Notes under the pieces: generated by a model
Database searches by the model: none
What the model saw: only the letters and a program-made list of their open reading frames with translations
Told to the model about the DNA's origin: nothing
Source of the DNA: Toxoplasma gondii ME49
Lineage: Eukaryota > Apicomplexa > Conoidasida > Eucoccidiorida > Sarcocystidae
DNA length: 64,000 nt
Direction: 5' to 3'
Assembly (NCBI RefSeq): GCF_000006565.2
Contig: NC_031471.1
Location: 496,001-560,000, forward strand
Shown: positions 1 through 64,000 of the stretch, one piece after another
How the letters are laid out: each line of letters starts with the position of its first letter
How positions within the stretch are numbered: the first letter of the stretch is position 1
Made by a program: the position numbers and the translations under genes

Positions 1-3000
1 GCTGACGCACAGCGCATCGGCGACTCCGAATTCGTATTTGCTCCTGGTTTCGAGGGCCCCCAGAAATCCCAGACTCTTCTTGAACCTCTGCTGATAAGAA
101 CACATACATGTCAGCCGCTCTTCTGTATGCAGTCGTCGACATGTCTGTTGCGCGTGTCCCTGTCGGGTGTCTTATTTCGACAAAGCAAAACGAGGAGCTT
201 TCCAAATAAGGAGCTTTGTCCTGAATGGTGTCCCCGTCTTTCTGCCTCAGGATCCCCTACGTCTTCTCTCTCCTCCAAGCGGGAAGGCGCCTGAGCGGGC
301 TTCAAGGAGGGAGTACGCGGCGCTATTGTGTGATTAATCTGTGTCCGCCGGAACTGCCTGTTTCAAGGTAACAGTTGTGTAAAAAATAGTCGGTGGACAG
401 AACGGACGCGGACGTATCTCCCTTCTTCAATTGGTACCTCCCCTTTACTCAAACGCAGGAGGCAGAAAACGAGCTGAAGAAAGCTTCTGGAAGGAGTGCA
501 GTGCCGGGTGGTTCACCAAGAAACATATTCGGTGCAAACACAGGCTAAAAGGGGCAACGAGGAGACGCCAGGATCGCCAGGTCTGAGTTCGGGGGCACTG
601 AAAGCGGCCACTTTATAGATTCTTCGCTGAGAATGCTTCTCATGAACGAAAGCCATCTCCTCTGCCACCTATTGATGTAGCTTTTGCTTCAGTAAGGCGG
701 CGAGAGCCGCTAAGGGACGCGAGTTTTAGTCGCTCCCTTGAAGTTGTCTGTCCACCGTCGACGGGAACTTACCAGCCTTGTGCCGAGAAGTTATTGCTTA
801 GACGGGAGAAACACCGGAAAAAACCAGCAGACATCATTTTCGCCTCCCCCCCCCCGCAGCCTTTGCTCGTTTAACACAGGAAACCCCCTGTTTGTTGCCC
901 TGATGAAGCGCAAACACCGGACATATCTGCCTGTCCATTTGTGTCTACCAGTTCAACTAGACGTACTCTGATTCCTCTGCAGGACTGGTCAATACAGCGA
1001 TACTACAAATTGCGTTAATTCGTGCGTCGGTCGACGTATTCGATTCCCCGCGTGCTTGATTTTTGTGTGCAGATAATTCCCTTGACGTTTGATTGCGAAC
1101 TGCCTGACAACGGTTTTGTCGTCCCGATTGTCTTCAAAGTCGACTGCGGGACCAGAGGGAACCACAGCCTAGGTACGCGTGCTCTCAACGTCGCGCAGTT
1201 GGGTTTTGCCTTCCACCTCGCGCCATCGACAGAGTGCCTCATGCTATCGTTGCAGAGGCACCGCGGTAGACACGCGCGCTAAACATCGTGAGTGCGCTGG
1301 ACTGCTGGATAGGATTTCCCTTGTGTTGAAACGCCACAACAGAAGGCGTTTTGGTATGTTCTGTGCACACTTCTGTCGAATACTTTCCCCGAGCTTCGGG
1401 CACTCCGGAAATTGCAAGCGAGCAAGGCGTGGCAGTTTCCCGCGTCTCTCCCCCAGAGCTCGATTGACTATGCGAAGAAACATAGCGTGTAGCCACCCGC
1501 CTTGGTGCACATACACGTGATCTGACAGATAAGCTGCCATCCAAGTGACGATTTGTTCGGTACTCATTGTCAATGAGACTTGCTTACATACAAGTAAGCC
1601 AAAACGCGTGTGTGTCAGCCGCTCTTTTCTCTCACATCTGCTCCGTAATTCACAGCGTGAGTCGACTCAGCATTTCGAAATGTGCGGGGGGGATGAGGTG
1701 ACATCGGGGTGCTTGCCGTGGCATACGCGTGCGGGGCATGCTACGAGGTTCTGTTTGAAAACCCTGTTTTTGTGCTCTTTTTTTCCTGTCGCTTTCACAT
1801 GTGGTGCCACTTCAACGCAAAGTACTCTTTTCGTCGGGCGGCGACGCCTTTTTCCCGCCTTTCGATCGGGCAGTGTGCCTGATGCTCGCTGCGTGCTTCC
1901 TCCGTCCTCGATCCACTCGTCCTCAGCGCATTCGTTTCTCTGTTTGGGTGCAGGAATCGTGTGACACATCGTCCCACGTCGGTGTGAGATATAAAAAGAA
2001 CCTGGACCGTCGTTGCGAGAGACACGGAAGGTTGGACGCCGCCGCGCGTGTTCGTCAACTGTACTTGGGTTCGCGAGTTACCGACCCTTGTTCCTCTCGT
2101 CTCCCCAGAAGCGGGGGGTAGACTGTGCGAGTGAGTCGCCGGGCGAATTTTGCCGGTTTCATCTTCTTTTTGCGCGAGTGAATTGCTGTCCTATTCCCAC
2201 TTTTCTGCTCCGAACGTCCCGGCCACTTGTCTGCGGGACAATTTTGCGAGCGATTTGTCGCGCTGTGTGACCGCGTATCTCCCCAGGGGCTGGCTCCGCG
2301 TGCAAGGGGTGGTTCCTGAAACGAACAAGGAAAATTGAGGCGACTCAATCTGCTGACGGGTCGGAGAATTCTTTGGCGGAAAGGAATGCAAGAACATATC
2401 GTACGAATCCCCCGCGAGCTTACAGACAAGAGTCCCCCGTCTGCGGTTGTGGCATGCGTTTCGAAATCGCGACCGGGGGGACGCCGTGTCTCCAGCAGGA
2501 TTTTGTCCGTTTCCCAGTTCTGCTCAGTTTGGAAATGCCCGAAATGATTTAAATGTATACGTCCTTGAGTGTGCATTCGGTGAACTGCGGAGAGGGATGC
2601 ACCTGTGTGTGAGAGTCGTGTCGGAGAACGCGACTTCGCGGCAGGGTGTCGGACTCCGCGGAGAAACCAAGACTGGAAGTTGACCAAAGTGAATCTCCAC
2701 ACCTAGAGATGCGTGCCTGTGTCTAAGCGCCACTTGTCTGTATGTGTATGCGTCGCTGTCGGAAAAGACAGGACTCGAGCCGCGTGTGACGGAGATGGAT
2801 CGCCGTGGCAAGGTGACCCAGAGAGATCTCGGGACAAAGGCTCTGTCTTATTCCAGTCTTGTCTCATGTGAACTGACTTGGAGTGTGTGATCCCTGTCTC
2901 TCTTCGCATGCCTCCGTCCCGCTTTGCCTGGTACCGCGGACCTGCCAACATCCGCCACGCTTGGGTGGGAACGATGTACACTTTCTGCTTGAAGAGAAGT

Positions 3001-4634
3001 CGTGTGCACGAAGCTCTTTGATCTTGGTCAGCCTGTCCTGGGTCGCTGCCCCTGCGCGTCATCTCTTGGTTGCATGCGCTTGTGGAGCTTCTGGATTCGT
3101 TGTCGCTGCGACAAAAGGACCCTCGCTTTGAAGACAAACCCTCGCGTCGGCTCACGCGTCCAGCTCTTTGTGAACGGAGCTGACATGTGCTTGCGAATTC
3201 CTCAACGCCGAACCACAAACAGGAGTTTCTTCCAGTCGCATTGTTGCCGGGACTCCTGAGCCAGAAGGCAGCGTCGTGGGGCGTCTACTTTTTCATATCT
3301 GCGCGCGTGTATGCGTCCGTGAATACAAATATGTTGTGTGCGTTTTCATCGATTTCAGTACACGGGTATGCGTCCGCGTGCATCATTCCGCATGTATGCA
3401 GCCGCATTTGCGCATTCGACGCACAATACTCCGTATATGGACATTTGCGCATGCCAGGTGTATGTGCCGATGTACAGAGGCAACTACCCGCCCAGTACAG
3501 GGTTCTGGGAAGTCTGTCTGACCCGTAGAAAAAAAAAGTGTAGACGCGCACATGTGCGGTGTTGGTCCCGCGTTCTCACGAGGTAGCCAAGATTCATTGA
3601 TTTTTTGGGGGACACTCCTACGTGAATGCGATGCGTTCATATATGGGAGTCTTCATCGTTGTAACGCTAACGTGTATGGCCCCCGGGGTAGACAGGCAAG
3701 CGCAATGAGGTTTTGAGACTCGGTGCATGTCTGGTTGTGGACGGAGAGGAAGCCGGCAGCGTATGTGTGCTTGGCAGCGTCGCCTTGTGTGAACCGGCAT
3801 TGTGGATTTGCCATATGCGTGCATGCCACTGTTCTCTTTGCGCCCTTCTACCTGGATTAACGTCTGTAGAATGTGACTGTGTGCCTCTTCACGCCTGTCT
3901 GTGTTGCCCAGTTTGACCTCTCTGTATGCTGTGACTGTTTCCAACGCTGCGCCGAGTGTCGGTGTGTCGCGTTTCTCAACAGGAGTGTTTCCTTGGTGAC
4001 CCCTCAGACGGCGAGCTCGCTCGGTTCAGTCTTTCCCGCGGGAGCCCTCGCTCTCGGCTGGCGTCGAAAAAGCTGGCTCCGACACTCGTTTCAGACGCGT
4101 ATGCTGCCAGGTGGCCTGCGCGAAGCTCCATTCTCTTCTGTCTCGCCTGTCTCGGGTTCTCATCGAGGCCACGGCCGCGCCACGAGCTGTACAGACAACC
4201 CGTTGGACGTGAGAGCTCAGGGTTCTTCCTGAGGAGTGAGACGCACCGAACTGCCGGCAACGAAGCAGTTGGTTTCGGAACCCGAGAGGCACACGCTCTC
4301 CAAATCTCTCGCGGGCTCGTCTCTCGCCGTTTTCCCCCTTCTTTCTTCCCTGCTCTGTCGACCATTTTTCAGTCCCCATTCAATGAACAAACAGAGACGT
4401 CTCTCGCAGTCACGTTCGTCTTGCAACAGTGGCGGAACGTCTGACTCACATGTGAGGGAGTTCTTTTCCAACTCGCTTCAAGGATTGTGGGGCTGATTTT
4501 TTCGCGGCTTCTGTCGTTTCGGGAGACTCTCAAACGTTGTCGCTTTTTGCGAAGTCTCTCGCATCCAGAGATCGGTGCATGCACGCCGTCGATCTGTTGT
4601 TCTGTAAACCTCTGCCTCCTGTGAACTGGGAACC
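1..4634. other. Upstream region without a supportable gene
   Basis: No recognisable protein family or RNA gene was found here on either strand. The first 294 bases are open in frame 1 on the plus strand up to a TGA and could be the tail of a gene cut by the window edge, but the peptide is not recognisable. The rest is GC-moderate sequence with short open frames in all six frames, a poly-C tract near 847-856 and several TGTATGCG-like words around 3.3-3.5 kb. The last few hundred bases are probably promoter and 5' UTR of the RRM gene. A TGCATGCA word lies at 4576-4583, 50-60 bases before its start codon. Confidence 0.4.
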
Positions 4635-7600
4635 ATGGACAGCGGTGCGCGCGCCTCAATGGCTCCGTCAGGCAGTCCTGGCTCCGAAAACGATGCAGAA
4701 GAGAAACGCGGAGACCCTGTTGCGCCCTTCGTCTGTGAAGAGACACCCTACATAGGCGGGGATTCAGAGTCCATACCCCAGAATGATGTTGGGACAGATG
4801 TGCAGACTGTGGCAGCCAGTGGCTTCACACTTGGCGTCACCTCCTGTGTACATAGAGCCCCCGATACTGTCTCCGAGCCTCTGCAGCCGCCGAGTGGATC
4901 CCTTGAGAGTTCGCGGTTCCCTTCCTCAGAAACGTGTTTGTCGCCGGCGGGCCGTGTCACCGGTGTGGCGGGGGCCTCGCACCGACTGGCCGCGGAGACA
5001 GGAGCCAGTCCGCGTGCAGGGTGCAGGCGAGAGCCAGCAGGCCTGGAGCCGGATTCGCTGCGTCTGGGCGCGGATGCCTGCGCCGGCGTTGAGCGGGACG
5101 GGCTGCGAGGGTCCAGTCCAGAGACGCTCGAAGAGGTGCTTTGTAAAAAGAGGACGGAGACCGCGGCGGCGAGGGACGCCGCTTTTTTCGAGCCTCCCGC
5201 TTCGCCCAAACCGGCGGGCGAGAGACCAGGCTGGGGGGCGAGGGGAGACCGAGAGAAGGGAGGAGACACGGTGGAAACGGGGAGGAACGGCTCTGGGGAC
5301 GCCAAAAAAGAGACGACCGGCCTGAACACTGTCGAAAGAACCGCACTGTCGTTGAACGTGATGAAAACGAACGTCTTCGTCTTCCAGATTCCTCTGTCTT
5401 GGGCAGAAGATGACCTGCACCAGGTACAGACAACAACCGAAGTCTTATGTATACATACGTTTCTGTTTACGTTTTTGTAGGCGTTTGAGGGGTTACACAT
5501 GAAAACCATAGGCCATGCTGGTACCGTGTTCCGTTTAGAGACACAACGCGTTGAAAGCAGGACGAGAGACGTGGTCTGTTCCGCGCTCGCGACAACGACC
5601 ACTGTGGCAAAGGTGTGATTCTAGGCAGAAACGTGTTCACCTGCCGGCATGCGTCGACCGCTCGTATCTGTTTGTGAAAGATACAGAAAGCTCTCTCTAT
5701 CTTTTCACCGTATGCTTTTCAGTCTGCAGTATTCTCTCACTCCCGCAGGACGCCGCTTGTGCTCTGCCCGTCGTGTAGGGTATACAAACACGTATGCATA
5801 TGTTCATGCGTTCCTGAGATGTTGTGTGCGTCTGCGATTCTTCAGCAATTCAGTGAATGGGGCACGATAACGAGTGTTCGCGTGGAGCGGAAGAGCGACG
5901 GTCGAAACCGAGGCTACGGGTTCGTTTGTTTTTCCGACGCCGAGAGCGCGCAGAGAGCGGTCGAGGGCATGGACGGTCGCGTGTTCGAGGGGAAACAACT
6001 CAAAGTCTCTCTGAAGAAGCCGCGACAACAGGAGCCGAGCGCCAGAGACGACGACAGGGGACAGGCCTCTCACGCAGTCTCTCCGGGGCGCGGGGGAGTG
6101 TCGCAGAAGGCCAGGAACGACGAGGTACGAGAAGAGAACGACATGGAGTCTCTGCCTGGAACGACGAGACCAGACTGCGAGAGAGGACGAAAAGGTGCAG
6201 GCGTGGGCCCGACACGCGGCGTCAAGTGCTCGCTTTTCGTCTTCCACGTGCCACCTCTGTGGGGAGACGAACAACTCTTGCAGGTAACCCGCAAAAATTG
6301 CGTTTGGAGTTGTCTGTCGCGTTATATGTGGAGTAGGCGTCGTAGGCTTCGCTGCTTCCTCTCAAGCGGTGTCCTGGGCTATCGTACAGCTTGGTTTCCC
6401 GTCCTCCCTAGCGGGTTCTCCGGCGCTCTGTGGAAGCTACGCTTTGTTATCTCACGAAAGATCCAAGGTGACTTGGATACGCTTTCAGACTATATTTATA
6501 TATGCATATATATATATACATATGCATTTACATATGCGTGCATGTTGCACGCGTTCTACTATTTCCAGAGAGGTTCTCATTTGAGCTCGGTTCCGGTATC
6601 AGAGTGGAACTTGGTAGGTCAGCGGGCAGGCCCTTTCACTGATTTTTTTCCTCGCCTTCAGTCACATGTGCAGTGCGCATACATGAGACTGTTGTCTGAC
6701 GTGTTCCTGGTTCCGTTCGCTGTGTCTCCGACTCCATCTTCTCAGCATTTTGAGTTGTACGGGCGGTGCGCGAGCGCCGTGGTGGTGCGGCGGCGAGACG
6801 GCACCAGCAAGGGGTACGGATTTGTCGATTTCGAGGACGCAGAGTCGGCGCTCTGTGCCCTCCAGCAGGCGAATCAAGCCCACGTGGACGGTAAGCGCCT
6901 GAAAGTGTTGCTGAAAACAGAGCCGAAGAAGCGGCCCTACGTGCATGCGGGCTCCTGCGCGTCTGCCGAGAGGGCTCCATACCCCCGGAAGAGCATGGAG
7001 CCTGCGTCCGGCGTTTCGTCGCTCCAGAGCCGAGAGCGAAGCAGCCTGGCATGCACGTCCAGTCAAGAGAGAAGCCGAAAGGGCGGCGTGCACGAGGAAG
7101 GCGACAGGCGAGGCAGCGTGGACGCGCGAGAGGCCGTCTTCGGGCCTCATGGAACGGCGTCGCCCCGCAGCAAGCCCGGTAGTGGGGACGAAGAGGCGAA
7201 GAACCAGGACGAAGAGTTGCGAGTCGCCTCTGCGCAGGCGCGGAGCCAGGCCGCTTCGCCCGAGCTCGAGCGAGAGAGACGTTACGGGTGCGGGGCTCTC
7301 CATCGACCCCGCTCGTCGCTGCCGCGTGGCAGAGGCGAAACTGAGGGCGACAGGCGCAGCGAGCGCTTCCACTCCGCCGGAGGGCGGGGCATTGGGGCCC
7401 TGAGAGGGACTGAAGGCGTCAGAGGACCGCGTCGTGGAGACGCCGTCTCCCAGATGGAGTCCTGCCCCCACTCGCGGCACGTCAGCGACGGCGGGACGAA
7501 CTGTGAGCGCGCTTTGGACGGAGTGCATGCGATTAGGAGCACAGGGCCAGAGGCGTTTCAACTCGATAGAGCCGCCGACTTCTCTTCGGGTCCTGCGAAC

Positions 7601-10600
7601 GGCCCTGAAGCCCGTGGGATCAACAGAGCCGCAAAGGCCCACCCGAGCAACTCGCGGAGAGACAAACTCGCGAATGCACGCTATGGCCGGCCCGAGTGCA
7701 CCGTCTTCGTTTTCCACGTTCCTCCAGAGTGGAGCGACGGGGACCTCAGAAGGGTAAGAGCGACTGGAGAAGCACGACCTTGGACGGAATCTGCAGTAGA
7801 TAAATGCATCTTGGATGACCGTGTATTCACGGCTTCATGTCAAAACACAAACATGCGAATGCTCGGTTCCCCAGAAAAGGAACATGACAGGACGACCATA
7901 AGTTCGTACTACACAGTCTTGCACAGCAGTCCATTAGGGCTCATTTTCAATCGGGGAAAGCGTGCTGCGGCCACTAGAGCACGCGTCTGGTCCTCATTAC
8001 GCGGGGAGGTGCCGAGAGAAAAGGAAGTGGACGAATCCTTTCAGTTTTTCCGCGAACGTGCCGTTTTTAGGTGCGGCGGTGCAGAAGGTAGAAACGTAAA
8101 CTTCCGTGGATCACTAAATACTTCAAAGCAACCCGAGGTGTGCTCGTACCGTGAAGGACTGGTGCAAGAGGCTTCACGAGGCCTCAAACCTAACCGTGAA
8201 TTGACGCATCGCGAGTTGAACTACGTAAATTGTATATCGAAAACTTGTGGGGACCGCCGCGCGTAGTCAGGATTGGGGGTGTGCTTTCTGTGCATGCATT
8301 CCTGTCGACTGGTGTCAGTTGTCTTGGTATTCTCTGCTTCAGTGTGCGTCGTTTGCTTTGCTGTTTGTGCTGTTTCTGTGTAGCACTTTCGACACTTGGG
8401 ACGCATCCGAGCGGCGACAATTCAGCGTGACAAAGATGACGGGCAGAGTCGCGGGTTTGGGTTCATCACATTTGGTTCGCCGGCCGCTGCACTCAATGCT
8501 GTCGCTGGGATGAACGGTTTCCACACGGGAAGCAAGTACTTGAAGGTGATGCTGAAGCACACGGACAGAGGCGACGGAAAGGCCGAGGGCGGTGCCGAAG
8601 GCCGGGAACATGAGGATCGAGAGAAGAGAGAGAAGCGCGAGAACAGACGAGAAGGTGAGAGGGTTGTACGCGATGAAACAGAGGAGACAGGAAAACGGGC
8701 CAAAACTGTCTGTTGTGTCCCCTGGAAGGGGCTCAATCTCGAAACGGTGAACAATGTGGTGTCGTTCGGCTCGGGTAAAACAATGTCTCCCTTTGAGGAG
8801 TGCTCTACGGAACGAAGAGTGCTGAAACACACTCAGAAGGACGAAGAAGAAGCCAGTGCATGTGCGAGCACTGTCCGGTGCCTTCTACTTCGTTTTTTGG
8901 TGTCTTCACCGTCAGTGGTAGAAACCAGAGCCGCTAGAGTTCCAGGTGTTTGTCTCGCCGTTTCTGAACCCTGCTTCCACAAGCGTCTTCTTTTGTTTGC
9001 CTTCCTGTGGTTCTTCTCTCTTTTCCCTTGAGTCCGCCCTTTTCGGCAGATGCCCTGTAAAGCTTCACCTGCGTCCACGTTTTGTTGGATCGTCGCGCGG
9101 TGCAGCGATCACATGTTTGTCTGCTCGACCCACGAATTATCTGTCTCTTCTTTGTTCTTCAGAAGGCCAGCCTGGGAGAGGGACAGGGCCCAGCGGCGTG
9201 AATCCGAGAGACAAAGACAGGGGCGAGAAAGGAGAGTGGCATGCTTCGGGACGCTTTGGCGGCTCTTCGGCGTTTCGGGGCATGCACCCCACACGCGACC
9301 GACCGGAAGGGCGGCGAGGGCCCAGAGGTGTTTACTCGGCTCCTCTGTCGGGAAAGGCGCTGGACTCTTCTGAACATCCCGCTTCGCTCCTTCCTGTCTC
9401 CGCGCTGGTGGCCCCTGGGGGCACTTGCCCCGGCGACCGGGCCGAAGTAGGCGGGATCCAGGCCCCGTCGCAGAGGCCCACTCAGAGGAGCGTTGGAGAC
9501 AGGCGGCGAGTGCCGGAAGAGCGGGTCATGCCTCTGCCCTCGCAACTTCCGTCTGCGTTTTCCGGCCCTGCTTACGGGACTCCCGCGTCTCTCGGAAACG
9601 CCCAGAGTCCCTCCCAGACGACGCCGGGGTGTGGAGACAGAACATTAGGCCTTCTTTGCGGAGGGCCTCAGGCCTTCCCCTTCTTGCCACCCGCTGGAGA
9701 CGCGAGAGTCGCCAGAAGCGGGAAGGGCCTTGGCCTTCACAACCACGCACGTCATGCGTCCCGAGCCTCTGGAGGCGCGGGGGTCTCCGGGATCCACCCT
9801 CAGCCCCTGCGAACGCAGGTACGGGCGGAGACCCATGAAAAGCCAAATGGAAAGAGAGATGGGCAAGACAGGAACAAGGGAGAGATGAAGGAAGCGCGAG
9901 ACAGTGGAAGCGGGGGAAGACAGGTGATAGAAAAAACTGCTGGAAGTTGCTTAAAGGTGGAGGGAATCACAGATGATACAGGGAAGATAAGAGAGAGAGA
10001 GAGGGAAGATGAGGAATGATGGCAAGGGTTACTAGACAGAAGATGGACGTGTTCTGTCTCAATCCGCAGAATAGGGCTGCAGGCCCTCGGCGCCTTTCAA
10101 ACAGGGCCTGTACACGTGTATCTGGATGTGGAGATATCTGGGTAGGAGAGAAGAGGCGACATGTACTGTGGAGAGAACTGTCATCTCTTAGGCATGTCTC
10201 TGTACATCTGGGTTTGTGCGTTGGGCGTGTCGTTGTGTCTTTTTAGGTGTGGTTGTCAAGCGCACCGCCGCCTCCGCCGCACCAGAAGCCTATGAATGCA
10301 GACAAAACGGTTTTCCTAACTCAGGCCCAGAGTGACTGTTTTGCCTGTCCGTCGTTAGCCACTGAAGCGACTCTGCCTACTCCGTACGGCCAGCCTTCTC
10401 TGTCTTCCCTGTGTTCTATGCATCGGCCGCCGATGCCGCACGACTGTGGGTCTCAGGCGGTTCCTGTAGGGTACCACGAAGGTGTGAACGATGAAGGAAG
10501 CATGCGATTGTCAGGCCTCGCGATGGGAGCTCCCGGAGGACAGCACGCGAGCGCGCGGGCGGCCTTTCTACACTCGCCTTTCCCTTCTTCTTCGTCTCCT

Positions 10601-10735
10601 GCGTTCGTCCACGCATCTGACGGCGACCCTCGTGGGCACCAAGGTTCCGCGTCTCCTATCCCCGGCGGACCTGATACGCGAGGGGACGAGGCGACAGGGA
10701 GGCGAAGTGTGGGGTCCCAGAGTCCACCGTACTAG
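4635..10735 (+). CDS. CELF/Bruno-like RNA-binding protein with three RRMs
   Basis: Six exons are inferred: 4635-5423, 5846-6283, 6746-7753, 8384-8654, 9163-9818 and 10247-10735, giving 1216 aa. All junctions are GT..AG and the phases agree (0,0,0,1,0). The start ATG sits in a strong context (gaaccATGG). RRM1 spans about residues 246-321, RRM2 391-467 and RRM3 727-804. Each has an RNP2-like strand (VFVFQIP, LFVFHVPP, VFVFHVPP) and an RNP1 (RGYGFVCF, KGYGFVDF, RGFGFITF), and ends in LKVxLK. This pattern is that of the third RRM of CELF/Bruno proteins, which bind GU- or U-rich RNA and act in splicing or translational control. Linkers and the C-terminal half are rich in Ser, Arg, Glu and Gly and look disordered. 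Every RRM is split by a phase-0 intron at the same place. Family assignment is good; substrate and role are inference. Confidence 0.85.
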
Positions 10736-13700
10736 GGGTAGGGACCGCTATGCGGAATCGCAGAAGAACCGTGGCTGTAGAGGGCGAGGACACGGGCACT
10801 GGATGGGGGTTCTTGTTGTTTTTTTAGCGTCGCTCCTCTTGTTTGTCTCCCTTCTCTATAGAGGTGTCCCTGTCGGGGCAGAAAAACTCATATAAGGGCT
10901 GTTTACAGAAGACGTTTAGGCTAACAAGGGGCAGACATTTTAATTCGGAGGCGCAGGAAAGGTGCCAGGAAAGGCGAACGAAAGGGTCAACGAACCACGG
11001 AGTGGAAGCGTAGAGTGAAGCGACGACGCGTCGAGTTTGAGAGCTGAGGAGAGTGGTACTGCAGCGAAAAGAAAGAGATGAAAGACGTGAAGAAGGCGCG
11101 TGGCGCATGCAGAGAGGAAGAAAGGTTCTCAAAGTCGTGGGAAAGAGAAATGGTGCCGCGTTGAAGGGGAGCGAGTCGATAAAGGGAAGAAGACAGTGTT
11201 GCCGTCGCGACCCAGACACCTCTCTCCGTGCCTGTTTTGGAGTCAAGCGTGGAAGACAGGAAAGGTTTAGGTTTGGTTTCGGATCTCGTCCGGGACCCGT
11301 GTGTAGCTACACAGGTTCTCTTTCCCCCGTTTTTTTTCTCGCCTCTCCGTCGCTGCTGGTGTCTCCATCTTTGTCGCTGTCGCGCGTTTCCGTGTTTCTC
11401 ATTATCTTCTTTTGGTTGTTTCACACGGGACTCCCATGTCGATGTTTGTTAGGAAGAACTCCAGAGGCGGGTTCTTCCAAGAGCCGTGTGTTGGTGGAGT
11501 CTGGAACTCCTGTTTGCATCGGAAGCGCGGGGAGGGTCTTTCGGATTGTTTCTCGCGCATCTGGAGAGGACGCGTGCAAACGTGAGTGGACAGAAGAGGG
11601 AGGGAATGTATTTTTTCGTGCTTGGATTGCCGTTGGAGACACATCCGTATTTTTCGCTGTAAGTTTGATTTCCGTGTGTTTTCATCTTCCTCCGCGTGTT
11701 TGCACGTGGCCATGCCGTCTTATGGCCGTTTTTTATCGAGTCTTTGTGCCGTGTTCCCCTTTCGCGTCTCGCTTTCTCCTCCCTTTCTCGCTCAGCCAGT
11801 AGAATAGAGAGGAACGGTTGTGAGGGAGTCAGAAACCTGTAGTCAGGTAACGAGAGTGGTGCGGGAGCCAGCCGGGCGGGAAGAATCCGAGGAGTCGGTC
11901 TGTTTGCTCACCTCGACAGCTCGACCCTCGTGACGAACCAGAATCAATCTTTTGCTCACGTTTTCCTCGGAAGACGGAGACAGGGAATACAGGAGGGGAC
12001 GAACGTCAAGAGACAGATGCCAATGCTCTGAGAGAAAACGGAAGAGGCTCCTTGACGACTCAGTGGCTGGCCCTCCTTTGTGATGCCTTTCCGTATATCC
12101 GTGGTGTATTGGCCGCGTTTATAATTGGAAAGTATGTGCGCGCTGGCGTACTGCCGTGGTCGCACGTGCATGTACGCGTGTATGTATTGAGATAGCCGAC
12201 GCCAGGGTCATCACCCCATCGGAAGAAACACGCTCTAGACAGACGAAGACGAATCTGTGAGCGTAGGAGGATGGACCTTCCAGATGCAGAATAGAGCTGT
12301 GAGACCGAGGTAACTAGGCTCGCTTTTTTCAGTATGTATAAATATTTACAGGGCATTCATTTAAATGGAGAATATGTGTACATGTATAGCGAGTATGTAT
12401 ATATGTATATATATGTCTATTCCCGAGAATCTGTGCGTTTTGGATTTTTCTGCGTCAACGGTTGCGTGTTTGTCTCTGCAAAAGTATATCCATGCACGTA
12501 CACTGATATGATACATGTTCTCGTCTTTGACAGAAAGCTTCGGGTAGTCGGCGACAGGAGGTGCCCTCCTTTCCACTGGTGTCGCGCAGTATTTATCGCG
12601 TTCACGTATGTCTGTATCTTTGCAGATAACGCATTCCTTTTCGGCGGGACGGGTTGGTGTGTGATACGTATATTCCCCCCTACCGAGCTCTACATCGTGT
12701 GTGGCACACAGTAGACGTGGCAGTTCTTTGTGGCAGTGGGAGGCGTTGTCCCATGGTGTACGAGATACACGTTGTACCTCTTCTCATTGATGCCTTCGTC
12801 ATGACGACTTTGTTCTGCTGCGCGGGTGCGTGCTACACGTTTTGATCTCCAAGCACGGCGTCTTCGATTTTCTTCGCAACGCGGGGGATGGAAACCGGGT
12901 TCTGCAAAGGGAAGCTTGCAACGTGACACGTTGAGGAAGAGCAAGAAGCCGCAAACACTATTTCCCTCCGCATGTTTTGGCACCGCGTTTACGCAGGACT
13001 TCCAAGGGACATTTGACCAGATCACCTCATGCATGAATTAATATAGCCATCGGGACGTATTTAGTATGTATAGGTGCGTACGCGTGGTTCCCCTTGTAAC
13101 GATGTCGCAGGGTGTCGCCTAACGGAGGAAAAATCGAGGGAGCTGCGGGCTTGCGTGCTTCCGTGTCCATTCGTTCTCGACTTTGGGGGGGCAATCGGGG
13201 AGATTTTTCCACAGCAACTGCATCTCGTTCATTGAAACTCGCACACTCATCTAGGAAACAAATCACGTGTTCGTTAGTTTTGTGTGGAACTCGAAGAGCG
13301 GGTAAGTGAAGGGGCTGGCGAAGACTAGGTATTCAGGGGGGCTGGTGCCTGTAATTATATATGCTTGACAGTGTTTTAGCTGGTAATTACAAGAACTCGC
13401 TTCTGTGCGGTACGTTTGCTGCTCTCACATGTATGTACTGCCAAGTTCTGTGTATACGTACGTCTAGGGAAGAAAGCGTGCACGTCCTTGAACACAAGTG
13501 CCTGTGTCAGTCTGTTTTCGTTGAGGTCGAGCACACTAAACATGTTTCAGACACACGTAAATATCTCACTAAAAGGTTGCCGGAAATGAAGACGTGGCGC
13601 ATTTCGTCGTCGTTGACTTGTCTCTTCCCCACACCTCGAACAGAGCAGACGATGTTCGAGCATGCACAAGGATGACCACGCTTTGCACGACTCGGAAACG

Positions 13701-16700
13701 ACACTTCCGCGTAGTGTTGCATCCGACAGCCTATAGAAGGCTGAATGCTACAGCCGCTCCTGTCATTGCCATCAGAAGCGTAGAAAGAGTAGACGGCCGC
13801 CGGCTCATGGATCGCATTTGCCGCCACAGGCGTTTGGTTTTTGGAAAGTCTGTTGGTGGCTATGTGCCAGAGAAGAGCCAACCCATCAACACTGGCATTT
13901 TTACGCTGTTCGGATTGAACAATCTATTCAGAATGGCCACGATTGGTTCAGATTATCTAAGACATAAGATTAGTGTTGGTGCAAAACGTTCGAGCAAACC
14001 TAGTGACTGCCGGTTTTACCAGAAAGAATGACTAGTGGAAGCCAAGTGAGCTATCGGCAACAAGGAAAGAAAGCAACCGGCAACAGAAAAAGCAGCTCGC
14101 TGAGGCGCACCGGGGAGAGTAAAGTTTAGACGCAGTGCAGTTTAATCTCATGCTGTTAGGATAATCAAATTGATTTCATCTGTTCTTTTTCTGTTTGCTT
14201 CAAAACAATTCATCGGAAGTCAATGGAGTAATCGAGGGGAAGTGACAACGATTTACGTACTGCTCGTAGAGGCTTGCCGTTTTGGCTTGGGGAATGACTG
14301 TACTGCGTGCGAATTTGTGTAAATACAGACCCGTTGTGGACTATCTGACATGGCTACAGCCAGATGTATTTCAGTGCACAGCTAATCTTTATGCATGCCG
14401 TTATGGCCAATCTCAGATACAAATACAAACGACAGTGTTGCACTGTTTTTTGCTGCACTGTACCTGCACACTGAAGAGCAGCAGCTGAGAATTTGTAATT
14501 CCCATGCCTTGCATGCAGGGTGATGTCGTTGGAATGTCAGTCTCTCATATCCATCTACTACCCTTCTTAGAAGACGGATCTTGATGTTCGACGCCATTGT
14601 TGTACGAATGCAATTAGGTTTGCCCAAACTGCAATCTACTGCCCCATGCCTGTCTAGTATTCAGTCGACTCGTGGAAAAGCATGAGAAGGAACCCTCAGA
14701 ACCAATTTGTGATCGGTCGGAAAAGTGCTTATATGCTCGAAACGAGTTTTGTCTCTTTATGTCTCGTCTACATGAAGCTGGAATGCACCTGTTATCTTTG
14801 ATAATAAAGAACGCTGTGAACCAACTGAACCCCTCGAAGTCGTCTAGCCTGGTGAAGGCATTTCTGCAAGTTGATGGGGCCGTGGGATTAATTGGGCCTC
14901 CCCCGTGAAGTTCCAAACAAAGCACTAAGCGCGACAAGTACATTTACCGCATCCATAATAAGTTATTCATACAAGACTGAGGTGCAGAACAAGCTGCTTC
15001 ACTAGATATGCGGGTACTTGATGGGCGGTCTTCGGCGCTGCATCTGTTTTCATCCGACAAATTCCCTGTGTTTTGTTAGATGGACGACGCCGCTGGGACC
15101 ATCCAGAGACAAACGATCTATCCAAAAGTACCGAAACTGAAAAGCCACTACAAGGCTTGTGGCTATATCATGGTGAGGCGGTACCTCTGGGTATGGCTTT
15201 CTGTTCCGGTTTTTAGCAACCGCCCTGAGTCGATAACGAACCTGTCTCGCGAACGCAAAAATGCTGTTGTGACACGGATGAGATACAGAGCTCAAATCCT
15301 ATCCTCATATAGGTGGAATCGCGGCATGCGCTATCACCTGCAAAACAGCGAATGCGGCATTTGACGTTGGCTGTGATTTATGTTGTCTCGTGCCACTCGA
15401 GACGGATGGAGTCCATGGACAGCTGCCGTCCTAAAGGGTCCCGCCCAGAACTGTATAACTCAAATCGAATAAACCGCTATTTTGTCTCATCCATAGCATG
15501 TAACAATTGTGTCGATTCGTGTGTTTCTTGTTCGGTGGTGGCGCACGTAAAACTACAAAGCGTGGGGAAGTCAGAGAGTCCGTTGGTGCAAGGTCAAGCT
15601 GTTCCCATTTCGGCGTGCTCTTCCAAACAGGGGCCCCACGGAACGCACCATCCGGAACTCGTGGTGCCCGAGTCAGCTAGGCATAAAGCGCAGCATGCAT
15701 CCGGTTAAGCACAGCACTAAAGAGAGTCGGTGGTAAGTGCGTTTTTGCGGTTATTGAAGCCGCTCTCGGTTTTCGTGCAGCTGCACGACCCTTTGTTGGG
15801 GATCTACGGGACGGTTGGCGGGGAGACAGCGTAGAGCACAGAGCTCGGCTGGTGAGGATAGCATGCTCGACGTGCAACCGGCCGCGGGCTTGAGCGCAGT
15901 AAGTGGATTCAAGTTCGTGGCCTTGCCGGGGGGTACCGCTTCCAAAGGGGAAGCGACAGGTGCTGCTGAGAACCAGGCACCAAACAAACAGAAAATTTCT
16001 TTCTTCGCTCTTGGGTCTGCTTCTTCACCTCTGTTTATGTCTCGTCAATCCCTGTGCCGTCTTGACTTGTTTTTATATATACCTTTTTAACACCGCCCCG
16101 CCGTTCACTACTTGCACTTTCGCTCGAGCGTCGCCCAGCAGGCCGCATCCGAGGCGCGCTCCCTACGCAGCAAACGCACTTATAGCAGTCAAGGGGGGCG
16201 CTGCATACTGATCGTCCCACCAATCAAAACACTTTACTTGCAAACGTAGCAGGCTTAACAAACCTGTTGAGCCGCGGAAAGGATTGCATCGGTTTATGCG
16301 TGTTGTTAAGTGGTGCCTAATGCTTTGTTTTCGTGCTTTTCCTGTCACAGAGGCTGCGGTCCAAGCGACTTGCAGTCTGGCACCGCGACCTTCTGTGGGG
16401 CGCGGCGATCGTCTGTAGTGTACAGACAGTTGATCTGCGCTGACGTGTCCTTAGCGTTCCATTCTCATCGCATGTCACTTCCCTCGTTTCCGTTACTTTG
16501 TGATATGTTCTGTATCAGCGAATCAGGTGTTTTTTTACGATCCGTAAAGTGGATCGGACCGTTTTCACCATCGCGTCCACAGCAAGGGGCTCACCAAAGT
16601 TTTGGGGACGGACCTGCTCATAATTCACTGTTCAGAAAGACTTACTCTTGAAAACCGAAAGCGACCAAAGAAAGAAGCGCGGAAGAAGCGGAACAGAAAA

Positions 16701-18051
16701 ACGAGCTCAAGTCTCCTTTTATATGTGTGGGCTGCCGTGGTACGCTCTTCCACTTGCGTTGCACAGTCCGTGCATTTAAGTGCAAGTGTGGGCATGACAG
16801 CATCCTGTTGCCAAAGACGAGCACAACGTATTTGCGAGTCGTGAACGAGTCTCAACGACCGTCTAGAGTGTCTCAGTGTTGAGACAGCGACTCGTTGCCA
16901 GCTTTTTAAATTTGGATCACGGTTGTTGGAAAATCGGGAGCCCGATCAAAAAAAGATGCCGTGTCCGCCTTTGTTTAACGAAATTGAAACCTGTACATTT
17001 CTTATGCCACTGTACAATTGATTTTCTTGTCCGTATGTATTTGCACGCGACAGAAGGAGCAAGTATTATTGGTACGTTGTTCACGTTCTGTATTCTGCGC
17101 TCACGGGACTAGTTGGATTGGGTGGATTCGTCTCATCCGACCGTCCCCCCACCCTGCTGCCCTAGCTTGTCTCGAAGTATTTCTTTCGTGTCTTCTCACT
17201 TCTTTTACCGGGAATCATCCTTCTGTCTGGTTTCGCCGCGGCGCATCTCGATACCTTCCGCCCTCTGTATCATCGACCTTTTTCGTGCTGAAGACTCAGG
17301 GAGCCTAACAGGCCGAGCGCCGTAAGGAAATACATTTGCATTTAATCGTCCGCGCGTGACACTGCTCCTGTGCCAGAAGACTGACCAGTTCGCTCGAATG
17401 TGGACTGAGGAGCACGTAGCTTGGCGAAAGTGACATCGTGTAGCACCCGAACAGTCTGAAAACCAGGCGGGCACTCACTGTGTTGTGTCCTTCAGTTGTA
17501 GTTACACTGTCTTCCATTATCTGGTGCTTGGATCCTCTCATAACACTGAAGACCGATTTGCCTTTTCTCTGTCGCAACCACAAGTCGTGTAATCCGTATC
17601 ATCGTAGCCTTGGTTAATCAGGCCACCCATTCAACTCAAGAAACTCATTCTTTCGCGATGTTGCTGGACTTCTGTTGATCTACAAGCGTTGCGGCGGCTT
17701 ATTCAGTCATATATATGAGTAGGGGTAATTATTTTTTGCAACCGTAGTTAGCGTCGCCACTAAGGGAGGGGAAATTCGAACCTTGCCGTAGCTTGGATTT
17801 TGCTGTTGCTGTGTCTTTTCGTCTTTGCAGGGTTTCAGCTTTTTTTCGAACGCGGTGCTCTCTGCCCAAAGCATTTTGCTCACAAAGTTTTCGGCTGTGC
17901 CTGGTCGCGGTGATCTACCGGGACGCCGTTTTTTTCTCCCTTCTGGAGACCCGTTCTCGCCAGCCTCCGGCTGGTTGCGACCGAGTAGCAGGCGGGGAGT
18001 CTTTTCTAAGGAAAAAAGGGAAAGCATTCTTCTGCCGCTGTCCGTGTACCG
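10736..18051. other. Intergenic region, 7.3 kb, no supportable gene
   Basis: The first part should hold the 3' UTR of the RRM gene. Open frames of 60-250 codons occur on both strands, for example 11053-11802, 13594-14031 and 15313-15708, but none shows a known domain and none could be joined into a multi-exon model with consistent phases. A TA-rich simple stretch lies near 12370-12425. The sequence at 13.0-16.9 kb is more AT-rich than its surroundings. The last kilobase probably holds promoter and 5' UTR of the next gene; a tttgcag at about 17824-17830 could be a 5'-UTR splice acceptor. Confidence 0.4.
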
Positions 18052-20517
18052 ATGGTAGACCTTCAAGATCAGCCGTTTTCGGGGTCCGCTGACCTGGACA
18101 CCCCGATTCCGGCTTCGATAATGTACGACTCAGACCTCTCTAAGATCTTCGCGGCCCTCGCCGCACCGCTCTTGCAGAGCCAAGAGCTTGGTATGTTGAG
18201 CCACGAAGACTGTTCTGCGGATACAAACGCAGAAGACTGCACGCCGCGGACTACGGACCAGGACGGCATTGTCGACGCCTACGGCGCTGTCAATCGTTCG
18301 GCCAAAGGCAGTCGCTGTTTGAGCGATCAGTCGCCGCGCAAGTGCCAGGCAGACTTGTCTAGCGACCTAACTTTCGCTGCTCTCAAGGCTCTCGCGGGTC
18401 ACCTGGAGAGCCTTGAGGCGAGCGGCGGGAGCGAGAGGTGCTCACCCCGCGCCCGAAAATTAGGGCGCGGCGAGTCGTCTCCTGGCGCGTGTGAAGAAGG
18501 CCTCAGGGAACACGAGTCGAGCGACAGAATCGAATCGTCCCGCATGCACGCGGTAGCGGAGCGCCAGAGACTGGCGGCAGATGCAGAAAAGGTCGGGCTC
18601 GGTGTCGAGAGGCCGAATGTGGACTGTTCGTCAGGCGATGCGGTTTCAATGGGGCTCCAACTCGAGGACTTGTCTTCGGGGATGGCGCTGTTCGGCCGCG
18701 GGCTGAAGCGCGCGGCGTCCCAATGTTTCGATGGAGAGGGATTCGCAGACGCCTCGCCCACAGACAGCACACGCTCTGGCGGGGACGGGCCTCGCAGCGA
18801 CAGGCGGAAGAGCCCTAAGATCGGAGACACGGATTCGGGGAAGCGAAGCGACTGCGAACTCCTCGGCGTCGACCAGCTCCTGAAGGAAGACCTAGAAGAC
18901 GTTCTGGAGCTGGAGCAAGCCACGTCACAACTACTGCTCAGCGACTCAGACTCTACGAGTCTGCGTGAGACGCAAACGCCTCAATTCAGGTGAGGCGGCC
19001 ACATTCACATTTAAATGACTCCAGCAACCATGCAGGTATAGATGCCACGCTTGAAACTGCTTTTTTATCCACAAGTGTTAGTCGCGAATGCAAAATTCCT
19101 TCACACTTAATTGATTTTCTTGCCAGTGGCTCTTGATCTGGTATAACACAGCCAGATGACAGACCCGGTTTCGCGTGAACGAAAGGTAGCGAAACGGGAA
19201 ATTTGGCATGCCAGATTATACGAAAGTACTAACTTCGGGCGAGCGGTCCACCTAAACTCGTCTTTCGAAAGACATGAGGGAATCCTGCGTGTTTTCCCTG
19301 TTGCAAGCAGAGGGTTGCTTGACCTGCCACCTCCCGCTGTCAAATCTTTTGACGTCCACGCGTCGCGATCGCCCGATTTTGGCTTCGGCACCAAGATCGA
19401 ATCGACTGGGCAACCGTCGACGGGTGGACTTCCGAGCATCCTGCCCCGATCCTTCCGCAGCCGCAGCGACTACCTGTCGTTATGCAGTTTGCAGACAGGA
19501 TCCTCGGATTTGGGGAAAGAGCGAGAACCAAGAAGTCTAGAAGAGCTGAAGTCTCTAGCCGGAAACGAAGGTAAGCAGGCACTAGCCACAAAATAGGCAG
19601 TGTCGCCCCCACGAACTGCAAACGGCCCTCTTTCGTTCTCCGAGATTGCGAATTTGTTAAAGACACTGACGGGAAGACAAGGTTGCGTTTGAATAACTAA
19701 AGAGACGCAGAATCCACCTTCGGTGTCTGTAGGCGTTTGTTCAGATGGCACAGTCAGATCAGAGCTGGCCGCTGGCCTTGTTTTTATGGCTTGAGAAGGA
19801 GACATGTGGTATATCTGTTGGCCACCATGTTGTATACGTGGACTCGTTGAGACGTGTCACACCACCCAGAAGTCAGAATGACTTTCTGTAGCGAGTACGA
19901 TCTGTGCGCATAAACGACTAAGTCGGCCGTTCCCGTGTGTTGCCTTGTTCGTTCCAGAGCTGGGTCTTACGGAAATACACATACTCGCCGAAGGCTTGGC
20001 GAAAGAGTTCATGGAGACATGCTGTGCGAGGCTGAGGCCTGAGGGCTACCGAAACTGCAGACTCAAATACCGCCGGGATAATTTGTCCTTCACCGTCGTG
20101 TCGAAGAGCCGGTCACGGTGCAGCAGCCCGCGGATTGACAGTCGCAACGGTAGATACACTCCGCGGTCTGCGTTGAAGGAGGGACCTTCGCCTTGGTCCT
20201 CGGGAGCTGGTATGTTTGCGACTCCATTTGGATCGAGTGGAGGCCACATTGGACTGGCAGGAAACCCGTCGGTGTATGGGGAGATGCGCCTGCCTTGCGG
20301 CTCACGCTCCATGGGAGAGAGCGGCGTGAACGATTCTACAGTGGCGGCGGTTGTGCACGCTTTTTTGAAAGCCACGTCTATCCTTGCGGATGCGACAGTA
20401 CAGCTGCATCGCGAGAGACTAGGTGCAGGGGCTGTACCCAGTCCTCAAGAAGGATTTAGACCCGTGTCCAACACGAAAGCAGAGTATCAGCTGGAGGCTT
20501 TCCGCAGATCCGCGTAA
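18052..20517 (+). CDS. Unrecognised protein, three exons
   Basis: Exons 18052-18989, 19152-19570 and 19958-20517 join in phase (2, then 1) through small introns of 162 and 387 bases with GT..AG ends, giving 638 aa. I recognise no domain. The N-terminal exon is acidic, Ser-rich and probably disordered, with a leucine-rich acidic patch just before the first junction. The middle exon and the first 60 residues of the last exon look more ordered. The latter contains an Arg/Lys/Tyr-rich segment (NCRLKYRRDNLSFTV). The C-terminal part returns to Gly/Ser-rich sequence and ends with a probable helix. No signal peptide or membrane segment is visible. The start at 18052 is the first ATG of the open frame; M24 is an alternative. 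The consistent splice phases support a real gene; the function is unknown. Confidence 0.6.
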
Positions 20518-21199
20518 TAACGAGGCGAAGATCCACACATTGACAGGAGACACGCAGGGAGCAACTGGAGCTGAGTGCTCGCCTGCAGCTGCGATTCTGG
20601 CTTGCGTCCCCATGAGCAATGCCAAGGAAATGAGGGGAGCACTCCTTCCCTGTTTGGCTCCACCCTTCCAGGCGGTGAAGTCACCGTCTGCCGCCGGGAG
20701 GCCTGTTCCGGGAAGACCCTGGAATTCTCCCGAGCGCTGTTGCTTGTGTTTTTGGACATGTGAACGCAGCACCACTTCGTTGCTTCACTATACACGTCTG
20801 TGGCGCGTTTATACAGAAGACCAGCTCTTTCAAGACAAAGGGTGCTTCGTAGTTTTACACATACAGGAAAAAGTGCGTTTTGCGTGTGAATATACGCGCT
20901 AGCATGGCATACAAAGGATTTGTCACGGGGGTAGACTATCGGGGAAGAAACGAGTACGCCCGCGGTCTTGTGTTGGATACCCTCCATATACTCCGCGACA
21001 CTCGCTACGTACGAAGTTTGTTTAGATGCAATTGTTTTTTAACCTAGCCCACTCGCACTCGGTGCTTGGACGACGCACATGCCGGGAGCGCCGACTATAC
21101 AGGAAACCAACTCTCTCCGAAGGGTTCTCCACCATAGATACGAAACCTTCTTGCTTTATCACTTGCTTCACTTTTACTTGCCTTCACGACCTCTGTGTT

Positions 21200-21540
21200 T
21201 CCGGGATATGGGTCCATACACTAGCGGTGTTCCTACCGCTTTTACTGAGGACTGGAGCCGCTCTGAGAGGTCGCTGTCCTCCATCCGTGTATACTGTCCG
21301 CGTCCGTGTTCCAGTTTCTCTCCGTTTGCGTCCATAAATCGATGCGTTGACAGCGCGATTATACAGTACATATGATATGTCAAAGGAAGGGGTTTTCACG
21401 TTGCTGCACAGATGGAAAACCACTTGTTTTGTCATGCAGCGCATGCCGTGTCGGTGCTAGGACGTTCGTGTCGTTGTGCAGGCGTCGGGGTATTCGTGGT
21501 GCATTCCCTGTTTCCCAGTGTGGCGTCTGTGACTGACTTA
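21200..21540. repeat. Diverged partial copy of the 839/840-bp tandem repeat
   Basis: This stretch aligns with the end of the two full units that follow. It shares the segments around GATGCGTTGACAGCG, ATTATACAGTACAT, GGTGCTAGG.CGTTCGTGT and GGCGTCTGTGACTGACTTA, with many substitutions in between. It is clearly older than the duplication that made the next two copies. The left border is gradual and approximate. Confidence 0.75.
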
Positions 21541-22380
21541 GTGTCTTTACGGAGCGAGGTCAATAAACATGGTTATTAAATCACAAAGCTCCCCGACTCG
21601 CCTCCCAGAAAATGTAACATCGAGGGCGTGATCCCAGGAGAGACCAGCTCTGTCAAATGAGGGGCCGTTCAGTGGTACAGAATCGAGTGAACCCCACGTG
21701 CTTGTCACCTGCGTCATTGCGCGCCTGCCACCTACAAAAAAGGCGGCTTTTCCCCGTGAGAATTGAGGGGTACAGGATTCTAATCTTCCTGTCATCGTTG
21801 AATCTGTAGCATCTGCGGCATCTGTACCTGAAAACGTCTTGCATGAAGCTTTTTCATATTTATCGTCGATGACATGTGCGCAATTCGCGCCCGTAGTGGC
21901 TCGGTACGAATCAAACGTCAGCCTCACACCTAGACAGCAGCATGCGCCTCACAACAGAAGGCTGTTTTCGTATCAGGCTGTCTTGCTGTCGCATCCATGC
22001 CATTTGTGTTTGGTGTGATTTCCACCGAGCTGTCGCCTTATCGATGGACAGCCTCACACCAGATGTGTACATGCCACTTCTCTGTACAATTCGTGCCGCT
22101 CAGAGAGATAGCTACTTTCTAACCGTGTTCTATCGGCTTCCATATTTGACCGAATTCTCTCCGCGTTGCTCCCACATACCGATGCGTTGACAGCGTGATT
22201 ATACAGTACATGTGATATGCCAAAGGACAGGGTTTTCACTTTGGTCCACAGATGGAAAACCATTTGTCTCGTTATCCCGCTCACGCCGTGTCGGTGCTAG
22301 GGCGTTCGTGTCCTTGCGCAGGCGTCGGGGTATTCGTGGTGCATTCCCTGTTTCCCTGTGTGGCGTCTGTGACTGACTTA
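21541..22380. repeat. Tandem repeat unit, first full copy (840 bp)
   Basis: The unit starts at GTGTCTTTACGGAGCG and is repeated with near identity beginning exactly 840 bases later. The minus strand of this copy carries a 126-codon open frame (21927-21547), but a one-base deletion in the next copy breaks it, so coding constraint is unlikely. No terminal inverted repeats, target-site duplication or transposase or reverse-transcriptase similarity was seen; this looks like a segmental tandem duplication, not a mobile element. Confidence 0.9.
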
Positions 22381-23201
22381 GTGTCTTTACGGAGCGAGGT
22401 CAATAAACATGGTTATTAAATCACAAAGCTCCCCGACTCGCCTCCCAGAAAATGTAACATCGAGGGCGTGATCCCAGGAGAGACCAGCTCTGTCAAGCGG
22501 GGGGCCGTTCAGTGGTACAGAATCGAGTGAACCCCACGTGCTTGTCACCTGCGTCATTGCGCGCCTGCCACCTACACAAAGGGCGGTTTTCCCCGTGAGA
22601 ATTGAGGGGTACAGGATTCTAATCTTCCTGTCATCGTTGAATCTGTAGCATCTGCGGCATCTGTACCTGAAAACGTCTTGCATGAAGCTTTTTCATATTT
22701 ATCGTCGATGACATGTGCGCAATTCGCGCCCGTAGTGGCTCGGTACGAATCAAACGTCAGCCTCACACCTAGACAGCAGCATGCGCCTCACAACAGAAGG
22801 CTGTTTTCGTATCAGGCTGTCTTGCTGTCGCATCCATGCCATTTGTGTTTGGTGTGATTTCCACCGAGCTGTCGCCTTATCGATGGACAGCCTCACGCCA
22901 GATGTGTACATGCCACTTCTCTGTACAATTCGTGCCGCTCAGAGAGATAGCTACTTTCTAACCGTGTTCTGTCGGCTTCCATATTTGACCGAATTCTCTC
23001 CGCGTTGCTCCCACATACCGATGCGTTGACAGCGTGATTATACAGTACATGTGATATGCCAAAGGACAGGGTTTTCACTTTGGTCCACAGATGGAAAACC
23101 ATTTGTCTCGTTATCCCGCTCATGCCGTGTCGGTGCTAGGGCGTTCGTGTCCTTGCGCAGGCGTCGGGGTATTCGTGGTGCATTCCCTGTTTCCCTGTGT
23201 G
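22381..23201. repeat. Tandem repeat unit, second full copy (about 821 bp)
   Basis: Near-identical to the preceding unit. Visible differences include AAATGA/AAGCGG near 22496, an A-rich run near 22575 shortened by one base (shifting the offset from 840 to 839), CACACC/CACGCC near 22895 and TATCGG/TGTCGG near 22970. Similarity ends abruptly at about 23201 after TTTCCCTGTGTG. The few differences indicate a recent duplication or gene conversion. Confidence 0.9.
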
Positions 23202-26200
23202 ACATCTGCCGCTTGCGTCGTGAATTAACAAAGTTATGGCGTTGAAAGCTGATTCATCCAGTTGTTTTGCTGTATGTGCAAAAGCGTTTCCCGCTTGGTT
23301 CGGAACGGCATTCACGGCAGTGGTGACGGTCTGTGGGTCATCAACTCGGAATAGATCGTGCTGTTATCCTGAATACGCCGAGAAATTTCTTCCTCATATC
23401 TGCGTCATCTGCAAGTGCCGGCTCAGACAGTCGGAACTCCCTTGCACCGTAATCGAGACTAAATGCTCCAGAATCTTGCTCCCTGGCAGGTGGAGCTAGA
23501 GCCGTCTGCGGGTCATCAAATGCATCTGGGTGTACTCTTTTGGAGCGATAGCTTTTTTTTCCTTCGGTTCAGATGACACACACGTCCGTAGAGCCATTAC
23601 ACAGATCAACTGTTCCCAGAGAGAGGTTCGCTCGGATGGCAGGCCGGTCTACGCGCACATAAACACAAGACTACCTCTGATTGGTGTAGAGGCTGTTGTG
23701 TCTGCTCAGTGTTCCACCGTGGCATTCGCGTGTATACAAAAGATACCTCTGTTTTTTACGTTTCCGCCAGGCGACACGTGTGCTCGATGTTTGCGTGGAT
23801 TCTGTATCCCGCACGCCGTGTGTATTATACGTCCATTCACATCCAATTTTGTGTCTAATCAAAGAGCGCCTCCTTCTTGTCTCGGTTTGAAACGTAAACA
23901 TGCGTTAACGTGCAAGTATCAAATAGAAGATCTCTGGAGCAAATGCACTCTTTAGACGCGTGGCGCATACCGAGAAGCCACGGTTTGTTATCTGGGTTAT
24001 TCCCGCTGGGCGTGGGTGTAGGAAGACAGTCGGTTTCCATGCGTTTCTGGATCATCCAGTGTAGCCTGTGCCGCGATCATTCCCGGGTAATTCCCGGGGT
24101 TGTTGTTCACGTGCATCTGCATTTTCGGCATTGCTCTCGGCTTCTTCCTGTCTTCTCTCGGCCTAAAGGCGTTCCCTGTTGACGGCAAAGCATCTCGCAC
24201 AGCGAGTTACCAATCTGTGAAAACTGAGGGTAGGTCGGGAGGTGGGACGCCTCCTCTTCAGCATTAAGACGTCGGCTCTTGAATGAAAACATGCTCGTTC
24301 CTGTATACGCCACCAATGGAAAATGCAGCAAGTTTTGTCATCCTCCTTGGCCTCCTGCTTCGTGCTTCAAAGTTGAAGAGGTCTACCCCATGGGGGAAAA
24401 GTGCTACATTTCACTACGGCCCTCCGTGGCCTCCGCTTCTTGCACCATAGCGTAGATAGAAGAGTCGATTGCACTTTTGTTATACGACTGTGCCTCCTTC
24501 AGAACGGTCATTTCATGCCGCATGGGGCACACAGACGGGATTTTCCATCAGGAGCTTACACCACTGGGTGCATATGAAATCGTAGAGGGTTGTCATGGAT
24601 CGGATGGCTAAGCGTTTCCTGCTTAGTCACCCCTGGTCTCTTTGTTCCTGTGCCTTGGTGCGGCGCTGCACTATGGTGAAGAGCGGTTGCGCATGAATGT
24701 CAAAATGCCCGTGAACGCTCGCGTGAACCACACGCCCTGCTGTCTTCACGGAACCGTGGTCAAACTCCACACCTGTCAACAGCACAGTCGCCCAACAACA
24801 GCTCGGGCTGCAGTCGAATTCTTATTCGCAAACACGCCTTTTGTTCTTGTGCATTGCTTGCCTTTCTTGAGAATCCGTACCCCACCAACGTTTACCGCCT
24901 CGCGCCCGAAAGGTCCATTCGTGGTTAAGAAGCCATACTGGGTATTACAATTCATGTGTATCTGCGCTAAATCTCTACGTTTAACATGGCAGGGTCCGTC
25001 TGTAGCACGACCCAAATGCTGTACGAGAACCAACTAGGGGTTCATGCGCGCAGCGTCTGCACCAATTAGCCTCTATTATCCCATCTGATACGGTGCCAAG
25101 AACACCAGTGACAAGAACGCAGACCATTCGAGACAAGTACAGAGCGTTTCTACTGAGAACAACAAACAGCACGAAGCATACGTGTATTTTGAGAGTTCAC
25201 GGGGTCTAGGATGTCGTGCTGGCACATTCGGGGTTTGAGCCCAGAGGTGCGTTTTTTCACTTCCTCACCATAAGATTTCGGTATTGAAGGCACGTCCTGC
25301 AGACAACGTCCCGAAACAATAAGGACGAACGGCAGCGCTCACTTGTATGGAAGTCGCAGCTGGCATTTGAAGTACAGGGACGCACGAAGACGGGAAATTT
25401 GGTAACAAGTTCTTTCAGAATATATTGGTTTTCGTTCAGATTTACAGTGAGTGCGCAGCCGGGATCGCTAATGTTAGACCTCTTTGACTTCCAGTTGTGC
25501 CATTCGCTTCGTTTGACCGCCCCTGCTATGTCGGGAATAGTCACACTACTGCACACGTCTTTTCCTTCGTCCCCCCTCCCATTAACCCTTTTCATGAAAC
25601 TTTTCGCTGAGAGGCCTGGACACAGAGATGAGGCGTCTTTGTCCGTTTGATCGTTTCCTGTGAAAACTTGAAAAACACGTGAATATCCTCTGCGAAGCTA
25701 CCGCTGCCATTGGATTTCGCGCCGACGACTGTGCGTTGCCATCCGGCGCTTCCATTCGAGGAAAAGAAAGGTAACTCGAGTTTCAGGCGTGTACGGCGAG
25801 AGCCACCATGACATCAGCGAACTTGGACGACGATTTACTGTATCGTGTCAGCGCTTTGAGAAACTGAGTGTTGCCTCAACCTGTTCCGGTGACTGCTGGT
25901 GAGATGGTACATGAGGCATCGGATGTAGTTTCCTCGCGAGTTTAATGGGTGAATGCGAGACGGCAGCGGAAGCTGTGGGGGAACTGCAGTGTTTGATGTA
26001 CTTGCAGATGGCAGAATATTGCCGCCGGTTATGGCTTCCTGTACTTTTCCAGAAACCACCCGCCCGTTCAAATAAGTGTTGTTAACAGCGCTTTCCTGAA
26101 GGCAGACAGCCACGCCGGTGACGTATGTTCGCTAGAGAGCTAATTAAGTAAACATGCAGTTCAGACACGCTCCCACCCACGCATTTACACGTCTTTGCAT

Positions 26201-29200
26201 AGATGAGCCAACAGTGGAAAAGCCAATCGCGGAAGAGCATGTGACGGTAACAGTCGATGTGATGCCATACTTCAAAGTAAAACGAAGAAACTGGTGCTGC
26301 TACGGAAGTGCCGGCCGGATGAGGCCGGCTTGGAATTGCATCCGTCGACACTCTAGTTGCTCTGCAACGTGGGCTGATGACGCACGTAAGGACCCGCCAC
26401 ACTGCTGCATAGGAGCGTCGGTCTCGACAGTGAGGCAGAAACAAGTGCTGACGGATACTGCCGTCTCAACACGGCCACCCAGTACCCTACATGCAAGTCC
26501 GCCCTTACACGTCTCTTCTCACTGTGCACCCCTCAAGTCCCCCCATAAACGTCAGCGGGGAGACGCTGCCGTTTCTCCTACAAAGTCGCCTGCCGTGACC
26601 GTCTAGCCACCTCGTTGCGTGTTGCTACGGGGATCACTCTGATGCAGAGGAGGAAACACTTTTGAGTGTAAAAGGACTGTGCAGATGACAAGAAAACGGG
26701 CAGGGCATTTTCGTTGTGCCTGTTGCCGTATTTCGGTTCTGCAGAAGTCCTAGGGAAGTAATCAGTGTGTCTGTGACAGCTGTGCTCCGTTGAATGTACT
26801 TCCCTGGCGCGCGCGCAATGTGGCTGTTCGGTGTCAAGGAGCGGGAAGGGAGATATTTCGGTGGTTTTTTCGTGACAACACGTAAATCGTCGTGGGCGTT
26901 TTGTAGCTTCTGAGAGGAAGAGATGCTTCAAAACCCACATCAACGATACCCGTTTCTCCGTGCCGTCTGGTTAGTCTCTCTTCGACGTTTCACGTCTCTC
27001 TCCGTCTTCCGTGTCACAAATACAGCGACGAGAGACCCGTCTCTTGCTCCTCCAGACGGCAAGTCCGTGTGGTGACGTGTGCTGTGGCTCCCATCCTCGT
27101 TTATCTTCTTCAATACTCGGCGCCTGAAGAATAACTTTCACAGATACCCGCTTTTCGAGAAAACGCGATCGTTGTGGTTCCGTCCCACTGGGGTGCCACG
27201 TTTTTCGAGCGGCCAAGAAGTGTTCGGGTTTTTCACGGCAGCTAACACAGAAGAAATCTCCTCTTTGGAAGGAACTGACAAGAAACATACAGAAAACCGA
27301 ACGCGGAATTCCTTGTACACAAGCTTTTCCAGGCTCTACGTAGAACCGGGTGCGTGTGTCCTGAAACAAGAGACACACAACAGCCGTCGCAGCCAGGGCG
27401 CGTGCCTTCTGAGTTCTTTCCGTCCTATACAATTTTTCTTTGACCTGCCGTGGTATAACTAGCGTCTGGAATCATATCGCAGCACTTGCTGCTGTCGGAT
27501 CGTTTCTGGCTGCTTTCTTGCTCCGTCGGTGAAAACTAGGACAGAGGCGACTCTAGGAGAGACTCAGGGGTCGTGGCTTTTTCCCCCACCTTGTCGCGTT
27601 GTTTGTCCGTTGCCTAGCGCTTGACGGGGAAACGTTGTGTGCTGTTGTCAGGACTTTTCTCCTCTCACCGTCCTGATAAATTTTTCCTGGGCGACTCCTT
27701 TTCGCATGAGGAGTGCAAACGAGCGCATTTATTTGCGTAATCTGGTTCAAGCTCTCAGCGCATGTAGCTGACGGAAAGCGCGTTGTGTTCTACTCAACGC
27801 CTGTGGACACTGTGTGCCTGTGTCTCGCGGTGTGTAACGCAGAGCTTTCGTGTGTCGTCTGCTTTTTACAGGTGTCCTGGAGAAGGCGGCTTTTTCCCCG
27901 CGAACAAACGAGTCTCTCTCGAGGCTGTTCCCCGACAACCCGTAGAGGCGGTCAAGGCGCGTGTTACGGCTGCCACGGCGGTTGACTGCATGCTGGCCAT
28001 TCTGTAAGAAGAGAGCTGCAGACAAGCGAGCGCTGGTGGAGAGACAGCCGTTTTTGGTTGCGTGTCCTGACAGTTTTGCGTTCCGGAACAAACTGATCAC
28101 TTCAGAGCTGACTCCTGCTCACCGAATTGGCGCTACCCTTTAATTTCTGCTTCTCCGCGAAATGCTTGAGTGTCAAACTTAGGCGGGATTTTGCTGGGAC
28201 CTCATTTGCACTGCACACCTTTTTGTTAGCAGAGCGGTTGCGCGTCAGTGCTGTTCTTTTTTGAATGGGAACTTGAGTTTTCATTTCATGGCGGTAGCCG
28301 CAGTCTGTCAGACGAACGAACAGAACGGAGGCAGCCGCCTTCTTTTCCCTGTTGCAACCGTTGCGTTCGCCCTCGTTCCGCAGTTGCATTCGTAGGCCAC
28401 GCGTTTCGTGGTTCCCATTTTCTTGTGCCCGAAGCGATTGGAGAAACTTCGAGGGCATCGCCTCGTTTTTCCGATCAAATCCGGGGAACTGACGGTGAGA
28501 GAAGTGCTCTCAGCCGCTATGGGGGTGGACTATGGCAACTGCTGGAACCATTTGTGAACGTCTTTTGGACCCGAGTGCCGTGCCCTGCCAGCACCCCGTT
28601 TTCGAGAACTGAGTTCGATGCCGTGAGCACACGCAGAAACGAAAAACGGAGTTTTGCGGCAACTCCACGAAAGGCCATCGCTTTTCTTCGCTTGTTGCTG
28701 AGACGTGTGTGTACCTCCAGGTTACGCGGAAGGTCCGGGTCCTGCCACAGCCTTGTTGAGGCGGAAGCGATATTCTTTCCGTGTGTGTGTCACCGTTTTC
28801 CTCAGTTCTGGGATCGGCGGAAACACCGGGTTTCCTACCAGCAAACTTTGTGTCATTTTTACGCTAGTGGGAAACCGGTTATTGGCCGCTCGTGTCAGCG
28901 CAGGTCCGGGCGTTTCTAGCGAAACGGGGTCGCGTCTGTCGCAGGCCGTAGCTCAAAGTTAACATCCTGGCGTGCGTACATCGTGTTCTCCCCAAAGCGA
29001 GGGTTTCACTCGTTTAGGCTGCTGAGTGACGACCTAGGTTCGAGCTCCGTCGCCACGCGGCGGCCTTTTTCGCGCGACACCCGACGCTTTCTCGCCATGC
29101 ATGTGTGCCCTTGAGTTTGTGTCAGCAGTGGGTGCGACTCTGTGGCACGGCCCCACTTTGCCTCGCGTGCTCACCGGCGTTCTACATACATTTGCTTTAA

Positions 29201-31045
29201 ACGCTTAAAAGAGAAAACGGAAGTCAGTCTGGGCGGTGCCTCGGCGAAAGCGTGTCTCTGTCGCGACATAGGCGTGTGCCACTTGTGTGATTGTGGAGTA
29301 CCGAGAGCGCGAGAAAATCCTTTGCACAAGGCTCAGCGCTCTCAGTTTCGCTTTTCCTCTCCTGTGTCGCCACCCGGCCGTCGCTGCCTCAGGCATTTCT
29401 GACCCTAGTTGTTCACACTTCAACACTGGCTCTTACCGCAGGTTCGCCGCTGTCCGTAGCTCGGATTCCCACCGTTATACGTTTTTTGTGGTGTTTTGTC
29501 CGTTTCCTCCCCGTCTGTGGACGCAACTTTGCTACAGAACGCCTGATAGAGTCTGACCAAGTGACTGGCAGAAAGTAAACACCCTCGCGTGACAGCGGAC
29601 CGTTTTTGTGTTTCAAAGGTTCGTCACCTTTTCGCGCGTAGGGCACGAGTCACATGCACAACAGGGAGGGAAGAAGAAAAGTGTTTTCTCTTTCTCAATT
29701 AGGGAATTCGCGTCAGACGAGAGACTCCGGCGACACACGCCGCCTCTCCATTTGGGATCTGGAGGAAGGTCAACGTTCTCGTCTACGCTCTCCTGGAAGT
29801 AGCCTCTACACGCGTTCGGCGCATTCCGGGGCAGTTCTGGGAAGATACGTACGCGTGAATATGTGTACGTGTGTATGTAGATGTGTGTAGATACGCACGT
29901 TTGTGTGTAGTCTGTGTTCTACACTAGAGGGTTCTGTACAGTGGATCTCCACATTGCTCCTGGTGCACAAGCCTCTGCGTCTGTGGAGACATGTGTATGT
30001 GTGCACGTCCGCCACATACACGTTCTTACGTGAAGTCGATACACCAGTTTGGGGCGTTCCGACGTCTTCATGCGTTCACGCTTTTCAATCGAGAAGCGGC
30101 GTTGCTGGCTAGTGCAGTGAGAAACATTTCGACGGATCCGTCTCTATCCGAGTCGCGATTTCCGCGCTGAATACCTGCTTAACCGACGGCAGATTTTTGA
30201 GACTTTTCCTTGGACGCCCTAGGGAGTTTTCGCTGGCCTCTTCGTGGACCCGTAGCCCCGTACAGGATACGGTCTGTTCTTTTGTGCCGAGTCTTTCGGA
30301 CCTCCCCGAGAAACGCGGAGGCCTCTGCGGCTGCGCTTCTTTCGATACTGTTTTCGCTCTCAGCTGAATCCTTCCCCACATTTCCTCGCCCACCGTCTTC
30401 GCACAGCCGTTCCTCGGTTGGCGCTGAGCGACGCGGGGAGAAAGGGATTTCGGCCTCCGAAATGGCGCGAGGGGAATTCCCACACAGCCGGAAACGAAAG
30501 GGAAGCTGAATTCCATTTGCTACGCCTCACTACCCCTTCTACACTTTTTTTTATGTCTTTGCGGAGCTCCTGCATCGGTTGATACACCCGCAAGCGTGAC
30601 GAGACCTATACCCATTGTCCAGACATCACTCGATTCAGACACACTCTCGACGAGGCGTCGATGGCGCCAACCGTGCTCCAGCTGCCTTGTTCAGTTTTTC
30701 ATGACCCGGGTTGTCTGCGGCCCTCTCTGCTGCATGCGATAAGGCTGAAAAGGCCGCTCGCGTTGAGGGAGCGAGCGACTTGGATGTCTCCGCAGCTGCC
30801 TCGAACAGCGTTGTTCATCTGACAACTTTTGCTGTGGCCCTGGACTGTGAGGCGCCGCTCATTGACCTGCACGAGCTCGAGTCATATCCCGAGAGTCTCT
30901 CGACGTCGAACTCAAGAGTGAGGAGCCGCGGGACACACCCGGGGCGAACTGGCCCAAATTCAAGTAGCATCGAGACGATCTCAGCTCCGAGCGCCGCGTT
31001 TGCAAAACCGGCGAAAGCAACCCCATTCCTGCCGAAACGGAAGCG

Positions 31046-34000
31046 ATGGGACGGAGTCCAAAAGCCCCCGCTTCGCTGAGTTCTCTCTCACCGCTCTCGC
31101 TTCCCCCGACAAGCAGCGAGCAGCCCGTGGAGAACGCTAGACCGGCCTCTGGCGCCATGAACGAGACGCAGGCGCATGCCGCGGACGCGGCTTCAGGCGA
31201 AGTGGCGAAGGAAGACAAACCGGGTCAGAGCCCAAGCGTCTCTGGCGCCCTTGGTGGCGCGTCCTCCACCTCATTTTCCAGCGATCTGCATGCCCTCGTG
31301 AAGGAGCCGCTCGTGACCGCACCGTCCCTTGCTTCCTCGGCGAGTGGAAGCTTTTCCACGGAAGTCGGGAGAGACCTGGAAAATGCCGGATCTATGTCGA
31401 CTGCAGGCAGCTTTAAAGAACAGACGCAGAACGACAGTGGCGCGGAAGAGACCCAGCAGATCGCCTTCAACGGCGTCCTCAACGGAGACGACCCTCTTCC
31501 CTCGTCTCTCTTCTTCTCAACCCTCTCCTTCTCCATGTCTCCAACGCTGCCGGAAGACCCTGCCCCACACCGCCTCCATGAAGAAGGACTCACTGAATTG
31601 ACTCATCCAGGTCAGGTCGTGGTTGCCGAAGTGTCTCTGTGCGGTGCAAGTGAAACCCTCAACAAGGATAACAGAGAACACAAACCAGGTCCACGTTCGT
31701 ACAAGCCTTCTGCTTTGCTGCATTGACGTTCACTCGTGCTCGTTCCATCAATCTATATATTAACATTTATATATTTCTTGGTGTCGATTACTGCGTCTGT
31801 CTGCCAGTATCTGTTTGTTTATATGTAACGACCTGTGTGTGCCCAGGCAGGTAGTCAAATGCGTGCAGGCCTGTCTCTGTGTATTGTTGCACATATACGC
31901 TTGGAGTTCTGACGAGCGCATTTGTGCGACCTTGCCTTTAACACTCGCCTAGGATTACCCTACCGTCCGCATTGTCGTGTTCTTTTCATCGACTGCGTGT
32001 CTTGCTTCGTTCAGGGAAGGACGAGAAAGATAACTGCGGAACAGCTACCTCAACCGTTTCTGGCGTCGCGCCGCGACGCACCCGCCAGGCTGTTCCGGGC
32101 TGTGTGCAAGTCGTTGCGTCTTCCTGTCTTCAATCGGGCTCGTGTTCGGGACCTCTGGGCCCGCGGGAAGGGCGAAACTCTTCTCGCCCGTTTCTCTCGT
32201 CTCTGTCGACAGGAGAGAGGATTCTTTCTGCGGATGTGCACTCGTCTCAGTCGTTGCCTTCGCTGTCGGTGCTCACAAAAGCTTTCTCTGGCCCGACGGT
32301 AGCGGTTGCGAGCAAGGGAGGAAAGGAAAAGGCGATCCTCGGCACGAGTGTCGGTGTAAGTGTCGGCACTGGGAACAGCTCGACTGTCCAAGCCAGTGTA
32401 GCCACAAGTCTCTGCGTTTGCAAGTTCCTTCTCGGCGAAGACGTCGCGGGGTACCTGGTGGGGCGGAAGGGCGGCGGCATCGATGAGTTCCAGAAACGAA
32501 ACGGACCCGGCCTCAGGGTGACAGTCAGCAAACGCGGGGAGATCTTCCCCGTGCTCGGCGAGAGAATCGCCGCAGCAGTCGGCGTCCAAGAAAGCATTGC
32601 CAGAGCGCTCGATGAAATTGTCGACGTCGCCACTAAGAGAGCCATGCACAAGGAAGAAGAAAGAAGACTCGACACCGGAAGAAAAATAAGCAAACCGAAG
32701 GTACAGAACGCAAACGCGCCGGCAGCGTTGCATGACGGGGGCGATGCAGGTGCTTCTACACATGACCACCCTTTTCTTTTGATCGATCAAGATGGTTAAG
32801 TGTCCACATAATTAAGGTTTTCTGTCTGTGAATGCATATATGTTTTCATGCATACTTACGTCTATGGATGATTTCGATGCACCGTGCTTCTGACATCGGA
32901 GAATTGGCAGTGAAGAAAGGGAAGAGGGAGTCTGCGTGTTTACTGTGGGTCTTGTCTCTGCGTGTATTAACCGCATCACGGACCAGCTGCCATTCGCCAA
33001 GGGTGCACACGTCGATACCACTAACTGTTTTCTCTACGCATATATTGATGGATGCCTATGAGATGTATTCCTCTGTGCATGCGCAGATAGAACCTGCTCT
33101 TGTCTTGACGAAAGAAGCGGTGAAATGTGAAAACAAACTCCCTAACCCACAGACGAAAGACAGTCGCCTTGCAGGACCTTGTTATTGTGAATGCCCCTCT
33201 TTTCCATTTGCTTTGTGGGGGTGGGGGCGCCGTTGCAGACATGCTTCAAGTTGGTGGTTCCAGAGACTTCCGTGAGGCTCCTCGAACAGCAAGTTGAGAA
33301 TCGCGAATCGGCGAAAGATATCGGTACGATTGTTCACTGTAAAGTCGCGTTTATTGTGTGTGCGTGTGTGCCTTCACGGTCCTTCACTTCCTCCGTCCTG
33401 GGTGTGTCCTCCGTGTCGTTGTTTCTCCGAAGGAATGCGCCTGCTATCTTCTCAGGTTGTTCATTTGCGTCTCTCACCGGTTCTCTCTGTGTCGTTTCTT
33501 TCTCCTCCCACAACGTTCTTCTTTTCCCCGCTCATTCTTCGTCCCCCTCATTTGTCTCGATCTTCTTTGCTTCTTTCTAATCATGTTTCCTCTGGCTCCC
33601 TCTATGTTTCAGTCTGTTACTAGGTGGTGCACTCGGGCGCGGGATACGGTTCATCTGTTATATTTTCGTGCCGAGGGGTTCGGTGGGTTTTTGCAGGTCG
33701 CAAACACAAGACTGAGGTCCTCATAACATCTGCAAACGACTGGTTCCACCTCGAAGCTGGCGACGCCGTTGCTAAGGTGTGTTCTGAATGCTCTGCCCTC
33801 GGAAAAAGCTTTTTTTTCGTGCATGGCTTCGTGGACGTGAACCCAGATCCTCCTTTTGTCTTTTGCAACGAAATATTCACGGGTTTTCCGTTGACTGTGC
33901 CTAGCGCTTCCGAAGCGAGGACGGGTTAATTCACTTATTCTGAAGAACTAGAGTTGTTATGTATATAACCAGATGGTTATCGTAAAGCCAGCTTTCTTTC

Positions 34001-37000
34001 AACAAGTGCTGTGTTTGTTCTGGAAGGCAAAAGTTCGTTTCTTAGCCGTGCATTTGTTCTTGCCTCTGCATCGAATTCATATGCGTCGCTCTCCAACACA
34101 AAGTCGGGGAGGCTCCTTCCGTTCTCTACTCACCATGCTGGTGGGGAGCTCAATACAAAGCAACCCTTGTGTGTTCACCTTGATTGCACGATGCCTGGCG
34201 CCATCCAAATGTAACTGTCGCTCCGGTTCTGTTTCATTCTGGTCGGTTTCTCACACATTTTTCTCTCGCTTTTGCCCTCTTGCCTTCCAACCCTCACCTC
34301 TCAAGCCGTTTGCCCGTCACTTCCCCCACTGGCCGTCGTTCCTGTCACCATTCTTCGCCCTTCCGTCTCTGTCGTACCGACTTCTTTCGTCTCTCCTCCG
34401 TTCCATTCCCATCGCCCTCCATATCCCCCTCTGTTTCTCTTTTTCGAGTCGAATCGTTTTCGGAGTTTGAAGCTGAGTGGTCCGTACTTTTCTGCGTTTC
34501 ACGTGCTACCGATCTCAGGAGCGTTTGGTTCAAGTGATTGGTCTGCCGAACGACGTGAAGGACACAGTACGAGAGTTGGTGCCTCTGTACCAGCAAGACA
34601 CGACACTGACTACCTCCCTTGAGCTATGCTACGGAAAAAAAACGCCGGCTCCGCCTCCACCTCCGCCCCCCGTTCTCCCGTCGCTCTTCACATTCACGCC
34701 CTCAGCCCCGCCTCCCGCATTCTCGGCTTCTTCGGCGTTTCTGCCCCCGTACTCGGGCTCTTGTTTTGCCGTGGCGAATCCCCTGCTCTCCGACGTCGGC
34801 AGCCGCCTGTTGGCGGGGCCCGCGTCCCCCGGGGGACGCGGGCCGGCCAGTCTGAGTGCGTCGCAGAATGCCCTGGCTCCAGAGCCTTTCGCGTCTGTTG
34901 CGGGCCTGGGAAAGACTTCGTTCGCCTCCTCGCGGAGCGGGGCCTTCGCCTCTGGACTGGGCAAGGCCAAACTGCTCGCGCCGCTCCTCTCGACTGGGCT
35001 CAACCATGCGCCTGCCGCCTCCACCTTCAGCACGGCTGTGGGATCCAGCCTAGACGGCTGTCCCCTTCTCGCGCCCTCCCAGGGCCTCAGTGTGGGGCGG
35101 AGCGCGGAAACAGAGCTCCCCGATGTCTTCGTTCGGACGCTGAACGCCGCGGCGCCTCTGGCTGGGCAGAGCGGTGGCGTTGGAGTCGGGAAGAGTGTCG
35201 GCGATGCAAATGTAACCGGGGACCTTCTTTCACTCCTCAACTCGCAAGGCGGAAATGGCCGAAAGCTCTTCTCGGAAGGACACGGATACCTTGCGTACGT
35301 CCAGGCCGACAACCAAGCAGGAGTCTCGATCGGTGGTGGAGGTCGGAACGCATGCGCAGCGTCGGCGGTCGAGGCCTCGCCTGAGGCTCAGACTGGAGGC
35401 GCGAAGCCGGTCCCTTTCGGGCCCAGAAAGAATGCGGGCGCGTACCCGCCTGAGGCTCTCGGGTCAAGCGCGGCGATGTCGCAGGCCTACGCCGTCCGGG
35501 CGCTGCTGCACTTCATGGGGAACGAGGCGAAGCAATCGGGCAGGGAGAAGCGCGAAGGTGGACCTGGGACTGGTCGAAACCCACAGAAGAGAGAAACCTT
35601 CGAAGTGCCGACGTTCCTCGGGGCTACAGGGCTTCGCGACGATCTTCGTCTTCTGTCTTCTCGGCCCGCCCACCCTGGCCTCGCGACTCAGGCGGGCCAC
35701 AGGTCGGGCCCCGGGTCCCCGTTGAACGCGCCCTCTGGCGCCGGGCGAGGGCCCGGGGACCCTTCCGCGATGGAGACAGGGACGGGCTCTGAGGCCGCCA
35801 CGGCGTTCGCGTACTCTCTGAAGCGCGACTCACGCGACTCGAGAGGCCCTCTGCTATCTGTCGATCCTTTCCAGGGCAGTGGGATGAGAAGCAACTTTAC
35901 GGGAAGCGGGGCTGGATCCGGAGCGCTCGATGCTGTCGGTTTTCTCTCGGAATGTGGGGCGGCGCGAGACGGGAGAGGCTTCGTGTGGCCTCTGAGCGAC
36001 GAGAGACCTGGCGAAGCGACACCCGCGGCAATTTTTCCTGGGGCAAGTGGAGAGAAAAAATCGCCACCTGTGGCCGGCGCAGGCGTCTTGCCTGCCTCCT
36101 CGCGCCTGGTGCCCTCTGCGCCGATCTTTCATCCTCAGCAGCCTTCTGGGGAAGGGTTCCCCCTGATGCCCGACGACAACAACCTCCAGCTGTTGAACTC
36201 GCTGCTGCAAGCGAATCTTGGCCAGCGCGGCGGGGCGGCAGCCCGCCAGGGCGGCGAGAGAGGCGACGGGAGTCCTGGACACGGGGCGCGGACCGGGGTG
36301 TCTCCTTTTCTTCCTTCTGGTACTTATTCACTCGCTGCGTCGTCCTTCTCCACGGCGACGCCGCTAGCGAAGCAACGCATGCGCGACGCTCAGTGGCCCC
36401 CCCAACGTCTCTCCAACACCGGCCTGGGCGCAGATGCGTTGGATGGAGACGCACAGTCTACGCGTCTGCGGAACGAGCTGCTCTGTCTCCTGCGACGGAA
36501 GGAACTTCGTGAAGGAGCTGAGTTCCAGCCAGGCCGAGGAGACGCGAGTGCGAGGGGCTCCTTTTGTCTCCCCTCCGCCGCGACCCGCCGAGGCAGCCAT
36601 GCAACCGCGGCCGGACCTGCCGGCGACCCCGGCACAACCGGCAGAGACAATGTCGGGGGCAAGCCCGAGACGGCGGACCTCGAGGTGGAGCTGGCGCTTC
36701 TCCAGAGCATCCTGTCACAGTCCCAAAGCCTTCCGTCTGGGACGGCAGGGGGCTCTCTGGGGCGCGCGCAGGGCTTCGCGGCCTGCGCAGACGCCGGGCT
36801 CGACCAGCGGGCCTCTTCGGGTCTGCATGTAGATCTGCAGAAGCTGCAGCAGCTCCAGGGTCGTGTGTTCGGGACGAGTGCCGTGAAACGAGTAGGCAGA
36901 GCGGACGAGGACTCCGGCATCTGGAGAGAAGGGCAGCGGCTTTTGAGAGGGCCCTCCAGAGGCAAAAACGAGCGTGACGGTGGCCAGAAGCGCGAAGATG

Positions 37001-38571
37001 AGTCGACAGAGCCGGGGCGGTTGCCATTCTCGGGGTCGCTGTCACTGTCGCAGAGCGGCCCAGCTCTCTCTGTCTTCGCGGCTTCTAGCAGTCACGCAAC
37101 AACGGGACAGCCCCAGGCGCCACGCCTGGTGCCTGGCGTCGAAGCATGGCCCGCGCATGGATCCGCTGCTTCGTCTCCGTGCGCGGCGACCTCGTCCTTC
37201 GCCGGAGGCTTCGGCCTCGTGCGCGAGAGTCAGAAGGACTTAGCTGGAGCCGGTCGGGGCGACGGTGCGACAGGCCCCCTCCTGCCGGGTTGGCCAGTAG
37301 ACGCAGAGGAACGGTCTCTTGCCTCGTCTGCGGTCCCGAGAACGAGCGCCAGCACTCCGACCCACCGCCGGAGCAAGGGCAATTACATGCAGTCCCTGGG
37401 CCTCGCGTTCCAGGCGGAAGTGGGCGAAGACATGCGAGGGGACTTCCGGGGGGAGCGAAGATGGGACGGCGTGGTCGCAAGCTCCGAGTGCTCCAGAGGC
37501 GAGGACTTTGGGCCCGAGGGGCGAGTGGTGCCTTTGGAGTCCGCAGGGACAGATGCCGGGGGACAGCGGCGCGCGCTCTCCGCTCAGGGGACGGAGAAGT
37601 CGGCAAGTCTCGACAAGCAACTGGACTCAGGCAGTGAAATTTTGCATGCGGGGCGGGGTCGCGCAGGGCCAGCGCCTTTTGACACGATGGATCCCGACAG
37701 CAGCGCGGGCGAGGCCACCAAAACCACGACTGTGATTTCCTCCTCGTTCGTCGACAAGGGTCAGGGGGTGCCCGAGCCCGAACATCGGGGCGGACTCCGA
37801 GGCGTCGCGAACGAGGAAGGCCAGGAACTGACAGGAACGGGACCGGACGAATTTTCCGTGCATATTCAGGTACGTTATGAAGAAACGGCGAACACCTTGA
37901 GCGCGTCGTCTGATGCCTTGCAGAAGCGGGCGTCTTCCGTTTTCTTCGCGAACACTCAATCTTCAACTGTCAATGTAGCCTCGCTCGTTTCCCTGTGACG
38001 AGGCCGAGGTGAGATGGGATGACCTGGGCAGAACGTACCCGATGCCCCTTTCGGTGGTGTTTCGGGGCGTATTTGAGGAGCAGATGGGTTCTGTGGTGTT
38101 CTTGTTCTTTTCCCGACGCCTGCGTTTCTGATTTCTCAGCTTGTGGTCGTCGACCTGTCTCTGTTTCGCTTGCGTAGACCCTTTTCTGGTGCCCGCAAAC
38201 AGCCAGTGTGGCATTCGCTTCTGAGCAAGAACTATGTCCGAGAGGCCGTCCGGGGGAACATGTTCCGTTATCTCAGTTTGTGCGTTTTTCTGTCTCCGTT
38301 TCCCCGCTCTGTGCAGATTCCGGTTTCTGTCGCACAGTCCGAAAGCAACTTGTCTGTCCTGCTGCTGCTGCTGCGCTCCCTCTCGACGCGCGTCTCCGCC
38401 GTGCGACCGCCCGCCGCTCAGCCAGGGAGCGGCCGCGGAACGCATGCAGGGACGTCTGGTGCTGAGAACGAGTCTGCGCCAGGCACGATCTCGCTGCAGG
38501 TCAGTGGGACTGCCGACAACGTCGCTTCGGCTTCGGCCCTTCTGCAGTCCCTCTTGAATGGAGCAGTGTAG
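31046..38571 (+). CDS. KH-domain RNA-binding protein, large, six exons
   Basis: Exons 31046-31610, 32015-32700, 33239-33323, 33697-33776, 34519-37869 and 38317-38571 join in consistent phases (1,0,1,0,0) and encode 1673 aa. KH1 (about residues 321-391) is canonical, with the GxxG loop as GRKG followed by GGI, then an alpha/beta tail. KH2 (about 418-499) is assembled from three exons (FKLVVPETSVRLLEQQ..., KTEVLITS..., ERLVQVIGLPNDVKDTVREL) and keeps the fold pattern but lacks GxxG. KH3 (about 1583-1673) is split by the last intron, also without GxxG, and ends in a typical ISLQVSGTADNVASASALL strand-helix. Between KH2 and KH3 lie about 1080 residues of Gly/Ser/Ala/Arg-rich low complexity, including a proline run near its start. 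The layout of two KH, linker, one KH recalls PCBP/Nova proteins. The start codon is the least certain point; the donor at 31611 has a near alternative at 31689. Confidence 0.8.
34817..34844. repeat. 28-bp perfect palindrome inside a coding exon
   Basis: Fourteen bases, GGCCCGCGTCCCCC, are followed directly by their exact reverse complement with no spacer. The element lies in exon 5 of the KH gene and encodes part of an Ala/Gly/Pro/Ser/Arg-rich stretch. The inverted symmetry continues no further on either side. Confidence 0.9.
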
Positions 38572-41500
38572 AAGCGACTGTGGAGACACCCGCCATGCGT
38601 CGTTCCAGCTGTGGATCCCTCCGCGTGGACCAGTTGCAGCCTACTAGCCGTGATTCTGATCTTCCAAACCACGCCCATTGTCTATGTATTAGGGACTCTC
38701 ATGCACACACGCATTTGATATGTGGAAAGGTGTGCAAATGACACTCTTTCCTTTTCGCGCGTTTGAGGGAATTCCGGTTTCCGGAACGTTTTGGGATCGA
38801 TTCCCGCCTCGCAGCGACCGCGGAGAGACGCTGGGCGACCGAAGCCTTGTAGCCAGACGCGCGTCCTCAGGCCTTAGCCTTTCTGGTTCCTTTCGTCTCC
38901 GTTGTCGGCTTTTTGGCCGTTTGCACTTTGTAGCGGTGAAATAAGGAATGGAAACGCGACGCAGGTTCGGCTCTGCGAGCAGGAATCGTTGTCTCAACAC
39001 AAGAGCCGCGGAGAAGAATTTCAGCGGTGTTCACGCGACCTAGTAGGTATCAGTGCGTGCTTCATGCTTAGTACAGAACCGTTCGTTTGGAGAAGGGAAA
39101 GTCCGCCGCCTTTCTTTTAGATGACACTCAAAGAGAAGCGGCATCTTTCTGTTCCTCGTGGAGTACACCGGACGGGAGAGCCACACTCTCGTCTGCAACT
39201 TTGAACAATCAACGATCCGTCCTTTATGGCCATCTGAAGATCTAACTCGTGTCTGTTTCTCACACGAACTGAAGAGAGAGCGAGAGTGAATCGCTTCTCT
39301 TCATGTGTCTCTAGTGTGTCGTTAAAGCGATGCAGAAAGCCTAGATAAACCTCAGTCGGTTTTCCGTGCGTTTGTCGGGATGAAGAGGAAGAGCGACGGC
39401 ATCCGGCGTCCCTTGCCGCCGCGAGCGTTTTGGTCTTGCTTTCGCCTGATCGACAGGCAGAGAATGAGCGCAGTTGAGTTCGATCTCACTTTTGTTCCTT
39501 GTTTCCGCACGATGGTCGGAAAGTGGGTTTGTGGCGGCGTGGGCACATCCGCCTCATTTGAGACACCTCTTCCCAGGCGAGAACGGGGGTTTGGGAGTTA
39601 GGCGTTCCTTTTGACTTTGAGGTCATGGAGAGACGGACACGCGAAACGAGCGTGTCTCCGTCTCCCACTGGATGACATTAGCGGGCGCAGGCGGTGGGAG
39701 GGGAGGTGGAAGAGGGCTGAGCCCGAGTAGGGCCGCGCTGTCTGTGTTCCGCCGATCTCAACGTTGAGGAACGCAGGTGCCTCGTGATTTCGTGTTTTTC
39801 GGATTTTCTTGTGTCGCTCAGCCACGAGGCCGGTTGGGGGCGCTACTGAGTTTGCGTGCGCCTCGTTCTGAGGGACGTAGAAATACAATCGAAGCACGTC
39901 GGACCCCACAAGCTTCATGCGAGTTCCACACACGGCTAGATTCGGCAAGACCTGCCTGCTTTACGTTTTTTTCGTCCGTTCACTGGGTGCCACGAGAGCG
40001 CCTGAAGGGGCATCCAAAGACGTCAGACAAGACGATTCCTGTCCGGTCCGTTGTTTCAGTCAGAGACGTTGTGTCGAAAAGAAGAATCTTCGCTGCAGAC
40101 GAGTCTTGGATAGCCTCGGCGAAAACCCATGGGTTTATGTAAATATTAACACAGTCGTTGACATTAATGTGTCAATGGTCGATCCCCCCACAGCACTTCT
40201 GCGTATAACCACATATATATACATGTTTGTATCTGGAATGAAGACTCAGGTGTAAGTGCATGCGTTCGTGTCTCATTTCTCGTCGCAGCGTCTTTGTGGG
40301 GGACCCTCGGTGCTCCTTGTCTGAAGAACTGGTCTAGGCTTCCTCGACTGGGAGCGACTGCGTTCCGCAGATCCTATGTTCAATCCCGTTTCAGCGGGCT
40401 TCTTCCGAGTTGTTTCCCGACGACACGTCCGACTCGAGATTTTTGTGGACTCCACGTGCGGACTAACCTGTATAGCTATTTGCGCGAATGTTAGACGGTC
40501 TCTAAGGCTAAAGATGTAGGTGTGGATATGTGTTCCTCTCGATTTGCGTGTAAACGTACCTGGTTCGCAGCGCGTCAGTTTTGTTCCGGAATCCACTCGC
40601 GTCGGCTTCCGGACGTCCGTGGGACCAAAAGTGTCACGTGTTTCGTTTGAAGACTGTGGACACAATCGGGCATCTTTCGCTCGGCACGCGCACTTGCCGC
40701 AGATGCTGCTGGCGGAGCCTGCCTCGCGTTCTGTGTTTCGTGTGGTATCAGCGAAACTCGCAGAGCGAGTGAGTGGAGGCATCGCCTCGAGAAAAGTGAA
40801 ACGAGCGCCGAGCCGTCAGGTCCTGCGCCTCGGCGACACGCAAACGCTCTGAGGTGTCTCAACACCCCAACCGGTCACGAGCATCTTCTTCCGCCAGCAG
40901 GGGCGATGCACGTTTTCTGTGTTGCCACGCGATTGACAGACCTGATCTCGCCTCATAAATCAAGTAGCCGTTCTGAGGCCACATTCCGCACATCTTGTAT
41001 ATGCATGGATGCAAACAGAAAACCCTCACCGATTTTTTATGCATGTGGAGATGTGTGTAAGCGGGTCTACGACGATATGCCTGTCACGGGCTTTTCGATG
41101 TGAGGGGCCGTCGGCGGCGACGAAGCGTCTTCGTCTGTGTGGTGAAGCAGTTTGAGTGTTGTAGGAAGCCGTGTGAGCGCAGCTATTTTTAACAGCGTGC
41201 GCGGGGAAACGCCGTCTAGTTCCAGGTAACGCGCATTGCGTTTGTGGGAAACCGGGGAGACGCTGAGTGCAAATTGCCTCAAATCGACGCGTGGAAGGTC
41301 TACATTTTCGCAAGTTCCCGGCGCATGCACTTTTTTGTGGGATGGCCCTAATCGCCGCGAAACACGCGGGTTTTTCGGGTCACAAACACCCACACAGTTC
41401 GAGACAGGTTGCCGGGCCTCGGATAAACGCTTGTGTAAATGCGTATGTATCCCCTGGATGCACATCCCTATCTATACATCGGTCTGTAGATATGTGCATG

Positions 41501-44345
41501 GATTTGCGAGTGTGGATTGGTGTAAGAAGCAATCTTGGGTGGCGGTAACTCTGTTTACGTCTAACGCGGGGTGTCGTTGGAATCAATCATCCCATCGAGT
41601 TCGTCTGCTGAAGGGATGCACTGAGACATTAGGCGCCAAGTCTCGCCTCGGCAAAATGGAGGTAGAAGCACCGCCGCGAGTCGAGCTGCTGAAGGCAATT
41701 TTGTCGAAATGTGGACTGGCACAAGTCGATCCACATGCACCCACGCTCGAGGCGTCGGAGACCCCTCTCAGACCCCCCCCCTCCCGCCACGTCCATCTGT
41801 GCACTGGGAATCCTCGGGTCTACATCGATACACATTTCTCTTAATAAAATCGGCGGCCTGTATTTGGGAGTCTGTGTGGTTCATGATATCGCGAATGCCC
41901 AGTGCACAAACAAGTCCGAGTCTGAACGCCGTTGCGTGCACCTGTGGATGTGTTGTGTTCTTGTGCTGCGGCGTCCTCGGAGTGGGGTGCGAGGGCTGGC
42001 AATGTGAGCCAACTGCCCCGGGTTTCGAGTGTCGTGTTCCTTTCGCTTTGGACGGCAGGTGCCTCTGCTTCGAGCAGCCTACCCCAGCGTGCCAGAGTCG
42101 CAAAGAGCCGTGTCTGTTTTTAGCCGTTTCCGTGTCGACGTTGGAACCGTGGGACAAGACCTAGGTTTGAAGAGATGGGTTTCCAGTCCGACGTTGACGG
42201 TGAGCTCTCCTCTGAGGCCCGCGTGCACCTGCGCTCCATTTTCATATATAGATCGCTCTATGTTCTTACAGATGTAGGGAAATATGTGCATGTGGCTTTC
42301 CATAGCAGTCGATCAGCGACGCCCCTTGGGGTAGAAAAGTGACGAGACGCCGGCTCGTTGCGCGCTTTTCGGCACTTTCTCTAGCCAGCCTCTTGTCTTT
42401 CTTGTCGCTCTTCTCGCGCGTGGTCTCGGGCTCACCTCTTGCGGCTCCAACGGCGTTTTGTTAGTTGAAAAGCACGAGAGAAGGGCGAGTGCCCAGCCGC
42501 ATGCTAACGAGTCTCTCTGGGATCTTTGGGTTCCGTTCTGGGCCCTGGACAGACGCCTGCCAGAGTCGCGGTTGAATTCAAGGCGACAAAAGCGCACTGC
42601 TCAGAAGCGCTGAGCTTCTCTGGTTCCCTCCCGCCCACCCGATGAAGCAAGGAACGCCCTCAGGGCCCTGAAAGGAACTCGAAATAAGAGAAAACTCCAG
42701 GCGAAACGTTGTGGCATCTCCTCTTCCGAGGGCTCTTTTACGAGAATGGGGCGAGAAAGCGAGGACGAGCAGGGTGCGACACGTTGGCGGGATGAAGCGA
42801 AGTCGCAAGACGGCGCGCCTGGAGGGTTATGAAAAGGCAGAACCTAGGTTTCTATGCAGATGTTTTTTCAGTTCATAGCTCTGGAGAGGGTCTCAGGTTG
42901 TTTCTTGTTTGTTGGAAGAGAACTCGCTTTCTCGTTCCTCTGTATGCTTCAACACAAACTACTTCCCCCGCGTTCTGATTCACATCCGATTGAGACACCG
43001 CGCCTCTCACAAAAAGCTTCCAGTCACACAGCAGTGTACCCGGGGCATGCAATTGCGGGAACCGATTTCAGAAGCTCAGACGTGGCGCGCATATGCGAAT
43101 CGAGACACCGGTCGTCGCTGTTTTTCTGTAAAGTGGACATAAGGTTCCTCGCGGCAACTAGCACACGTGTAGGCACATTCGTTGCGACCCTTGTGCCAGC
43201 AAGCAGGCTGCTGTGTGCCTGTCTTTGTGTCTGCCTTCTGCTGTGCCGCGAGCAACTGGCAGTGAGAAAGAAGAGCTTTGTTTTCAAGAATAGCACTATA
43301 AGTGTAGCACAGGGGAGAGATTTCAGTCGTCCCCGTAGATGTGGTAGCGCGTCCACAATCCCTGCAGCCACCCCTTCTCCTCTATCGCTTCTCCTGTCTT
43401 CTCTCTGTTTTGCTCCTTCTTCATCTTTCTGTCTCTGTTGTCCGTGTCTCTGCGTCACTTCCGCACTCTATAAAAATCACTTTGCTCTTTCTGTCTCTCT
43501 GTCTCCTGGTGTAAAACTCGTCCTTTCTGCGTCCGTATTCATGTCTCTTCTTGCCACCCGATCCCTGTCTAAAGATCTGTCTGTCTCCTGGTCTCTTTCC
43601 TGTTTCCTTCGCTGCCTTTCGCGGCGCCGATTTCTACTGCCGTTGCTATTTTTTGCGCGAGATCGAGGCCGCCTTGTTCCCTCTGTCTCCGGAGATGTTT
43701 CGCAACAGTCAGGGAGCGGCTTGGTAGCTCGTCGAAGCCTCCTTTGAAACCCAGAATTTGCGCCAGCTCTGTCGCTTCTCGGTTATCTGGCTGAAGGAGA
43801 AATGTTTGCCCACTCACAATGTACGTTAATAATGCCGAGGATAGATACCTACGTCGCAAAAGGGCGTTCTCACAACGACTCCACAGTCACGGAAGTCCAC
43901 TTTTCCGGAAGCGCAAAACGGGAAAACACGCAAAACTGTCTCATTGACGCTTCCTCGAGTTTTTGAATGCACTGAAGTAAAAGGAACAACGCGCTTTTCA
44001 GAACGGGGTACGCGGAGCCAGGGAAGCGTTTCCACTTTCGACGACCGAGCTGCTCGCTCTGCCGACGAAAGGCAAACGGCTGAAGACCCCCGAAAATTCC
44101 GTACAACCAATTACCTGCGCGTTTTGCCGGAGAGCCACAAAGGGGAGGGATTAGAGCTGCGTTTTCATGCAGAGAAAACGCGGTATCTCTCCGTGCATAG
44201 CTGTCTACATAAACTGCATATTCGTCGTTGAAATGTGCGCTGAGTGTGACGCAGATTTACAATCTCGCCACCCAGATGTACACACACATACAAAGGCCCG
44301 CATGCAAGCGGCGCGCGAGCCAGCTGGCGTTTGTCGCGACAGTTT
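38572..44345. other. Region between KH gene and MAT1, unresolved
   Basis: Several short frames look more protein-like than background but could not be built into genes. They are: plus 39380-39601; minus 39948-39598; plus 40520-40852; a plus start at 41656 (MEVEAPPRVELLKAILSKCG); and minus 43859-43569, with QTFLLQPDNREATELAQILG and a basic tail. None is recognisable, and a strong GTGAGT donor interrupts the last one on its own strand near 43818. Long pyrimidine-rich sequence occupies about 43370-43620 on the plus strand. The 3' UTRs of the two flanking genes, which converge here, must occupy part of the region. Confidence 0.35.
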
Positions 44346-44889
44346 CTACGCGGATCTTTGCTTCCCTTGGAGAAGGAACCGAACAGAGCCGACAAGTTCT
44401 GCGAGACCCTTGGCAAAAACCGTCTGAGGTGCATAGCCGCTGGCGAGTTCTGCTTTTTCAAATTGCTCGCGATTCTTGTATCGCGGACGTGGCACATCTG
44501 CATCATCTTTGATGGAAGGATTCAGGGGGCGAGCTGTCTCTCCACTCTCCGCCCTCACTGCAACTGTCGTCGTCTCTTCCTTCTGGAAATAAGGCGCGTA
44601 CTGTCGCTCGAGGGGCTGACAAAAAACACAGCATCCGGCTGTCGAGACACGGGAGCGTTACGTCAACTTGCCCAAAAACGTACCACCCAAATCAGGTATC
44701 TTCCCATCGATCGCTCTCTGCAGATACATGCAGCCAGGCGCTCTTCAATCAAGCGCACACCTACAAAGCTAACAAAGGTCCATCCTTCGACACACATACG
44801 CACATATATATATATATATATATATCTGTGAGCCTTTCTTCAAGAAGGCAACGCATTACAGAGTGTGCACCCTTTACACTATTACTAAA

Positions 44890-44924
<35 letters not shown>

Positions 44925-46798
44925 TGAGGATAAACCGTGGCATATTGCTGTACCAAAATTCATGCATATGCATATAGCGAGTCGGTGCATTCTTTGCACA
45001 TGCGTACGAGATAAGTGATAAAGTGACTAAAAATGAGCAGACACATATACATATATACATTTATATGTTTAAACGTGGATGCGTCTGTATTACTACAGGA
45101 TTTCTTGACACGAACTTACGTGAACGAGTTGTTCTTTGTCGACAGTAGTTCTGGAAAGGGCGGGGCGTCGTTTGACGACTTCGTAGAAGATGCCTTCTCT
45201 CTGGACGATTTGGAAAATCTTTTCCTTCTCGCGTTGTTTGCGTTCCTCCTTGTTTTCTTGAATCAGTTTCAAGTTCTGTCTCTCATACGCTCGCAGCTCC
45301 GCCTCCAACTTCCTCTTCACAGCCTCATCTGATCCACTGACCAGTTGGTATACTGGACACATCAACAACGCCAGCGAGTCAGATTGCATGTAGATCGCGA
45401 AAAACGGCATGTTGGTGATTTCAGCCCTCTGTGACGTTCGTAACCCCTAAACTGCTATCTGCCCGACGACTCGGCAACGTCTCCCGGTGGTTCCTTCGGA
45501 CTTTCGCCTTCTGTCTCTCCCCTTTCTCCTTTTCTGTCCATTTCAAAGTCCGTGACACCGCAGCTTCCCAGACATTCCGCCTGTGTGCCTCGTGTACACA
45601 CACTTGATGTACCCCTGTTCAGGGGTGTGCAGATCGTTCGCTCTCGTTCGGATATCAACGTTTCTCGCTTTCACCTGCTCGCACCTTTTGCCTCTGGAAA
45701 CACCCGTCCCTTGCCCCGCCTGATTCCGAGGCTCCTCACATGCGCCGTCGCCCTTTGCCGGCTCATGTCGACAAAGCGTCATCGAAGACAACAACGTTCT
45801 GCATCATTCTACATCACTCCTACGATAATGAATGTTCATCAGGTACAAACAAGCCCGTATTTGTCGGAGTTGCCTTTTGTTGCGCACCGATCCCAGTGGA
45901 CTGCTGAAGACGCGTGAAAGTGTTGAATTTTCATGACCATGTCTTGTTGTCTGCATTCCTCTGCCTCGAAGCTGCGTGCGTGTGGCCTGTCCTTATCTGT
46001 GGCGCTCGAGGCTCACCGATGTCTTCTTTCTTTTCACGGTAGTCGTCGTAGGCAGGCGTGTCTGGAAATCTCTCCCGTGTTGAGTTGTAGCTGTAAAGAC
46101 AGCACAAAAAGACACACGGGAAACCTCACAGCCCCACATGCAGAGGCAACGCCTTTCTTGGGCTCTACTATTTCCTCCGTTGCTGCAACGTTCAAAGCCG
46201 ACTAAACACTCTCTTCTCCGGGGTCTCCCTAAAGAAAGAGAAATCGGCAGTCTCATGTCGCGGCTTTAAAAAAGGACATACGTCGCAACTCTGCTGCATC
46301 GACATGTCAACATACAGCCTCCACAATTGAGACGCTCTCCGTATCGATACACCCTACCAGCACGCATATAGAGACATATAGATATACAGATACATACATA
46401 TATATATATATAAGTATACATTCATGTATGTGGTACCAAGACTCTGTGCAGACGCACGTGGTAGAGTACCACACATGACTTCATTTGTATCACTGGAGCA
46501 GTTTTCTTTTCGCGATCGCGCGGCTGCATGCCTACATCGCTTCTACGCGTCTTCGGATTTCTTTTTCGGTCTCCAGGACTTCCATGTCCGGATCGGTTTC
46601 CTTGTAGTTTGCGCGAGTCAGGCTGGTGCGGCAGACTGGACAGAAGCCACGTCTCTCGCCGCGCGCGCCATTTTCTCCAAAGTGAATGTGCAGACAAGAT
46701 CCACAAATTCGGTGTTTGCAGACATCGGAATGGAAAAGTTTCCGCTCTGGATGGAAGTAACAACTTTCGTAGCACACCGGACAGTCGTAGTTATCCAT
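44346..46798 (-). CDS. MAT1: CDK-activating kinase assembly factor MAT1 (TFIIH subunit)
   Basis: Four exons on the minus strand, 46798-46536, 46090-46017, 45352-45120 and 44615-44346, join in phases 2, 1 and 0 and give 279 aa (human MAT1 is 309 aa). MAT1 holds CDK7 and cyclin H together and tethers them to TFIIH, acting in the nucleus in RNA polymerase II CTD phosphorylation. Residues 1-60 form a C3HC4 RING (CPVC..., CKHRICGSC, FCPVC). It is followed by the family's Asp/Glu segment and RRRVEAIYN. Exons 2 and 3 carry the FPDTPAYDDYREKKEDIVYQ helix pair and a charged coiled coil (residues about 112-175). The last exon ends with the family's C-terminal AELASGYAP...LAELVGSVRF region. An (AT)14 tract lies in intron 3. 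An extra small exon between exons 3 and 4 cannot be excluded. It is divergent from the J-protein gene. Confidence 0.88.
44804..44825. repeat. AT microsatellite
   Basis: Eleven AT dinucleotides in intron 3 of MAT1, 67 bases from the longer AT tract. Confidence 0.9.
44893..44920. repeat. AT microsatellite, (AT)14
   Basis: Uninterrupted 28-base AT run in intron 3 of MAT1; likely length-polymorphic. Confidence 0.95.
46398..46413. repeat. AT-rich simple repeat
   Basis: Short TA run preceded by imperfect GATATACAGATACATACA-like units (46366-46400), in intron 1 of MAT1. Confidence 0.7.
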
Positions 46799-49283
46799 TG
46801 CGCGTCATGAAGGGTCAGGAGCAGGAAAGACACCTGACTGCCAGGAGTGAGGCGACGCACCCGTGAACCTCTGACCTACTCACAGAGAGAGCTGCATTCG
46901 CACGGACACAAGCATTGGTACAGACGAAACCGTACGAAGAGTAACGACACCCAGCTGTGCATCCACGGTGAGGATCAGTTATACAGGTCAGGCTCTAACT
47001 TCCCACATACACAGACATCTAGATACCTGTGTGCAGATACAGACGTGGATATGCAGTGCATCGATGTCTGCATACTTTTGTTTTTATTCAATTGCATAGT
47101 CCTTCACACAAACATGCATATACATATCTATTTGCGTAATCATGCAGAGATATTCATATGATTGAAACTGTCGATGGATATGCGGTGGAAGGCGACAGCG
47201 TGGTCGAAGTTGAGAAGCGCCTGGTGTGTGCCTCAGGTTTCGCGTAGTTCAGGCTGCAGCTTGCCCTCTCGCGAAAAACGGCGAGGGGCGACGCACACAG
47301 TCGATAAAGTTTGAGAAAATCCCGGTGAAAAAGTCTACAGAACAGAAGCGGGACCAGGGAACTCCAATGCGTATCCAAGCTTGTCTGTCTGTGTCGCCTC
47401 TTTGGAAAACGGAAGGGAACAGTATTTTGAAAAGTCAAGGACATGAAGTCGCTGCTGCAAGGAAGCAGCGCGTCTCTCTCACGAAACTGTCGAACGAATA
47501 AGGCGACAGAAACAAGCAAGGTGACAGATGGCGAACACGAGGAAAAGCCGCACGAGAAGGGAGAGACTCAGGACTGCGGAGCAACTGAGATGGGAAGACA
47601 CCGCTGCTTCCAAATTCCCGGTCATTTCCTCTGGGATCTGGACTCTTTATGACGTGGAAGCGAACAATGCATTTCTGTGTTTGCATGCACACATCCGCGC
47701 AAAGCGAACTAGCACATTCGCCGTCGCGTCCGTCCTGGCAAAGTTGGCGAGTCGATCGCCTTGGTGGCTGAAACTCTCCGAAGTGCTCCAGCAACTTGGG
47801 GAGCCTATAAAAGGGATTTTTGAATCGTTCCAGCGTTCCTTTCTTCCGAAGAAGGCCGAGTGAGACTTCAGATGCGTGTTTGCATCTCCTCTAGTTCTTG
47901 GAAAAACGCGCGGGTGACGGTGGAACTCCGGAGAGTCGGCCTGCTCGCGCCGTCCTTGTAAAGAATGAAACATTCTGCCTTGTCTTCTGCGTTGGACTTC
48001 AGAAACAAAACGGAGAGGCAAACAGGACCTGTTATGTTTCGTGGGTTTTTCTTCAGAGCCAAAGAAAGGGGGAAAACATACGAAACTGTCGACGAAACGT
48101 CGACTGACGCGAGGCTATGTGATCCTTGTTCTTGTCTTTTTTTCCGGCGACTAAACAGCGACATGTTTGCACGCAAAGTCGTGTGACTAGAGGAAGTTAG
48201 GGAGTTCCCTGCACAGTGCAGTTCTTTCCGTCTCGAGGAAACCGTCAGTTCCCCCAAAGAAGAACCACTGCCAGACACGAACTTTAATACGTGGTTTTCC
48301 GGGGCCTGAGGGGTTATTTTCACTTCCAGGAAACGACTCGCGTCGAGTCGAGACCACAAAACACGTTTCCCATTCTATTATCGAGTAGACCGTCCTCAGA
48401 ATGCGAGAGCAAAGCCCTTTGGTGTGTCGTGTTCCTGTTTGACTGTTTGTTTCTTGGGTTCTCTCGCTTCCGGAGCTCATTTACGTCTAGGAGACGGCAA
48501 AGTTTTCCAAATGTCGTCAAAGCAAGGACAGACAGCCTGGTCAAGCAAGCGTTCTGTACTTTTTGCCCAAGAAGAACGGCGGCTGTATATTTGTGACGGT
48601 TCAAAGCTAGGAAGTCTTTGTCGGGTCATAGCCGTCGCGGGTGGAAGCTGATCCGATTCTTGATTTGGCGTTTATCTAAAACTCCCGGTTTTCTTTTTCG
48701 GAGGAAAAACAGTTTTCTGTATATACAGCAAAGACTGTCCTCCTGTGAAATCTCGCCGCCAAAAGCGTTCACCGACTTCTCAGGAGCTGCGAAAGCGTCG
48801 AAGAAAAAGCGATTTCTTTCTTCCGTCTCCCGCGTTCAGTTTTCGACGACTTTCCAGAGTGTCTTCCCTCTCAAACTCCTCACTTTCCTTTGGGTGTTTT
48901 TCTGTGTCATGTCGTTCTATTCTAACGCTGGCACGTGCAGCCATAAACCCACATGTGCTTCTCTAGACGCTTAGCCCGGTAGGAGTACCTCCTCTCGTAC
49001 GCCTCATCTGGAGTGCGTGTGTGTATCTCTTCATCTGGTATCCAGCTCTCGTCCAACTCCTCTCGTTTTCGCCGAGGAACGCCTTTCGTTGTCTCGGCCT
49101 TCCCACCCTCAACCCCCTCGCCGGTTCGACAGCTTCGTGGGGGTGCCCCTCAGTCGTTCTGTCAGCCCTCAGAATCCTATCTCAGAGGTTGTTCCTCCCC
49201 CCGTACGGTGGCCCCGATCTTCCGATCGTCCTTGCTTGTAAGGAGTCCTTTCATTTCTGGCGTCTTTTCGCTCTTCTTTCGCG
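46799..49283. other. Divergent intergenic region between MAT1 and J-protein gene
   Basis: This 2.5 kb must hold two promoters. A minus-strand candidate terminal exon (48028-47868) is listed separately. Other open frames (plus 47528-47863, plus 48424-48651, minus 48604-48320) show no recognisable domain. The 400 bases before 49284 are rich in pyrimidines and short ATGs, as expected for a long 5' leader. Confidence 0.35.
47868..48028 (-). CDS. Possible terminal exon, weakly SRP14-like (partial model)
   Basis: After a good acceptor (CATAACAG), a 53-codon frame runs to TGA. It reads GPVCLSVLFLKSNAEDKAEC then FILYKDG, a Thr/Ser/Arg stretch and AFFQELEEMQ. The order 'G-x-V-hydrophobic strand, short loop, C-x5-DG, basic/Ser/Thr strand, FxxxL helix' resembles the C-terminal half of SRP14, the Alu-domain protein of the signal recognition particle. 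The SRP14 insert loop would be very short here. No upstream exon could be placed with confidence, and the minus-strand open frame continues back through the acceptor. This may be noise; it is recorded because the codon texture looks coding. Confidence 0.2.
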
Positions 49284-52200
49284 ATGGTGCACCCCAACGC
49301 GCCTCCGTCCTCAGGGGCGTCGCTGGCGGCGCTGTTGAGACAGTTCAATCTCCCGGCGAGTTGCCGCAGCGTGCAGGAACTTCGATCTGCGTACGTTCGC
49401 CTCGCTCAGCAGCTGCATCCGGACAAAAATGGCGGGAGAGGGTCGCGGGAGTTCGGGGAGCTGCACGAGCGCTATCTGACGTGTCTTCGACTTCTCCAGC
49501 ACGAGAACAGCCGGGCGCCGAGCCACCGAGGCCCTGCCGCCTCTCCGCACTGCTCTTCTCACTTTTCTTCTCACCGCCGTGGGACGAGCGGGAGATTCGA
49601 CAGCGGACGAGGCGGCGCCTTCAGACCCGCAGACTTCAGCGCCTTCAGCGGGCTCTCCGGAAACGCGTGGACCTACGCGGAGTGGACGGCGAAGATGCGC
49701 GAGCGACTAGGACACAGACACACCCCCGGCTTCGCGGCCTACGCTCGATCCCACAAAGAGACCCCCGACTTCGCGGCCTACGCTCGACCCCACAAAGAGA
49801 CACGCGGCGGGGACGGCGGGGTCCACCAGCCGCGGACGCTATCGCGAGAGGCCGGTGGAGTTGCCGCGCTCCTTGGGGTTGGCTTCTTCGGAGTTTTCGT
49901 TTTGTGGAGGGAAAGTGGAGAGGCAAAAAGAGAGATGGCAAACGCAAACGTCCAGCTGTTCGTGCGACGCCACGAAGAACAAGTCCGCCGCCTCAAGGAG
50001 ACAGAGAAGGAGAAAAGTATCTTTCCCACAGTGGAGGGCGAGAAGCCGTGTGAAGGAGAAGCGAAAGAGCGGCGGGAAGTCGCCTTTGGAGGCGCCGGGG
50101 AAGAGAAAGGGACAAGGAGAGACAGGGAAGAAGCAAGGGACTTGGGACTCACTGTCTTCCTCGACGGGGAGAAAAGAACAGATCAGGAAGTGACGAGGAA
50201 TCGAAGAGCGCTCGGAGAAATGCTACGAGTCGAAGAGGCGAACAGAGAGACGGATAGAGAGGTGAGTCTTTCTTCATTGTCCTTCATATTTGGAGGCATC
50301 CTTTCTTTTCCGAAGTCAAGAGACGTCTTTACGCGCAACTCGCTCAGCTAAGGAACAGCGCGGCGTGATCAAGCTGTCCGTAGCTGATCTTCCAAAGCAA
50401 CAGCAGAAACGCTGCTGTAGATGCGAGGAGTCTTCTCAAAAGGCCTGTAGAGTCGTGCTAACCGTTTCGGCATCTCGCAGAGTTATGATGTTGAAATGTA
50501 AGGTACTTGCATTTGCATTGGTGTATGTGAAAAGCTGTTTCCTTGCCTACATTCAGCCGTTGTGTCTATACAGCTTTATCTCGAGTTCCTGCTCTTTTGG
50601 AGTGTCTGCACAGCTCTTGTTATCACTTCTGGATTTCAAAGGATGTGGCGGCCGGTATCGTCTCCATATTTGGTGCCTCTTAGAATCTCTGTTCTGTCCT
50701 CGTCTGTGACCCTACGTGGATTCGTCCCTCTTGAAAGACTGGACAGTTCTCTGTCCCGAATACACTTCCTTCTCTGTTGCTGATTCGTGCAATTTCTCAC
50801 TCTCTCAGTTTGCTCCGGTCGATGCGAAATTCACCTCTTTTTTCCCTGTGTTCTGTAGCACGTGGATCTGACGCCTTGCGTCTCAACGCTGGCTTCGAGC
50901 TCGCCGTCACCGTCTGAGTCGCGAGAGTCTCTCGTCTTCTCTCCTTCATTCTCTTCTTGCGACTCTGAGAATCTCCGCCCTGACTGCTCTGACGTTTTGG
51001 CATCCGACTCCGTCCCCCCCGATGGATCTTCTTCCCGTTCCTCTCTGTCTGCTCCGTATTCTCTCTGTCGTTGGCCTGCCTTTCCGGTTGCGAGTCTAAG
51101 CGCGGAGACAGGTGCTGCCTCGGAAGAGAGAAGAGATTCTTTGGGGGGCTGCGAAGAGGCAACGCCAAGTTCTTCGCCGGAAGCTTACCGGGCTCAGGAC
51201 CTCTTGACGAAGCAGGTGAGAGGAGCTACAAAACCGTTGTCGCATGGTTCGAGAAAAACACAGAAGCGGGGGCTGCGTCAACTGGAGAATGTGGAGGTCA
51301 TGCGTCCAGTAATGTCTGTCACTTTTTGAGGAGGACTCACCGTCGGTCGCGCCTGTCCCTTCTTCGTGCGTCTTTTGCATGCCGTGCTTTCCCAGTTTCG
51401 TTGAGTGGTCCTCGAGACGTTGCGTCTTTCCTGTCACGGTGCGTCCCCGAGTTCTGGGTTGCGGACCGCCTCTCCGGAGACAATCGCTCTCTGCCGTTTC
51501 CTTCAGAAACCCTGTGGTAACAGGGGCGACAGGTGTGGTTTTCTCATCTCTTTCTTGGAGACAAGAACGAGAACAGGCCACGAAAACAGACGGCAAGCGG
51601 CCTTCTCGCGGGTTGAACGAAAAGCGCCCAAAAAGAAGGAAATCTACCTTTTTTCTGCTTTTCAGACTTAGTCTGGCTATTAAGAAGTGGTAGGAGTCTC
51701 CAGAAACAAGGACGCTGGGACAAGCTTTCCACTTGTTGCCGACTGTTGCAACTTCTATGTAAACGGGGAACCTTCCCTCCTGAACGAGGCGATGTCCACA
51801 TGATTATAGCACTCCTGTGTTTGACGTTTCCTCGTCTTGTCTCTCTCATGCATACAGTACCGAAGAGGAACCGTGAAGAAAAGGCTGCGACGACGGAGTC
51901 TACACGAGACAGAAAAGACCACGAGGGCGCGCGTCGATGAAAAAAATGATGGGAGCGCCCCTAAGCAACTTAGGCAGAGACAGGGAACTGGCTTCGCTCC
52001 GTACGCCGTGCCTCCCGTCGATGTGACAAGGTAAGCAAGAAGGAAAAAATTCACGAAATCCAGGCAGGCGGCTTCACAACAAAAGTCGCGAGTTTTGCGT
52101 GCGGGATTCATCTGAGCGTCTGTGAGACTTTTCTGTAGGGCACCATGGCTGAAGGGAACGGAAAAGCGTAAAGTCGCAGCAGTCAGGCATCTATTTGGAT

Positions 52201-52994
52201 ATCAACAGGAAGGATTTATTCTTTCTCTCGGACATGTCTAGACAAGCGTCCAGGGGTGGCACTGCACGAGTTTACGCCTCTTCATTCGTTCTTTTCTCTC
52301 TTGGAGGGTAACGCTAGGGGAAGCAAACAATGTTCCTACGGATGGGGAGGAGTTCTGTCGTTTTTCAGCCTCATTATACAACCTCTGCGTCACATGCACG
52401 ATCTGCCTCTTGCCACGTGTGCATGGACATTTGCACATACTTATATATGTATATATGTATATGTATGTATATATGTGTGTGTGTAACGAGTATGAGTGAT
52501 TAATGTGTAAGTAGGTGCAAGAGTTGCCACACTTGCTTTTTGTGTTTGTTTTCCACTTTTTTAGGGGCCACCGCGGCCCACATCGAGAGTCTCGGTACAT
52601 CCACGGTTATGGTGGTGCGACGGGCGCCGGGTTCGACGACTATCTCGCGGAGTGTGAACTGCAGAGAGAGTCAGCGAAGCGGAAGGAGTCACAGAAAACG
52701 GACGAGAATGAAAGCGCAAACAATGCCCAGGCCTCCTCGACGGTAGCTGCGTGTGAGAGTGTTGGCGAGGCTATGGAATTCTGCGAATTCAAACAGGGGG
52801 GTTGTCTGGGACACGACAGTACTTCCTTCAAAGAAGAAAAGACGCCGCAAGACAAAACCTCGAGTGGAAAGAGCGAACAGGCGACAGCGCGAGCTGCAGC
52901 AGACGCGATCGGTGCCGAGTTTACACGAAATATTCGCACAACCATGAATGTGCCAAATGCTCACCTTCGCCCTCACTGGCAGGTCCAGAACTGA
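49284..52994 (+). CDS. J-domain protein with one membrane segment
   Basis: Exons 49284-50261, 50859-51215, 51858-52030 and 52565-52994 join in phases 0, 0 and 2 and encode 645 aa. Residues about 13-75 form a J domain with the catalytic HPD (45-47, in LHPDKNGG) that stimulates Hsp70 ATPase; the segment around it is compact. Residues 148-173 are two copies of a 13-residue repeat (xFAAYARxHKETP). A hydrophobic stretch at about 191-208 (GGVAALLGVGFFGVFVLW) is a likely transmembrane helix, followed by a Lys/Glu/Arg-rich coiled-coil-like stretch. Exon 2 is Ser-rich. The C-terminus has an ordered-looking GYGGATGAGFDDYL motif and a charged tail without zinc-finger or DnaJ C-terminal domains, so it is a class C J protein. 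There is no clear N-terminal signal peptide. J domain plus membrane anchor suggests Hsp70 recruitment to a membrane (ER or mitochondrion); which membrane is not shown. Confidence 0.8.
49725..49802. repeat. Two tandem 39-bp coding repeats
   Basis: Two adjacent 39-base units differ at only a few positions (GGCTTC/GACTTC and GATCCC/GACCCC) and encode the 13-residue repeat in the J protein. High identity suggests recent slippage or duplication. Confidence 0.85.
52440..52484. repeat. Imperfect TATATGTA simple repeat
   Basis: Alternating TATATGTA/TATGTATG units followed by GTGTGTGTG in the last intron of the J-protein gene. Confidence 0.8.
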
Positions 52995-54948
52995 AGAAAT
53001 GTTGATGCACACATTTGTGGAGACATCGTTCGGCTGCGACACTTGCAGGTTTTTCACCAGAAGGCGCCTTCACAGCACCAAAGAGCACACTGTGACGTGC
53101 TTTGAGGAACGGCTAGAGGCTCCCTGTTTCCGTGCAGTGGTCAAAAACAAAGGTTATGCTTTTTCAGTCCGCGGCACCCCACTTTCCGTTGGTTGTCAGT
53201 ATGACGTATACAAGGGGGCAGCAAGATACGCCCTGCGGACACAGGCCGATACTTCCGCATGTTTCCATGTAACTTTTAAAGACCGAGATGTGGAAGCACC
53301 TGACTGCATGTGGAGTTCAAAGACAACCCAGTAAATCTAAAGATGACGAAGCAAAGTCGCGGTACCAGAACTTGCGCCGCCGAGGCACCGCTTTTTCATC
53401 GTTTGCGAACGACAAATTTTGCCATATTTGGGGACCTAAATGCTGCAAGCGGGCTTCCATGGGTTTAATAGATTGAAGCAACTTCCTATGCGAACACTGT
53501 TTGTTTAGCCACCCATTTCCGTACGTAAGGGTGAGAACCACAAAAAGCGGTTGGAGCAAATCACGGTGGCACCGATATGTTTGTTGTCTATAATCCAGGT
53601 GTACGAATCTGACACGTCGTCAGCGAAAATTCAGCAGTGGCTGCTGTCGAAGGTGTCATACGATGCAGTCGCCGTTGTGCAGTGACAGGGATTCGTTTCT
53701 CTACGGCAGTGGTGGCTGGTCCGTGAATTCTTCCTCCGCGATTTACTTTCGAATCACACATTCCGTGACTGGCACTCTTTTGCATTCATCCACGAACATA
53801 TTCGGGCGTTCTCGGTCAGAAACGGATCTCTCAGCACGCGCTCTTCAACCCGCAGAAAGTAAGGGGTGTTTCTGATGCGGCATCTGCTTTGAAACAGTCC
53901 ATGTGTGTTCGGATTGGAAGGATTCCTGACCCTCTTGAGTGACAGAAGGTCAAAGTGAGAAGAAACTTGACGGCCGAATCTCCCCCAAGGACTTGACCGG
54001 ATCTATTACTGTGGTTGAGTTTTCACCGATACAAAAAAGAGAGCGGAGCTCGTGTCTTTCGCTCGAGCACTTTTTTTTCGAGACCACTGTAAATTATTTT
54101 GCGCCTAAAGTCACACTCGTGTGGTCGTCGCCTACCGGTGGAGAACCCCACATCATCAGCAGTTTTTGCAGTGAATCTACAATCGTGTTGCTTCAGCTGA
54201 CTGACAAGATCGAAGCGGGCCGGCATGTCTCCCTGTTTGCAGACATCAGCGGATGTGCTTTGTGCCGTTCGATCACAGACCAAAACACCGGTCGGCACAC
54301 GCCCAGGTACAGTGTCTTCGTGTACAACGGCACTTTCCTGTGAGTTCGTTACTGTGTTTCTTGCGATTGAATACATCGTCACCATCCCAGAAGCTCTTGA
54401 TTTTAAGTTGGTGTTCAGAGTGGACCTTTTCCGAGACGCAGTTCTGGCTTCAATTAAGTGGCCTCGCCGTTTAGAGCACGGGTTGACAACGCAGTCGGGA
54501 GTACCCACTGCCTCCGACCTGTACAAAGTGTGGGCACGTGATTTCGCGGTGGTTTGTAGCGCTTCGCTGAGCGCTGAGTGTTGCGTTGACGCAAACTGCC
54601 GCAAAGAAAGATTCGTCACTCATGCCAGACGAAGGGACCGTGTGACCGCTCAGTCGCGCTTATGGTCGGGGAGCGGTCTCGAGTTCGAAGGGACGGTGTT
54701 ATTTCTCCCCTCGCTGCATGTCCTGACCACGAAATTCGCGCGCGCGCGAGACAGAGAGGGTGGGCGTTAGACCGCCCGGCACCCGACCCTAATCGGTGCT
54801 GGATGCTGAACTGTATGTACACTCGCCCTGACGGGGGTTCTGCGCTCTTCGACGGGTGTGGGCTGGGACTCCATCACTGTTTGTTTGTTCGTGTGCCAGC
54901 GAAATAGCCTTGACAGAAGAGATTTCCTGCCTTTTTTCTTCACAGAAA
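52995..54948. other. Spacer between J-protein and RPL5 genes
   Basis: Probably the 3' UTR of the J-protein gene followed by promoter and non-coding leader of RPL5. Open frames at 52948-53334 and 53939-54343 (plus) and 54619-54023 (minus) are 128-198 codons long but match nothing I know and have no matching splice partners. A pyrimidine-rich acceptor (CTTTTTTCTTCACAG) ends at 54945, three bases before the RPL5 ATG, so the RPL5 leader very likely contains an intron. Confidence 0.45.
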
Positions 54949-57900
54949 ATGGCGTTTGTCAAGGCGCTCAAGAACAAGGCGTACTTCAAGCGGTACCAGG
55001 TCAAGTACCGCAGAAGGCGACGTACGTGTTCCAGAAACAGATACCCCACCACGAAGTAGAGCGGGGATTTTTTTTGCACAGTGTTATGCTGGGGAGAAAT
55101 GCATGGCATCCGTGGAATAAATACCGTACTTTATAGGTACATCGGCGGTTCTTCCCTCTTCGGTGGTTGCGTGTTGTAACTCACGTCTGCTTTTTTGTCT
55201 CGTCCTTCCCCTACTTCAAGCACCTCGGACCCTCCGCCCCACGCCCCTGCGCCGGCTCCTCACTTTCCTGTGAATTTCTGACGTTCCTCTTACTGCCAAC
55301 GGGAGAGGAGGGAAAAAACACAGGACGTCGCCAGAAGAGGGGCGTTGCTGTGCTTTGTTTTTCCCGTGGAATATATGCGTGTCGAGTCCGGGTGTCCGGC
55401 CTCGGTCGGAATCGCGTGGTCCGTCATTTCCTTGTTTGCCAAGTGGACCTTGCTTTGTGTGTCCCTCCGTGTTTTCTATGTTTATTTTATCTCTTTCTCC
55501 GTAGGTTGACTGTGGTTCGTCATTTTGAAAGAATATTTCTGCACATGGAGTGCGACAAATGGAATATTGGCCGCGCTACAGGTCACGTGGTGCTCTGCGA
55601 TCGCCTATTTGTTTCCATCCCGTTTGTCCCGTCTATTCTCGAAAGTGCCCCTTTTTGCCTCTCCTTGGCTAGACTGTTCCTTCATACTCAAAACTGTCTC
55701 CGTGTTTCAGTGAATGGCGACTCTACGAGCAGGTGGACAGCCCGTTGATGGGGTATGTAGGTTACCTGTACTATGTGGGGGTGCTCTGTGGATATGCAAG
55801 TTCTAATTACTTTTCTTCAACCCAGCGCGTTTTCGTATGTACCTTTCTTCCGGTGTGTGACGGGCTTAGGGCGATGCGTGTGTGGTGTCTGCGTGCTCAT
55901 TGAAAGGGAGGTTCTAATACAGTTTTGACACCGTCGTTCGCTGCTGCCCCTTGGCTGCTGATCTCTTCGGAGTGTCGGCGGCCTTGTTGAGGCGCGTGTT
56001 CGTCAGCAGAGCTGTTTTGCGCCTTCCGAGAATATCTAGCCACCTTAAACCGACAAATGCTGACTGTTCTCCACAGCTTTCTTTGTCGACCTGTCGGCGG
56101 CGACAACTGACTTCATGCGCAGACGATTGTGCAGCCGTGGTTTGTCATTTGCAGTTACAGCCTACCACTTGTGTGCGTGGATTCGGACATGCTTTCGTGA
56201 AAGCCTGCCGAGATCGTTGCGGCGATTGGTGTTTCGCCTTCTGTGAATGCTGGCATCTGTCTTTTGCCTGTGCCTGTCATGCAGAGGGTAAGACTGACTA
56301 CGCGGCCCGTCGTGCCTTGGTCCTCCAGGACCGCAACAAGTACAATGCACACAAGCACCGCCTGGTGGTGCGGCTGACAAACAAGCGGATCATTTGCCAG
56401 GTAGTCTACTCCACCATCGAGGGAGATCGTGTCCTCGCCACCGCAGAGTCGACCGAGCTGCCTCGCTATGGCGTCAAGATCGGCCTGACCAACTATGCGG
56501 CTGCCTACTGCACGGGGCTCCTCCTGGCCAGACGCGTGCTGAAGCAACTCGGCATGTCTGAGACCTTCGAGGGGGTCGAGGCCACCGGGGAGGAGTACCA
56601 CATTGAGGAAAACTTCGGAGAACGTCGCCCGTTCAAGGTTCTCCTTGATGTCGGCATCGTCAGAACTACCGTCGGTGAGTCCAGCTGTTTAGCCCCCGCA
56701 TATGGCAGCTTCTCGGCGTCTCTAGAGAGAAGCGAATCGGGTGGAAGCGTCTGAGGGCTCTCTGGTGCGAAGACGGGTGTAAAGCGCGTCGCTGATGATT
56801 TCTCTCAATCAAGCTCAACACTGTCTGAGCACCTCCGCGGTGCATGTTGAGACTTAACATCTTCTTTCCCCGACTGAAGGCGCTTAGCTAGTCTTTTGCT
56901 TCGTTTTCCAGGTTGTTTCTTCCGCGGGTCTGCTCTCGAGGTTTTCCCCAAAGATCACTCTGACGCCCTTGCCTGTCCTGTAGAAGTGTTTCTTCTTTTG
57001 TGTTCGAAGGATCTTTCGAATCTTCTTCGCGCGGCTATATGAACCTCTTACATATCGATGCATCTCTTTGTTTAGTATCTATTCAATTGTTGCCGTCGAC
57101 ACGCTGCCATGTGAGGTCCTTCCTCGTGACGCGTGGGCAGAAGAAAGAGTACAGAATCGACCTGTGATTTCGTCGCATCCTGTTTTCCTCTCAGGCAACC
57201 GCGTCTTCGGTGCGATGAAGGGCGCTGCTGACGGCGGCCTGCATGTTCCGCACGGTATCAAGAAGTTCCCAGGCTACTCCAAACCCGAGGGCGAAGGCGA
57301 AGGCTCGTACGACCCTGAGGCCCACCGCGCCCGCATTTTGGGTCTGCACGTGGCGGACTACATGCGTCAGTTGAAGGAGGAAGACCCCGAGAAGTACAGC
57401 GCCCAGTTCTCTCAGTACATCAAGAACAAGATCGAGGCTGACGACATCGAGGCCATGTACAAGAACGCACATGCGCAGATCAGGAAGAACCCCGACGCGG
57501 TCAAGAAGGAGAGAGCCGCCAACGTCCAGAACGTCCGACAGGGCAACGTCATCAAAACGGCCAAGGGCCAGTACGTTCGCCACGTGAAGTTGACCAAGGC
57601 ACAGAGACGCGAACGTGTACAACAGAAGGTAAGAGGAGAGGGAGAAGAGATTCAGGGTTTGTGAAGAGCGTCGGTGTATGTCAGCAATGCGAGACTGCCC
57701 GGCGCTGTTACGATATCGCGAGGCGGAACAATGCGCTCTCTGCCAAGAGAACGTAGGCGGGCCTCATTTGATTTTTACGCTGTCTCGTTTCTGATAATGG
57801 TCGTGCTCACCCGAACTGGGGCTTTCCGGGTGCGTTTTCTGCTACACGCATATATGAGCATGTCTGTTTTTTCAGTGAATGGAGAGGTGCAGGAGGAAGT

Positions 57901-57977
57901 TTTGGAATTCGTGGCCGTGTGCTTGTGTTTGTTTTCTACAGATCGCCATGATTGCGGAGCAGATGGCTGAGGCATAA
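54949..57977 (+). CDS. RPL5: 60S ribosomal protein L5 (uL18)
   Basis: Coding exons 54949-55021, 56285-56674, 57195-57628 and 57942-57977 join in phases 1, 1 and 0 and give 310 aa, close to the eukaryotic norm of about 297. uL18 binds 5S rRNA and, with uL5, delivers it to the large subunit. The N-terminus ([17 protein letters not shown], then an RRRR patch) and [61 protein letters not shown] and [11 protein letters not shown] are diagnostic. The short last exon encodes [11 protein letters not shown]. An acceptor at 54945 implies a 5'-UTR intron. At the first junction the spliced codon is CAG (Gln) where most eukaryotes have Glu or Asp. Intron 2 hosts a C/D snoRNA. Intron 1 is long (1263 bases) with no clear content. 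Confidence 0.97.
56782..56885 (+). ncRNA. Intronic box C/D snoRNA in RPL5 intron 2, two LSU guides
   Basis: Seen: box C CTGATGA at 56792-56798, C' ATGTTGA at 56844-56850, D CTGA at 56874-56877. D' is CTGT at 56821-56824 (or CTGA just after it). A terminal stem pairs AAGCGC (56782-56787) with GCGCTT (56880-56885). The D' guide TCAAGCTCAACA (56809-56820) is the exact complement of the conserved LSU stretch UGUUGAGCUUGA. The D guide TCTTCTTTCCCCG (56860-56872) complements CGGGGAAAGAAGA, which lies only a few bases upstream in the same rRNA. The fifth-base rule predicts methylation of a G in each. The host is a ribosomal-protein intron, a classic snoRNA site. The rRNA sequence is recalled from yeast/human. 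Box C lacks the usual purine in first position. Confidence 0.78.
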
Positions 57978-58778
57978 GGACACTGTCCACAGTTGCACTT
58001 GTCGAATTTCCCTTCTTTTCATAGGATTTCCGGAAAGACGAAGGAAGCTTTGCTGGTTTCGGGGGGCGGTTGTTTCTAACGTTAAAGACGGAAGGGCGGG
58101 AGTATAGACACTCTCCACTCTTAGGTGCAGGCGTTTCCCTATCCGCAGTTGGGGGAGCTATCAGATGCGGTGCTTCTGGGCTTTTCCGTGTTCATGTTAT
58201 GAGTTTGTTCTTTAAGCTCTCGGGAAGGGGGACATCGCGTTTTTCTGGAGGGATGGCTCGAAGGGCTGAAATATGTGTCCCTGATTCGTACACTGATGCG
58301 ATGAACAGATAAGCGGCATGGTGGAACCCCAACGACGACTGTCTCTTGAAAAGAAGAAACACCTTCTCCTTTTCACTTTTTCTGTTATCTCTTGGTGGCT
58401 CCCGCGCTGTCAATGCCGGACTGTCACTCTCGGGTGCCATGGCACCCGTCCAATACCCTTTCCGAATATTCACTCAGCACCCTAGGAAGGGCAGATGCGT
58501 CGGTTCTTGTTACGAATAAGGGTCGCTTTGTCTTTCAGCAGGTACAGAAGTCTTGCGCTCCGTAAGCACAGTACAGTAAGTTTCATCCGCGATTCCTCTG
58601 TCGCGCCTGGTCACAAGTCACTTACGTAAATGTCCCTAAATTAGTTTATGTCAGCTGTAGCTCCACTCCGCGATGCGCACGTGCCTTCGACGTGTTGTGC
58701 GTGTTTCCCGGTTTTGTGTGAGGTGCACCTCGGCCCCCTTTGGGTTTCCCGTCCTTCGCCTCCGTGGCACAAATAACA
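57978..58778. other. RPL5 downstream region, no gene seen
   Basis: Presumably RPL5 3' UTR and spacer. It contains an 18-bp perfect palindrome at 58431-58448 and splice-site-like words (CTTTCAGCAG near 58540, CGTAAGC near 58561) that could belong to a non-coding snoRNA host transcript. No reading frame of note. Confidence 0.4.
58431..58448. repeat. 18-bp perfect palindrome
   Basis: CGGGTGCCA is followed immediately by its reverse complement TGGCACCCG. It lies about 450 bases downstream of the RPL5 stop codon. As RNA it could not form a loop without opening the centre; as DNA it could be a dimeric protein site. Confidence 0.85.
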
Positions 58779-58914
58779 TGTCAATCCCCCATTAGCACCG
58801 AGTGGTCAAGTGACTATTCCTTTAGTCACCGTCCTTCCGGTTGCCAAGTTCGATTGACAGAATGATTCGAGGCCTCCCAGACTCCCTTCTGGGAATTCTG
58901 GGATGCTTTCGACA
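58779..58914 (+). ncRNA. Possible H/ACA-like RNA, weak
   Basis: The 5' hairpin is closed by TGTCAATC (58779-58786) pairing exactly with GATTGACA (58852-58859). It contains a 7-bp hairpin GTGACTA/TAGTCAC (58810-58829) and an ACCG/CGGT stem ending 15 bases before an H-box-like ACAGAA (58857-58862). A second hairpin (CCCAGA/TCTGGG) is followed by ACA at 58912-58914, but its spacing (18 bases) is off the usual 14-16. No rRNA target was recognised. A tRNA reading of the same stretch fails. Confidence 0.22.
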
Positions 58915-59110
58915 AGGCAGTGGATTCGAGGCCTGAACTATGAAAGCGAGATTGTCTTCTTTCATGCAGCCACAGCTGTCACAGGATCAAATCGACCGTG
59001 TGGAATTCCTTTCGGTGTATTTGGTGCGGGTGTCCACATTTGTTTCCATCACGTTTGTTAATATGCTTTGCCAATGCTTCCGTTCGTCTCGTGTGAGTCC
59101 TAGTGCCCTT

Positions 59111-59204
59111 GAGAGGAATCATGATGATCCAAAACGGATTTTATAAATGGGTAATTTGCGTCTGACGCTTCTGATGCTACAATCCAATATTCTGATTTCC
59201 CCTC
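59111..59204 (+). ncRNA. Box C/D snoRNA, SSU rRNA guide
   Basis: Seen: box C ATGATGA at 59121-59127, D' CTGA at 59162-59165, D CTGA at 59192-59195. A terminal stem GAGAGGAA (59111-59118)/TTCCCCTC (59197-59204) has seven of eight pairs. The D' guide TGGGTAATTTGCG (59148-59160) complements the conserved SSU sequence CGCAAAUUACCCA over 13 bases, ending one base before the box. The fifth base upstream of D' pairs with the first A of GCAAAUU, an adenosine I recall as methylated in other eukaryotes (U16/snR87-type target). The guide next to D has no target I recognise. Confidence 0.78.
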
Positions 59205-59695
59205 TTCGTTGTCAACCGTGATCGTTCTCTTGTCGGTTTCGTATCTTATGTTTCACCTCATGTATCTCCTCTGTTGCTTGCTGCGGCTCCGTTCTCGCGG
59301 CGGCCTGCAGTAGGTGCATCAGGCGGCCGTCTTCGAGGTTAGACTGCGAGCATTGAAGGTGCCTATGCGCTTCTGGCCCGCCTCCGACTTCGTGTTCGGA
59401 AAGCGAATCAATGGCGTGCACTTCCGGTGTCAACAGTCACGATTGTCTCGTCTGGGATTCGTCAGTAGTGTTTCGTGTGTTGCGTTCCTGTCTCGTATCT
59501 GCTGTTGTCTATGAGAACGTTTCTCCTTGTTTAGTTTTACCCTGTCTTCATGGTGCCATTGACTGATGACCTAGTTCTACCCCTGACACCTCTTGATTGA
59601 GTCGGTGGCGTGGGCTCGCTCGCGCCGTCCCTGATCGGAAAAATGAACGAAGTGTCTGACCTTTGGCCACCAAGTTTTGTGTAAACGTTCTCAGA
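59205..59695. other. Spacer between two snoRNAs
   Basis: No supportable gene. It is locally GC-rich around 59280-59400, with an imperfect hairpin GGCGGCCTG/CAGGCGGCC (59300-59327). A C-box-like CTGATGA at 59563 has no convincing partner boxes or guide and was rejected as a snoRNA. Confidence 0.4.
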
Positions 59696-59813
59696 GCAGT
59701 CAAAACCAGAACTTAGTGATGAGACGTTTCTTTACCATCTTTCGGGGCAGATGGAGGCCCTCGTGGGTCTTAATGTTGATTACTACTTCCATGACTCTGA
59801 CTTCTGGGACTGC
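59696..59813 (+). ncRNA. Box C/D snoRNA, LSU rRNA guide
   Basis: Seen: box C GTGATGA at 59716-59722, D' CAGA at 59748-59751, C' ATGTTGA at 59773-59779, D CTGA at 59797-59800. The terminal stem is long: CCAGAA (59706-59711) pairs with TTCTGG (59802-59807), and GCAGTC (59696-59701) pairs with GACTGC (59808-59813) across an AAAA bulge. The D' guide ACCATCTTTCGGG (59734-59746) is the complement of the conserved LSU CCCGAAAGAUGGU over 13 bases. The fifth base upstream of D' pairs with the G of CCCG, the position I recall as Gm805 in yeast 25S. The D-side guide is an orphan. Confidence 0.82.
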
Positions 59814-60878
59814 TCATACATGGAGGCGTGCTGTTATTTAGTCCACAAGTCCTTTGTGTGTTAGTGCTGCTATGCTACTGCTTGCGTGTTTTAGATCTGT
59901 TATTTGTTCCATCCAGTGAAGTCAGAAGCACCTGGTATACATTTGTCTGTACAGGTTGCTCTTGGGTCACTGGTAAAGCATAGGCGGGGTGTTGTGTTAT
60001 TCATCACATGGGGGAGCTCTAATACACTTGCTCCCCATATGAGTGGCTCTACCTCACACGAATTTTTTTTCTGTTGCATGCTCCCTGTGGAGGTTGCAAA
60101 TCCGTCTGTTTTCACGCTTCGTTTCCGTTATACCTGCAGTAGCTTGACCTCAAGTCCTATCTCGTCTGCCGTGTTTGCGTTTGATAACCAACCAGTGCAG
60201 TTGAGAAACCATCGCGAGGTTAGATGGAAGCTGGCTACTTCGGCATAGTTGGGGGGGCCTGCTTCTCACACGGGCCACCCTTGGAAATCGTCGCCCATAA
60301 AAGACACTTTCCAAATAAATGCGTCCTTTTCTGTCTAGCCACCATAGCGGATGAGAATCTACCCAAAATTAAGGAAGTGCCGTCTGATCTGGTGCCTCCG
60401 GGTTACCTAGTTGATGAGGGAACACTCTGATACACTAATGACACTTGGTGGCTATTATGATTTTATCGCTCTTAATGGCCGTTTCTTCCGTGCGCTTAGT
60501 GGCTGTGTATCAGCAGTCTTACTTCTCGTTGTTCCTTTCTACTGTGTAATTCCCAGGGTTTACATGTCGATGTCTTCTTGGTGTTCCGTCATGTTCATAT
60601 GTAGTTCACGAGTGTGACACGTCGGACCGGGCGCAGGTGTTCGCGTTTACTCGTTAAATGTATGGGCATCTGCATCGCGCGTCGCACTTCTCGCGTGTTA
60701 GAATAACCATTTGAGGGATAAAGTTGAGACCTAGCTCGCCTTTTTTTGGCATTGCCTCGCTTTGTCTCCGTTCCCCCCTCTCACACGCGAAATAAACTGT
60801 TGCTGAATTTTGTCGTGGATTTCAGTTGTAGATGTCGGAATATCTGGTTGTGTTTTTGTGTGGATGACGTGGTCTACG
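59814..60878. other. Spacer within the snoRNA cluster
   Basis: About 1.06 kb with short plus-strand frames (59904-60248, 60224-60430, 60411-60617) that match no known protein. Isolated C-box-like words (TTGATGA at 60411-60417; GTGATGA on the minus strand at 60007-60001) lack partners. Further H/ACA RNAs could be present, but I could not establish any. Confidence 0.35.
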
Positions 60879-60963
60879 CGGCAGCTGGTGATGATTCTCT
60901 TAATTGGTCTGTGTTTCTGAGAACACACATGCGGCTAACATAAACGAGTCTGACAGTCTGCCG
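60879..60963 (+). ncRNA. Box C/D snoRNA, probable LSU rRNA guide
   Basis: Seen: box C GTGATGA at 60888-60894, D' CTGA at 60917-60920, D CTGA at 60950-60953. A perfect 6-bp terminal stem pairs CGGCAG (60879-60884) with CTGCCG (60958-60963). The D' guide TTGGTCTGTGTTT (60904-60916), directly against the box, pairs over 13 positions with the conserved LSU AAACACGGACCAA, with one G-U pair. The fifth-base rule points to an A in AAACA, which I do not recall as a known site. The D guide is unassigned. Confidence 0.68.
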
Positions 60964-61665
60964 ATCGCAAGTAACTCCGTTTGTTACATGGAGGTTCTGG
61001 ACGCGAATTGCAACTGTTCATCTAGCCCAGTGTTCAGTGTTTTTATTACATTCCATCCGCTTGCCACCCCACGGGTACGGTCTGCTCGCACGTGCGACCA
61101 TTTGGTTGCTATGTCAAACGACAAATCGTGTGTCTGCATCTAACCCACCCATGGGAGACGGATTTTTCTTTTGTCGCCCGCAGTGCTCGGTGCGTCTGCG
61201 CAAACAAGTGGGCACTGCGTTGAATCTCAAGAGGACACTCAGCTTTGTTCGTCAAGAAGTGCGTGCCAACTTGATTGAGGTGTCTGTGTGCGAAGATGCG
61301 CGTTTCTTGCGTAGAACTCTTTTGTCATACGATGAATGTGCTGATCAGTGTGGTGTGTGTCCGTAATATGCGTGGAAAATGGAATGTGCCGAGGATGATT
61401 CAAGTTCTACAATCACGACGGTCTGCTGACTTGTGGGCCCCAAGACATTGGTGGCTTTCAATGGAGAGAGTAGAACTTACTGACAGAACACTTTCCAGCT
61501 CCTGTTGCACCCACGTTCGTTTCTTTGGTGCCCGACACGTTTTATGTGCTGTGAAAGCCAACTGATTTCTTCTGGATAAACGCATATCGGCAATTACGAA
61601 ACGGAACCAAAGAGTAGGTTCTGTCGGCGAAGTTCGAGACGTTCGCCTTTTCAGTGACGCGAGCT
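60964..61665. other. Spacer within the snoRNA cluster
   Basis: No supported gene. A C/D-like arrangement at 61376-61495 (AGGATGA, CTGA at about 61427 and 61479, stem GGAATGTG/CACTTTCC) has no guide that pairs convincingly with rRNA, so it is left out. Confidence 0.35.
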
Positions 61666-61756
61666 GCGGATCTAGTGATGACCATCTTAGGACACCCACG
61701 ACACATATTTGTGTATGAGTTGCCTATGTTATTCGTACTGCCTGAAAAGATCCCGC
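61666..61756 (+). ncRNA. Box C/D snoRNA, probable LSU rRNA guide
   Basis: Seen: box C GTGATGA at 61675-61681 and D CTGA at 61742-61745. A terminal stem pairs GGATC (61668-61672) with GATCC (61749-61753), extended by GC/GC across a one-base bulge. The internal guide CTTAGGACACC (61686-61696) complements 11 bases of the conserved LSU GGUGUCCUAAG. The D' box that should follow reads CACG/CACGA, a poor match. If it is used, the fifth base pairs with a U, in a stretch where I recall 2'-O-methyl-U in yeast 25S. The D guide GTTATTCGTACTGC is unassigned. Confidence 0.58.
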
Positions 61757-61798
61757 AACTGCGTTCTGGACGAGGACCAACTTTGGGTTTGTTTCCAA

Positions 61799-61894
61799 CC
61801 TCACAGAAGGATGACGCATTTGACCATCAAATTCTGAATGGTAAACACCACGTGTGTTCAACCTTTACTGCTTACCAAAGCTGATACTGTGGGG
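61799..61894 (+). ncRNA. Box C/D snoRNA, tandem paralogue A, LSU guide
   Basis: Seen: box C AGGATGA at 61808-61814 (one mismatch), D' CTGA at 61834-61837, D CTGA at 61881-61884. An 8-bp terminal stem pairs CCTCACAG (61799-61806) with CTGTGGGG (61887-61894), with one G-U. The D guide CTGCTTACCAAA (61868-61879) complements the conserved LSU UUUGGUAAGCAG. It is clearly related to the next snoRNA: the segments ACCATCAAATTCTGAATGGT and CTGCTTACCAAA are shared. Confidence 0.68.
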
Positions 61895-61964
61895 AACCAT
61901 TGTGGTTTGTTATGTTGACAAGTGACAATTCTATTACTTAGTTGGCTTGTGTACATATTTGTCT

Positions 61965-62056
61965 GTTGGTCAATGATGAGGAGACGACCATCAAATTCTG
62001 AATGGTGGACACACGAATGTGGTCAACTCAACTGCTTACCAAAACTGATAGTCGAC
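61965..62056 (+). ncRNA. Box C/D snoRNA, tandem paralogue B, LSU guide
   Basis: Seen: box C ATGATGA at 61973-61979, D' CTGA at 61998-62001, D CTGA at 62045-62048. A weaker terminal stem (GTTGGTCA/TAGTCGAC) uses G-U pairs. The D guide CTGCTTACCAAAA (62032-62044) lies directly against the box and complements 13 bases of the conserved LSU UUUUGGUAAGCAG. The fifth base pairs with the first G of that stretch. The D' guides of both paralogues share ACCATCAAATT, with no target recognised, so that arm is conserved but orphan. Confidence 0.7.
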
Positions 62057-62159
62057 ACTGTGGAAGGTAAAATGCTCTTGGGATGCTTTTTTATTTTGCA
62101 TAGTCGTACAAGCGTGAACCGGAGCACGTCGCCGACTGCTTGGATTTAACCTCGTTGAA

Positions 62160-62273
62160 CCAGGGGAATGTCTGATGATGAAACTATTCCACACAGACCT
62201 GTTCTGAAGTCAAGTACGGCTTATGTGGAGAACAACAGCGCGAATTCTCTGATTTCAGTAGACTATCCCCTGG
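62160..62273 (+). ncRNA. Box C/D snoRNA, SSU rRNA guide
   Basis: Seen: box C ATGATGA at 62175-62181, D' CTGA at 62204-62207, D CTGA at 62249-62252. The terminal stem is strong: CCAGGGGA (62160-62167) pairs exactly with TCCCCTGG (62266-62273), and GTCT (62170-62173) pairs with AGAC (62260-62263) inside it. The D' guide CACAGACCTGTT (62192-62203) lies directly against the box and complements 12 bases of the conserved SSU AACAGGUCUGUG. The fifth base pairs with the first G of AACAGG, a stretch I associate with the U25/snR56 target. The D guide is unassigned. Confidence 0.82.
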
Positions 62274-62515
62274 TGCGTCTTCCGTTGTGTTACTTCTTTG
62301 TGTTCTATCTGTTCTTGTTTGACGGGTGAGCTGCTGTCAGGTGGTCTTTTACGTATGCTGTTCTGAACTGCGTGTCCATGTGTCTCGAGTTCGTGTGGTG
62401 TGTGCTTTGCGGATGTAATCAGTGACACCTCTAACTACTTGGTAGCCATATGGCATGCGTTGTTCATTCTGTGGAATTGGTGACTCGCAGAAGCTGCGGT
62501 TATTTCCTACAGGTG

Positions 62516-62676
62516 TGGCCATCTCATTGGGCTATGGTGCCGTGCAAAGTCTGATGCGCGACAGCCAAATCAGAGACGGCCAGAATATCATTCCGAGTTA
62601 ATCGCAGGTGCCCCAAGCATGCGGGCTCGGCTTCGGCATGTATGGGGTGTTTCTGTTTCATGCCTCGGCGACATCG
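62516..62676 (+). ncRNA. Box H/ACA snoRNA, LSU pseudouridylation guide
   Basis: Seen: the 5' hairpin is closed by TGGCC (62516-62520)/GGCCA (62578-62582), with TCTC/GAGA above; H box AGAATA at 62582-62587; ACA at 62671-62673. The 3' hairpin has a lower stem CCGAG (62593-62597)/CTCGG (62664-62668), a pocket, then an upper stem starting GCAG (62604-62607)/CTGT (62653-62656) and continuing with CCCC/GGGG and GCATG pairs. The pocket arms TTAATC (62598-62603) and TTCATGC (62657-62663) pair with the conserved LSU GCAUGAA-UG-GAUUAA, placing the unpaired U exactly where the pseudouridine should be. Upper stem to ACA is 14 bases, as the family requires. Yeast has this rRNA sequence; human differs by one base. 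The 5' hairpin pocket has no recognised target. Confidence 0.72.
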
Positions 62677-64000
62677 TCATACTGGGATGTAGTGTCATAT
62701 TTTGAAAATCTCGTTTATTCTGGGTGGTGAGTATTGTGAATGCGCTGGGCGATCACTTTCGCACATTTTTTTCATTGTGCAGAGGTCAGGTTTCGTGGAA
62801 GTAGAACAGTGCTTGTGTTTCCGGTACCTTGTTGAATGTACTAGTTAGAATTTCTTAGCTACGTATGGGGTGAGCAAATGTAGCACACGCTTGATAATCA
62901 ATTGCCCAAGGTTTCTTCGTACCTTGCGGATTAAATGGCCCCAAGCGTATATCTAACGCCCCTCCATAATTCGTGTAGACGCTCGTGTCATTCGTGTCCA
63001 CACGGAACTCCGTGGTGCGACAGTATCGGATTTTTTGGAGGTGTTTGCTGGTAGAAAGCGGGACACAGTGAGCGGTAGCACGTGAATAATGATCCTGTTG
63101 ATATGTTGGCTGCAGCAATGTATGCCGTCACGGTTTGTGGACTGTCCGATTCATGCATTCTGTTGTTACTGTGATTTTGTATCTTTCTGGATGCGGTGCG
63201 TTTAGGTGTGTTGTTTGTCGGTGGGTTTTCACGTGTAACTGAATTTGCACCGATTTCGTCATGTTCGTGCTAGTTTCCGGAAGTCAATTTTTCCTTTTTA
63301 TTCGGTGGTGCCGGATCGGTTTTCAGATGTGTGGCTGCAGAGAGTTCGCTGAACGTTCGATGCGACAGTCTTTGATATTGCCAAGTTTATAGTGCCAATT
63401 TACCACGTTTTAAATATGGGCTTAACGAGCAAGAGTACGCGTTTCACGTGTCTCGTTTTTATATAACGCTGAGAACGGCTGGTGTTTGCTGCTCAGCTTT
63501 GTTGTCCGTCTCGGCGGAAAGATCTGCGGAGTAACACACTATCGCTGAACGCTCACATCAAGTCATAAGGCGCACGTGATCCCTTCTGGCTGCCCTGGCT
63601 CGATAAATTTCAGCAGGACAAGTGAAGTGGGCACGAAAGCAAGGCTGAGTTCACTATAGGCTTCGAGGAACGCCATAGTATCGAACGTGTCAACGGGCTC
63701 TACGTACAGAGAAGAGCACGCTAACACTGCAGTAGCGAGCGACGCGGCCGTGTATTTCAGGCATGGTTTGCTTTGGCGTGGACCAAATTTTGCCAGGGTT
63801 TCTTTGAATAAATTTGTTAGCCGCGTCTGATATGTGCGTTATTATATGGGCGAATGACGGTGATTAGCGTCGAAACGACTGGTGTGAGGTGTCGGCCTGT
63901 GGGCGCAACAGTAATTTCTGGGGAGAGCACAAAGTACTTTGCCTCCATTCATTGTGGGTGCTCGCTACTGCAAACAAAGGAATGCACGTTAGAAAATGTG
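62677..64000. other. Distal region, nothing supported
   Basis: AT-richer sequence without a recognisable protein or RNA. A small hairpin (CACACGG/CCGTGGTG near 62999-63017) followed by CGACAG is H/ACA-like in shape but lacks a second hairpin and target. The minus frame 63118-62855 is unrecognised. Confidence 0.35.

What the first reader, a model, noticed from the sequence alone, without database searches (positions are those of the whole stretch)
59111..62676. Cluster of rRNA-guide snoRNAs downstream of RPL5
Within 3.6 kb on one strand there are six C/D loci plus a tandem paralogue and one H/ACA RNA. Each has boxes, closing stem and a guide (11-13 nt, or 7+6 nt for H/ACA) adjacent to the box and complementary to conserved SSU or LSU rRNA. 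One specific 12-mer is expected in about 5.5 kb of rRNA with probability near 3 x 10^-4, so repeated hits in the correct register are very unlikely by chance. Spacing is only 42-242 bases between the last five, suggesting a polycistronic precursor or lncRNA host. I am not aware of an annotation of this cluster, but cannot check.
Basis: partly seen in the sequence, partly recalled or inferred. Interest (0 to 1): 0.88.

Follow-up and report, generated by a model that had tools for sequence, protein, structure and literature searches.

The report
Guide-RNA gene cluster beside RPL5
Next to the gene for ribosomal protein L5, this Toxoplasma-type parasite carries a row of about a dozen small RNA genes that look built to direct chemical marks onto its ribosomal RNA, and part of the same row sits beside the same gene in malaria parasites.

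Summary
Ten box C/D snoRNA genes (two a tandem pair) and one H/ACA candidate lie on one strand within 3.6 kb downstream of RPL5; an eleventh C/D candidate lies in an RPL5 intron. C/D guides pair with this organism's own 18S/28S rRNA (one with an inner mismatch). Rfam C/D matches, all below gathering scores, overlap nine of the ten, all on this strand; three have E below 0.01. The other 57.5 kb of the window gave one weak snoRNA match.

Part of the cluster is already known from Plasmodium falciparum, where PFS10-12 flank RPL5 and PFS8, 9 and 13 flank neighbouring RPL7a (PMC2656528). Five of those six sites are served here, against one of the other twelve published snoRNAs (P = 0.004). RPL7a lies on another contig here.

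Ordinary guide function is the best reading (0.92); a shared precursor is likely but untested. The H/ACA member is weakest: its LSU target stretch is missing from the assembly, though attested in plant 25S. No expression data were available. New genes of a known kind; the interest lies in the conserved linkage and a few unusual predicted sites.

The parts
56792..56877 (+). I: C/D candidate in an RPL5 intron; D' (CTGT 56821) guide TCAAGCTCAACA and D (56874) guide TCTTCTTTCCC pair with neighbouring LSU stretches; D site = yeast LSU G2395, the snR190 site (numbering recalled)
   Evidence: stem AAGCGC/GCGCTT; 12 and 11 bp without mismatch; both guides at those scores in 4 of 500 shuffled rRNA sets. 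Weakest C/D member by single-guide test (83 of 300 decoys reach it); no Rfam match
59121..59195 (+). A: C/D, D' guide TGGGTAATTTGCGT to SSU A437 (yeast A436; U16/snR87/PFS11 site)
   Evidence: (snoZ101, 31.8 bits, E 0.0078), 48, 65, 92, 93: 13 Watson-Crick pairs plus 1 wobble; 17 of 18 nt identical to P. falciparum PFS11; 9 of 300 decoys
59563..59659 (+). J: C/D candidate, D' (TTGA 59597) guide CTGACACCTCT to LSU AGAGGTGTCAG, predicted site yeast G2791 (snR48/U60 site, recalled)
   Evidence: (TtnuCD16 59577-59636, 18.2 bits, E 3.8), 49, 85, 93: extended stem GGTGCCA/TGGCCACC; 24 of 500 shuffled rRNA sets reach the guide score
59716..59800 (+). B: C/D, D' (CAGA 59748) guide to LSU CCCGAAAGATGGTGAA (yeast G805; snR39B/PFS8 site); D guide to LSU GGTCATGGAAGTCG (about yeast A1240, no known site recalled)
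   Evidence: (ceN70, 19.1 bits, E 2.1), 49, 65, 72: stem CCAGAA/TTCTGG; 1 of 300 decoys
60348..60430 (+). C: U49/PFS9-like C/D; guide AAGGAAGTGCCGTC; C box CGGATGA; D' CTGA 60384
   Evidence: snoZ7, 22 bits, E 2.4; 14-nt exact match to PFS9, its longest in 115 kb; GCCACCA/TGGTGGC closing stem; own LSU CGGCTCTTCC: 10 pairs with one inner mismatch. Missed by the scanner at its first C-box cut-off
60888..60953 (+). D: U18/PFS13-like C/D, D' guide to LSU AAACACGGACCAA (yeast A649)
   Evidence: SNORD18, 25.7 bits, E 0.18; 12-nt exact word with PFS13; 7 of 300 decoys
61392..61483 (+). E: PFS17/U35-like C/D, guide to LSU TAGACCGTCGTGA (PFS17 site, yeast C2959 in PMC2656528); C box AGGATGA
   Evidence: plasmodium_snoR20, 36.5 bits, E 3.8e-4; 14-nt exact word; 7 of 300 decoys
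61675..61745 (+). F: U58-like C/D; D' guide TCTTAGGACACC to LSU GGTGTCCTAAG; D guide TATTCGTACTG to LSU CAGTACGAATA (yeast U2729, recalled)
   Evidence: searches (SNORD58, 25.1 bits, E 0.059; own LSU contig), 65, 93: degenerate D' box; stem GGATCT/AGATCC; D guide score reached by 35 of 300 decoys
61808..61884 (+). G1: C/D, D' guide to SSU U121, D guide to LSU TTTTGGTAAGCAG; C box AGGATGA
   Evidence: 8 of 300 decoys; no Rfam match
61973..62048 (+). G2: tandem paralogue of G1 with canonical C box, same two guides
   Evidence: (snoR116, 19.9 bits, E 4.2), 10, 49, 65, 72: 0 of 300 decoys reach its score
62175..62252 (+). H: U25/snR56/PFS10-like C/D, D' guide to SSU AACAGGTCTGTG (yeast G1428)
   Evidence: snR56, 48.3 bits, E 1.6e-4; 12 of 300 decoys
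62582..62673 (+). H/ACA candidate: H box AGAATA 62582-62587, 3' hairpin 62593-62668, ACA 62671-62673; guides TTAATC and TTCATGC to LSU GCATGAA-U-G-GATTAA (yeast psi2314/snR86 by recalled numbering)
   Evidence: 3' hairpin z -2.35; missed at the first stem cut-off; perfect bipartite match, top of 13 hits in 115 kb at a looser cut-off, with the target added beforehand; stretch attested in plant 25S. Against: whole 62524-62674 folds no better than shuffles (z 0.42); 5' hairpin not settled
56287..57977 (+). RPL5 (uL18) exon 56287-56673 and later exons; stop codon TAA 57975-57977
   Evidence: PF17144; the 129-residue exon translation aligns identically with 5xxb_D

Best explanation
A cluster of rRNA-modification guide genes. 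Each C/D RNA folds its C and D boxes into a kink-turn, binds the 15.5K/Nop56/Nop58/fibrillarin core and places 2'-O-methyl on the rRNA base five positions upstream of D or D'. The H/ACA RNA would hold LSU rRNA in its 3' pocket for pseudouridylation. Most likely the downstream genes are cut out of one long precursor. A separate non-coding transcript is favoured over RPL5 read-through, because in P. falciparum RT-PCR joined PFS11 to PFS12 but not RPL5 to PFS11. Shown here: boxes, stems, guides, own-rRNA targets (C/D), shared families and partial linkage with Plasmodium. Inferred: expression, RNP assembly, modification, shared precursor.
For: Own-rRNA complementarity in register; 9 of 9 tested loci against 0-5 of 9 in 300 decoy sets; all 11 Rfam matches are C/D families on one strand of the cluster region, against 1 snoRNA among 9 matches in the other 57.5 kb; guides shared with P. 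falciparum snoRNAs, 14 of 18 of which were detected as RNA; five of six target sites of the P. falciparum RPL5/RPL7a locus present, P = 0.004; RT-PCR of a PFS11-PFS12 precursor in Plasmodium.
Against: No match passes an Rfam gathering score, and six of the 11 have E of 1 or more. C boxes of C, E and G1 (GGATGA) and of I and J (CTGATGA) depart from RTGATGA; D' boxes of B, F, I and J are degenerate. U49-like C has a mismatch inside its duplex. I, J and F are weak one by one. The H/ACA target stretch was not found in the assembly, and the whole H/ACA stretch folds no better than shuffles. Of 8 C/D members folded, 2 had z below -2. The Plasmodium paper found no RPL5-PFS11 read-through product. No RNA data.
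Confidence: 0.92

Rival explanations
1. Only some members are working genes: the Rfam/Plasmodium-supported ones (A, D, E, F, G, H, and probably B and C) are real, while I, J and the H/ACA candidate are chance look-alikes.
For: I and J guide scores are reached by 83 of 300 and 24 of 500 decoy sets; the H/ACA target was not found in the own assembly and its whole stretch folds no better than shuffles.
Against: I has two guides to neighbouring LSU stretches (4 of 500 decoys); the D+5 bases of I (D guide) and J and the H/ACA uridine fall on sites recalled as modified in yeast; J and the H/ACA candidate lie inside the cluster on the same strand.
Confidence: 0.3
2. The genes are transcribed one by one from their own promoters rather than from a shared precursor.
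For: Most gaps among the first members are 346-531 bases, room for promoters; eight of the compared yeast snoRNAs are monocistronic (PMC2656528 discussion).
Against: All on one strand; J and B lie 36 bases apart and the last six members 47-255 bases apart; the Plasmodium PFS11-PFS12 pair shares a transcript.
Confidence: 0.3
3. The matches are chance complementarity in non-coding DNA.
For: Single scan scores as high as the best here arise with shuffled rRNA.
Against: Joint test, one-strand Rfam matches and long words shared with Plasmodium snoRNAs point the same way by largely different routes.
Confidence: 0.02

Closest known systems
P. falciparum RPL5/RPL7a snoRNA loci (PFS8-PFS13; Mishra et al. 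2009, PMC2656528)
   Same: C/D snoRNAs downstream of RPL5, one in an RPL5 intron, PFS11 and PFS12 on one precursor; sites of PFS8, 9, 10, 11 and 13 all served in the window cluster
   Different: Here ten downstream C/D genes plus an H/ACA candidate; PFS12 not found by exact word; PFS17 (RPL18 intron in Pf) included; sites of the Pf RPL7a flank lie beside RPL5; RPL7a is on another contig; the intron candidate has other guides than PFS10
Polycistronic snoRNA clusters of plants
   Same: Several guides on one strand at short spacing
   Different: Different members and location; no transcript shown here (comparison from PMC2656528, and recall)
Trypanosomatid mixed C/D and H/ACA clusters
   Same: Both classes together (PMC2656528 discussion)
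   Different: Not reiterated repeats here: one place matched in the own assembly

Membership tests
Box C/D snoRNA | C box RUGAUGA and D box CUGA | tested here: met
   D exact in 11 of 11; C exact in 6 of 11, one change in 4 (E, G1, I, J), two changes in 1 (C)
Box C/D snoRNA | Closing terminal stem | tested here: met
   3 to 8 pairs for 10 of 11 by scan or inspection; E only with bulges and mismatches (inspection)
Box C/D snoRNA | Guide of 10 nt or more upstream of D or D' complementary to own rRNA | tested here: met
   for 10 of 11; C (U49-like) has 10 pairs with one inner mismatch
Box C/D snoRNA | Expression and fibrillarin binding | not testable with these tools
Box H/ACA snoRNA | H box, ACA box, 3' hairpin with pocket about 14-16 nt from ACA | tested here: met
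   upper stem ends 62656, ACA starts 62671 (distance rule recalled)
Box H/ACA snoRNA | Two-hairpin structure | tested here: inconclusive
   whole stretch z 0.42; 5' part 62506-62586 alone z -1.32
Box H/ACA snoRNA | Bipartite complementarity around a uridine of own rRNA | tested here: inconclusive
   Perfect 7+6 match to a stretch attested in plant 25S; a 19-nt pattern from that stretch was not found in the own assembly
Homologue of the Plasmodium RPL5/RPL7a snoRNA locus | Same guides or sites beside the same ribosomal protein gene | tested here: met
   5 of 6 locus members against 1 of 12 others, P = 0.004; for PFS8 the match is by site, with only 8 nt identical

The most novel reading that the evidence does not exclude
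A guide-RNA set linked to RPL5 (and RPL7a) that predates the split of coccidians and haemosporidians and has kept the linkage while exchanging members, so that ribosomal protein and rRNA-modification output come from one locus. In this parasite it also guides methylation at bases not known to me as modified in yeast (LSU about G1126 and A1240 in recalled yeast numbering) and uses a GGATGA C box in three of eleven members.
Probability: 0.4. Interest if true: 0.6.

Novelty: new member of a known kind. Interest (0 to 1): 0.45.

Why it matters
It would give a set of Toxoplasma-type C/D guides with named target bases, which RiboMeth-seq could test in one experiment. It would also show that linkage of snoRNAs to RPL5 is old within Apicomplexa, and that sub-threshold Rfam scores hide real snoRNA genes in such genomes.

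Tried and rejected
PFS12 (SSU A974) homologue: its target is in the own SSU, but two exact guide words were found in no held sequence other than rRNA. Further members: a relaxed scan of 55.6-66.5 kb added only weak hits at 64053-64163 and 59511-59566, and an alternative frame of E; not accepted. A 14-nt PFS18 word near RPL7a on the minus strand has no D box after it and was rejected as chance. For PFS8, PFS10 and PFS11 the longest exact word in 115 kb lay outside the cluster; only alignment restricted to the loci shows those matches. Of the 18 PFS, 16 were given to (PFS14 and PFS16 were not). The H/ACA scan at upper stem 5 missed the candidate; it appeared at 4. sought more LSU rRNA in viral contigs and found none; (plasmids, phages) gave archaeal plasmid rRNA and nothing.

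Literature: search listings only, rows seen of papers found: 20 of 115; 15 of 104; 15 of 185; 25 of 2,117; 0 found; 13 of 13; 12 of 1,793. Passages were seen in PMC12309372, PMC10138883, PMC3453492, PMC3979661, PMC12246861, PMC12235521 and PMC3292489. In what I saw, no Toxoplasma snoRNA gene locus was described. PMC3453492 says that snoRNAs were among the T. gondii small RNAs identified and filtered out; PMC12246861 lists five C/D and four H/ACA snoRNAs of Cryptosporidium parvum. Of PMC2656528 I read the abstract, methods, the first two of three parts of the results and the first of two parts of the discussion. The library holds open-licence papers only; ToxoDB annotation could not be seen.
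Full report
Where it is. The window is G000:C5:496001-560000 of a 65.3-Mb assembly of 1959 contigs. RPL5 lies on the + strand (PF17144). One exon translation (129 residues) aligns identically along its length with chain 5xxb_D, a uL18, which I recall as the Toxoplasma gondii 60S structure; I take the species to be T. gondii or a very near relative. The RPL5 stop is at 57975-57977 and the first downstream snoRNA starts about 1.1 kb later.

What is there. C/D genes: A 59121-59195, J 59563-59659, B 59716-59800, C 60348-60430, D 60888-60953, E 61392-61483, F 61675-61745, G1 61808-61884, G2 61973-62048 and H 62175-62252; and I 56792-56877 in an RPL5 intron. An H/ACA candidate follows at 62582-62673. 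All lie on the + strand. A DNA search with the cluster matched one place in the own assembly.

Targets. I fetched this organism's own rRNA contigs. They cover SSU except a short stretch near model positions 1167-1202, and LSU except stretches around model positions 1395-1688 and from 2152 to the start of L033; a contaminant eukaryote, L007, served as proxy for part of these. Guides found in own rRNA: A to SSU A437; G1/G2 D' to SSU U121; H to SSU AACAGGTCTGTG; B D' to LSU CCCGAAAGATGGTGAA and D to GGTCATGGAAGTCG; D to AAACACGGACCAA; G1/G2 D to TTTTGGTAAGCAG; E to TAGACCGTCGTGA; F D' to GGTGTCCTAAG and D to CAGTACGAATA; J to AGAGGTGTCAG; I to TGTTGAGCTTGA and GGGAAAGAAGA; C to CGGCTCTTCC with one inner mismatch. 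Yeast equivalents for A, B, D, E and H follow PMC2656528; the rest are counted on recalled yeast sequence and should be checked.

Is it more than chance? Scan scores of 15 or more: six in the cluster, none in the rest of 85 kb on both strands; decoy rRNA gave means of 0.45 and 0.775. At 14 or more the real figures were 7 and 3, the decoys 1.6 and 2.1; at 12 or more they were 9 and 9, the decoys 5.7 and 13.7. So the scan alone is only moderately decisive, and a likely false hit of 16.7 appeared near RPL7a. The fixed-box joint test was 9 of 9 against at most 5 of 9 in 300 decoy sets, with the caution that loci were chosen with the same rRNA and that C and J were left out. Rfam, which does not use this rRNA, gave 11 matches of 11 to C/D families in the last 6.5 kb, all on the + strand, against one snoRNA of nine matches in the first 57.5 kb. 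The best are snR56 (E 1.6e-4), plasmodium_snoR20 (E 3.8e-4) and snoZ101 (E 0.0078); SNORD58 and SNORD18 follow at 0.059 and 0.18; the other six lie between 1 and 4.2. Two of the 11 (DdR1, snoU25) overlap the snR56 match, so the 11 stand for nine places: the genes A, B, C, D, E, F, G2 and H, and a stretch within J. None passes gathering.

Link to Plasmodium. In P. falciparum, PFS11 and PFS12 lie downstream of RPL5, PFS10 in its last intron, and PFS8, PFS9 and PFS13 downstream of RPL7a (PF14_0231, numbered next to PF14_0230). PFS11 and PFS12 share a transcript by RT-PCR, RT-PCR from RPL5 to PFS11 gave no product, and 14 of 18 snoRNAs were detected by northern blot or RT-PCR. The window cluster serves the sites of PFS8, 9, 10, 11 and 13 and, in addition, PFS17: five of six from that locus against one of twelve others, hypergeometric P = 0.004. 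Sequence identity in the guide region is strong for PFS9, 11, 13 and 17, moderate for PFS10 and weak for PFS8 (8 nt). Of 16 PFS searched for their longest exact word in 115 kb, those of PFS9, 13 and 17 fell on cluster genes; an 11-nt PFS2 word fell between G1 and G2, and the rest lay elsewhere. RPL7a, identified from its exon translations, is on another contig here. Its neighbourhood shows a pair of matching C/D candidates 883 bp apart and one candidate in what looks like its last intron, with no Rfam snoRNA match at E <= 3. So the theme of RPL5 and RPL7a with snoRNAs in an intron and in the 3' flank may be shared, while members have moved.

Mechanism. The anatomy is that of ordinary C/D guides, with D+5 placement of 2'-O-methyl, and a 3'-pocket H/ACA guide. 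B, F, G1, G2 and I carry two guides each. The GGATGA C box (C, E, G1) changes a base that I expect, from general k-turn knowledge, to be tolerated; the G2 copy of the same RNA is canonical. A shared precursor is favoured by strand, spacing and the Plasmodium precedent, but not shown here.

Verdict. Real, and ordinary in function: new genes of a known kind. The interest is the linkage shared with Plasmodium, the size of the cluster and a few predicted sites not recalled from yeast.

Noticed in passing
L043 306-387, 1687-1753, 2570-2636 (G000:C9 about 1655306-1657636): C/D candidates in the apparent last intron and 3' flank of RPL7a, two of them matching copies 883 bp apart, with 11-13 bp guides to own LSU (the intron one to a proxy LSU); Rfam shows no snoRNA there at E <= 3.
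   Followed up: partly
L001 1-133: An IMG/VR 'viral' contig begins with about 130 bp matching eukaryotic LSU rRNA, followed by other sequence that I did not analyse; probably a chimera.
   Followed up: no
L002-L008: Seven GTDB genome contigs carry eukaryotic-type rDNA (L002 only 5.8S by Rfam), presumably contamination; L005 also has two group I introns.
   Followed up: no
L013 against L014-L017, L019: One short SSU contig has GCGCAGATTACCC where others have GCGCAAATTACCC, next to the predicted A437 methylation site; perhaps an assembly error.
   Followed up: no
window 52419-52489 and three other places: Rfam mir-297 matches below gathering; perhaps simple repeats, not examined.
   Followed up: no
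window 5759-8266: ORF with an RNA recognition motif, two matched stretches (PF00076).
   Followed up: no
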